A stretch of 37,879 nt of DNA from NCBI GenBank assembly GCA_003646175.1, contig QNER01000005.1:1-37879 (forward strand), written 5' to 3'. A model generated the notes under the pieces. The model was given only the letters and a program-made list of their open reading frames with translations. It made no database searches and was not told the DNA's origin. This stretch comes from Candidatus Parabeggiatoa sp. nov. 1 (GTDB taxonomy: Bacteria; Pseudomonadota; Gammaproteobacteria; Beggiatoales; Beggiatoaceae). The position numbers and the translations under genes are program-made. Below, piece after piece: positions 1 to 37,879 of the stretch. The number at the start of each line of letters is the position of its first letter. Within the stretch, counting starts at the first letter, position 1.

Positions 1-429
1 CTATTCCTTTATCCTTGTAATCAAAGTATTAGGGCACGGTATTAAAAAATCAATCACTTACAGTTCATCTGGCACTTTAACTTTTCTTTATAATCCTTTG
101 ATATAATTTAATTTTAAAAAATTGATGCGATTGCCCAGTACAAAATACTATGAGACGTTGTACTATTTTTGATAAACTAATACACAATACTCATGATTTT
201 GGCACCCTTCAAAAGTATTGAACACAATTAAAAACCAAAGGTAATGGGCAGAAGGATAATGGGCTTTTTGGATCGTATTGAGTAATGATTCAAAGATTTA
301 GGAAAAATCCTAATTTCATCGCATCGAACTCAAATACTCATAAGAAACGGGCACTAATTTTTCGTTCTCAATTTGATGAGTGCCATCCCCGGTTTGTGTA
401 CTAAAGCCGGGATATCAGTCGCTCCTATC

Positions 430-460
430 ACCTATTACCTATTACCTATTACCTATTACC
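430..460. repeat. Heptamer tandem repeat (ACCTATT)x4
   Basis: Four head-to-tail copies of the 7-bp unit ACCTATT followed by ACC. Looser versions recur at 22711-22743 and 24010-24041, and diverged TTACCCATTCG runs at 25125-25185. Such heptameric short tandem repeats are well known in cyanobacteria and occur in large sulfur bacteria. They have no clear position relative to genes here. Confidence 0.85.
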
Positions 461-616
461 AAATTATTTGAAACCGTTTTTATTAAAAGGAACATTATGT
501 TGATTGTGTCATTGACTTGTATAAATCTTATGGTGTAGATTTTGGCATTGTTGTTTTTGATATTCGTTTAGCGATTAATATCAGCTATTCACCTAAGCTG
601 CGACGCTTGTGTCTTA

Positions 617-761
617 GGTAACTCCCAAAAATTAAAATACCACCGATGGCGCAACCAAAGTACCACCGATGGGGCTTGCACAACGGATTGCCCCTACAAG
701 ATTCGCTAGTAGGGGCAATCCTTTATGGTTGCCCTTGGTATTTTATTATTTGGGAGTTGCC
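617..761. mobile_element. MITE-like element, GGTAACTCC family, copy A
   Basis: The element starts GGTAACTCCCAAAAATTAAA and ends with the near-complement TTTTATTATTTGGGAGTTGCC. It is flanked by TTA on both sides (614-616 and 762-764), a 3-bp target-site duplication. The interior holds the GTAGGGGCAATCC/GGTTGCCC motif as an inverted repeat. No coding capacity, so it must be moved by a transposase encoded elsewhere. Other copies are at 24239-24400 and 28311-28441. Confidence 0.75.
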
Positions 762-1490
762 TTATAATATTTGTTACCACAAAAATTCAACAGAAAACCA
801 CGTAAACCCTTGATAAAAAGGCTGTTGCGGCTTTTGTTCCAAGCCTTTATATCGCTTAGCTATTAATACTTCTCACCATTCGCTTAATAATTTCTTTAAA
901 TCATAAATTTTAGTAAAATCAACGTGTGACTATAGGATTTCAATTAAATAAATACCTTAACTTTTATAATAAAATCAGTTCTTTATAAACACAGTCAATA
1001 ATACCAAATTATTTTGAAATTTTTATTTTTGAAAATGCAAGTATCATTTTATTATTTTTCAATATATTGAACCAATGGGGAGAACCTTCGTTCCAAAAGC
1101 ACCAAAATTGGAATCAACACGAATCATTTTTGCTAAAATTAACGCAAAGTTTCTTTTAGGGAATTCCCTAAAAATAATCATCCCAATCTGTCTGAATCAG
1201 AATTTTCAGGATTTCAGGATTTTCAGGATTAATATCTTGAATTGATTTCCGTTAACTCTAGCTATGTTAATTCTGATTTAGATACCATAAGTTAACGGGA
1301 CAATTTATTTCTTGGCTCTCCCTTAATAAAAATAATTCCATTTATACATTTTATAAATAAAAGCCCGTTCTCCCAATAGGCTTTATTATCAATGTGAACT
1401 CAACTACTTGATCACCAAGTCGTCATATATAACAGAGAAAGTTTGTCATTTGGTATGCTTTATGCTATAAAAAAATCTTTTATAAAGATG

Positions 1491-1579
1491 TAGTTGATTG
1501 AAGGTTAATTAACTAATCCTTATATCAAATGTGAAAAGTAAACGTAGTTTATTGAGGGTTAATTAACTAATTCTTATAT
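1491..1579. repeat. 35-bp direct-repeat pair upstream of the NTPase gene
   Basis: Positions 1491-1525 and 1545-1579 match at 32 of 35 bases, with starts 54 bp apart. Each contains the palindromic core GGTTAATTAACTAAT. They lie about 200-285 bp before the TTG start of the 2225-aa NTPase gene. A pair of repeated palindromic cores in that position could be operator sites, but this is inference; they could equally be a chance duplication in repeat-rich DNA. Confidence 0.55.
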
Positions 1580-1775
1580 AGCTTGTCAGATAAATACAGT
1601 TGGCTTTGAACATAATAAATATCAAAGTTTTGATAACTGAAAAGCGATATCGATATACTTACTACCGTGATTGTGAGCTTGAAGTATTTGGAGAATCATT
1701 TGAATTAAAATTAAATTTAACTCTGTGTAACTCTGTGAGCAAAGTTACAACATCCATCAATAGAGGAAACAACGA

Positions 1776-4700
1776 TTGATATTTGACTTGACAGAAAACA
1801 AGCAAGAGACATTTCCAGATGGGCTACCGGATAATCTGCTACAAAAAGAAAGATCTGGTACGATTCGTCTGTTTTCTTTATTGCAGATTCCTCGTGATAT
1901 GCGGAGAGCTATCGTTGGTGATCTACCTAAAAGTCAAAAACACAAAAAGCTTTCAGAACGAGAAAACCTGATTTTATGCTACTCAAAGCCAGACAACCGT
2001 TTCAAGTTGTTTGAAGGTTTTATACAAAAACACAAAGACTTTGAAAAAGTAACCACTAGCGTGTTTAGCTTATTGGGCAAAAGCCACCACACTCAAAAAG
2101 GTCACAAAGCTTTTAATGTGCCTATTCTGATTCCTTCTCTGGAATTCCAGATATTAAATCGCTATATGCCTGATTTTCTTGAAGCCACTTATGATGATGA
2201 CAAACTGGCAAATACCATAACCATTTGGGAAGCAATCCGCAAAACCATTATATTTCATGATGAAAGTATCAAAAAAAGTTTAATGGTGTGGTTAAAAGCA
2301 CAAGAAGATTTAGACAATTGGTCTGCTTTAACGGAAGAACAGAAAATTAACCTTGCCAATGTCGTTTTTGCGCTGGCAACGATTGCAAATTCCTTTCCGC
2401 TTTTGTTACAGGGAATTCAACAAGTGCCAGACTTAAAGAATTATTATTCGCAACTGCTTGAAAAAAAGACAGAAGCGGTTTCTTCTTTGAAGTCTGCTAA
2501 AAAAACAGATCAAAGACAAACCACAACAACAGATTTACCCTCACTTGAGGATGCATGGCAAACACTTTGCTCAGAAATTCTTGACCAAACACAACAGGCC
2601 TTGGAAAAGGCACCGTCTCTTGAATTTATTGATACCTTTGAAGATTTTTATCAAAGGCTACAAGCATTACGTGAACGAATTCCAAACAAAGAGCAAGCAC
2701 GGAAAACTTTTAACCACAAAGTCCAAAAACTCGAACTCTATTTTGTCAAACTCAGTAAGCAAGAATTTTTTGATTGGTTGACACCAAACATCGAAAACTT
2801 ATTGGCACGCTGGCATTTATCTGCCTATAAACAGGACACTGTAGAAGGCGTTAATCGTGTCATCCAAGATATTGAACGGGTGTTTGCTGATGTTGTGCTG
2901 TTAGTTATCGCGTATCAAGGATTATGTAACAAATTCAATCAACTGACGGAGAAATTACCTGATTCATCTCTGGATGAACAACAGACTGCCGTTGTCGAAA
3001 TGGCTGATATTAACGAACAGCGGATGAAGTTCAGACAAGATATTCTCAATTATGCTTCACCGCTTAAAGAAGTTTTTGATTCAGAACAAGATTATACGAA
3101 TGACTGGAAAAATTATGCCACTTTTGAATACGTGCGAGAAAAGCCCCCTATCTTGATTGACACTTCAGCCAAAAAAAAGCTGTCTGATAACCGTTTAGTT
3201 TCTGAAGTCTTAGAAGCGGCAGCGGTGAGTGAAAAAGGGGCCGGTGACTTCAAGAGTATCACACTGTCTAAAACAATCGGGAATAAGAAATTATCGGCTA
3301 TTCTCTTAAGCAGCAGCGAAAACTTACACACCCTGAGCACATCGAACGATGTGAATAAAACCGAAAACGTCCCCGCCATCGAAGGGAATAAAACCAAAAA
3401 AGTCCATTCTAAACAGGGGGATATAACCAAAAAAGTTCCCGCCATTGAAGGGAATAAAAGCGATAAATCTCCTTCTCAACAGGGGGATAAAACCAAAAAA
3501 ATTCCCGCCATTGAAGGGAATAAAAGCGATAAATCTCCATCTCAACAGGGGGATAAAACCAAAAAAGTTCCCGCCATTGAAGGGAATAAAACCGAAAAAG
3601 TCCCCTCTTCTCAACAGGGAATGCAAGGGCTGTGTAAGGGACCCCAAGTGTCTCGTCTTAAGTTTAAAGTCAAGTTATCTAAGGAAATCTATGAAGAGGC
3701 CTATGAAGATGTAGCGGCGGAAGCTTCGCCACCCGTCACAGAGACAGCACCAACCCCTGAAAAAAAGGTGGTTGAAGTCACGCTGCCAACGACAGAAGAA
3801 CCCTTAACTGTTAATAAGGAGAAAATCACCACAGTAGTAGAACCGGCGGTTTCAACGCCACCTGTCAATAAGGCTAATAAAACCCCTTTGCCTCAATTGA
3901 CGACAAAAAACTCAAGTCGGAAAATTGCCCAATTAATTGCCATTCATCAACCGACTACCACGACTCGTTTAGAATTGCTCAATGGACTCGTATGGCGTTT
4001 AATTTACGACAATCGTGTTGGGCTTGCTTACCATATTGCCCACAGTGTTGAAACGCTTTATCCAGAAGAAAAAGCTCAGGTTTCGGCAATGATGCTACGT
4101 GTACTGGCTCTCAGTCGCTTGATACATTCTTCTGGGGGGGAAGTAATTTCAGAATTACAATCGGCTATTCCTCAAATAACTTCTGTCTTTCAAAAGAAAG
4201 CCGAAAAGAATCGTACCTGTTTAAATTTGCTAGGCTTTGCGTTAGTCCTGCGTCCGGCGTTACTCGCGCCGGTTACCACCGGTGCGACCTCTCTTTTGAA
4301 AACCTTATCTTTAAGTGAGGCCGTTAATGCGTTACATGATTTGCGTAAAGCCATTTTGGAATATACCAGCTTAGGTTTAGTACTCAGTCCCGACATTCTC
4401 AAAGGTGTTGGCGAACACGCTCGCCGGGCTGAATCTTTGCAATTGCTTAGTTCTGCATGTCAACAATGGCTAGACAAGAATCGTGAAGCTAACTTTAACT
4501 ATGTGCCCACGATCCGCGTTTGGAAACATTGGCTTAAAGAAGGTGAATATTTAGGCTTGCTGCTGACGGCGGTTATTCAAGATGATCGTGATAAAAAATC
4601 GGCAGTTGAAGAAATTCTCAACGCGTTATCGGGAGACAATGTATACCAATTGTTACATAAAACGGATCGCGAATTACGTGGTCGCAAAGCCAACGTTAAA

Positions 4701-7700
4701 CCCATTGAGTATGCCGCCAAAGAAGCACTTTGTAAGCATACACGCAGTGCGTTGCAATTTGCTCAAGACTGGCTTAACCTCATCAAAAAACCGAAAGAAG
4801 TGAAGAGTTTTATTTATGAGCAAGCCAATAACTGTCGCACTAAGGTGATTAGTTGTTTGCAACAAAGCCAAACGCAATTGCAAGCTTTCGAGCAACAACA
4901 GTCACCCAGTTTAGAAATATCGGCGAGTGTGGCTGCGGTAAGCCGTGCTTTACAAGATTTGCAAGCACTTTTTGATCCGCAAAAATCGGTGATTCCGTCT
5001 TCTATTTCGTGGCAACACGTTTTACATGCGGAATTATTACACATGCCTCAGTTACGGTTAGATGAACAATGGCAAGCAGACTTGACACACGATGCCTTCC
5101 TAACGGTTCTGATTGAATCGTTGCAAACGGAAAATATCATTGATTGGGATAAGGCTTTTAAAGTTCAGTGTGAGGTACGCGATCATTTAGCAACATTGCG
5201 TATTATTGATTTTCTAAAAGGCACTTCTTTAAAAATGCCGGAGGAGATCAACACGCTCACAGAAAAACGTCAAAACAAACTGACGGATTGTCGTAACGCA
5301 CTTGAAATGGCTATCAAAAAGACGCTGGCAAAAATTGAACGTGCCACTGTTTCTGGCTTTTTAACAGAAACGGAACGCCTGAATTTGCTCAGTACGTTAG
5401 ACAAGCGTGTGCCGGCTGAACTGACTAAATTGATTGATTTTCGACCCAGTTTTCACGCGCTCACTCAAATTGTGGAGCAACTTGATAAGACTGAAAAAGA
5501 ACAGCGGCTGGGAATTGAGGAAAGGCTGCAAAAAAGTGCCCTCCAAACCAAGCAGCCAGCCGTTTATCAACGTATCAAAGCGAGTTTAGACAAAAGCGAT
5601 TTTTTAACAACCAATGAATATATTGCGAAAGCGGAAGCGGGTAGTCCTATTCCAAAAGAGGATAGTGATGCCTTTCGTGACTTTTTTCCGCAGTTTGTTG
5701 ATGAACTGATTACCGTTTTAGGCAGAGACCGGAAAGATGGCCATCGAAATATTAAGGACATTGCCAATGGTAAGGGATTTTCTCCCCTAAACATGCAGTA
5801 TGTGCAGGGCACTCAGGCTAAAACGGCAGCCAAAATGCTGGAAGGATGGGTAGTTGCCCAGCAAAAAATTGGCAATGATCTGGTCGAAAAATTGCGAGAC
5901 CTTGTTGATGGAATGGGCTTTCAAAATAGCGAATTAATTCGTCAAGGAAGCCGTAGCATTGACAAACATAAGTGGTTTGAAATGCGTACCTACCCAATTA
6001 AGGATCGGGAAACGTGTATCATTCCTGAATTTGGTTCTATTGCACAGGGAGCCTACCGCATTTTATGCGTGTGGGAACTGGCTTCTGAAGAACAAATCCT
6101 AAATCTGACCAGTGCCAGCAATCTGCCTATTATTGTTTTCTATTTTGGGTGGCTAACGACAAACCAGCGGCGCAATTTAGCGTCTCTTTGTCGAGAAAAA
6201 CGACGCACTTTGTTGATCGTTGATGAAACCTTAATCTACTTTTTATGTGGTGAGCGTGGCTTACGTTTACCTATTTTATTTCAGTGTGCGTTTCCTTTCG
6301 CCTTTGCTAACCCGTTTATAACAACAGATAGCGTCGTGCCGGCTGAAATGTTTTTTGGACGCAAATGGCAACAGGATTCAATCATTGACAACGATGGCAC
6401 GACTCTCATTTACGGTGGGCGGCAAATGGGCAAAACCGCGTTACTGCGCGAGGTAGAACGCCAATATCACAACCCTAAAACCGGCGTTATTGTCTTATGG
6501 ATTGATCTAAAAGCAGAAGAGATTGGCATTAGTCGTCCACCGGCAGAAATTTGGTCAGTCATTGCCAATGTGCTAGGGCCGGAAGACATTGTCCGTCCAC
6601 ACGCTCATCAACCTGAAACGATGAGCAAGCAAATACAAGACTGGCTCACCCTCAATCCACAAAGACGTATTTTGTTACTGTTGGATGAAGCTGATGGTTT
6701 TCTGTATCAAGAAGCAACCACCGATAACAAAACCAATAGTGGTTTTCAAACCGTCACCCATCTTAAAAAGATGATGGAAACCACTCATGGCCGCTTTAAA
6801 GTGGTTTTTGCCGGTTCGCATCATGTTCAACGGATTGCTAGGGATATCAATACGCCTCTCGCGCATTTAGGTACCCCTATTTGTATCGGCCCCCTGTTAG
6901 GCAAAGGCGAAGAACAACAAGCTATCAAATTGATTACCTTACCTTTTTTCATGTTAGGTTATCGCTTTGTTTCCCCTGATTTGCCTAATCGTATTTTGGG
7001 TTTGACCAATTATTACCCTAGCTTAATTCAGTTATTCTGTTGGCATCTGTTGGAACAGTTGACTGTTCAAAATAATGTCTCTTTTGAGGCTAAAGAAAGT
7101 CCGCCTTATATCATTCAAGCGCATCATATTGAGGAGACTTACCAACGCCAAGAATTACGCCAAGCCATGATTGCGCATTTTGAACTCACACTAGCACTGG
7201 ACCCACGTTACCGTGTTATCGCGTTATTGATTGCGTTGGAAAGTGTGGAAAGACGACAACGTGGGCTGTTCACGGAAGGTTTTGAAGTGGCGTGGGTCAG
7301 AAAAGAAGCTCTCTCATTATGGGAAAAAGGCTTTAAAGACAAGAGCTATGAAGCTTTTCGCACCGTTTTGGATGAAATGATTGGTTTAGGTGTCTTAAGA
7401 AAAGTCGGTGCTTTTTATGAGTTACGAAGTCCCAATGTGATTAATCTCTTAGGCACTCAACATGAAATAGAAGAAGCGTTGCTGGATGTGGTAGAAAAAC
7501 ACCCCCCTTTAGTGTATAAAGCGGGCTCCTTTAGACGTGCTTTGCCAAAGGATATTTGGTTACGCAGTCCTCTGACAGGGCAACAAGAGTCAGAGTTACT
7601 CGCACCTCAAAACGGGGTTGCTGTGTTATTTGGCGCACCTATCGCCGACTTATCTGATGTTGAGCCCTTTCTTAACAGTGCTTGCCATTCAGGTTTATGG

Positions 7701-8453
7701 GCGTATGAAGTGTTAGAGAGTGCGATGAGTCTAAGCGACTTTCAGAAACAATTGCAAAACGCGTTACCACACAATGAAAATATCCATTCTAAGCTGATTT
7801 CCATTTCATCATCAGTGCCATGGAATGAACAGTGGGTGTTAGAGGCAAACGAACAGGTTCAGCGCAAGCAGGGTTTAAAAATGAATTGCCGTATTCTCTT
7901 TCTGGGTGGGTGTAAAAAGGCTTGGTTGTGGGTGAATGCTGATACGACAACGCGGCGCGCACTCAACAATGTGATTCGGTATTCACTTCAGCCTTGGCGA
8001 GAAGCTGCTGTGCGCGGATGGATGAATGATGCGGGTTTTGGGCTTGATGCCCCCAACCAACATAAAAAATTTGGTCGAATCACCGGCTATTGGGGCAATT
8101 TGCTACATGAAATTGGTTCAAGAAGTAAGCACAGCCCTCACCTGTGGGAAAAACATCTTGAAGACTTAAAAACAGAATTAAATCATTCTGCAAAAAAATG
8201 GTTACAACAATTAGATTTAGTCACCGAAGCGGCAGAAGTGTTTACTGTGATGAGTAGCTACAATTATGGTGCTACCAATCAAGAATATGAACCCATCAGT
8301 ATTGAAGAACTTTCTCATCTATCAGAAAAACCTTATGATTCCGTTGAGAAAGTGATTGAGTGGGCCGACTTGCTGAGTTTTGCCAAACCAGACAAAAACA
8401 ATAGATGGATATTAGACTGGATTGTTTCTCGTCTGATTGCTCAAGATAAATAA
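1776..8453 (+). CDS. Very large STAND/AAA-like P-loop NTPase (2225 aa)
   Basis: A cytoplasmic protein with no signal peptide or clear membrane segment. Residues 1-530 are helical. Residues about 534-620 are a low-complexity linker of 22-aa repeats (PAIEGNKSDKSPSQQGDKTKK type). A long helical middle follows. The P-loop module has Walker A GGRQMGKT (K1553, T1554) and Walker B ILLLLDEAD (D1637, E1638), then FKVVFAGSHHVQR and a winged-helix-like stretch ending RSPNVINLLGT. This layout matches large AAA_16/archaeal-type STAND ATPases of cyanobacteria and actinobacteria whose role is unknown; some STAND NTPases act in anti-phage defence or signalling. The start is TTG with AGAGGA at 1762-1767; no ATG nearby fits better. 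It has no operon partner, and no nuclease or other effector domain was recognised. Confidence 0.85.
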   Translation: MIFDLTENKQETFPDGLPDNLLQKERSGTIRLFSLLQIPRDMRRAIVGDLPKSQKHKKLSERENLILCYSKPDNRFKLFEGFIQKHKDFEKVTTSVFSLLGKSHHTQKGHKAFNVPILIPSLEFQILNRYMPDFLEATYDDDKLANTITIWEAIRKTIIFHDESIKKSLMVWLKAQEDLDNWSALTEEQKINLANVVFALATIANSFPLLLQGIQQVPDLKNYYSQLLEKKTEAVSSLKSAKKTDQRQTTTTDLPSLEDAWQTLCSEILDQTQQALEKAPSLEFIDTFEDFYQRLQALRERIPNKEQARKTFNHKVQKLELYFVKLSKQEFFDWLTPNIENLLARWHLSAYKQDTVEGVNRVIQDIERVFADVVLLVIAYQGLCNKFNQLTEKLPDSSLDEQQTAVVEMADINEQRMKFRQDILNYASPLKEVFDSEQDYTNDWKNYATFEYVREKPPILIDTSAKKKLSDNRLVSEVLEAAAVSEKGAGDFKSITLSKTIGNKKLSAILLSSSENLHTLSTSNDVNKTENVPAIEGNKTKKVHSKQGDITKKVPAIEGNKSDKSPSQQGDKTKKIPAIEGNKSDKSPSQQGDKTKKVPAIEGNKTEKVPSSQQGMQGLCKGPQVSRLKFKVKLSKEIYEEAYEDVAAEASPPVTETAPTPEKKVVEVTLPTTEEPLTVNKEKITTVVEPAVSTPPVNKANKTPLPQLTTKNSSRKIAQLIAIHQPTTTTRLELLNGLVWRLIYDNRVGLAYHIAHSVETLYPEEKAQVSAMMLRVLALSRLIHSSGGEVISELQSAIPQITSVFQKKAEKNRTCLNLLGFALVLRPALLAPVTTGATSLLKTLSLSEAVNALHDLRKAILEYTSLGLVLSPDILKGVGEHARRAESLQLLSSACQQWLDKNREANFNYVPTIRVWKHWLKEGEYLGLLLTAVIQDDRDKKSAVEEILNALSGDNVYQLLHKTDRELRGRKANVKPIEYAAKEALCKHTRSALQFAQDWLNLIKKPKEVKSFIYEQANNCRTKVISCLQQSQTQLQAFEQQQSPSLEISASVAAVSRALQDLQALFDPQKSVIPSSISWQHVLHAELLHMPQLRLDEQWQADLTHDAFLTVLIESLQTENIIDWDKAFKVQCEVRDHLATLRIIDFLKGTSLKMPEEINTLTEKRQNKLTDCRNALEMAIKKTLAKIERATVSGFLTETERLNLLSTLDKRVPAELTKLIDFRPSFHALTQIVEQLDKTEKEQRLGIEERLQKSALQTKQPAVYQRIKASLDKSDFLTTNEYIAKAEAGSPIPKEDSDAFRDFFPQFVDELITVLGRDRKDGHRNIKDIANGKGFSPLNMQYVQGTQAKTAAKMLEGWVVAQQKIGNDLVEKLRDLVDGMGFQNSELIRQGSRSIDKHKWFEMRTYPIKDRETCIIPEFGSIAQGAYRILCVWELASEEQILNLTSASNLPIIVFYFGWLTTNQRRNLASLCREKRRTLLIVDETLIYFLCGERGLRLPILFQCAFPFAFANPFITTDSVVPAEMFFGRKWQQDSIIDNDGTTLIYGGRQMGKTALLREVERQYHNPKTGVIVLWIDLKAEEIGISRPPAEIWSVIANVLGPEDIVRPHAHQPETMSKQIQDWLTLNPQRRILLLLDEADGFLYQEATTDNKTNSGFQTVTHLKKMMETTHGRFKVVFAGSHHVQRIARDINTPLAHLGTPICIGPLLGKGEEQQAIKLITLPFFMLGYRFVSPDLPNRILGLTNYYPSLIQLFCWHLLEQLTVQNNVSFEAKESPPYIIQAHHIEETYQRQELRQAMIAHFELTLALDPRYRVIALLIALESVERRQRGLFTEGFEVAWVRKEALSLWEKGFKDKSYEAFRTVLDEMIGLGVLRKVGAFYELRSPNVINLLGTQHEIEEALLDVVEKHPPLVYKAGSFRRALPKDIWLRSPLTGQQESELLAPQNGVAVLFGAPIADLSDVEPFLNSACHSGLWAYEVLESAMSLSDFQKQLQNALPHNENIHSKLISISSSVPWNEQWVLEANEQVQRKQGLKMNCRILFLGGCKKAWLWVNADTTTRRALNNVIRYSLQPWREAAVRGWMNDAGFGLDAPNQHKKFGRITGYWGNLLHEIGSRSKHSPHLWEKHLEDLKTELNHSAKKWLQQLDLVTEAAEVFTVMSSYNYGATNQEYEPISIEELSHLSEKPYDSVEKVIEWADLLSFAKPDKNNRWILDWIVSRLIAQDK
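3375..3638 (+). repeat. Intragenic 66-bp tandem repeat (22 aa)
   Basis: GCCATTGAAG-type anchors recur at 3375, 3441, 3507 and 3573, exactly 66 bp apart, so the reading frame is kept. Each unit encodes about 22 residues ending in QQGDKTKK-like sequence. The arms CCCGCCATTGAAGGGA and CTTCTCAACAGGGGGAT resemble intergenic hairpin repeats, so the linker may have grown from an inserted repeat. Adjacent copies are nearly identical, implying recent expansion or homogenisation. Confidence 0.85.
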
Positions 8454-8587
8454 TCTTCATCCGGAAACACTTAAGTTATACAGGAGCCCAATAGTTTGGG
8501 CTTGGACTCCAGCACCCAAGTTTTTGAAGCAAGATTCTATCGTGCGTACCATTAGTCTATGTACAAGACAAAAAATGTGAACCTGTT

Positions 8588-8670
8588 GTGATGCTATCGC
8601 TGTTTTTTGCGATAGTATCACTCTTAAGAGCCAGTTGTGATGCTATCGCTGTTTTTTGCGATAGTATCAC
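8588..8670 (+). repeat. Two tandem GATGCTATCGC hairpins
   Basis: Hairpins at 8588-8621 and 8637-8670, 49 bp apart. Each reads GTGATGCTATCGC, a T-rich loop, then GCGATAGTATCAC. The arms pair fully if one G-U wobble is allowed, which makes the plus strand the better RNA strand. They sit about 130-220 bp past the NTPase stop codon. Relatives are at 11447, 11550, 12259, 23798, 29302 and 33156. Confidence 0.8.
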
Positions 8671-9096
8671 TCCAACAAATCCAAATTCCTCCTTATAACT
8701 ACTCATCCTTATCGTTATTGCCTTTTCTCTCTCTGCAATTCCTGTCGTCATTAGACTTGTTCCTAGAACAACATAAACCATTGAAAAAAACTGGAAGTAC
8801 AACTTCTTTACGGATTTGACGGATTGATTTTTTGAATGATGTGGCTCAATGTCTTCTCCAAAGCTTATTGAAATGAACCATAACTTCTTATTTAATTTTC
8901 ACCCTTTTCAAAGGAACGAACTATATTAATAATTAATAAAATAAACGATTTAGCTTATTAATGGATAAGTCTATTGTGAAACTTCCTTTCTTATATAACT
9001 TTCATAAAAATGGTTATTTGCAAACCCCGTTTTTCAAATTACTGGGCTTGAATAACCACCAAACTCACATAAAAAATGAATGTTGCATAAAATTTG

Positions 9097-9181
9097 TATA
9101 AGTACTGAAGCATAAATTTTCGTGTATTTTGAAATGGGGCTTGCGCTAAAAGATCTGTTTATTTGTGCTTCAGTACTTATA
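9097..9181. mobile_element. Short inverted-repeat element (85 bp)
   Basis: Terminal repeats TATAAGTACTGAAGCATAAA (9097-9116) and TTTGTGCTTCAGTACTTATA (9162-9181) are complementary at 19 of 20 positions. There is no coding capacity. I found no target-site duplication, so it may be a hairpin repeat rather than a mobile element. Confidence 0.5.
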
Positions 9182-9258
9182 TGTTTGCGTTTGTCGTTCC
9201 ATAGTCTTTCAGAAAAAATGGCCAAAACGAAAGTTTTGGCCCCATTTCACAAGCCATA

Positions 9259-9291
9259 ACGGATAGCATCCCTCGAAGGGATGCTATCCGT
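9259..9291. repeat. Perfect hairpin, GGATAGCATCCC type
   Basis: ACGGATAGCATCCCT and AGGGATGCTATCCGT flank a 3-nt loop with no mismatch. It belongs to the same family as the GATGCTATC hairpins but is the only copy without the fixed wobble pair. It lies about 70 bp upstream of the alkaline phosphatase start, so it could affect that transcript. It has no T-tract. Confidence 0.75.
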
Positions 9292-9362
9292 GAAGTTATT
9301 TATCTGAACATCTATAGGAACGGTTTGTGCTCGTTATTATTTTTCAAGCAGGAGAGAATGTT

Positions 9363-10964
9363 ATGCGTTTTATGAAGTGGGCTGGGCTTGGTGCTGTCAT
9401 CAGTGTCGCCGTGGGAGTCGCCGTGTTTTATCCCCGCACTGATGCAGCAACCATCAAAAATGTCATCTTTGTGATCGGTGATGGCATGGGGTTCCAACAA
9501 GTGGGGTTGCTTAATTCTTACGCCAAGTATGCCCCAAACTCCATTTACAAAGACAAAGATGGCAAAACGGCGATAGAGGAAGCCATCGCTGAAGGAACCA
9601 TTGGAATTGCCTATCACGAAGCTGCCAATGTCTTAGTGACCGATTCTGCGGCAAGTGCTACCCAATTCGCTACCGGAAAAAGTGCCGGCTCGGAAATGAT
9701 TGGTTGCGATCAATTTGGTGATTCCGTCGGAACCATTCTCGAAATCGCTAAGAAGAAGGGGAAATCCACAGGGTTAGTCTCTGACACACGCATTACCCAT
9801 GCCACGCCGGCCGCCTTTGCAGCCCATCAAACCCATCGTGGCAAGGAAAATGCCATTGCCGTTGACCTTTTAAACAATGAGGTGGATGTCATGCTGTCAG
9901 GCGGATTGAGATACTTTATTCCTAAGGCTGCTAGTGACAAAAACTCGGCCATTCATCAACAACTCAAAACGCGCACCGGTGGTAGCCTCGAAATCAAGTC
10001 CAAGCGCAAAGACAATCGCAACTTGTTGGATGAAGCGGAACAGAAGCATTACGCACTCGCCTTTACTAAGGCTCAGTTGGAACAAGCAAAAGGCCCAAAA
10101 ATACTCGGCCTTTTCAGCTATTCTGGAATGCCAAATGGTATTCAAGAAACGTTGACCAAAAACGATCCCAAGCGCACGGTTCCCACTTTGAGGGAAATGA
10201 CGATCAAAGCGTTGGACGTGCTTTCCAAAAACGACCAAGGATTTTTTCTTCTGGTAGAGGCTGGACAGATCGATTGGGCAGGGCACGATAATGATGTCGG
10301 TACCCTGTTACACGAAATGCTGAGATTTGATGACACCCTCGAAGCTGTCTCTGAATGGGTGAAAGATCGTAATGACACCCTCCTTATCATTTCCGCGGAT
10401 CATGAAACCGGCGGTTTCGGGTTTTCTTATTCTCGCAGAGAACTCCCCAAGCCAACAGATTTACCAGGGCAACTTTTCAAGGACGAGAAATTTAAGCCCA
10501 ATTTCAACTTTGGCGGTTACGATATTTTGGACAAGCTATACCAACAACAGCTCAGTTATCCCGATATTATGAGCGAATTTGATGGTTTGTCACAGAAAAC
10601 ACCAGAGAAATTGGCAGAGCTGGTGAATAAGTACACAGTGTTTCCTATCACCACAACCGAAGCTGCCGCTATCTTGGAAGAGGAAGAAAACGAATACCGT
10701 GTTCCCGGACATTCGTATTTGGGCACCGAAATGTTTCCTAAAGTCCATGACTTTAAGGAATTTTACGTTTATGGCAGTGAAGTGCATCGCGATCTGTTAG
10801 GCCGGGCGGTGGGCAAATACCAAAATGTGGTTTGGGCAACCGGCACCCATACCAGTACGCCGGTTCCTCTGATTGTCTTAGGGCCAAAAAATGTGACAGC
10901 CCAATTTGGTAGACTGCTGCATACCACCGAGTGGGGAAAATACGCGATTGAAGCGTTGCAATAA
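9363..10964 (+). CDS. phoA: Alkaline phosphatase, PhoA family, secreted
   Basis: A phosphomonoesterase that would release phosphate from organic esters outside the cytoplasm, 533 aa. A signal peptide (KW, then a hydrophobic run to about A28) precedes the mature protein. Catalytic features of the PhoA fold are all visible: GDGMG with metal ligand D40; the nucleophile S95 in VTDSAASAT; E299, D304 and H308 in VEAGQIDWAGHD, with the same spacing as E. coli E322/D327/H331; D346-H347 in SADHETGGF; and H496 in TGTHTSTP. The start is ATG 9363 with AGGAGAGA at 9349-9356; an upstream TTG at 9327 is in frame but lacks this site and would spoil the signal peptide. No Pho box was recognised upstream. It stands alone. 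Confidence 0.95.
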   Translation: MRFMKWAGLGAVISVAVGVAVFYPRTDAATIKNVIFVIGDGMGFQQVGLLNSYAKYAPNSIYKDKDGKTAIEEAIAEGTIGIAYHEAANVLVTDSAASATQFATGKSAGSEMIGCDQFGDSVGTILEIAKKKGKSTGLVSDTRITHATPAAFAAHQTHRGKENAIAVDLLNNEVDVMLSGGLRYFIPKAASDKNSAIHQQLKTRTGGSLEIKSKRKDNRNLLDEAEQKHYALAFTKAQLEQAKGPKILGLFSYSGMPNGIQETLTKNDPKRTVPTLREMTIKALDVLSKNDQGFFLLVEAGQIDWAGHDNDVGTLLHEMLRFDDTLEAVSEWVKDRNDTLLIISADHETGGFGFSYSRRELPKPTDLPGQLFKDEKFKPNFNFGGYDILDKLYQQQLSYPDIMSEFDGLSQKTPEKLAELVNKYTVFPITTTEAAAILEEEENEYRVPGHSYLGTEMFPKVHDFKEFYVYGSEVHRDLLGRAVGKYQNVVWATGTHTSTPVPLIVLGPKNVTAQFGRLLHTTEWGKYAIEALQ

Positions 10965-11088
10965 AAAACCGGCCGGAACAAAAGAAGTGTTTCTTCATTT
11001 GTTCTAGAACGGTATATAATAATTTGTAGGGGCAATCCTTTATGGTTGCCCCTTTGAAATTGATTTCTCAAAAACCAGAAAACGTTCA

Positions 11089-11268
11089 ATGAATGAGACA
11101 ACGCCGCTTGAAAAACCACGTTTAAAACGTTTTTCCGTAGAAAACTTTAAAGCATTTCGCAACAGCACACTGGATTTAGCACCGCTGACTATTTTGATTG
11201 CTGAAAATTCGGGAAAATCGTCCATTGACAGAATCAGAACCAAGTTTTTTCGTACCAGGTTCGCCTGA
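11089..11268 (+). pseudogene. Truncated AAA ATPase (OLD/RecF-like) N-terminus
   Basis: ATG 11089 opens a frame reading LKRFSVENFKAFRNSTLDLAPLTILIAENSGKSSID, the start of an SMC/OLD-type ATPase. Families of this type usually carry GxNSSGKSS; here one residue is missing (ENSGKSS) and the frame runs into repeat DNA at about 11245, stopping at 11266. A second coding-looking piece, ELLNQQALLIADSKRWLAEF (11337 to about 11412), lies just past the palindrome and could be another part of the same gene. The repeat shared with 24823-24905 probably interrupted it. Only a remnant remains. Confidence 0.65.
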
Positions 11269-11282
11269 AACGAATGATAATG

Positions 11283-11325
11283 TGATCGAGGCAAAAGTTT
11301 GCTCCGCAAACTTTTGCCTCGATCA
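11283..11325. repeat. 43-bp palindrome, loop TCC
   Basis: TGATCGAGGCAAAAGTTTGC, loop TCC, then the exact complement. The same palindrome lies at 24860-24902 with loop GGA, the reverse complement of this one, inside matching flanks (GTTTTTTCGTAC on the left, ATTGTCAAG on the right). Confidence 0.85.
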
Positions 11326-11446
11326 TTGTCAAGGTAGAATTACTCAACCAACAAGCTTTGTTAATTGCTGACTCCAAACGTTGGCTGGCCGAATTTGAAC
11401 AACGTTATCTTTGTACAGGACCAAAAATGTAAATTTGTGATAAATC

Positions 11447-11482
11447 GTGATGCTATCGCTTTTTTTTTTGCGATAGTATCAC
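11447..11482 (+). repeat. GATGCTATCGC hairpin
   Basis: GTGATGCTATCGC, a T-rich loop, then GCGATAGTATCAC, with the fixed G-U wobble on the plus strand. An inverted copy lies 70 bp downstream (11550-11582), so the two could also pair with each other. Confidence 0.75.
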
Positions 11483-11549
11483 TAAAACAATAGCATTGGT
11501 TATTGTATCAATGAAGGATTTTGGCACATAGAGAAGGATAACCGCAAAA

Positions 11550-11582
11550 GTGATACTATCGCAAAAAAAGCGATAGCATCAC
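11550..11582 (-). repeat. GATGCTATCGC hairpin, inverted copy
   Basis: Reads GTGATACTATCGC, A-rich loop, GCGATAGCATCAC on the plus strand; the wobble pair forms on the minus strand. Confidence 0.75.
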
Positions 11583-11787
11583 GAAGTACTTTAAAATCAA
11601 TCTGTTATAATTTTGTCCTGCATATAGCAACGTTATGCGATTATTCAAAATTCATTCACACGATTACGATTGACAGCGCATTCTTTGGAAAAGTCATATG
11701 GAGAGGAGTACAAGGCGAACCTTGTACGAGAGGGCGTGGTGATTGAAATCTTTGTACAGGACAATCATTTTTATTTTTAATTTTTTG

Positions 11788-12147
11788 ACTGATGTTACGC
11801 ACTACGCTTCAAAATGAGTCCAGAGGGGCAACCATAAATTATTTCCATACATTTAGCGAGTTATTAGAGGGCAATCCCTCGCGGTTGCCCCTTTTAACGG
11901 CCATGAACAACCTCAAATCGCGAATAGCAAATGATGGCCTTCGCATTTCATTTAAAAACTCTTATAATGCACAACGCTTCAAAATGAGTTCACAGGGGCA
12001 ACCATAAAGGATTTCCCCTATATATCGTTACATATTGTAGGAGCAATTCCTTTGCGGTTGCCCTTTCACCAAACATCATCATGATATGGAACTTTCCGCT
12101 TTATTGCACAAACTGTGACAAGTCGAAGCAATGTGCGTAACATCAGT
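11788..12147. mobile_element. 360-bp inverted-repeat element
   Basis: Perfect 15-bp terminal repeats ACTGATGTTACGCAC (11788-11802) and GTGCGTAACATCAGT (12133-12147), with similarity continuing inward to GCTTC/GAAGC. The interior has a direct repeat (ACGCTTCAAAATGAGT followed by GGGGCAACCATAAA near 11801 and 11973) and several GTTGCCC motifs. There is no coding capacity and no obvious target-site duplication. Confidence 0.6.
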
Positions 12148-12258
12148 TAGATAATTAGAAATTAGGGAATTGGCGATGACTAAGGCGATAGCGGGAAAAT
12201 AATATACCCGTAGATAAACCAATTTTGGTAGTCCTGTTCCAGTCGTGATGATGTCCAA

Positions 12259-12291
12259 ACGGATACTATCCCGTCTCAGGATAGCATCCGT
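12259..12291 (-). repeat. GGATACTATCCC hairpin
   Basis: ACGGATACTATCCC...GGATAGCATCCGT. It is framed by GTAGTCCTG (12229) and AGGACTAC (12308-12315) inverted repeats, suggesting the hairpin is the core of a small element. The wobble pair forms on the minus strand. Confidence 0.7.
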
Positions 12292-13200
12292 AACATCACT
12301 ACATATTTAGGACTACCCCAATTTTTTTGAAAAAATTGTTTTATTGAAGTGTGGGTATTTTATTTAGCCGCAACCGCCTAACTACATCAATCGGCTGCTC
12401 ATTACTTGATTGTCCCCAATTTCCAAAAAACGGGTCTAAAGGTTAGATAACTTATTAATTATTAAGGACTAATTTTTTGCACAAGCTCAGCTTAATGTAA
12501 CAAATTTGAGCACAAAAAACCGGCTCAATACACCATTTTGGAACTGGCATCAATAGGGTGTGAGCAATTATTATTCGCTTCAAAACGCGAGCAGTTTATC
12601 TTCTTGCTTGGTGGTAAAATAAAAAATGGTGCGGGCAACTCATGTAGCTAGTGTGCGTGGCTTGGGTAATGTGGCATTGCGAAATTAAAATCCAGCACAA
12701 CCTATTGTTATTTAGAACATTTTTTGTAAACCGTGCCTACCAAATCACGCCAAAGACCGGGAAAAATGACCTAGATCAAGGACACGCGCAATCCAAGTAA
12801 TCATAATGGGTTCCCATAATTTCACAGGGTACCAGACACTGGGTAATAAAATGGTACTCAAATAATTTGAACAGTCATTTTGATGATTTTTATACTTAGC
12901 TCCGTTGAAAAAGGTGAAAATGAAATTGGGTGTTGAGCCACATCCGCCTAAAAAAATCAATCCGTAAAATCCGTAAAGAAGCTGTACTTCCAGTATATGA
13001 TCATTTTGATGGAATGAAGTCTTTGTCATTCTCGTGAAAACGGGAATCCATGTAACCCTTTGATGTTTATGCTTTTAATAAGCACAACCTATTGTTATTT
13101 AAAACATTTTTTTTCATAATCTTGTTATTTTATTATTATCGTTTCATTAATCACTTATAGGAGAATGAATAATCTAATGAGTGTCAAGCGATTTTAGACT

Positions 13201-15387
13201 ATGGCATTGGCAGTGAGTACTGCGTTGTTTGGTGCCAGTTGTAATGCTGAACGGCAGGATACGACAACGCCTTATAGCAACCATGGCACCACCCACAGAA
13301 ATTATCAAAGCGGGGATGAACTGCCCTCTTTTCAAAGTAAGTATGCGATTACATTCACGAATTTTCGGATAAACAAAGCAGATGAATCTTTTGCCAACCC
13401 AGATTCTGAGTATCTTTTTTATGTCTACAGCCCTGAAAAGAGCACTTATGAGTTTAAGTGTTTTAATGATATTGGAGATTGTAAAAATGTATGGGTATCG
13501 GCAAAAAAAGGCAATACAATCCCTTTGAATGTGAAGGTGTCAGAGTTTGCAGACAGTGGCTATGTTTATCTTATGGTTTTGGAGGCCGAATTTAATTATT
13601 GGGAGGGCTTCAAACACACATTCACCGATCAAATAAAGTGGGTTCGTTGCCCCCAACAACGCAAACTCTTTGGAAAAATTTACGCGAACACTTGTCAGAA
13701 AATTCCTGTCCAATATCTGCTTGATAATCGCTCTTCTTGCTTGAAGATGGCAACGTACTCTGGAAGTGACGAAATCTGCTTGTCCTATGAAATTGAGGCA
13801 CTGCAAAAACTCCACCCCGATTTTCAAAAAAACCTCGAACAACTTTCTGCTTTGTCTGGGTTATTGGATTCTAGCTATCCAGAGTGGGTTAAATTTTTCA
13901 AGAAAGACCCTTTGTATAATCAGGAAAAATCCGTTCAATTTGTTGATTTTTCAAAGCGAGATGAAGTGAAAAATCAATCGGTTTCGTCGGTCACTTTTTA
14001 TGCACCGGACAAGTATGCACGGGACAAGAAATTTTCTAATCTACCCACGAAAATTGCACAGCCAGTGGTGAACTACCTGGCTCGACAATACCCTAATGCT
14101 TTATGGGTCATTAACGGAGCCTATGGAAAAGTCTTAGCGGCCTACGGTGCGAATCAACTTAACCAAGCCGGACACTCTTCACCCATTCGGATTCGCGTTA
14201 ACTGGCCACCAAGTGTGAGCCATCAATCCATCAATGATTGGTTAAAAACACCAGAAAAAAACCAAGCGCGTCGGCCTTATCACACACTGGGATTGTTTTA
14301 TCAAAGAGGTGGTGACAATGCCAAGTTTGCGGTTGAACGGGGAACCGGTTTAAGCGATACCGTCGATACTGTGTCCGACACCTTAACGTTACCGGGCAGG
14401 TACACTTTGGGCACTCACCTCAATATTGATAAAGATAACGTGGAATTATCCGGCATCTTCTCGCTTTTTAACAGCGAGGTGACTGGAAATGAAGTGAGCG
14501 GTTATTCCATCAAGTTAACGCCCAAATACGAGCAGAAGGTTAAGGCAAAGTTAGAGTTGCCTTCTGGGTATGAGTACAGGTATAAAAAAGACTGTCGCTC
14601 AATTAAAAAAACCGTCTCAAAGTGGTTTGCGACGGATAAGGTAACGTTGCAATGTCCCCGTTTGCCCCAAAGTCGAATTGTGCCTGAGTTTGTGAATGGT
14701 GAGGTACGCTTAGAGGCTCAAAACAAGGAATTGTCTTTGGGCTTACGTTTTAAGAACAGAGCGCAAAGCCAATCTTCACTAGAAGGGTGGCATCTGAAAG
14801 GCAGCCAGATCACTTTAAGTCAAACGCATCAAGGACAAGATAACTGGATGCTGATCAATGCTCGCGATTTACCTGAGCCTACAAATGGGCACTTAACGCT
14901 GGAACCCCCTGCGGATGCTGTTTCGATCTTTTACCGAAATGAGCCTATTCCCGTTAAGTTATCGAAGGTACAACAGAAGTATCTTTACACGGCTAAACCG
15001 GTCCCAGACTTAGAGGGTTATGCTGTTGTTGAGGTAGACGTTCCCAATCCCAAAGAACGTCTGGTAGAGACTTTTAAAAACAGTGATAATCCGTGGACAC
15101 CAGAAACGCTCAAGTTTCTGTGTGATGGTAGCCAATCAGATACTTCTTTGTGTAATAAAACTTGTCGTCTGGACTCAACAACGGCCCAAAACCATGCCAA
15201 ACTCATTTGTCAGGGCAAACCAGTGACGATGCCTTTAAAACAATTGGAAGGTTATCTGGTGACAACCCGTTTTATTGGGGAACGTTGGGGTACGCCTCGG
15301 TTCGGCTTAAAGGCCAATCATTGCAGGACTTTTTCTGTGGTGCGTGGCAGCGGCTGTTTCCAATCCATAATCAAGTCATTGTGGTAG
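13201..15387 (+). CDS. Large exported protein of unknown function, N-terminal part (interrupted)
   Basis: I do not recognise a family. The frame after the last stop begins at ATG 13201 with a hydrophobic stretch ending FGASCNA. In the same frame, ATG 13177 (or 13165), downstream of AGGAG at 13159-13163, reads MSVKRF, then TAG at 13195-13197, then this sequence, so the natural product probably had the complete signal peptide. The rest is beta-rich with several Cys pairs, as in a periplasmic or surface protein. The frame leaves coding sequence near 15240-15340, where the -1 frame (15162-16460) carries on. It is the first gene of a same-strand cluster with an ABC transporter. As written the gene is broken twice. 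Confidence 0.7.
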   Translation: MALAVSTALFGASCNAERQDTTTPYSNHGTTHRNYQSGDELPSFQSKYAITFTNFRINKADESFANPDSEYLFYVYSPEKSTYEFKCFNDIGDCKNVWVSAKKGNTIPLNVKVSEFADSGYVYLMVLEAEFNYWEGFKHTFTDQIKWVRCPQQRKLFGKIYANTCQKIPVQYLLDNRSSCLKMATYSGSDEICLSYEIEALQKLHPDFQKNLEQLSALSGLLDSSYPEWVKFFKKDPLYNQEKSVQFVDFSKRDEVKNQSVSSVTFYAPDKYARDKKFSNLPTKIAQPVVNYLARQYPNALWVINGAYGKVLAAYGANQLNQAGHSSPIRIRVNWPPSVSHQSINDWLKTPEKNQARRPYHTLGLFYQRGGDNAKFAVERGTGLSDTVDTVSDTLTLPGRYTLGTHLNIDKDNVELSGIFSLFNSEVTGNEVSGYSIKLTPKYEQKVKAKLELPSGYEYRYKKDCRSIKKTVSKWFATDKVTLQCPRLPQSRIVPEFVNGEVRLEAQNKELSLGLRFKNRAQSQSSLEGWHLKGSQITLSQTHQGQDNWMLINARDLPEPTNGHLTLEPPADAVSIFYRNEPIPVKLSKVQQKYLYTAKPVPDLEGYAVVEVDVPNPKERLVETFKNSDNPWTPETLKFLCDGSQSDTSLCNKTCRLDSTTAQNHAKLICQGKPVTMPLKQLEGYLVTTRFIGERWGTPRFGLKANHCRTFSVVRGSGCFQSIIKSLW

Positions 15388-16460
15388 GTAGTAAGACTCA
15401 AAAAGGTGGAGATACTCAGGTGGCTCATCTGAGTAATCCCTTCTCAGGCGAGCGAATGTCACAAGATGTCCCCCTTTCGGCCATCACTGCCAACCAGCAA
15501 CCTATTTGGTTTTCTCCCATCAAGCCAAGTGAAGCAAAAAGGCCGCTTTTGAACAGTACCATTTGGCAATTGGATGCCGTCAGAGGTCGTTACGATTACT
15601 ATCTCCATCAAGATTATGGTTGCAAGGACAATGGACAACAGTTACCCCTGCCAATACGTTCCGGAGCGATTTGCCAAAAGCAGAGCCAAAATCGCTGTCA
15701 AGTGCCTTCCGCTTCCGTCACCAGAAATGCGTTGGTTGGCTCTGGGGCACAAATTGATATTGTCGCTGTGTTTGCGGACAACTATGACTTTCAGCAGCAA
15801 CCCATGCGCCATAAATTCTCTATTAAGTTGCCCGGCCTAAATCTACCCAAAACCAGCGAACCAGAACTGCGGGCTGGTTGGATGAGAACTTGGAATAAGC
15901 CGACTACACAACAGTCGTTGCGTGCGGAGATTAATCAGCAAACCAATAATCAACAACGCAATCCGTCGGTCGTGTTGCATTACCTCTATGATGATGAAAA
16001 CGATTATCAAAACAAATGGTTATGGAAGACAACGACTTCACCGGCACGTTTAAGAAATGCGCCCGATATCAAGAAACGTAACGATATGGTGAATGTGGTT
16101 GACATTAGCAATGTTGTTCTTAACAACGAGATTCGCCCACGTAACCGCGAATTCAATAATCAAGTCCAACGGATTATTAATCATATCACCAAACAATGGC
16201 GGGTGAATAGCGATCATTTGTTGGTTATCTTAAGTGATAGCATTTCTGAGCAAGAAATGGCGCGACTCAATAATATCGGGTTACCTCGTGGTAATGGTAA
16301 ACGTCGTTTGCTTATCCTAACCAGTGAATTTCTGTCTCCGAATAGTGATTCACTGCTTTCGTTACCTCGGTTGCCGTCCGATACTGGGAACCATACTGTG
16401 ATATCGATGTATGATGATAATTGGGTGGAACAGTTTGTGAAAGCTGTTTTCGCTTTTTGA
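15162..16460 (+). CDS. Large exported protein of unknown function, C-terminal part (-1 frame)
   Basis: This continues the previous frame after a -1 shift; the true junction is somewhere in 15240-15340, and the first codons listed are not its start. There is no ribosome-binding site. It contains Cys-bearing segments and ends with a compact alpha/beta stretch (VNVVDISNV...LLVILSDSI...RRLLILTSEFL) that loosely resembles a VWA or Rossmann-like fold, without a MIDAS motif that I can see. A TTTAAAA heptamer in the correct phase lies at 15234-15240. Joined with the upstream part, the protein would be about 1,090 residues. Confidence 0.65.
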   Translation: MSSGLNNGPKPCQTHLSGQTSDDAFKTIGRLSGDNPFYWGTLGYASVRLKGQSLQDFFCGAWQRLFPIHNQVIVVGSKTQKGGDTQVAHLSNPFSGERMSQDVPLSAITANQQPIWFSPIKPSEAKRPLLNSTIWQLDAVRGRYDYYLHQDYGCKDNGQQLPLPIRSGAICQKQSQNRCQVPSASVTRNALVGSGAQIDIVAVFADNYDFQQQPMRHKFSIKLPGLNLPKTSEPELRAGWMRTWNKPTTQQSLRAEINQQTNNQQRNPSVVLHYLYDDENDYQNKWLWKTTTSPARLRNAPDIKKRNDMVNVVDISNVVLNNEIRPRNREFNNQVQRIINHITKQWRVNSDHLLVILSDSISEQEMARLNNIGLPRGNGKRRLLILTSEFLSPNSDSLLSLPRLPSDTGNHTVISMYDDNWVEQFVKAVFAF

Positions 16461-16477
16461 CATTGTGCCTAGTACTC

Positions 16478-16579
16478 TGTCAACTTGGTTTTGACGGGTA
16501 AGATGAGGAGTCCAAACTTTAGTTTGGCCGGTTCCAAGATAAATCTTGGACTCCTGTACCCGTCAATAGGACCTTGACA
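16478..16579. mobile_element. 102-bp inverted-repeat element carrying a three-way-junction repeat
   Basis: Ends TGTCAACTTGGTTTTGACGG and CCGTCAATAGGACCTTGACA form imperfect terminal repeats. Inside is the 48-nt three-way-junction motif (16507-16554). It fills the gap between the exported-protein gene and the ABC operon and ends 23 bp before the AGGAGG of the ATPase gene, so it is probably in the leader of that transcript. A related copy without its left end lies at 28444-28525. Confidence 0.6.
16507..16554 (+). repeat. 48-nt three-way-junction repeat, copy 1
   Basis: An outer stem GGAGT/ACTCC encloses two perfect 6-bp hairpins, CCAAAC-TTTA-GTTTGG (16512-16527) and CCAAGA-TAAA-TCTTGG (16534-16549). 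The middle linker is CCGGTT. Copy 2 (28444-28491) keeps every paired base. It lies 48 nt upstream of the ribosome-binding site of the ABC ATPase. Confidence 0.8.
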
Positions 16580-16615
16580 CCAGTGCAACGTGTCGCTTAA
16601 TAGGAGGTTATTACT

Positions 16616-17404
16616 TTGGAAACCGTACTTGAAATCCAACAACTCAGTAAAACGTATTACCCTCGCAACGATAAACCCAATGAAGTGCTTAATGGGATAA
16701 ACCTCACTGTGACTGAGGGTGAGCGGATTGCGATACTAGGACGCTCAGGCTCCGGGAAAAGCACGTTATTGAATTTGTTCGCACTTTTGGATAAAGGACA
16801 GGGCAAAATCACTTATGGCATTCGCCAACAGAATCAATTACAGCACTATACCCTAGACAATGGCAATCTACAGGGAATGAGCTTAGACAGTTTGCGAGGC
16901 TATTTGGGCTTTATCTTTCAAACGCCCTTTATGCTCAGCAATTTCAATGTGGATTATAACGTAGGCTTACCGCTCCATCTTGAAGGCCGTCCGCAATCGG
17001 ACATTCATCAACGGATTGATAAAACGGTGAAGGGTTTAGAGTTAGAAGAGCTACGGACTAAAACGGCGGATGAGTTATCCGGTGGACAACGCCAGCGTGT
17101 TGCGATTGGGCGGGCCATGATTCATGAGCCGGCGATTGTGTTCGCGGACGAACCCACCGGTAACCTAGATGGCGACAATGCCCAGAACATCATGAACAAG
17201 CTGGAGGAATTACGTCAGGCGCAAAAAACCGCGTTGGTTTTAGTCACGCATGATCCGTGCCTTGCCCTAAACTATACCGACAAAATCTACTACTTGGATC
17301 AAGGCCACTTATCCCTTCTCCTGTCAAGGGACAAAGGGGAATACAAAGAACATCAACCTCACTGTCAAGATATATTAAAGCTTATCAAGGATAAAAAACA
17401 ATGA
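16616..17404 (+). CDS. ABC transporter ATP-binding protein, MacB/LolD/FtsE type
   Basis: The cytoplasmic ATPase subunit that would power the FtsX-type permease encoded next. 262 aa, normal for the family. Walker A GRSGSGKST (residues 42-50), signature LSGGQ (154-158), Walker B IVFADEP with D178 and catalytic E179, and the switch histidine H212 in VTHDP are all intact. An insert of about 20 residues after Walker A (GIRQQNQLQHYTLDNGN) is longer than usual. The start is TTG 16616, 8 nt after a strong AGGAGG (16602-16607). Its stop overlaps the permease start by 4 bp (ATGA), so the two are translationally coupled. The substrate cannot be read from the sequence; lipoprotein or exported-protein handling is suggested by the neighbours. 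Confidence 0.92.
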   Translation: METVLEIQQLSKTYYPRNDKPNEVLNGINLTVTEGERIAILGRSGSGKSTLLNLFALLDKGQGKITYGIRQQNQLQHYTLDNGNLQGMSLDSLRGYLGFIFQTPFMLSNFNVDYNVGLPLHLEGRPQSDIHQRIDKTVKGLELEELRTKTADELSGGQRQRVAIGRAMIHEPAIVFADEPTGNLDGDNAQNIMNKLEELRQAQKTALVLVTHDPCLALNYTDKIYYLDQGHLSLLLSRDKGEYKEHQPHCQDILKLIKDKKQ

Positions 17405-18969
17405 GGGCAGTTACGTTTTTTGGTTATATACGCCGAGATTTATTACATCGTCGGGGCCGCGGTGAAGTATTGATGGGGGTTTTTGCAATACTTTTTGCGG
17501 CAGCCACTTTACAAATCATGCTGTCTATTGCTTATAGTGTCAATAATATGGTGGATCGCTCGCTAGAAAAAGCGCGTCCCGTTCTTGGAGTGATTGATGT
17601 ACGTCCCCGGTATGAAGGGTTACTCACTGCTGAACAGGTGGCTTTTCTAAAACAGCTCCCGTTACAAAACCAATCAGCCAGTACCGACGAAGTGACGGGT
17701 AATATTGCAGCGGTATCGTTGATTGTGGAAGGCATGGCGCAGGATTTTAATATCTGGCGACAGGATAAAAGCGAAGCTCTGCTGATAGTTTCCAGCTTAG
17801 CGGTGCCTTATGGAGATGCAATGCTCGATCCCAAGTATGGCATGACTTATTTCGGAAAAGACCGACCATTTGAAGATAAACCAAAGACTTGGGACTTTGA
17901 AGTGATCGTGAATAGCCGTTTTTTAGGCAGAGATGGCTTAGGCTATGATCAACAAACCATCGAAGCCATCATCAAAGGCGAAAAGGCGTTAACGGTACCG
18001 ATTCACTTTGTCAAAAACATCGCTCCAGAAGGCATCAATATCGATATCGGTATTTTGGATATCCCCGTCACTGGGATTATCGATCTCAAAGATGGCGCCT
18101 ATCCGGATATTTGGTTTAGCTTTGATGTCGCTCGTGCTTTTTATTATCTGAAACAACGGCAATGGCATCCGAGCTATATTCTGCAATTCCATGACAACAC
18201 GGGTAAACCATTACTGCCGTTAACAACCGAATTGGTAACCAATGCTCAAGGAATCAAGCAGTTCCATCTTGCAGGTGAATATCCGCAAAGCCAACCCAAA
18301 AATGGGATCATTAACGATTACTTTGAACTACCGGCTGATCCGCAAACGGTGGATGTTGATATTCCGTACAGTCGCGCTTTGCTTTGGATTGACGACTTTA
18401 AAGACGCTAGAGAACGAGAAGCGGTGATGCACCGCGTGAATGAGTCGAGCATGGGTGCCGAACTGGCCCCGTATCCATTGGACTATACCCTCAGCAAGGC
18501 CCTGAATCATATCCGCCCCATCGTTGATACCTTTGTGGATACTGCGATTTTTATCCTAGCGGCCCTGTGTATTTTTACGATGCTACTATTTGGGCTCGGC
18601 TATATCTACAGAAAAAACCGAGATATTGGTCTATTGCGGGCTTGCGGACTTAACCCGTTCATGATTATCAAGCTTTATCTCAGCCAAATCATGGTCTTAG
18701 TGATTGTTGGGCTAGTCATTGGTATTCTTGTCGCCATGCCACTGGTTCAACTCTTTGAACCATGGGTAAATGACATTATCAAGGACTTGATTCCAGAGAG
18801 TGAGAAAATTGATCCCACTCAAATTGTTCAAGTGCAGGTCGCCACCAATATGGTCAATGTGATCACCACAGTCATCACCGTCTTATTGGCCTCCTTTATC
18901 GGTGGAATATTCCCAGCCCTTTATGCGGGCCGAGTTGATCCGGTGAAACAACTACAAAGTCAGCTTTAA
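17401..18969 (+). CDS. ABC transporter permease, FtsX/MacB/LolC type
   Basis: Inner-membrane subunit, 522 aa. One membrane helix near residues 24-46, a periplasmic domain of about 330 residues, then three helices near 381-403, 422-448 and 484-510: the MacB/FtsX four-helix plan. The cytoplasmic coupling motif RDIGLLRACGL follows helix 2, and the tail YAGRVDPVKQLQ is the usual FtsX-family ending. The periplasmic part has no recognised MacB_PCD motif. The start overlaps the ATPase stop (ATGA) with AAGG at 17387-17390. Such transporters do not move substrate through the membrane but transmit ATP hydrolysis to periplasmic partners, which fits the two exported proteins alongside. Confidence 0.9.
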   Translation: MRAVTFFGYIRRDLLHRRGRGEVLMGVFAILFAAATLQIMLSIAYSVNNMVDRSLEKARPVLGVIDVRPRYEGLLTAEQVAFLKQLPLQNQSASTDEVTGNIAAVSLIVEGMAQDFNIWRQDKSEALLIVSSLAVPYGDAMLDPKYGMTYFGKDRPFEDKPKTWDFEVIVNSRFLGRDGLGYDQQTIEAIIKGEKALTVPIHFVKNIAPEGINIDIGILDIPVTGIIDLKDGAYPDIWFSFDVARAFYYLKQRQWHPSYILQFHDNTGKPLLPLTTELVTNAQGIKQFHLAGEYPQSQPKNGIINDYFELPADPQTVDVDIPYSRALLWIDDFKDAREREAVMHRVNESSMGAELAPYPLDYTLSKALNHIRPIVDTFVDTAIFILAALCIFTMLLFGLGYIYRKNRDIGLLRACGLNPFMIIKLYLSQIMVLVIVGLVIGILVAMPLVQLFEPWVNDIIKDLIPESEKIDPTQIVQVQVATNMVNVITTVITVLLASFIGGIFPALYAGRVDPVKQLQSQL

Positions 18970-19033
18970 ACCATCTAATAACTACAAGGATTACTTATAA
19001 AAAAGGATTTATAAGAAAATGATTATAAGAAAA

Positions 19034-19088
19034 TGAAAATGATTTCCACAGGTTCCACCTGTGGCTATTCACATTCAACCCCTTCGGG
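19034..19088 (-). repeat. AACCCCGAAGGGGTT/GTGAATAGCC dispersed repeat
   Basis: The inverted form of a repeat also seen at 28355-28404 and 31736-31993: hairpin CAACCCCTTCGGGGTT linked to GGCTATTCACA and a CCACAGG/CCTGTGG hairpin. It is followed by TTTCGGGAA/TTCCCGAAA arms (19124-19150), which lie just upstream of the ribosome-binding site of the next gene and could form a leader hairpin. Confidence 0.65.
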
Positions 19089-19186
19089 GTTGGCGCGAGT
19101 TATTGAAAGTTTTTACCCGTTGTTTCGGGAATGACGGAAGATTTCCCGAAATAACTTTCTTTCTCAACTTAAAGAGGAGTTTTAAT

Positions 19187-19648
19187 ATGTTATCTTCCTT
19201 AAAAACAGCCATCTCGGGCTCCATTATGATGGGGGTTGCCATCAATGGGGCTTATGGCCAATGTGTGTCTGAAGGTAAAGGTGCCCCGATAAAGGACAGC
19301 ACTGGAGATTTTGCCCATTACTTTCTCAATCGTGCTAATGTTTCTACCAACAACAAGCGCTACCCAATGGGGGAATTATTTTTTGCGTTGAGCAAACAAG
19401 ACAAGCGCGTTCAGTTGGGGAAATATAATGGTCAATGTTGGACTGAAATCAGTGGTTGGGTTGAGACCAAATACCTGATTGAAGGTTTACATCCTATCAG
19501 GGTAGGGGAGGCGGCCAAACAATTTCCGCAATTAACCAAAGAAGCGGGGGTTAAATCCGACAGTACTTTATGGCTACGTGCGCTGCAAAAGCCAGAATAT
19601 TACAAGCAAAATCCCCTAACCGCCCCAGATCCCAACCAAGCGGCCTAA
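19187..19648 (+). CDS. Exported VWA protein, N-terminal part (ends at an in-frame TAA)
   Basis: ATG 19187 follows AAAGAGGAG (19171-19179). A signal peptide (SLKTAISGSIMMGVAINGAYG) is cleaved near Q26. The segment RYPMGELFFALS...GKYNGQCWTEISGWVE resembles a bacterial SH3-like domain. The frame stops at TAA 19646-19648, but the same frame resumes at once (KEVGLKGLAYRW...) into the VWA part. The piece therefore looks like the first 153 residues of an 837-residue protein broken by one nonsense codon. An upstream in-frame start at 19061 lies in repeat DNA and is rejected. The gene follows the ABC operon after 217 bp. Confidence 0.75.
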   Translation: MLSSLKTAISGSIMMGVAINGAYGQCVSEGKGAPIKDSTGDFAHYFLNRANVSTNNKRYPMGELFFALSKQDKRVQLGKYNGQCWTEISGWVETKYLIEGLHPIRVGEAAKQFPQLTKEAGVKSDSTLWLRALQKPEYYKQNPLTAPDPNQAA

Positions 19649-19654
19649 AAAGAG

Positions 19655-21700
19655 GTGGGTCTTAAGGGGTTAGCCTATCGTTGGCGACATGTCTACGCTA
19701 TCGACTTGGTAGGGGCACAACTGTGGTATCTTGTTGGTAGCCAAAGCCGGTTGTTGCCCAATCCCAGAAAAGATACTACCGTCTCGCCAGATGTGCTACT
19801 CGGTTGGGTACCGGCCAAGGCTAACCAAGTCTTGGCGACGAATATTGGCTTGGAACTCAATACGATCAAGGGCTCGGTGGATGAACGGGTCAATAAAAAC
19901 CAACCGGTCATCCTCTATGAGGCACCGCAAGCCAATAGTAAGGTCTTATCCAAGGAAGCCTTGGAGGTTTGGGATGATTATAAAAGGGGCCAAAAAACCT
20001 CCGGCACCACCGCTTGGATTGAACCGGTAGGCCTCGAGCCAGAGTATCCTCGTTTTTACATTCACGACTTCAATGAGGAGGCCAAGGACTGGTATCACGT
20101 CTCGACTTGGGGCAGTGTGGGTGACACGCTTAAACCCAGTGACATCACGCTACTTGCTGGACAACTACAGGCCACGTTAGATCGTCTTCGGACGGTTGAT
20201 ATCGTGGTGGTTTTCGACCGTTCAGGGAGTATGTCTAATGAACTGAATGCTCTGAAAACTTGGCTGATTGATTTTTCCAGAGATTTGGCAGGGATTAACG
20301 CTGGGAAAACAACCGCCCTCAAATTTTTTGGTCAAGATGAACAGTTTGTGATTGGCTTGAAAATCAATTTGAGCTTGGTGCTTTTTGAAGCCAAACGAGA
20401 CTATCCTATCTTTAAGAGAGTCAAACTGCCCACTGGACTCACTCAGGTGGTTAATGGCATTAATAGTATCAGTCTCATAGGCGGGTATGAAACCCTATTT
20501 GATACCCTGACCCGAGTTGTTCCAACCAATTCTGGTTATTGGGAAGACGGTGGTTTTTCCCAGCGGTTTATTCTGCTTATGATGGACGAACCCGGCGATG
20601 TAGGGGATAGGACCGAAGCTGATGTCAGGCGTGCCTTGCCGCTACCGAGAGAAGCACTCATCAAAATGGGTTATAATCCCAACCAGATACCTGCGGTGGA
20701 GTGGACCAAAATTTGGGGCGTGTATACAGAATCTAATGTTGCTGCCTTTAGAAGCAACGTTGATGACTTCATTGTTGGAAAGCGTTTAAGACATCTACCC
20801 AACTTTGAAAAAATGCCTAATCAAACCCAACGGTTTAGGACCGAAATGAAGCAGGTTCTCAATGAACTTCAAAAGGAGATAGAACAGAGAGCTAAACGCT
20901 TTGGTAACCTACTCATACAAGAACACCAAACCAAGAAGCAGCAAGGAGGTCAACGTCAATCAAGTACCAATATTCCTGTCACCATGAAATTACAGGATGC
21001 GGCCATTCAGGCAGCACTCAAAGATGCTGGCACCAGTCTCAAAGAACTTTCTGCCATTGTTGGTGTTGCGTTTGTCGAGGGCTATATTCCACTGAAAGAT
21101 CAAGGCCGTCGCTTTCCATCGGTACAGGAAGTCGTCGTACTGGAAGAAAAGGAACTGAGAACCCTACGTGATAATGTTTATGGCATCGGGAGTCAGATCG
21201 AGAAATCTTTTCAATCGACTGCACTCAATAGTGGTAAGTTGGGTGAACTGAGGGGAAAAGTCGGATCAAGTAATCGGCGGGAGCAAATTGCAGCAACTCT
21301 GCTTTATGCGATATTAGCCACGATTGGCGATAGGGCAACCTTAGACGCGCTCGCCAAAATGGAAGCACTGGCGTTGCTGACTTTTATTAGAGACTGGTTG
21401 AAAGAACAAGCAAAGAACAGCATTGCGGCCATAATGGGAATGCAGACGGCGATAGAAACCAGTTCCAAAGGGTTACTCAACCGCCCTCTGAAAGAGATTG
21501 TGGAAATGGATCCCAATACCATTCGTAGTGAGGCAAGGCTTCTGCTCAACAAATCCCATTGCATGGGGCTCATTTTAAAAAGCAGAACCATACCTCTGGA
21601 GACAGAAAAATGTCCTTCTCAGCAAGGCGTTCAAAAACGTTGGGAATATGAACAGGGCAGCGAAAACTACATCTACGTTCCGATGCGCGTGATTCCGTAA
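19655..21700 (+). CDS. Exported VWA-domain protein, main part
   Basis: This is in the same frame as the preceding piece, two codons after its TAA; the GTG at 19655 has no good ribosome-binding site of its own. After a second SH3-like stretch it carries a VWA domain with MIDAS DRSGSMS (D344, S346, S348 numbered from ATG 19187), a candidate T in GGYETLFD, and DEPGD as the likely acidic ligand. A long helical region follows and the protein ends with a Cys pair (SHCMGL, EKCPSQQG). VWA proteins bind ligands through a metal ion; beside a MacB-like transporter this could be an adhesion or assembly factor in the envelope. The terminator at 21766 ends the cluster. Confidence 0.8.
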   Translation: MGLKGLAYRWRHVYAIDLVGAQLWYLVGSQSRLLPNPRKDTTVSPDVLLGWVPAKANQVLATNIGLELNTIKGSVDERVNKNQPVILYEAPQANSKVLSKEALEVWDDYKRGQKTSGTTAWIEPVGLEPEYPRFYIHDFNEEAKDWYHVSTWGSVGDTLKPSDITLLAGQLQATLDRLRTVDIVVVFDRSGSMSNELNALKTWLIDFSRDLAGINAGKTTALKFFGQDEQFVIGLKINLSLVLFEAKRDYPIFKRVKLPTGLTQVVNGINSISLIGGYETLFDTLTRVVPTNSGYWEDGGFSQRFILLMMDEPGDVGDRTEADVRRALPLPREALIKMGYNPNQIPAVEWTKIWGVYTESNVAAFRSNVDDFIVGKRLRHLPNFEKMPNQTQRFRTEMKQVLNELQKEIEQRAKRFGNLLIQEHQTKKQQGGQRQSSTNIPVTMKLQDAAIQAALKDAGTSLKELSAIVGVAFVEGYIPLKDQGRRFPSVQEVVVLEEKELRTLRDNVYGIGSQIEKSFQSTALNSGKLGELRGKVGSSNRREQIAATLLYAILATIGDRATLDALAKMEALALLTFIRDWLKEQAKNSIAAIMGMQTAIETSSKGLLNRPLKEIVEMDPNTIRSEARLLLNKSHCMGLILKSRTIPLETEKCPSQQGVQKRWEYEQGSENYIYVPMRVIP

Positions 21701-21765
21701 CTCAACCAACGTAGTGTGGGCGACGTTTTCTTCAAATATAGGGCCCACCCTACTCACTTGAAATA

Positions 21766-21803
21766 AACCTCCAAGGTTTTCAAAACCTTGGAGGTTTTTT
21801 TTT
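21766..21803 (+). terminator. Rho-independent terminator after the VWA gene
   Basis: AACCTCCAAGGTTTT and AAAACCTTGGAGGTT form a long perfect stem with a 1-nt centre, followed by a run of T. It lies 66 bp past the VWA stop and closes the ABC/VWA cluster. A related hairpin is at 30582-30616. Confidence 0.9.
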
Positions 21804-22015
21804 GAGCCTTCAAGTGGACGATTTAAAAAACCAAGTTAATCCATTCGACAATCAGAACCATTTTCAAGAAGCTTCTAAGGTTTCAGAAACATACTCCCCC
21901 GCCCGGTTAAAAAAAGTCAAAAAACTTTTTTTTGTGGGTGGTCAACTGAAAAAGTGGCTATGGCGGTAAAGTGGTAGAAGTTTTTACGCCACAAACAGAT
22001 AGTGTAAGAAGAATT

Positions 22016-22147
22016 ATGCGAATTAAGGGTTGAACAAATCATTGAAAAATCACACGATTAAAATTAACCTGATGGCGCGTCTCTACCCATTGATTTTTTA
22101 ACGTCTTGTTTTTATTAGAAGCAGAAGTTTTAACTCTTAATTCGCAT
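22016..22147. mobile_element. 132-bp MITE-like element with 5-bp duplication
   Basis: Terminal repeats ATGCGAATTAAGGGTT (22016-22031) and AACTCTTAATTCGCAT (22132-22147) match at 15 of 16 positions. The element is flanked on both sides by GAATT (22011-22015 and 22148-22152), an exact 5-bp target-site duplication. There is no coding capacity. Confidence 0.75.
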
Positions 22148-22250
22148 GAATTGTTGGTACGTATGCCTCTAAACTTCCGTAAGCTGATAGGTTTGTTTTG
22201 GTATTAAGTTATACTCATCTTGATATTCAAGACGTAACCAAACTTTTACC

Positions 22251-22411
22251 GTAACTACTCAGCCCTGAAAGGGCGCTTTATTAAAGCCCAGGGCAGCGCC
22301 CTCTCCACCCATTTTAATGCGCCCTTTCAGGGCTTTCACATCATAAACGCCTACACCTGGGGCGTTGCCCCAGGCTATAATAATTCGCACACTTCGGTGC
22401 TGAGTAGTTAC
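22251..22411. mobile_element. 160-bp MITE-like element, GTAACTACTCAGCC family, copy 1
   Basis: Ends GTAACTACTCAGC and GCTGAGTAGTTAC. The interior is a chain of hairpins: CCTGAAAGGGCG paired with CGCCCTTTCAGG, and GGGGCGTTGCCCC. About 90% identical to copy 2 by eye. Flanks CTTTTACC and CTATTTACC are similar but not an exact duplication, so this copy may be older. Confidence 0.8.
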
Positions 22412-22836
22412 CTATTTACCAAGAATTAATCATCTACCGGGTATTCCTCGTCTGGCACCAGAAGTTTATGCGCGATGCAAAGTACGCCCTCCTCATGCGA
22501 CGATTAGGCGACAGGTAGCATCGTGTCGAGCCGAAACCTAAAACCAAGCGCGTGGGTTTGGACATTTGCGATTTATTGATTAAGATGCAGTTTCCCCCTT
22601 TGATAAAGGCTGGTTATAATGGATTTTAGGGAAGCCTTCATGTTGTGGCTTTAATGCCTTGATAAGTATTTGAATTTTAAGAGGATGGAGTCGGCGCATT
22701 ATTTTCACCAGTTACCATTACCTATTACCCATTACCCGTTACCAAGACTTTCCCCAAAATCCGTTACAATTAGGGTTTTTCGTTCTGGTGCTATTTTTGG
22801 AAGAATAAACGGTTGGTATTGAAAATAACAAATCTC

Positions 22837-22996
22837 GTAACTACTCAGCCCTGAAAGGGCGCTTTATTAAAGCCCAGGGCTGCGCCCTGGGAACCAATTT
22901 TAATGCGCCCTTTCAGGGCTTTCACATCATAAACACCTGCACCTGGGGCGTTGCCCCAGGCTATAATAATTCGCCCCGTTGGGGCTGAGTAGTTAC
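22837..22996. mobile_element. 160-bp MITE-like element, GTAACTACTCAGCC family, copy 2
   Basis: The same ends and interior as the copy at 22251. It is flanked by CAAATCTC on both sides (22829-22836 and 22997-23004), an exact 8-bp target-site duplication, which shows recent insertion. No coding capacity. It lies in the 3' direction of the wrbA pseudogene. Confidence 0.88.
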
Positions 22997-23128
22997 CAAA
23001 TCTCAATATTTTGATTTCCAGGCAATTTTTTTGCACAAAACTTTAGCCTGGAACTGATTTCGTAGCGATAGTTTTTGCGCGCAAAAACGTTTGCGTCGAA
23101 CTGAAAAACTATAGCCGCATCGCCCGCT

Positions 23129-23762
<634 letters not shown>

Positions 23763-23797
23763 TCAAATAAAGCAAAAAAGGGTAATGGGATGTTCAA

Positions 23798-23830
23798 ACG
23801 GATACTATCCCATCGAGGTATAGCATCCGT
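23798..23830 (-). repeat. GGATACTATCCC hairpin
   Basis: ACGGATACTATCCC, loop, GGTATAGCATCCGT on the plus strand; the fixed wobble pair forms on the minus strand. GTTCAAACGG precedes it, as in the copy at 29302. Confidence 0.7.
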
Positions 23831-24238
23831 AAAATAACGAAATGTACAGGACTACCAACTTTTGCGTAGATTGGGTAATGGTTTCTCGGAAACCGCGTTT
23901 TTCTTTGAAAAATGGGTTTTGAAAATTGGAGATTGGTTCTCAAAGGTAATCGCTAATTGAATGTCTAGGTGGTGGGCATGAACAGTCATTATTCCCCAAG
24001 GGCATTAATTACCTATTATCTATTACCTATTACCCGTTACCAATACAAATTCCCAAGCTGTCAAAGTAAGTCTCTCTTTATTATAAAGAGGGAAAAAAGG
24101 CTTATGATTTAATCAAAAGTGAGTGTGACTCCATTTGATGTCAAGTTTTTTTGTAGGGTGGGCTGCGTGTTTTTGTTGCCCACTCATTGATTTCGACATA
24201 GCTGAATGGTAGTTGGGCAACACCATGAGGTAACTCCA

Positions 24239-24400
24239 AAAAATTAAAATACCCACGTACAGAATTGGGCAACCATATTCGAGGCAAAAGTTTTTGCGCG
24301 CAAAAACGGATTCCGAGAAAGGATTGCCCCTACAACATTAACACGTAGGGGCAATCCCTTGTGGTTGCCCTCTTGGGTATATTATTTTTTGGGAGTTACC
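24239..24400. mobile_element. MITE-like element, GGTAACTCC family, copy B
   Basis: Starts GGTAACTCCAAAAAATTAAA and ends ATTATTTTTTGGGAGTTACC. It is flanked by TGA on both sides (24236-24238 and 24401-24403). The interior has the GGGGCAATCC/GGTTGCCC inverted repeat, as in copy A, plus AGTTTTTGCGCGCAAAAAC. Confidence 0.8.
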
Positions 24401-24756
24401 TGATAAGCAAAAATAGATGAGCCATTTATTTCCAATGGCTTAGCCTTTATATTGACATTGAGCGACATCCGCCTTAAAAAATAAATCCGTAAAATCCGTA
24501 AAGAAGTTGTACTTCCAGTATAGTTTATAAGTGACTTTATCAAACACGGAACTGTGCAAAAGTTTTTGCGTAGTTCAGAAAATCATTGGAGCAAAGTACG
24601 CTGTGTTTTTTTCAAAATATTCGGTTGAGTAAGCCGCGAAATTGGCGAAATTCGTGTTAGGATTTGGGCTTTTCTGTTTATCAATGCCAAGCGAAAAAAG
24701 AGGCTAAAGGGAATATAATGTAATGGTAAAATTTATGTTAACTATTAACTTGACAA

Positions 24757-24802
24757 TGTGTTAGGTAAAAATTTTTGCGCGCAAAAATTTTTACCTAACA
24801 CA
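24757..24802. repeat. 46-bp perfect palindrome
   Basis: TGTGTTAGGTAAAAATTTTT, then GCGCGC, then its exact complement, with no loop. The centre TTTTTGCGCGCAAAAA also occurs at 23076-23089 and 24291-24306. It could extrude as a cruciform; whether it is transcribed is unknown. Confidence 0.9.
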
Positions 24803-24859
24803 CATTTCAATAACCGCGCAGTTTTTTCGTACAAGGTTCGCCTTGTACTCCTGCTAATG

Positions 24860-24902
24860 TGATCGAGGCAAAAGTTTGCGGAGCAAACTTTTGCCTCGAT
24901 CA
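24860..24902. repeat. 43-bp palindrome, loop GGA
   Basis: The same arms and flanks as the palindrome at 11283-11325, but with the 3-base centre GGA in place of TCC. To its left lies GTACAAGGTTCGCCTTGTAC (24831-24850), itself a short inverted repeat that also occurs, rearranged, near 11716. Confidence 0.85.
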
Positions 24903-24949
24903 TTGTCAAGTTAAGATTATAAGTGTATTTCAATATCATCTTGACTATT

Positions 24950-25047
24950 ATATAGACGTTCAGAAAAATATTTAGGGCAAAACCGTAAAGCGTTTCCAAA
25001 ACGCATTGAAGGTTTCTAACTGAAATTATTTATCTGAAAAACTATAG
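24950..25047. mobile_element. Short element with CTATAG-type inverted ends
   Basis: The left end TATAGACGTTCAGAAAAATATT and right end GAAATTATTTATCTGAAAAACTATAG are imperfect inverted repeats of the type bounding the elements at 28641-28818 and 33535-33836. No duplication of the target is visible. Confidence 0.45.
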
Positions 25048-25241
25048 TTGAGTTGTTTGAAAAAAAACTTTTCGCTATTCGCCATTGGTGCAGATATTGG
25101 TAAAGTAATTATATTCATATTACCCATTCGCATTTAGGATCGCTATCTCTTGATATTACCCATTCGCCATTCACCGTTCAAAATTGTTTATTCCCTATTA
25201 GCGAATATCTGAATGTTAATCCAATAGGAAGAATTTATACT

Positions 25242-27512
25242 ATGAAAGCTTTTGCAGAACTATCTATCAAGCGTAAGCTGATTTTGATCACAATGTTAAC
25301 CAACATAGTCGCATTGTTGGTTGTCTCAGCATTTTTTGCCACTTATCAAGTGAAATCATTGCGCGAGGCGAGGGCACGTCATTTTGGGGTGCTGGCTCAT
25401 ATAGTTGGTATCAATACAATCGTCGCATTGTCAACAGATGACAAGGATTCCGCCAAACAAATTTTAACGGCTTTCCATGCACAATCAGATGTAACAGCCG
25501 CTGTTCTTTATAATAAATATGGTGACGTATTTGCACAATATAGGCGCGAAGACGTAAATATTTTTTCGCTACCGGCGATGCCAGATACCGGTTATCACTT
25601 GAGTTCAAACCATGTCGGGTGGTTTGAAGAAATTCTTGATCACAGCAACAAGCAAAGAATTGGCACCCTCTATATTCAATCGGATTTAGAAGGGTTCAAT
25701 CAATTAGTTAAAGAATATGCGGGCATAATAGGGGTGGGTTTATTGATCTCATTACTGCTCGCCTGGTTGTTGTCTGCCAAGCTGCATACCATGATATTTC
25801 GGCCTCTTTTACTTATGGTGAAAACCGCCGACGCAGTGACTCAGAAAAGCGATTACCGCATCCGCGTTCAACGGTATGGCAATGATGAACTGGGTACACT
25901 GGTTGATGCTTTTAACAAGATGTTGGTGCAAATCCAAAACCGTGATGAGAAGTGGGCTCAAGATCAAGCACATCTGGAAGAACAAGTTAGATTGCGTACT
26001 GCTCAGTTGGCTGACATTCATTCGGATTTAGAAGAAAAAGTAGAGCATTTGCAAAAGGCAATAGAAACTGCCGGGGTTAAACGTGAACGCATGGAAGATA
26101 CCAAGACGCAAATGAGTACAGATTTAGCTAAAGAACATCCATTGCGGATATTATTAGCTGAAGATAATTTGACTAATCAAAAGGTTGCTGTGCTTCTTTT
26201 GAAGCGTCTAGGTTATTCTACGGATATTGTTGAAAATGGAGTGGAAGCGGTGGAAGCGGTGGTGCGACAACCTTATGATGTGATTTTAATGGATGTGCAA
26301 ATGCCAGAAATGGATGGTATAGAAGCGACTAAACGCATTCGTCAGTGTCATTTTCCGGTGAACAGTTGTTATATTATGGCTATGACAGCACATGCGACTT
26401 CGGTTTATAAGAATAAATGTTTAGAGGCGGGTATGGACGGTTATATCACCAAGCCAGTACGCCCCAATGAGTTAATGGATGCCTTGATACGTGCTTTTCA
26501 ACATAAATCAGTTATTGAGCATCAATCATCAATGAGTCATGAGCAACCATTGGAGAATCAGAACACCATAAGTTTAGAAGTTCAAGAAACTGAAAACTCA
26601 TCACCGAAAACCGAACTGATACCGGCACCTTATAACTCAATTGAGTCTGAAGCGTTGCTGGTGCAACTCCGTACTGCCTTATATGAATTAGCCGGTGAAG
26701 ATGAACCTGAAATTGTCAATGAGTTGATTAAAATCTATCTTAGCAGTAGTGCAGAGCTAACGACAAATTTACCAGCGGCGATAGCTGAACAAAATCCCGC
26801 TAAACTTGAACAAGCCGCTCAGAGTCTCAAATCACACAGTGCCAGTTTGGGGGCTACCACGCTTGCTGAATTGTGTGGGCAACTTGAGCAACAGGGACGT
26901 GCGGGTAATACGAGCGATGCTGTGGAAACAGTACAGCGTGTTTTGTCTGAGTATGCGCTGGTTAGTCATCAATTATCATTTATCAAGCATTCAACCATTC
27001 AAGAAACTAAAAAAGTGATTCCGGTTAATTCACCACCGATTACAGAAGAAACTGAAAACTTAGCATGGCTGGTGCAAGAGATTAAAAACACGTTGACGGA
27101 TTTTCTCGGCGAGGAACCTGAAATAATTCACGACTTGGTACAAACCTATCGGGCTGATGCTAAAAAGTTAATAAACGATTTATCTGAAGCGACTGCCCAA
27201 AGCGATGCGAATACCTTAGCACAAGTAGCGCATTCTCTAAAATCAAGCAGTGCTCATTTGGGAGCCCACCAGTTAGCTTCTCTTTCTTTCAACTTGGAAA
27301 AACAGGGTCAAACTGGCGATTTGACGGATGCTTCAGCACAATTAGCACAAATTGAAGTTGAATTTAGTCTTGTGGATATCGCTTTGGAACGAGTCTGCGG
27401 TTCTCTGAACGAGATAATGCTTGAACCGTTGATGACTAAAGTCGCCCCCGTCACTGTTGAACCGACTCACTCTGTTGCGTATACCAATACAGCCGGTAAA
27501 AATGTTCAATGA
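25242..27512 (+). CDS. CHASE8-HAMP-REC-HPt-HPt phosphorelay protein lacking a kinase domain
   Basis: Inner-membrane signalling protein, 756 aa. Two membrane helices (about 13-35 and 160-182) bracket a periplasmic CHASE8-like sensor. A HAMP domain (185-236), a coiled coil (to about 290) and a receiver follow (about 302-420; acceptor D351 in VILMDVQMPEMDG, K in ITKPVRP). Two HPt domains end it. HPt2 has the normal phosphorylatable His, H664 in AHSLKSSSAHLGA. HPt1 reads AAQSLKSHSASLGA, with Q527 where the His belongs. BarA-like hybrid kinases have HisKA and HATPase domains between HAMP and REC; here REC follows the coiled coil directly, so phosphate must come from another kinase. ATG 25242 follows TAGGAAG. 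No partner is adjacent. Confidence 0.9.
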   Translation: MKAFAELSIKRKLILITMLTNIVALLVVSAFFATYQVKSLREARARHFGVLAHIVGINTIVALSTDDKDSAKQILTAFHAQSDVTAAVLYNKYGDVFAQYRREDVNIFSLPAMPDTGYHLSSNHVGWFEEILDHSNKQRIGTLYIQSDLEGFNQLVKEYAGIIGVGLLISLLLAWLLSAKLHTMIFRPLLLMVKTADAVTQKSDYRIRVQRYGNDELGTLVDAFNKMLVQIQNRDEKWAQDQAHLEEQVRLRTAQLADIHSDLEEKVEHLQKAIETAGVKRERMEDTKTQMSTDLAKEHPLRILLAEDNLTNQKVAVLLLKRLGYSTDIVENGVEAVEAVVRQPYDVILMDVQMPEMDGIEATKRIRQCHFPVNSCYIMAMTAHATSVYKNKCLEAGMDGYITKPVRPNELMDALIRAFQHKSVIEHQSSMSHEQPLENQNTISLEVQETENSSPKTELIPAPYNSIESEALLVQLRTALYELAGEDEPEIVNELIKIYLSSSAELTTNLPAAIAEQNPAKLEQAAQSLKSHSASLGATTLAELCGQLEQQGRAGNTSDAVETVQRVLSEYALVSHQLSFIKHSTIQETKKVIPVNSPPITEETENLAWLVQEIKNTLTDFLGEEPEIIHDLVQTYRADAKKLINDLSEATAQSDANTLAQVAHSLKSSSAHLGAHQLASLSFNLEKQGQTGDLTDASAQLAQIEVEFSLVDIALERVCGSLNEIMLEPLMTKVAPVTVEPTHSVAYTNTAGKNVQ

Positions 27513-27640
27513 GGTTTGACTGAAATTCGATGAACAAGTAATCAGGTATTTTATCCATGCTTATCAATTGACGAGTCCTTTGCAAATTATTATCAGTGTT
27601 GTTAAACTAACAACGAAGTCATAAATTGTGAGAGGTTAAA

Positions 27641-28291
27641 ATGAAAATTAAATTATTCATGATCATTGGTTTATTTGCCATTGGTTTATTCAGCAATGCT
27701 GTCGTAGCTGGTAAAACGTCTGAAAGGTTGTTTATCAACGCACAGGCCGTATTTGAACGGAGTCTTGCCGGTGATGACTCTGTTACAGGGGTGGCACTGA
27801 ATCAATTCAGAATACTTTCAATGACTTATCGTGATAATCCGTTGTTCTTAGCCTATCAGGGTGCTTGTTACACGCTGATGGGGCGGGACGCTTTCTGGCC
27901 TTGGAATAAGACCGGTTACCCCAAGAAAGGTTTGGACATTATTGGCAAAGCGTTGCTGATGCTAAAACCTGTGCATGACTTTGAAAAAATGCGTGGGGTG
28001 CCGATTAGCGTGGAAACCCGGCTGGTGGCAGTCTCTACCTTTTCTGGGGTTCCCAAATCTTTCAAACACTTTGAAAAGGCTAAGGTGGTGTTAAAGGATC
28101 TTTTTCAGTCGTCCGCCTTCAATCACTCTTCTAAGCCTCTACAGGCTCGTATTTACTGGCAAGCTGCTAAAATAGCATTGAAGGAAAACCAGCGTGATGA
28201 AGAAATAAAATATCTGCGGAAGATATTGGAAATAGATCCGAAAGGTGAATTTGCAAAAATGGCAAGTCAACGGTTGCGGGAATTGAAATAA
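27641..28291 (+). CDS. Small exported protein with TPR-like C-terminus
   Basis: 216 aa. A signal peptide (MKIKLF, hydrophobic run, cleavage near VVAG, residues 21-24) sends it to the periplasm. The middle, AYQGACYTLMGRDAFWPW, and the end, IYWQAAKIALKENQRDEEIK then YLRKILEIDPKGEFAKMA, look like helical TPR units, suggesting a protein-binding role. I do not recognise the family. ATG 27641 follows AGAGG at 27630-27634. It begins 128 bp after the HPt protein on the same strand, so the two might be co-transcribed; no terminator is visible between them. Confidence 0.75.
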   Translation: MKIKLFMIIGLFAIGLFSNAVVAGKTSERLFINAQAVFERSLAGDDSVTGVALNQFRILSMTYRDNPLFLAYQGACYTLMGRDAFWPWNKTGYPKKGLDIIGKALLMLKPVHDFEKMRGVPISVETRLVAVSTFSGVPKSFKHFEKAKVVLKDLFQSSAFNHSSKPLQARIYWQAAKIALKENQRDEEIKYLRKILEIDPKGEFAKMASQRLRELK

Positions 28292-28310
28292 TGACATATC
28301 CCTAGCTTGG

Positions 28311-28441
28311 GGTAACTCCAAAAAAAAACATACCAAAATCACTTTTTTATCAACCCTGAAGGGGTTGAATGTGAATAGCCCTAGGTGCAACCTAGGGAAA
28401 AAATTGAATCCCCGCTGGTATATTATTATTTGGGAGTTACC
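28311..28441. mobile_element. MITE-like element, GGTAACTCC family, copy C
   Basis: Starts GGTAACTCCAAAAAAAAAC and ends TATTATTATTTGGGAGTTACC, flanked by TGG on both sides (28308-28310 and 28442-28444). The interior differs from copies A and B: it carries the CAACCCTGAAGGGGTTG hairpin and GTGAATAGCCCTAGGTGCAA. It has inserted at the left edge of the three-way-junction repeat, showing nesting. Confidence 0.8.
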
Positions 28442-28443
28442 TG

Positions 28444-28491
28444 GGAGTCCAAACTTTAGTTTGGACAGTTCCAAGATAAATCTTGGACTCC
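28444..28491 (+). repeat. 48-nt three-way-junction repeat, copy 2
   Basis: The same outer stem GGAGT/ACTCC and inner hairpins CCAAAC/GTTTGG and CCAAGA/TCTTGG as the copy at 16507. Only linker bases differ (ACAGTT against CCGGTT). It is followed by GTCAATAGAAAATTGACA, matching the end of the 16478 element. A 9-bp tandem repeat CGTTTACGT (about 28606-28631) lies further on. Confidence 0.8.
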
Positions 28492-28640
28492 TGTTTACCA
28501 GTCAATAGAAAATTGACAAAATACTAGGGGGTAAAAATGGTGAAGTGTGAATGGTGACGTGAAAACCAATAAGTAGAGGACATAAGTATTATTGATGATT
28601 CATTCGTTTACGTCGTTTACGTCGTTTACGTTTTATCACC

Positions 28641-28818
28641 CTATAGATGTTCAGATAAATAATTTCACAAACCCCAGGTTTCACCTTTTCAGGCAAAAGT
28701 TTTTCTAGAAAAACTTTTGCCTGAAAACCCCTACGGGGTTGTTGGGCGTTCGTTATAATAGGTAGGAATTTGCTGCTATATGTCTACCATCTTTTGTTAT
28801 TTTTATGAAAAACTATAG
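28641..28818. mobile_element. 178-bp element with CTATAG-type inverted ends
   Basis: The left end CTATAGATGTTCAGATAAAT and right end GTTATTTTTATGAAAAACTATAG are imperfect inverted repeats. The interior has the hairpin GGCAAAAGTTTTTCTAGAAA with AACTTTTGCC, CCCCTACGGGG, and a tail GCTATATGTCTACCATCTTTTG. The same interior, expanded, is at 33535-33836. It ends about 50 bp before the GlcG-like gene. Confidence 0.6.
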
Positions 28819-28869
28819 GTAAATGCTAAGTCCGATTTTATCATTCTATGACAACTCAGGAGACAAGAT

Positions 28870-29280
28870 GTGAATATGAACGACATTACTTTGGAACAAG
28901 CACAAGCGGCTATTGCCGCTGCCATTGAAAAAGCCAAAGCGTTAAATACCAAGATGGATATCTGCGTTGTGGATGCCGGTAGCAATCTCAAAGCTTTTAT
29001 GCGTATGGATGACGCTTGGCTCGGTAGCATTGACATTGCTATTAAAAAAGCTCGCACCGCCCGTTTTTTCGACATGAATACCGGTGAGATTGGCAAGTTG
29101 TCCCAACCTGGTGGCCCACTCTACAACATTGAACATAGCAATGGTGGTCTCATCACTTTCCCGGGGGGATTGCCCATCAAAAATGAGCAAGGTAAAATTA
29201 TCGGTGCCATTGGTGTGTCTGGTAGCACAGTTGAAGATGATCATATTGTTGCCAAAGCAGGCGCAGAAGTGGTAAAGTAA
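28870..29280 (+). CDS. GlcG/HbpS-like protein (DUF336 family)
   Basis: A 136-aa single-domain protein of the GlcG/HbpS family, whose members bind haem or small cofactors and are often of unknown role. Family features are clear: the helix [63 protein letters not shown], and the closing [20 protein letters not shown]. There is no signal peptide, so it is cytoplasmic. GTG 28870 has AGGAGA 6 nt ahead (28858-28863); ATG 28876 would be 12 nt away and is the alternative. It stands alone between repeats. Confidence 0.9.
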
Positions 29281-29301
29281 ATAGAGAACCTTCATGTTCA
29301 A

Positions 29302-29334
29302 ACGGATACTATCCCGGGAAGGGATAGCATCCGT
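29302..29334 (-). repeat. GGATACTATCCC hairpin
   Basis: ACGGATACTATCCC, loop GGGAA, GGGATAGCATCCGT; it begins 21 bp after the GlcG-like stop codon, in the place a terminator would occupy, but no T-tract follows. The wobble pair forms on the minus strand. Confidence 0.7.
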
Positions 29335-29505
29335 AAAATCACTACATGTACAACCAAAAATAATTTAATTAATTAAGCTTGGCTATATTTGAGTTTGGCT
29401 GGTTAAAGACGATTCCAAAATGAGTTGCAGTGGTGGGTAAATCAACTTGAAAAACTGATACCCATCATTTTACAACGACACAAGAAAGAGGTAGAGGTAA
29501 ATGAG

Positions 29506-30495
29506 ATGCCATTGAATGAAAAGCAGTCAGAACTTATTGACGCTTACCAATCACTTGTTAAGAAGGAAGGATATCCTGATTGGGCAGTCAAAAATCGGAA
29601 AACGAATGGATACATTAATCCCAGTATTCCTTATATTGGAGAAAAATACTTTACAAAAAAGCGTAAGATAGCCATTTACGCAATGGCGGAAAGTTTGACT
29701 TATTACCTGAACAGCAATGATGAAAATCCGCTACTAGAATCCGACGATGCTTGGAATCGTCACGGGGTTTCTTTTACTCACTGGCTGGCTTCTCCCCAAG
29801 AAGGTCGTCATTTTTTTCCGGATGTTCATATTCAGCCGATCAATAGTGGGGGGCTATTATGTGCAGCCGCTTTTATCTTGTACAAAATGGGGTGGGATTT
29901 TAATTCGATTGGAGAACCAAAAGATTTTCTCAGTGAATTAGTGGTGGCTCATTATGGAAAATTTTCTTGTCGGGAGAAAACGAGTAAGGATTATGCTCGC
30001 AATTGGAAATTGCTTCGTCCTTCTCTTCCATATTTGGAGAAGGATTTAAACGTATTACAGCCTGATGTCCTAATATTTGTAGGAACAATTTTCCGACATA
30101 AGCAGGTTGCGAAACAAATCCGCTCTTTATTGCCAAATTCCACTATTTTTCCTATTTATCAATTTGCGCCACGGATTATACATGGTCATCTCTTAGCAGA
30201 GTTTAATGAAAGAGCAGGAGGCTTGGAAAAAGAATTGGCGGATAAATTTCCGTTATTAAGCAAATGGACAAATAAGATGAAGGGTTATAACATGACAGGA
30301 ATCTACCGTTTTTATGCACACCTTGAATCTGTCATCAATTCAGCAAGCGTAGGCGGGAAAGAGCAAACATCGGCTGAGTTGAAACCCTCACTACCCTCCC
30401 CTACAACAACAGCAAGCGTAGGCGGGAAAGAGCAAACATCGGCTGAGTTGAAACCCTCGCTACCCTCCCCTACAACAGCAATATCAAGCCCGTGA
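29506..30495 (+). CDS. Unrecognised cytoplasmic protein with C-terminal 23-aa tandem repeat
   Basis: 329 aa from ATG 29506, which has AGGT at 29495-29498; a TTG at 29425 is in frame but has no ribosome-binding site and starts in non-coding-looking DNA. There is no signal peptide or membrane segment. DVLIFVGTIF (a strand with a Gly turn) and FPIYQFAPRIIHGHLL recall uracil-DNA-glycosylase-fold proteins, but only weakly, and I do not assign that function. The last 46 residues are two copies of a 23-aa unit, ASVGGKEQTSAELKPSLPSP plus TTT or TTA, before ISSP. The tail is probably disordered and derived from inserted repeat DNA. Confidence 0.75.
   Translation: MPLNEKQSELIDAYQSLVKKEGYPDWAVKNRKTNGYINPSIPYIGEKYFTKKRKIAIYAMAESLTYYLNSNDENPLLESDDAWNRHGVSFTHWLASPQEGRHFFPDVHIQPINSGGLLCAAAFILYKMGWDFNSIGEPKDFLSELVVAHYGKFSCREKTSKDYARNWKLLRPSLPYLEKDLNVLQPDVLIFVGTIFRHKQVAKQIRSLLPNSTIFPIYQFAPRIIHGHLLAEFNERAGGLEKELADKFPLLSKWTNKMKGYNMTGIYRFYAHLESVINSASVGGKEQTSAELKPSLPSPTTTASVGGKEQTSAELKPSLPSPTTAISSP
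30343..30480 (+). repeat. Intragenic 69-bp tandem duplication
   Basis: Two 69-bp units (30343-30411 and 30412-30480) that differ at very few positions and keep the reading frame. The unit contains GTAGGCGGGA and CCCTCCCCTAC, which form an inverted repeat like intergenic repeats of the window. Confidence 0.9.
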
Positions 30496-30581
30496 GCCTT
30501 GCTATTGGAAACAAGCATAAAGAAAAGCCCCTTAAATGCAAAATAATCAAAGGGCTTGAGTCAAGTTACCTTTTGGTGGCA

Positions 30582-30616
30582 AAAACCTCAAAGGTTTGGC
30601 AAACCCTTTGAGGTTT
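30582..30616 (+). terminator. Hairpin resembling a terminator
   Basis: AAAACCTCAAAGGTTTGGC and AAACCCTTTGAGGTTTT form a strong stem 86 bp past the stop of the 329-aa protein gene. The T-run is short (TTTT). It resembles the terminator at 21766, so this may be a dispersed repeat that doubles as a terminator. Confidence 0.55.
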
Positions 30617-30661
30617 TGAACATTTTGGGCAACTATACCGGAAAATGAAAATATCCATACC

Positions 30662-30967
30662 CTAATGGCACGCACGATAGAAATTTTGGTTGTGCAAGAA
30701 CAGTCAGGGGCGTTGCCCACGGGCGTAAATAATACGCACCGAAGGTGCTAAGGAACGTGCATGAAATAATTGGGGCAACCATATTCGAGGCCTCGAAAGG
30801 ATTGCCCCTACGTAACTTGATGATTTGTAGGGGCAATCCCTTTGCGGTTGCCCCAAGTTGACTAAGTTGTTTCATGCACGTTCCTAAGTTTTAAAGCACC
30901 GAAGGTGCGAAATTAATATAGCCAGTGTAACTACCTGGAACTTAATTCCTATCGTACGTGCCATTAG
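30662..30967. mobile_element. 306-bp outer element with 8-bp duplication, containing a second element
   Basis: Terminal repeats CTAATGGCACGCACGATAG (30662-30680) and CTATCGTACGTGCCATTAG (30949-30967) match at 17 of 19 positions. TCCATACC flanks both sides (30654-30661 and 30968-30975), an exact 8-bp target-site duplication. The interior has CAGGGGCGTTGCCC and a GCACCGAAGGTGC hairpin on both sides of an inserted GGAACGTGCAT element (30752-30884). A lone right end of this family is at 8532-8551. No coding capacity. Confidence 0.88.
30752..30884. mobile_element. GGAACGTGCAT element, copy 1 (nested)
   Basis: Ends GGAACGTGCATGAAAT and GTTTCATGCACGTTCC, flanked by TAA on both sides (30749-30751 and 30885-30887), consistent with a 3-bp duplication. 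The interior is the GGGGCAACCATATTCGAGGC ... GGTTGCCCC inverted repeat. It sits inside the 306-bp outer element. Confidence 0.8.
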
Positions 30968-31045
30968 TCCATACCTTTGTAAAAATGATGAATTGTGAAG
31001 AAAAAATTCGCTAATCACATTTCGTGAGAAATCCCGCTGCGCTAA

Positions 31046-31197
31046 GGAACGTGCATAAAATAACTTATAAAACGTAATGGTAACCACAAGGGATTACCCC
31101 TTTGAGGGGTTGTAGGGGCAATCCTTTCTCGGAATCAGTTTTTCTAAAAAAACTTTTGCCTCGAATATGGTTGCCCTAGTTGTATTATGCACGTTCC
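31046..31197. mobile_element. GGAACGTGCAT element, copy 2 (nested in a hairpin)
   Basis: Ends GGAACGTGCATAAAAT and GTATTATGCACGTTCC, with TAA on both sides (31043-31045 and 31198-31200). The interior orientation is opposite to copy 1. It splits a hairpin whose arms are GAAATCCCGCTG (31028-31039) and CAGCGGGTTTC (31207-31217); an unbroken hairpin of that type is at 34848-34878. Confidence 0.8.
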
Positions 31198-31333
31198 TAA
31201 CAGAAACAGCGGGTTTCTTTGACGTTTGGGTGGTATAGAAACTTTCGCTATCTTGTACCCAAAAATCAACCAAGTTTTTTCAAACTTGATTTCGATATGG
31301 GTATATTAATTTTTTTGGCAGTCTTTGAATATA

Positions 31334-31585
31334 CTATAAACCGCACATCCCCCCAGCACAGCAAGAGCCTGAAGGACAGGCAGGTTCAGGGTTTTTCAAA
31401 GTACTGCTGTTAACCACCTGACCCCCAGTAATTAAACGTTCCACTGGGCTATCTGCCGAGGTTGTACCTAAATTTTTCCCCGTACCGGCACAAACTTCAC
31501 CCCAAGTCGTCAGTTTGTTATTTATGGAGTGTTTTACCTCGACGACTTGACCATTTTCCATACAGTGGTAATCATAAGTTGGCAT
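31334..31585 (-). CDS. FmdB-family zinc-ribbon-like protein
   Basis: 83 aa, small and cytoplasmic. The opening MPTYDYHC, then VEVKHSINNKLTTWGEVC, DSPVERLITGG and a Cys-rich tail (ACPSGSCCAGGMCGL) match the FmdB/zinc-ribbon regulatory family, whose exact function is not settled. The first metal knuckle (YHCMENG) lacks the second Cys of the usual CxxC. ATG 31585 follows AGGATA on the minus strand. It ends with TAG, which shows that TAG is a real stop codon in this organism. It is monocistronic. Confidence 0.88.
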   Translation of the reverse strand: MPTYDYHCMENGQVVEVKHSINNKLTTWGEVCAGTGKNLGTTSADSPVERLITGGQVVNSSTLKNPEPACPSGSCCAGGMCGL

Positions 31586-32080
31586 ATTATGTATCCTTAT
31601 AGCAATTTATCACATTTTCATTTGATGATTTTAATTTAGATGTCAACAAGACTGTAGACCATTTTCACTAGAGGGTTTTTTTTAAGTACTTCATTTTATT
31701 GACGATAATTAAATAAAAGTGAGCCATCATTTTATCAACCCCGAAGGGGTTTTCAGGCTAAAGTACAGCAAAGCTAAACTTTTGCCTTTCAGGTAAATGT
31801 TTCGCTCAAAGTACATTTACCTGAAAATGTGAATAGCCCTAGGTGCAACCTAGGGGAAAAATCTCAACCCCGAAGGGGTTTTCAGGCTAAAGTACAGCAA
31901 AGCTAAACTTTAGCCTTTCAGGTAAATGTTTCGCTCAAAGTACATTTACCTGAAAATGTGAATAGCCCTAGGTGCAACCTAGGGGAAAAATCGAACCTCC
32001 CGCTAGTTAGTATATTATCATTTGGGAGTTGCCTTAATGAACTATTCCCAACAAAAAGGAATGGGGGTTTGGTTCAACCA
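31586..32080. other. Gene-free region with a 129-bp tandem duplication
   Basis: Contains the promoter side of the FmdB-like gene, the tandem repeat at 31736-31993, and the right end of a GGTAACTCC-family element (TATATTATCATTTGGGAGTTG, ending near 32035, then TTA). No left end of that element was found. Confidence 0.6.
31736..31993. repeat. 129-bp tandem duplication
   Basis: Units 31736-31864 and 31865-31993 are almost identical. Each holds CAACCCCGAAGGGGTT, an AAAGTACAGCAAAGCTAAACTTT segment, TTTCAGGTAAATG paired with CATTTACCTGAAA, and GTGAATAGCCCTAGGTGCAA. The near identity implies a recent duplication inside an element related to copy C of the GGTAACTCC family. Confidence 0.85.
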
Positions 32081-32995
32081 CTAATTATTGCCCCTACAAG
32101 TCATTGGCATGATATAAGCCTCACGCACAAAGTGTTTGACGGCCTTTTCCTTAGCCAAGGCTTGTTGTTTATTATCAAAGGCTCCCATCATCACAACAAT
32201 TAAGCCCCCTGTCAAACCATCACAAAATTCGCTGTCTGTCACAATCACATTATTGTCATTTCTTCTAAGCCGTTTGCTACGTTTATTGGCTAACTGATAA
32301 CCATTGTGAGTTTGAGGGTAAATACCCAAAATGACATACCATTCTTTGGCTGAATTCGTTCCTGAACCCCTCACTGTTGCTTGCTGAACATAAGCATCAG
32401 GCACTATTTTTAAAACCACACCCAGTTCGGCCCAATTTTGGGCATCAATTTGATTAAAGGGCCCTGTCATCACAATATATAAGCCCTTTGTAAAACCAGT
32501 GTAAAAATCGCTTTCTCCAACAATGAAATAATCCTGATTCAAAATGTTGTTGGCTCTGAATTGGTTCCTGAGCATAAGGGCAGCATTTAGACCTCTTTGA
32601 GTCTGTAAAAAACTGCCCAAAATAACATACCAAGTCTGCGCTTGATGTTCGTGTTCAGGTATGCTTGGTTTTTGTTCTGAACATTGCCAGCCCCATTTAT
32701 CCTCCAACTTATGGTGGATAAAATCATTCATTTTCCGCTCACAATAACCCGCTTTATTTTCAGCAGACCACAATATTTCACTATGGTCCGGCATTTCCGT
32801 GGTTTTTTCATATATGACTCGGCACGGCACATAGGCGCCCACAAATAAATAGTCCAGCGTCAAAATCCGTCTTTTGTCTTGGTTTGAGCATATAACGACG
32901 CTATCTTCTGGCCCCGTGTCGATGGCTACCGCAATTCTCAAGTCACCTAAAACAGTGATAGCGATTATTAAGAGGCTGATAAGTGCTTTCTTCAT
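32081..32995 (-). CDS. Exported protein with two SPOR-like repeats
   Basis: 304 aa. ATG 32995 follows AAGGAGAA (33001-33009 on the plus strand); an in-frame extension to 33112 is rejected because it lacks a site. A signal peptide (MKKALISLLIIAITVLG, cleavage near AVA) is followed by a Cys-containing domain (VICSNQ, VPCRVIYE, YCERKMNDF, WGWQCSE) and two SPOR-like repeats opening QTWYVILGSFLQT and KEWYVILGIYPQT, each closing with a GPF/GAF...A pattern and AYV or AYI. SPOR domains bind denuded peptidoglycan at division sites; whether these do is untested. Its paralogue is encoded about 0.9 kb upstream on the same strand. Confidence 0.8.
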   Translation of the reverse strand: MKKALISLLIIAITVLGDLRIAVAIDTGPEDSVVICSNQDKRRILTLDYLFVGAYVPCRVIYEKTTEMPDHSEILWSAENKAGYCERKMNDFIHHKLEDKWGWQCSEQKPSIPEHEHQAQTWYVILGSFLQTQRGLNAALMLRNQFRANNILNQDYFIVGESDFYTGFTKGLYIVMTGPFNQIDAQNWAELGVVLKIVPDAYVQQATVRGSGTNSAKEWYVILGIYPQTHNGYQLANKRSKRLRRNDNNVIVTDSEFCDGLTGGLIVVMMGAFDNKQQALAKEKAVKHFVREAYIMPMTCRGNN

Positions 32996-33155
32996 CCAAA
33001 TTCTCCTTATTGATTGTTGCAAAAAAGCCAGCTTTATCACTTTATTAGTTGATAACAATATTATTGATAGTGAAAGTAAAATGATTTGTTGTATCAAAAG
33101 GAAGTTTGTCAAAAAGTGAGCAGCTATCTATCTGTTGTTAAGTGTTGTAACCGTG

Positions 33156-33188
33156 ACGGATACTATCCCGGGAAGGGATAGCATCCGT
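33156..33188 (-). repeat. GGATACTATCCC hairpin
   Basis: ACGGATACTATCCC, loop, GGGATAGCATCCGT. It lies upstream of the SPOR-like gene on its own strand, between the two paralogues. Confidence 0.7.
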
Positions 33189-33534
33189 GAAAATACGACA
33201 GCCTGAATCCAAAACATAATTAGTTTCGGATTCTAGCTTAGCGGTCGCCAAAAACGCCCTGCTAATACTGTGGAAATAGCACTGTATTTCAACATCCGTC
33301 TGTTCACTATTGTCGTTGCAGTAGGCAACGTAAAAAAGTTGACTGATTGTAACAGATTTTGGGGAAGGGCTTTAGTAATGGGCTGAAGGATAATAGATCA
33401 TTAAATAACGGATTGTTTTTCATAGAAATCTATTTTTTATTCAAAATATTTGCCAAAGAAAGAAATAGCGGATATGCCCCTTTTAAGTATCGAATACGGA
33501 ACTCCCCAAAATCCGTAACAACCAAGAAGTTGAT

Positions 33535-33836
33535 ATATAGATATTCAGATAAATAATTTCACAAACCCCAGGTTTCACCTTTTCAGGTAAAAGTTTGCTA
33601 GAAAAACTTTTGCTTGAAAGCCTATTCGAGGCTTTTTCGGAGAAAAACTTTAGCCTCGAATTCACATTTTCAGGTAAATGTTTCGCTTCGCGAAACATTT
33701 ACCTGAAAGGCAAAAGTTTCGCGAAGCGAAACTTTAGCCTGAAAACCCCTACGGGGTTGTTGGGCGTTCGTTATAATAGGAATTTGCGGCTATATGTCTA
33801 CCATCTTTTGGAAATTATTTTTCTGAAAAACTATAG
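33535..33836. mobile_element. 300-bp expanded relative of the 28641 element
   Basis: Ends TATAGATATTCAGATAAATAA and GAAATTATTTTTCTGAAAAAC plus TATAG. It shares both edges with 28641-28818 but carries extra palindromes: TTTCAGGTAAATGTTTCG with its exact complement (33668-33685 and 33691-33708), and GGCAAAAGTTTCGC with GCGAAACTTTAGCC (33709-33739). These look like successive hairpin insertions. The short frames here (33483-33698, 33595-33861) follow the palindromes and are not genes. Confidence 0.6.
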
Positions 33837-33928
33837 ACGTTCAGAAACGTTGATTGGCTAATCTATAACAATTTTTAATATGAGGATAACTGCCAAAAAT
33901 GACATACCATTCATTTAGCAGAATTTAT

Positions 33929-34579
33929 TCATAATCCCTTCTTTGGCACAATTTGCTGAACAGAAGCATTAGACACAATTTCTCGGACAGCATCCGTCTT
34001 GGCCCAATTTTCGGCATCGATTTGATTTTGAAAAGGCCCTTTCATCACAACATATAGGCCATCTGTCAACTCAGGATAAAAATCGCTTTCTCCAACTGAA
34101 AAATCATCCTGAGTCCAAATGTCGGATCTGAATTGGTCTCTGAGCTGAAGGCCAGAATTTAGGCCTTCTTGAGTTTGCGGAAAGCCGCCCAAAATGACAT
34201 ACCAGGTTTTAACTTGATCTCGACGTTCAGGTATCTGCCAAACCATGCTTTGTTCACGAGATGAACATTGCCAACCCCATTTCCCCTCCAACTTCTTGTG
34301 GATAAAGTCATCCATTTTCTGCTCGCAATAACCGACTTTATTTTCAGCGGACCACAAGATTTTACTGAAGCCCGGCTTTTCCGTAGGTTTTTCATAAATG
34401 ACTCGGCACGGCACACGGTTACCTGGGACCAGATAGTCCAATGTCACAATCCGTCTGTTGTCTTGGTTTGAGCATATAACCACACTGTCTTCTAGCCCAG
34501 TGTCGGTGGCTACCGCAATTTGGTCATCACCTAAAACGGCGATAACTATCACCAAGAGGCTGATAAGTGCTTTCTTCAT
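33929..34579 (-). CDS. Exported SPOR-like protein, shortened paralogue
   Basis: 216 aa, clearly homologous to the protein at 32081-32995: the same signal peptide (MKKALISLLVIVIAVLG), Cys-containing domain and first SPOR-like repeat (KTWYVILGGFPQT). The frame stops after VQQIVPKKGL. The DNA beyond the stop (about 33929 down to 33885) still aligns with the second repeat of the paralogue (AATTCAGCCAAAGAATGG and ATGTCATTTTGG in that gene), but with frame breaks, so the second repeat has been lost by decay. ATG 34579 follows AAGGAGAATC. Whether the shortened protein works is unknown. Confidence 0.8.
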   Translation of the reverse strand: MKKALISLLVIVIAVLGDDQIAVATDTGLEDSVVICSNQDNRRIVTLDYLVPGNRVPCRVIYEKPTEKPGFSKILWSAENKVGYCEQKMDDFIHKKLEGKWGWQCSSREQSMVWQIPERRDQVKTWYVILGGFPQTQEGLNSGLQLRDQFRSDIWTQDDFSVGESDFYPELTDGLYVVMKGPFQNQIDAENWAKTDAVREIVSNASVQQIVPKKGL

Positions 34580-35047
34580 TCAGATTCTCCTTATGGGTTG
34601 TTGTAAAACAGTAAGTGTAGGACGAATATATTTTAAAGTACCCATTACAATGTTGTCAACACGTTTGAAAAACCTCCGATGTTTGGCTTGTTGACGATGT
34701 TTGTCCAAAGTCAGAGGGAAAAATTTTCAACCAAAGCGATTAAACGTAAATAATGTAGGGGAAAACAAATTCCGCCAGTGGCTAGTACAGGAGAGCGAAA
34801 ATATCTGAGCCACGGTGAAAATTGTTCTTAGAAGATTTGTGTCGTGAGAAATCCGATTTTTTCAAAAAATCGGATTTCTTTGACGTTTTCTTTTTACAAC
34901 ATCGCTACGCTTGTTTGTTTAAAGTGCATAAAAAAAAAGTCTTTTGGTTAGTGCCTAGTGGCTCTTTTTGTCAATGGTATTCACAAAGTATAGCACACGA
35001 TGGAAAGTTATGATGGGTTTCGCAGAACTACCCATCCGGTGCTGGTT
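34580..35047. other. Gene-free region with a perfect hairpin
   Basis: The promoter region of the shortened SPOR-like gene, then a hairpin GAAATCCGATTTTTT/AAAAAATCGGATTTC (34848-34878) followed by TTTGACG. The rest shows no gene or repeat that I can support. The fusion gene on the minus strand ends at 35048. Confidence 0.6.
34848..34878. repeat. GAAATCCGATTTTTT perfect hairpin
   Basis: A 15-bp perfect stem with a single central base. CGTGA precedes and TTTGACG follows, the same frame as the split hairpin at 31021-31223. A weaker relative is at 37187-37216. Confidence 0.85.
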
Positions 35048-36433
35048 TTATTGGGCCTCATTTCTACAATGTTGTGGTAAATACTTATTATCCACACCAT
35101 TGGGATGGCCCGAACTACACTTCCAATGACCTGTGGCTGGATTATAAGTCAGCCTGATGGTTTGTTCACCTATTGGGGAATGTTCTTTTCCAGACAGGGT
35201 TGCTTGGAAATAGAGCTGTTCGGGGTTTGAGACGATCTTCTCCACATACTTACTCGACGTTTTCCCCTTTATATCCGCGACAGATGGCGGAAATTTTTCC
35301 GTAAAGGAAAAATATTGTTCTGTCGGTGTCTTAAGTGCCTCTATAAAGTTAACGGCTTGCACAGTTTGGTAATGGTTTACATAATCTGTATGGGAATATT
35401 TTCCCAAATCAGAAGGTGAAATACCCATAGAAGCTATCACAACTATCACTCCTATAATGGCCGCAATAGGAAGCAACATAAGCATAATAATAGCGGTGAG
35501 TATTGCACCGGGTGAGCGATGTGCAGAACCGCCGGGAATGGCCTCTATCACAGTCGTATCGGCAATCAAATCATGCAGACAACGTCGAGACTTTTGGAAA
35601 ATGAATAGGGGATCGATTAAAACCACAGCGGATTTCCACCACTCTGGACCGATCCCTGCGATTATTTGTATGACGAAATAACGCAATCCGACAATCCGTA
35701 ATAATCCGGCCCGACTGCCATCGGTACGGACAATCTTAATGTCAAGCAAACGTTTGCCAATGGTTTGCCCATTCTGGTACAGCAATGTCCAGTTGATCGC
35801 GGTAAGAGCAATCCAACCTAAAACAACAAAACCCAATGGCCACACCATCGTTAACATCGCCTCCTCACTGCCCTTTCCACCATCCGCCAAAACAGAGGTA
35901 TCAACAAAGAAAGGCATTATCAAAATTGCTAAAAAAGGTAGGGATAAGAAAATGAGTACATCCACTAAGTGAGCCACCAAACGTGTATCGCGTCTTGCCA
36001 ATTCAAAGACATTGTCATTGGTGAGTCCTGTTGTCGGTGCCACAAAGGGTTGGTAAGGCGAAACGTTAGGCCCTTGAGGGTTGATTTGGGGTTGCCCTGC
36101 GGATTTCACGCCCGAATCATAAGCTTTGCGCTTTTCATGATCAGACAAAACCTGAACCGCCTCAGTCATTTCACTCATCTTCGCTGGGATTGCTTGAGCA
36201 ATTTCCGTATCCGTGGCATTTTGGTTAACGCCTAGAACTTCATAATAGGTGTTTGGCTTCCTAACCATTTTTGAGGGTTGGAGCGATGCTTGTGTCAGTT
36301 CGGCCCCAAGAGTTTTGGGCTTATCCGCCTCAACCAAACTTATGACGCTCCCATTGGAACCATTTCCCTTTGGTGGCACAATTTCTTGAAATTCCACCTG
36401 ATTAGTGTTTTGGTTAATAGCGTCAATTTTCAT
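35048..36433 (-). CDS. J-like / RDD membrane / type IV pilin-like fusion protein
   Basis: 461 aa with three parts. Residues 62-106 (YYEVLGVNQNATDTEIAQAI, then EAVQVLSDHEKRKAYD) match both ends of a DnaJ J-domain, but the middle, including the HPD motif needed to stimulate Hsp70, is absent. Residues about 146-298 are an RDD domain: ELARRDTRLVAHLVDVLIF, TIGKRLLDIKIVRTDGSRAG and CLHDLIADTTVIEA, with membrane helices near 153-174 and 197-216. Another helix (310-335) leads into a periplasmic domain, 340-456, that looks like a type IV pilin head: FPPSVADIKGKTSSKYVEKI, GHWKCSSG (C439), YLPQHC (C456). ATG 36433 has a weak AGGGA. It is monocistronic. The function is unknown; RDD proteins are often putative transporters. 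Confidence 0.85.
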   Translation of the reverse strand: MKIDAINQNTNQVEFQEIVPPKGNGSNGSVISLVEADKPKTLGAELTQASLQPSKMVRKPNTYYEVLGVNQNATDTEIAQAIPAKMSEMTEAVQVLSDHEKRKAYDSGVKSAGQPQINPQGPNVSPYQPFVAPTTGLTNDNVFELARRDTRLVAHLVDVLIFLSLPFLAILIMPFFVDTSVLADGGKGSEEAMLTMVWPLGFVVLGWIALTAINWTLLYQNGQTIGKRLLDIKIVRTDGSRAGLLRIVGLRYFVIQIIAGIGPEWWKSAVVLIDPLFIFQKSRRCLHDLIADTTVIEAIPGGSAHRSPGAILTAIIMLMLLPIAAIIGVIVVIASMGISPSDLGKYSHTDYVNHYQTVQAVNFIEALKTPTEQYFSFTEKFPPSVADIKGKTSSKYVEKIVSNPEQLYFQATLSGKEHSPIGEQTIRLTYNPATGHWKCSSGHPNGVDNKYLPQHCRNEAQ

Positions 36434-37879
36434 ATGGATATATTCCCTAAGTTTTACTGAAAATGCGTTCGATTTTTGGCATCTAATAAATTCAATGACT
36501 TAACAAGAGATGCTTCACCTAAAATCACAGTTTTCATATACAGACTTTTCCGGCGTTTTCAGTAGTTTTATGGTGCTAAGCAAACAGGGGTAAAATACCT
36601 AGCGAGTGTCCATCCAGAAACGCCCAACTTCGTTTTAATTTCAAGCAAAGCTCACGAAATCTTGTTTAACAAAGACTCCGAATCGTTTCGTTTACTCGAT
36701 CATCAAGTTTTTTGGTTTCCCTCTTTAATAAAGGTGGGCTATTGGGGGATTTCTTTAAATGTGTAAAAAATCATCATTGCCAACTAATCTTTACCCACAA
36801 CTATGCTTTTGTGTGTGAATTATGAATGAAGGCTACCCACTATCGCGGCGACAGCCGACGTATCAAGGGGTTACATGGTTTCTCGTTTTCACGTTCATTA
36901 CGAAAGGCAGCGATTCCCGTTAAGGGCGGAATAACGGCCCCGGCTGGATTTGGGTTTTTACGGGAATGCTCGTTCCATCGTTACGCGGGTTCCGTTTACA
37001 GCCTGAATTAAAACAATGGGTTAGTAATTAATGAGACATTCATTTACAATTCGCTATAGAAGTTTTTATCATAAATATAGCTGTGAAGAAGAGCCCCTTT
37101 GTTTTTGGGGCTCTGCGTTTTCCGGATTTTTTCCAGTTTATATTACTAGAAAAGTTTTTGCTGGGGGTTTTCAATATCTTAAAAAAAAATCCGATTTTGG
37201 GAAAAAAATCGGATTTAGGCCTTACCGTTTTTTGGGCACTTTGGGGCAACTAATTGTATTCTGCATACAACACCGAGATCAAAGTGCAGCTGCTTTCTAG
37301 AAAAACTTCTATAGCGAACACAATTCTTCATAATTTTCAAAGGGGGGACTTATGGGTAAAGATAAGTTTGCCAAAGGGGAGACCGCAAATTCATTATAAA
37401 AACTATGGAATAATAACTTGAAGATCGAGGTTTATCAAGCGTTTTGGGTGTGAGAATGTTAAGATTTCAAACTCAAGTCGAAATGACACTCAAGTTAAAG
37501 GATGAACACTAGCGAGCTTATGATGGGTAGTAGTTCAAAGTACCCTTCATAAATCAACGTGGCAAAACGATTTGTATTGCCGTTAGTTATTTTCAACTGC
37601 GGTTAAACGTAAACGTAAAAATGTCGGGAAAAATCCCTTGGATGAGCATAGTACACCTCTCATAAAAATTGTCAATAAATATTATCAATAAAACTATAGC
37701 TTTTACTGTTCCTATAAATCTATTCAAATCTATTTATAGGTAATTCGCTCTCTGTTGATAATCCGGATGGATTGCAACTAGAGTCCAGGTTGAGCAGTCC
37801 CAACCGTTGGTACGCAATCCGACAAAGTCGTTTTGTACAACTAACCCCTGTCAATTTTTGAAGGAAGTCCCATTGGGTC
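36434..37879. other. Gene-free end region
   Basis: No supported gene. A hairpin AGAGCCCCTTT/GGGGCTCT lies at 37088-37112, a AAATCCGATTTT hairpin at 37187-37216, and a CCTATAAAT/ATTTATAGG inverted repeat near 37711-37740. At 37352 a strong AAAGGGGGG precedes ATG and 15 codons (MGKDKFAKGETANSL, stop 37397-37399): either a very small gene or the stub of a lost one. The 36826-37011 frame has higher GC than its surroundings but no recognisable product. Confidence 0.55.

What the first reader, a model, noticed from the sequence alone, without database searches (positions are those of the whole stretch)
25242..27512. Hybrid sensor that has lost its kinase and the His of one of its two HPt domains
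REC follows the HAMP/coiled coil directly; there is no HisKA H-box or HATPase N/G boxes. Of two tandem HPt domains, the first has Gln (Q527) in the phospho-His position while the second is intact (H664). The periplasmic sensor would therefore gate a receiver and one HPt, with phosphate supplied from elsewhere; HPt1 may be a docking or decoy module. The sequence directly shows the absent kinase and the substitution; the relay model is inference.
Basis: partly seen in the sequence, partly recalled or inferred. Interest (0 to 1): 0.62.

Follow-up and report, generated by a model that had tools for sequence, protein, structure and literature searches.

The report
Membrane sensor lacking its kinase core
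A bacterial membrane sensor protein whose close relatives carry a built-in kinase has here lost that kinase in one clean cut, leaving only the parts that receive and pass on phosphate, so it may now depend on another kinase in the cell, or it may be a gene on its way out.

Summary
The 756-aa protein (25242-27512, +) is TM-CHASE8-TM-HAMP-coiled coil-REC-HPt-HPt with no HisKA or HATPase; HPt1 has Gln527 where HPt2 has His664. Relatives show what happened. In 19 of 19 other family genomes with a match at E <= 1e-60 the gene is a hybrid kinase, CHASE8-HAMP-HisKA-HATPase-REC1-REC2-HPt(2-6), in many with a further REC and a class III cyclase. Divergent wrbA upstream, shared with 7 of 19 relatives, marks the same locus. 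HPt1 has His in 18 of 18 relatives. REC, HPt1 and HPt2 are not accelerated against a same-genus relative, while the sensor is. Preferred reading: a kinase-less membrane phosphotransfer protein working like RcsD or RetS, fed in trans (confidence 0.45). Early decay and an assembly artefact remain open: one genome only, wrbA next door is frame-broken, no reads. New variant of a known kind, moderate interest.

The parts
25242..27512 (+). whole gene, 756 aa, kinase-less CHASE8-HAMP-REC-HPt-HPt protein
25362..25676 (+). CHASE8 periplasmic sensor domain (aa 41-145), flanked by two TM helices
   Evidence: Pfam PF17152 E 1.4e-8; TM helices read from the sequence, within AF2 helices 9-55 and 149-200
25794..25937 (+). 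HAMP domain (aa 185-232)
   Evidence: Pfam PF00672
25938..26069 (+). coiled-coil helix (aa 233-276), equals the pre-HisKA helix of relatives
   Evidence: alignment; AF2 helix 216-276
26070..26123 (+). deletion junction (aa 277-294): HisKA, HATPase and REC1 of relatives are missing here; the stretch resembles the REC1-REC2 linker
   Evidence: DNA matches to G028 end at 26077 and resume at 26122, to G029 at 26062 and 26121; AF2 pLDDT under 50 at 277-291
26148..26486 (+). receiver domain (aa 303-415), ortholog of REC2 of relatives; D351 codon 26292-26294
   Evidence: Pfam E 8.8e-29; residues; alignment
26685..26978 (+). HPt1 (aa 482-579), phospho-His replaced by Gln527 (codon 26820-26822)
   Evidence: profile 104 bits; PDB alignments
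27102..27389 (+). HPt2 (aa 621-716), intact His664 (codon 27231-27233)
   Evidence: Pfam, profile 107 bits, PDB
23138..23759 (-). wrbA-like gene, divergent neighbour that marks the locus; reading frame broken
   Evidence: 89% aa identity to G028 neighbour; 15-nt plus 2-nt deletion; the name wrbA is recalled, Pfam gives FMN_red

Best explanation
The gene is the syntenic ortholog of a family-wide multidomain hybrid kinase (CHASE8-HAMP-HisKA-HATPase-REC1-REC2-HPt repeats). In this lineage an in-frame deletion removed HisKA, HATPase and REC1, joining the HAMP/coiled-coil output helix to REC2 (shown by alignment). What remains most likely works as a kinase-less membrane phosphotransfer protein: REC2 (D351) and HPt2 (H664) exchange phosphate with another hybrid kinase or its response regulator, as a side-branch relay or phosphate sink; the sensor changes its geometry rather than a kinase; HPt1 (Q527) can bind receivers but not carry phosphate (all inferred). 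A candidate donor, by inference only, is the own-genome hybrid kinase on contig C41 (PilJ-HisKA-HATPase-REC-REC, no HPt).
For: 19 of 19 relatives at E <= 1e-60 in 42 family genomes keep the kinase. DNA-level collinearity with same-genus G028 and G029 on both sides of the gap, missing 1008 and 1098 nt, both multiples of 3. Shared divergent wrbA in 7 of 19 relatives. Junction falls between domains on both sides; in a rough simulation 2.5% of random deletions of 100 aa or more are clean and in frame. Receiver and HPt2 catalytic residues kept. In relative-rate counts against G029 (window-specific: G029-specific), REC2 (19:11, 16:10, 13:10, 14:16, 19:16), HPt1 (6:8, 9:9, 8:10, 8:11, 9:6) and HPt2 (9:12, 17:10, 9:8, 9:12, 12:7) show no clear excess, but the N-terminal sensor part does against G028 (50:21, 41:24, 51:21, 50:20, 50:11; p 0.035 to below 0.001); WrbA, as a control for the genome, does not (1-5: 2-4). 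dN/dS of REC2 with G028 about 0.12 over 64 codons. G028's own kinase has a separate 43-aa in-frame deletion between HisKA and HATPase, so the kinase may be dispensable in this genus. The C41 kinase is the best own-genome match to the G029 kinase module (50%), has no HPt and has orthologs in G029 and G028; the genome has only 11 Hpt matches, 2 of them here.
Against: Only one genome shows it, 80% complete in 1343 contigs. No kinase-less membrane sensor-REC-HPt protein among 63 REC+HPt ORFs from the 80 loci (the two without a kinase match have no apparent TM). wrbA next door is frame-broken, so deletions or errors occur here. In the REC tree the window has a long end branch (0.56, median 0.19), unlike the relative-rate result. 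HPt1 dN/dS with G029 is 0.34. Rates average over time before the deletion, so a recent loss would look the same. The C41 partnership rests on similarity and missing HPt only.
Confidence: 0.45

Rival explanations
1. Decaying gene: the deletion and the HPt1 His loss are early steps of pseudogene formation after the pathway lost its use in this genus; the product has no function.
For: Sensor part accelerated; HPt1 His lost; G028 kinase has its own 43-aa deletion; neighbouring wrbA is frame-broken; longer-than-median end branches of the window in both trees.
Against: ORF of 756 codons still open; clean in-frame junction; REC2, HPt1, HPt2 not clearly accelerated against G029; acceptor residues of REC and HPt2 kept.
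Confidence: 0.27
2. Artefact: a chimeric amplification product or misassembly skipped the kinase; the living cell has an intact hybrid kinase.
For: Draft genome, 1343 contigs; wrbA shows a 15-nt loss between short repeats and a 2-nt loss in a G run; only one genome has the form. A possible short microhomology at the junction, judged by eye, fits slippage of either kind.
Against: In frame and at domain limits on both sides (about 2.5% by chance). Other oddities of the same gene, Q527 and sensor acceleration, are not explained. A search with the G029 kinase module finds nothing closer than 50% elsewhere in the genome, so no stranded kinase fragment is seen.
Confidence: 0.2
3. Dominant-negative partner: through HAMP and coiled coil it forms heterodimers with another CHASE8-HAMP kinase (such as the one on contig C194) and holds it inactive or feeds from it directly.
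For: C194 encodes a CHASE8-HAMP-HisKA-HATPase protein without REC or HPt, 34.6% identical to the window protein in the sensor part.
Against: 34.6% is low for mixed dimers; no experiment; other partners equally possible.
Confidence: 0.08

Closest known systems
Family-wide CHASE8 multi-HPt hybrid kinase of the Thiotrichaceae group (L130-L148)
   Same: Same locus marker (wrbA) in several, same sensor, HAMP, REC2 and HPt order; highest sensor identity 60% to same-genus G028.
   Different: Relatives have HisKA, HATPase and REC1, 2-6 HPt and often REC3-cyclase; the window has none of the kinase part and its HPt1 lacks His.
RcsD of the Rcs phosphorelay (Enterobacteriaceae)
   Same: Inner-membrane protein with periplasmic domain, no kinase activity, passes phosphate by an HPt (passages of PMC5651002).
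   Different: RcsD keeps an inactive kinase-like part (recalled) and an ABL domain (passage) and has one HPt; here the kinase is cut out and a receiver with an intact Asp is kept.
RetS of Pseudomonas
   Same: Membrane hybrid sensor unable to autophosphorylate that takes phosphate from another kinase onto a receiver (passages of PMC5992135).
   Different: RetS has a degenerate HATPase and transmitter phosphatase activity; this protein has no HisKA to act so, but has HPt domains.
AHP6 pseudo-HPt of Arabidopsis
   Same: HPt without the His that binds kinases and inhibits phosphotransfer (passages of PMC4662812); compare HPt1.
   Different: AHP6 is a separate plant protein; HPt1 sits in tandem with an intact HPt; inhibition untested.

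Membership tests
hybrid histidine kinase | HisKA with H-box | tested here: not met
   no Pfam hit to E 1; region absent in alignment
hybrid histidine kinase | HATPase_c with N and G boxes | tested here: not met
hybrid histidine kinase | receiver with phospho-Asp | tested here: met
   D351, K404, T382, E307/D308
ortholog of the Thiotrichaceae-group CHASE8 multi-HPt kinase (by descent) | CHASE8-HAMP and REC2-HPt in order, DNA collinear with same-genus copies | tested here: met
ortholog of the Thiotrichaceae-group CHASE8 multi-HPt kinase (by descent) | divergent wrbA upstream | tested here: met
   window and 7 of 19 relatives
ortholog of the Thiotrichaceae-group CHASE8 multi-HPt kinase (by descent) | groups with same-genus copies in trees | tested here: inconclusive
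   REC tree: one group at 79/81; sensor tree: not grouped
RcsD | membrane phosphotransfer protein without active kinase, HPt with His | tested here: met
   architecture, H664; activity not tested
RcsD | kinase-like remnant in place of the kinase | tested here: not met
   the whole HisKA-HATPase region is absent
RcsD | ABL domain and an rcsB-type neighbour | tested here: not met
   a true receiver stands before the HPt; no LuxR-type regulator among neighbours scanned
functional HPt (HPt1) | phosphorylatable His | tested here: not met
   Q527
functional HPt (HPt2) | phosphorylatable His | tested here: met
   H664
pseudo-HPt like AHP6 | inhibits phosphotransfer by competition | not testable with these tools
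   needs biochemistry
RetS-like sink | accepts phosphate from another kinase | not testable with these tools
   needs biochemistry

The most novel reading that the evidence does not exclude
One deletion turned a self-contained hybrid kinase into a sensor-gated, kinase-less membrane phosphotransfer hub with a built-in blocked HPt, now fed by a separate HPt-less kinase (such as C41): a new RcsD-like component caught soon after it arose, in a genus whose sister species is damaging the same kinase independently.
Probability: 0.3. Interest if true: 0.55.

Novelty: new variant of a known kind. Interest (0 to 1): 0.38.

Why it matters
Kinase-less phosphorelay proteins such as RcsD and RetS are known, but (from general knowledge) how they arise is mostly inferred from diverged proteins with dead kinase domains. 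Here the intact form is present in same-genus and same-family genomes, the lost block is well defined, and the remaining acceptors are intact, so a short route from hybrid kinase to trans-fed phosphotransfer protein could be tested directly. If instead it is decay or artefact, the family itself (sensor kinase with up to six HPt domains, some with a cyclase) is still a useful system for asking why HPt domains multiply.

Tried and rejected
Divergent ATPase hidden at 237-300: rejected, the stretch aligns to a coiled coil and a linker. Fusion of the sensor with the receiver of a paralog: rejected as unlikely, the REC matches same-genus REC2 (77% over 64 residues with G028) far better than the C41 REC (47%). 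Kinase encoded elsewhere as a split gene: searched the own genome with the G029 kinase module; best hit C41 is a complete kinase with its own PilJ sensor and has orthologs in G028 and G029 beside their full-length gene, so it is not the missing half. Split-off REC3-cyclase: best own-genome match 37%, no clear remnant; several relatives seem to lack it too. The downstream kinase found in several relatives: own-genome best 42%, no clear ortholog. Other genomes with a kinase-less form: none in 42 family genomes at E <= 1e-60, none among the matches in 369 class genomes at E <= 1e-55 (4 genomes matched, all of the family), none with a membrane sensor among 63 REC+HPt ORFs. Fourth genus member G030: only distant matches, best 34%, not followed. 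The sensor tree did not recover the same-genus group. AF2 model has low overall confidence (pLDDT 68.6, pTM 0.37), used only for local structure; no fold search was run. Paper searches for kinase-less hybrid or pseudo-HPt proteins gave RcsD, RetS and plant pseudo-HPts; two searches returned nothing. The TAACTGA repeat reported for related giant sulfur bacteria was sought as a double unit and not found in the window.

Full report
What is there. The ORF at 25242-27512 (+) encodes 756 residues. Pfam gives CHASE8 (41-145), HAMP (185-232), one receiver (303-415) and two Hpt domains, with no HisKA or HATPase up to E = 1. The receiver keeps E307/D308, D351, T382 and K404; HPt1 has Q527 in AQSLKSHS, HPt2 has H664 in AHSLKSSS. 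Q527 aligns with the His column of solved HPt proteins in the two alignments shown.

What it was. In 42 genomes of the family (own included), 20 have a match at E <= 1e-60, so 19 besides the window (asked for the order, returned the same 42). I fetched all 19 loci. All 19 ORFs carry the SHEIRTP H-box and the GLGL box; 18 are complete (1244-1895 aa, stop to stop), G028 is cut by its contig end at 699 aa. The architecture is CHASE8-HAMP-HisKA-HATPase-REC1-REC2-HPt, with 2 to 6 HPt domains, in many followed by a third REC and a class III cyclase domain (Pfam run on 3 of the 19: G001, G029, G028).

Same locus. A divergent wrbA-like gene lies upstream in the window and in 7 of 19 relatives (G028, G039, G040, G015, G006, G005, G016). 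At DNA level the window matches same-genus G028 from 25238 to 26077 (73%) and again from 26122 (79%); in G028 the two parts are 1008 nt further apart, in G029 1098 nt (worked out). Both are multiples of three. G028 itself lacks 43 residues of the kinase that others have (H-box to GLGL 139 versus 182 in most), so the loss in the window is 366-379 residues: HisKA, HATPase and REC1. The window's receiver is REC2. The AF2 model ends its long helix at 276 and is of very low confidence at 277-291, where the junction maps (weak model, pTM 0.37).

HPt. A profile finds 61 HPt domains in the 18 complete relatives; 59 have His at the phosphorylation site, and the two that do not (G029 and G015) are the last of their row. 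HPt1 has His in 18 of 18; the window is the only one with a changed HPt1. HPt1 is otherwise ordinary: 63% identical to HPt1 of G029 and not faster evolving by count.

Selection. In Tajima-type counts with five outgroups, the sensor part (1-275) has changed faster in the window than in G028 (50:21, 41:24, 51:21, 50:20, 50:11) and than in G029 (49:23, 41:29, 45:24, 49:19, 43:27); G029 against G028 is near even in four of five (29:26, 27:22, 30:21, 25:25, 37:14). REC2 shows no significant excess against G029 (p 0.14-0.72); HPt1 and HPt2 show none by count (p-values not computed; the largest, 17:10, is in HPt2). WrbA shows no excess. dN/dS: sensor 0.42 with G028, 0.29 with G029, against 0.23 for G028-G029; REC2 0.12 with G028 (64 codons), 0.21 with G029; HPt1 0.34 with G029; HPt2 saturated (ratios). 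Against this, the tree of REC domains gives the window a long end branch, 0.56 with median 0.19. The outgroups share sites, so the counts are not independent tests, and they cannot date the deletion.

Artefact or not. The genome is a draft of 1343 contigs, 80% complete; the window is the whole of contig C5. wrbA next door has lost 15 nt, probably between short ACTC repeats, and 2 nt of a G run, so small losses, real or technical, occur here. A simple simulation on the G029 protein says 2.5% of random deletions of at least 100 aa leave all flanking domains whole and in frame (domain limits partly set by hand). Together with Q527 and the sensor acceleration, this favours a real change, without proof.

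Who could feed it. The own-genome protein closest to the lost kinase is C41:5557-7851, a PilJ-HisKA-HATPase-REC-REC protein without HPt (50% to the G029 kinase module). It has orthologs in G029 (67%) and G028 (71-75%, frame-split), so it is a standing genus kinase that would need an HPt from elsewhere. The genome has 11 Hpt matches, 2 of them in this protein, against about 150 matches to the query, most over the receiver. That C41 uses this protein is inference. C194 encodes a second CHASE8-HAMP kinase without REC or HPt.

Known parallels. RcsD lacks kinase activity and passes phosphate by its HPt (passages of PMC5651002). RetS cannot autophosphorylate and takes phosphate from GacS onto its second receiver (passages of PMC5992135). 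AHP6 lacks the HPt His and inhibits (passages of PMC4662812). Multidomain kinases of a related bacterium, Maribeggiatoa, were described as often duplicated and swapped (passages of PMC5108060). The protein works most like RcsD or RetS but is a member of neither; by descent it is a reduced member of the multi-HPt kinase family. I found no paper on this form with the searches (listings and the passages named), in an open-access library only.

Verdict. Observation confirmed; interpretation partly supported; a new variant of a known kind. Function as a trans-fed phosphotransfer protein 0.45, decay 0.27, artefact 0.2, dominant-negative partner 0.08.

Noticed in passing
L133 (G028 C162) 9748-11844: The same-genus ortholog has a 43-aa in-frame deletion between HisKA and HATPase, removing what is probably the start of the catalytic domain; its kinase may be impaired.
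   Followed up: partly
window 23138-23759 (-): wrbA-like gene 89% identical to G028 but frame-broken by a 15-nt loss and a 2-nt loss in a G run.
   Followed up: yes
L138 7748-12817 (-), L137 6523-11481 (+): Relatives carry up to six tandem HPt domains, and many a C-terminal REC plus class III cyclase: kinase, relay and cyclase in one protein.
   Followed up: partly
window 30341-30477: 69-nt unit repeated twice (98%) inside the ORF 29425-30495.
   Followed up: no
window 31735-31992: 129-nt unit repeated in tandem, 99% alike, outside the larger ORFs.
   Followed up: no
window 35048-36433 (-): One ORF matches part of DnaJ, an RDD membrane domain and a pilin domain, an odd combination.
   Followed up: no
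window 32081-33112 (-) and 33929-34579 (-): Two ORFs that look like copies of each other; no Pfam match for the first.
   Followed up: no
window 19061-19648 and 19655-21700 (+): Two adjacent ORFs that may be one broken gene.
   Followed up: no
window 28870-29280 (+): HbpS-like haem protein gene downstream of the finding.
   Followed up: no

Follow-up and report, generated by a model that had tools for sequence, protein, structure and literature searches.

The closest described relative of the N-terminal unit analyzed here, which we call mini-J, is the canonical J-domain of DnaJ/Hsp40 proteins (PF00226). Both contain the helix I motif, the start of helix II, the end of helix III, and helix IV with a (K/R)R..YD motif. 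Mini-J reaches a significant Pfam score with the J-domain model, and in predicted structures the J fold is reproduced by two mini-J units jointly. In contrast to the canonical domain, mini-J misses 17 residues (the HPD loop with the adjoining ends of helix II and helix III) and is a 48-aa unit with a continuous helix that is often found in pairs. Pam16, another relative, retains the II–III loop and the hairpin and pairs via the outside of its fold, whereas in mini-J the loop itself is missing and a swap is predicted. By description, Pam16/Tim16-type J-like domains resemble mini-J in being J-related, in having no HPD motif, and in J-type pairing at a membrane (PMC3806816, PMC12953747).

The other two parts of the 461-aa protein presented here also have well-described counterparts. 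Among RDD proteins (PF06271), SppI of B. subtilis is a membrane protein that inhibits the protease SppA via the SppI C-terminal domain (PMC7568657), and a Halobacillus RDD protein has been reported as an antiporter (PMC5996927). The 461-aa protein shares with this family the membrane core with one Arg and two Asp residues and the GQTIGKR and CLHDLIADT stretches, but adds a mini-J unit, predicted to be cytosolic, as well as one more membrane helix that bears a pilin head. With type IVa pilins (PF00114; PilE, PilA) it shares the head fold, the C-terminal Cys pair, and a membrane helix that runs into the head. Unlike them, it has no leader, no cleavage site, and no Glu5, and its head sits behind another membrane domain. 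The fused heads as a set carry a P-N-G loop and are separated by score from ordinary pilins of this family.

Domain organization of the 461-aa protein

Candidatus Parabeggiatoa belongs to the family of Albibeggiatoa and Thiomargarita (below, the family). The stretch of DNA that was analyzed (the window; 37 879 nucleotides from Ca. Parabeggiatoa sp. nov. 1) is one entire contig (C5) of an 8.8-Mb genome. At 35048–36433 its minus strand contains an ATG-initiated open reading frame of 461 aa. The encoded protein matches the DnaJ, RDD, and type IV pilin models, all above Pfam gathering scores, in agreement with the three domains initially recognized from motifs. The DnaJ match (PF00226, E 4e-8) falls into two stretches, one in which residues 85–106 align with model positions 42–63 and one at the model start, and the HPD middle is missing. 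The RDD match (PF06271) covers residues 149–291 (E 2.1e-12, 47.9 bits versus a cut-off of 24.1), and the pilin match (PF00114) covers residues 356–457 (E 4.9e-12, 47.2 bits versus a cut-off of 22). The features are arranged as follows.

35048..36433, minus strand: whole gene, encoding mini-J, RDD, membrane helix, and pilin head (open reading frame and Pfam, 461 aa)
36260..36433, minus strand: residues 1–58, low-confidence N-terminal tail (pLDDT 36–48; 1.2 bits to the A1 model)
36110..36250, minus strand: residues 62–108, mini-J with helix I, fused helix II/III, and helix IV, no HPD loop (Pfam; 83.5 bits, model positions 1–47 of 48; AlphaFold2)
35561..35989, minus strand: residues 149–291, RDD membrane domain (PF06271, E 2.1e-12; R151, D158, and D288 invariant in four orthologs)
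35429..35518, minus strand: residues 306–335, membrane helix at the position of pilin α1N, no prepilin leader and no Glu5 (hydropathy 3.2; helix 308–335 in the AlphaFold2 model)
35060..35392, minus strand: residues 348–458, type IVa pilin head with Cys439 and Cys456, predicted periplasmic (PF00114; PilE 4v1j; pLDDT ~97)

The invariance of R151, D158, and D288 across the four orthologs means that the conserved Arg and the two Asp residues of the RDD family are present, which bears out, together with the PF06271 score, the hallmark motifs noted earlier; the RDD part is of the ordinary type. The J-domain halves that had been placed at residues 62–106 were found there, but the unit extends from residue 62 to 108, and residues 1–58 do not form a convincing second unit. 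These residues were considered as a first mini-J copy and rejected: a score of 40 bits came from a model trained on the same residues, and a clean model gave 1.2 bits. The corresponding tail of the ortholog L004 scores 9.5 bits with the mini-J A1 model. Residues 1–58 are a possible eroded first copy, unsupported in the 461-aa protein.

Elsewhere in the window, the adjoining region of the minus strand (32081–33112 and 33929–34579) encodes two paralogous secreted proteins, the longer of which is weakly SPOR-domain-like. On the plus strand, positions 1776–8453 contain an open reading frame of 2225 aa in which AAA_22 is the sole recognized domain.

Mini-J is a module of fixed size

The J parts of the family align as a gap-free 48-residue unit. 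In 42 of 43 mini-J units measured, the spacing between the Y-Y motif and the R..Y-D motif is 39 residues (40 in the remaining one), compared with 56–57 in the canonical J-domains of the same set; mini-J is ~17 residues shorter, having lost the last part of helix II, the HPD loop, and the first part of helix III. In the 461-aa protein the J halves are linked by a few residues (..QAIPAKMSEM..), the HPD tripeptide is missing, and the single mini-J unit scores 83.5 bits. A longer class of units (L076–L078) has a spacing of 50, that is 39 plus 11 residues, or three helical turns. Such a step of 11 is expected if helices II and III are one helix obliged to keep phase. Canonical-length J-domains with HPS and APQ replacing HPD also occur in the family (L083 and L079).

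Full-length matches, defined as at least 41 of 48 positions at ~45 bits or more, were found in half of the family genomes (21 of 42) and in about 36 proteins. In 365 other genomes of the class the same search returned only split halves of ordinary DnaJ below 39 bits, and in 397 other genomes of the phylum there was no match at E 1e-9; the two samples overlap, and the scans apply a first filter, so this absence is not absolute. The carriers include RDD, TM2, AsmA, WD40, DUF805, DUF3817, and thioredoxin proteins. Mini-J is nearly always N-terminal in them and precedes a membrane segment; it is often paired, and many proteins contain a single unit. Mini-J is a distinct module of fixed size and not the product of decay of a J-domain. 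The original prediction of a J-domain shell was correct as to the loss of the HPD loop, but the unit is not the remnant of a single J-domain: it is a fixed 48-aa module that is dispersed across the family and often paired.

Predicted structure of mini-J pairs

In the AlphaFold2 model of the 461-aa protein, mini-J consists of helices 63–67, 75–97, and 99–111. The mini-J pair of the relative L037 (116 residues) was modelled with pLDDT of 90.5 and pTM of 0.79; the AlphaFold2 models rest on shallow alignments (22 and 33 rows). Each unit of the pair comprises a short helix, a continuous helix (residues 16–38 and 77–98), and a last helix. The top Foldseek and VIA matches of the pair were J-domains, covering residues from ~1 to 105–116 of the model and matching 63–78 residues of one canonical J. 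For example, 2och aligned over 64 of 66 residues at 1.3 Å across model positions 1..111, and 5nro_B over 63 of 63 residues at 2.1 Å. Z values of these matches are near 9, which is moderate for a helical domain, yet the matches are coherent, and the J reading of the pair is also backed by sequence ancestry, which is independent of the Z value.

A single mini-J is modelled with a continuous helix, and the four-helix J fold, with its antiparallel II–III hairpin, is matched only across the two units of L037. Since one unit has 48 residues and the matches span 63–78, a canonical J requires the N-terminal half of copy 1 and the C-terminal half of copy 2. The aligned lengths and ranges imply a predicted three-dimensional domain swap in which the deleted HPD loop is the hinge. 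Incomplete pairs in the family are informative in this respect. As a rule, they miss the C-terminal half of copy 1 or the N-terminal half of copy 2: in L055, L063, L066, L067, and L071, copy 2 retains model positions 19–48, and in L064, L070, and L072, copy 1 retains positions 3–33, with constant overall spacings of 65 and 73. L061 is the exception, in which helix IV of copy 2 is lost. The parts lost in broken pairs are those that the composite fold does not need, which supports the swap.

The presence of mini-J on very different membrane proteins, as would be expected of a shared docking tag, and of a single unit in many of them would also fit a monomeric, folded helical bundle that serves as an adaptor for a common cytosolic partner, with no swap and with the J likeness being ancestral. 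We consider such an adaptor somewhat less likely than the swap: the models show a single uninterrupted helix per unit and no J core closed within it, a canonical J can be superposed only when both units are taken together, and the units are usually paired at constant spacing.

The pilin head and its membrane helix

The head was modelled with high confidence (pLDDT about 97 over most of residues 350–458). A structural match of the C-terminal region to pilins, named beforehand as a test of the assignment, was found with both Foldseek and VIA-align. Among solved structures, Foldseek ranked the major pilin of N. meningitidis first (E 8e-6), and VIA-align superimposed the Neisseria PilE structure 4v1j over 114 residues (Z 13.9, 2.7 Å). 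In the VIA-align results for the whole-protein model, pilins and pseudopilins account for almost every one of the first 34 rows. This list contains neither a J-domain nor an RDD match, which is not evidence against either domain, as pilins fill its top. Hydropathy peaks over residues 306–334 (3.2 at residue 315), and full-length pilins align from residue 315, so that the membrane helix ahead of the head matches pilin α1N. In the sequence upstream of the head, GAILTAIIMLMLLPIAAIIGVIVV, there is no prepilin leader, no G-F-x-x-x-E site, and no Glu5, whereas the same scan detected a prepilin site in 20 of 25 heads encoded by short frames, nearly all of which are ordinary pilins. The C-terminal Cys pair of PF00114 is present; Cys439 and Cys456 occur in all four orthologs and are also invariant in the alignment of fused heads, and they would form a putative disulfide that closes the D-region. 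The two-Cys pilin-like C-terminus and the membrane helix lacking a prepilin cleavage site that were first proposed are both borne out, and the head would work like a pilin head, yet the protein is not a pilin.

This head is one among several such fusions in the family. Proteins that end in it include RDD, TM2 with zinc-ribbon-like cysteines, DUF945, leucine-rich repeat, PKD, and BACON proteins. The pilin-helix stretch GI(L/I)AA-IPAY is kept at the junction in L006, TM2 fusions, DUF2628 fusions, and ~700-aa fusions. With a fused-head model, all heads above 84 bits in the family sit in long fused proteins or cut frames, and ordinary pilins score about 83 bits or less; the model was trained on most of the top scorers, and the heads of G033, G031, and G029, which were left out, also land on the fused side. 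Outside the family, head fusions were found in L086 (~700-aa type) and L088 (DUF2628-like), so head fusion is not unique to it. Long open frames near pilins in other genomes that looked like fusions were rejected, as most were ordinary pilins with open sequence upstream.

Several further pilin-related proteins were observed. A 1105-aa protein in L033 (4792–8109, minus strand; G020:C55) contains two mini-J units, RDD, TM2, and five tandem pilin heads, and its neighbour contains two mini-J units, RDD, and two pilin heads. A secreted type of ~700 aa, which has no Pfam name and terminates in a pilin helix followed by a head, was seen repeatedly in the family (L038, L048, L094, L095, L096, and L100) and is present in at least one unrelated genome (L086). 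In L097 (164–3259; G033:C223), a pilin N-terminal helix that bears Glu (TLIELMIDTAIFGILSAVAIPSY) lies within a leaderless protein of 1031 aa.

Ordinary pilins are encoded in most family genomes. Given their presence, the pilin-like fold and membrane-helix orientation of the head, and the GI(L/I)AA-IPAY stretch in the TM2, DUF2628, and ~700-aa fusions, the head could be imagined to dock at a type IV pilus or type II secretion platform, where it would prime, sense, or block assembly. This role is improbable for the 461-aa protein, which has neither that stretch nor Glu5; in addition, the head terminates secreted proteins (DUF945, leucine-rich repeats) that have no adjoining membrane helix, and the fused heads score apart from pilins of the same genomes.

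Distribution of the architecture

When the J-RDD-head order was sought in other Beggiatoaceae, it was found in two further Ca. Parabeggiatoa species (L004, 57% identity, and L005, 48%), and a third genome of this genus (L006, 44%) encodes RDD and head without the J module. A pattern search of 84 980 species found neither this order nor RDD with head alone beyond Ca. Parabeggiatoa, the remaining matches being only RDD-type relatives; proteins with an NPYxxP stretch ahead of RDD occur in many other bacteria. No shared neighbour genes were found in the stretches compared around three orthologs, and none of the ortholog loci compared has a conserved neighbour that points to a pathway. Each genome has different neighbours around it, so conservation applies to the gene and not to a larger block. 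Immediately upstream of the Ca. Parabeggiatoa sp. nov. 2 ortholog lies a short-unit tandem repeat of ~1 kb that is open in several frames (L106, 1608–2656).

The J part is missing in the G029 ortholog, many RDD proteins of this type occur alone, and the head is found on unrelated carriers. All of this would agree with neutral domain shuffling in the large Beggiatoaceae genomes, in which case the protein would resemble an RDD transporter and its two ends would be dispensable. This has a very low probability, however, as J and head are retained with strict motifs in divergent species (48–57% identity) that have no common neighbours. Three other genomes of the genus encode orthologs (57, 48, and 44% identity), again in different surroundings, which indicates that the architecture is not due to chance.

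The view that this domain order was undescribed is in agreement with the open-access PMC literature, in which no paper on RDD-pilin fusions was found, nor any description of HPD-deleted tandem J modules or of pilin-head modules. All the parts are variants of folds already known; what appears to be undescribed is the J module and the overall architecture.

Proposed function

We tentatively propose that the 461-aa protein combines three re-used modules and acts as an envelope sensor or anchor in the inner membrane, with a swapped mini-J dimer and an unprocessed head, and we give this reading a probability of roughly 0.45. With the HPD loop removed, helices II and III would run on as a single helix, as in the AlphaFold2 models, and helices I–II of one unit would pack on helices III–IV of another. 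In two-unit proteins the swap would take place inside one chain. The 461-aa protein has one mini-J, from which we infer that it pairs with a second chain and is dimeric, the swap probably occurring between the two. Mini-J would then be a cytosolic dimeriser incapable of stimulating Hsp70. In the periplasm the head would serve for binding or sensing as a fixed domain closed by a disulfide, presumably neither processable by prepilin peptidase nor polymerisable, and its state may be relayed through the RDD domain, either to the dimer in the cytosol or to a partner. The topology, with mini-J in the cytosol and the head in the periplasm, is likewise predicted. Because SppI regulates an envelope protease and another RDD protein has been reported as an antiporter, the RDD core may regulate or transport. 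The role of envelope sensor or anchor, as first suggested, is plausible.

In evolutionary terms, deletion of the HPD hinge may have made an Hsp70-activating J-domain into a swapping dimeriser that spread in one family on the cytosolic side of numerous membrane proteins, some of which carry an ex-pilus pilin head, although we place this scenario slightly below even odds. Profile searches name these proteins 'DnaJ domain' and 'pilin', although they look incapable of the hallmark function of either. If the swap is true, it would be a natural hinge-loop deletion by which a universal signalling fold became a dimerisation module, and its natural variants (single, paired, and half copies, and units with 11 additional residues) would be directly comparable. 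Pilin heads appear to serve as general extracytoplasmic domains among giant sulfur bacteria and related organisms.
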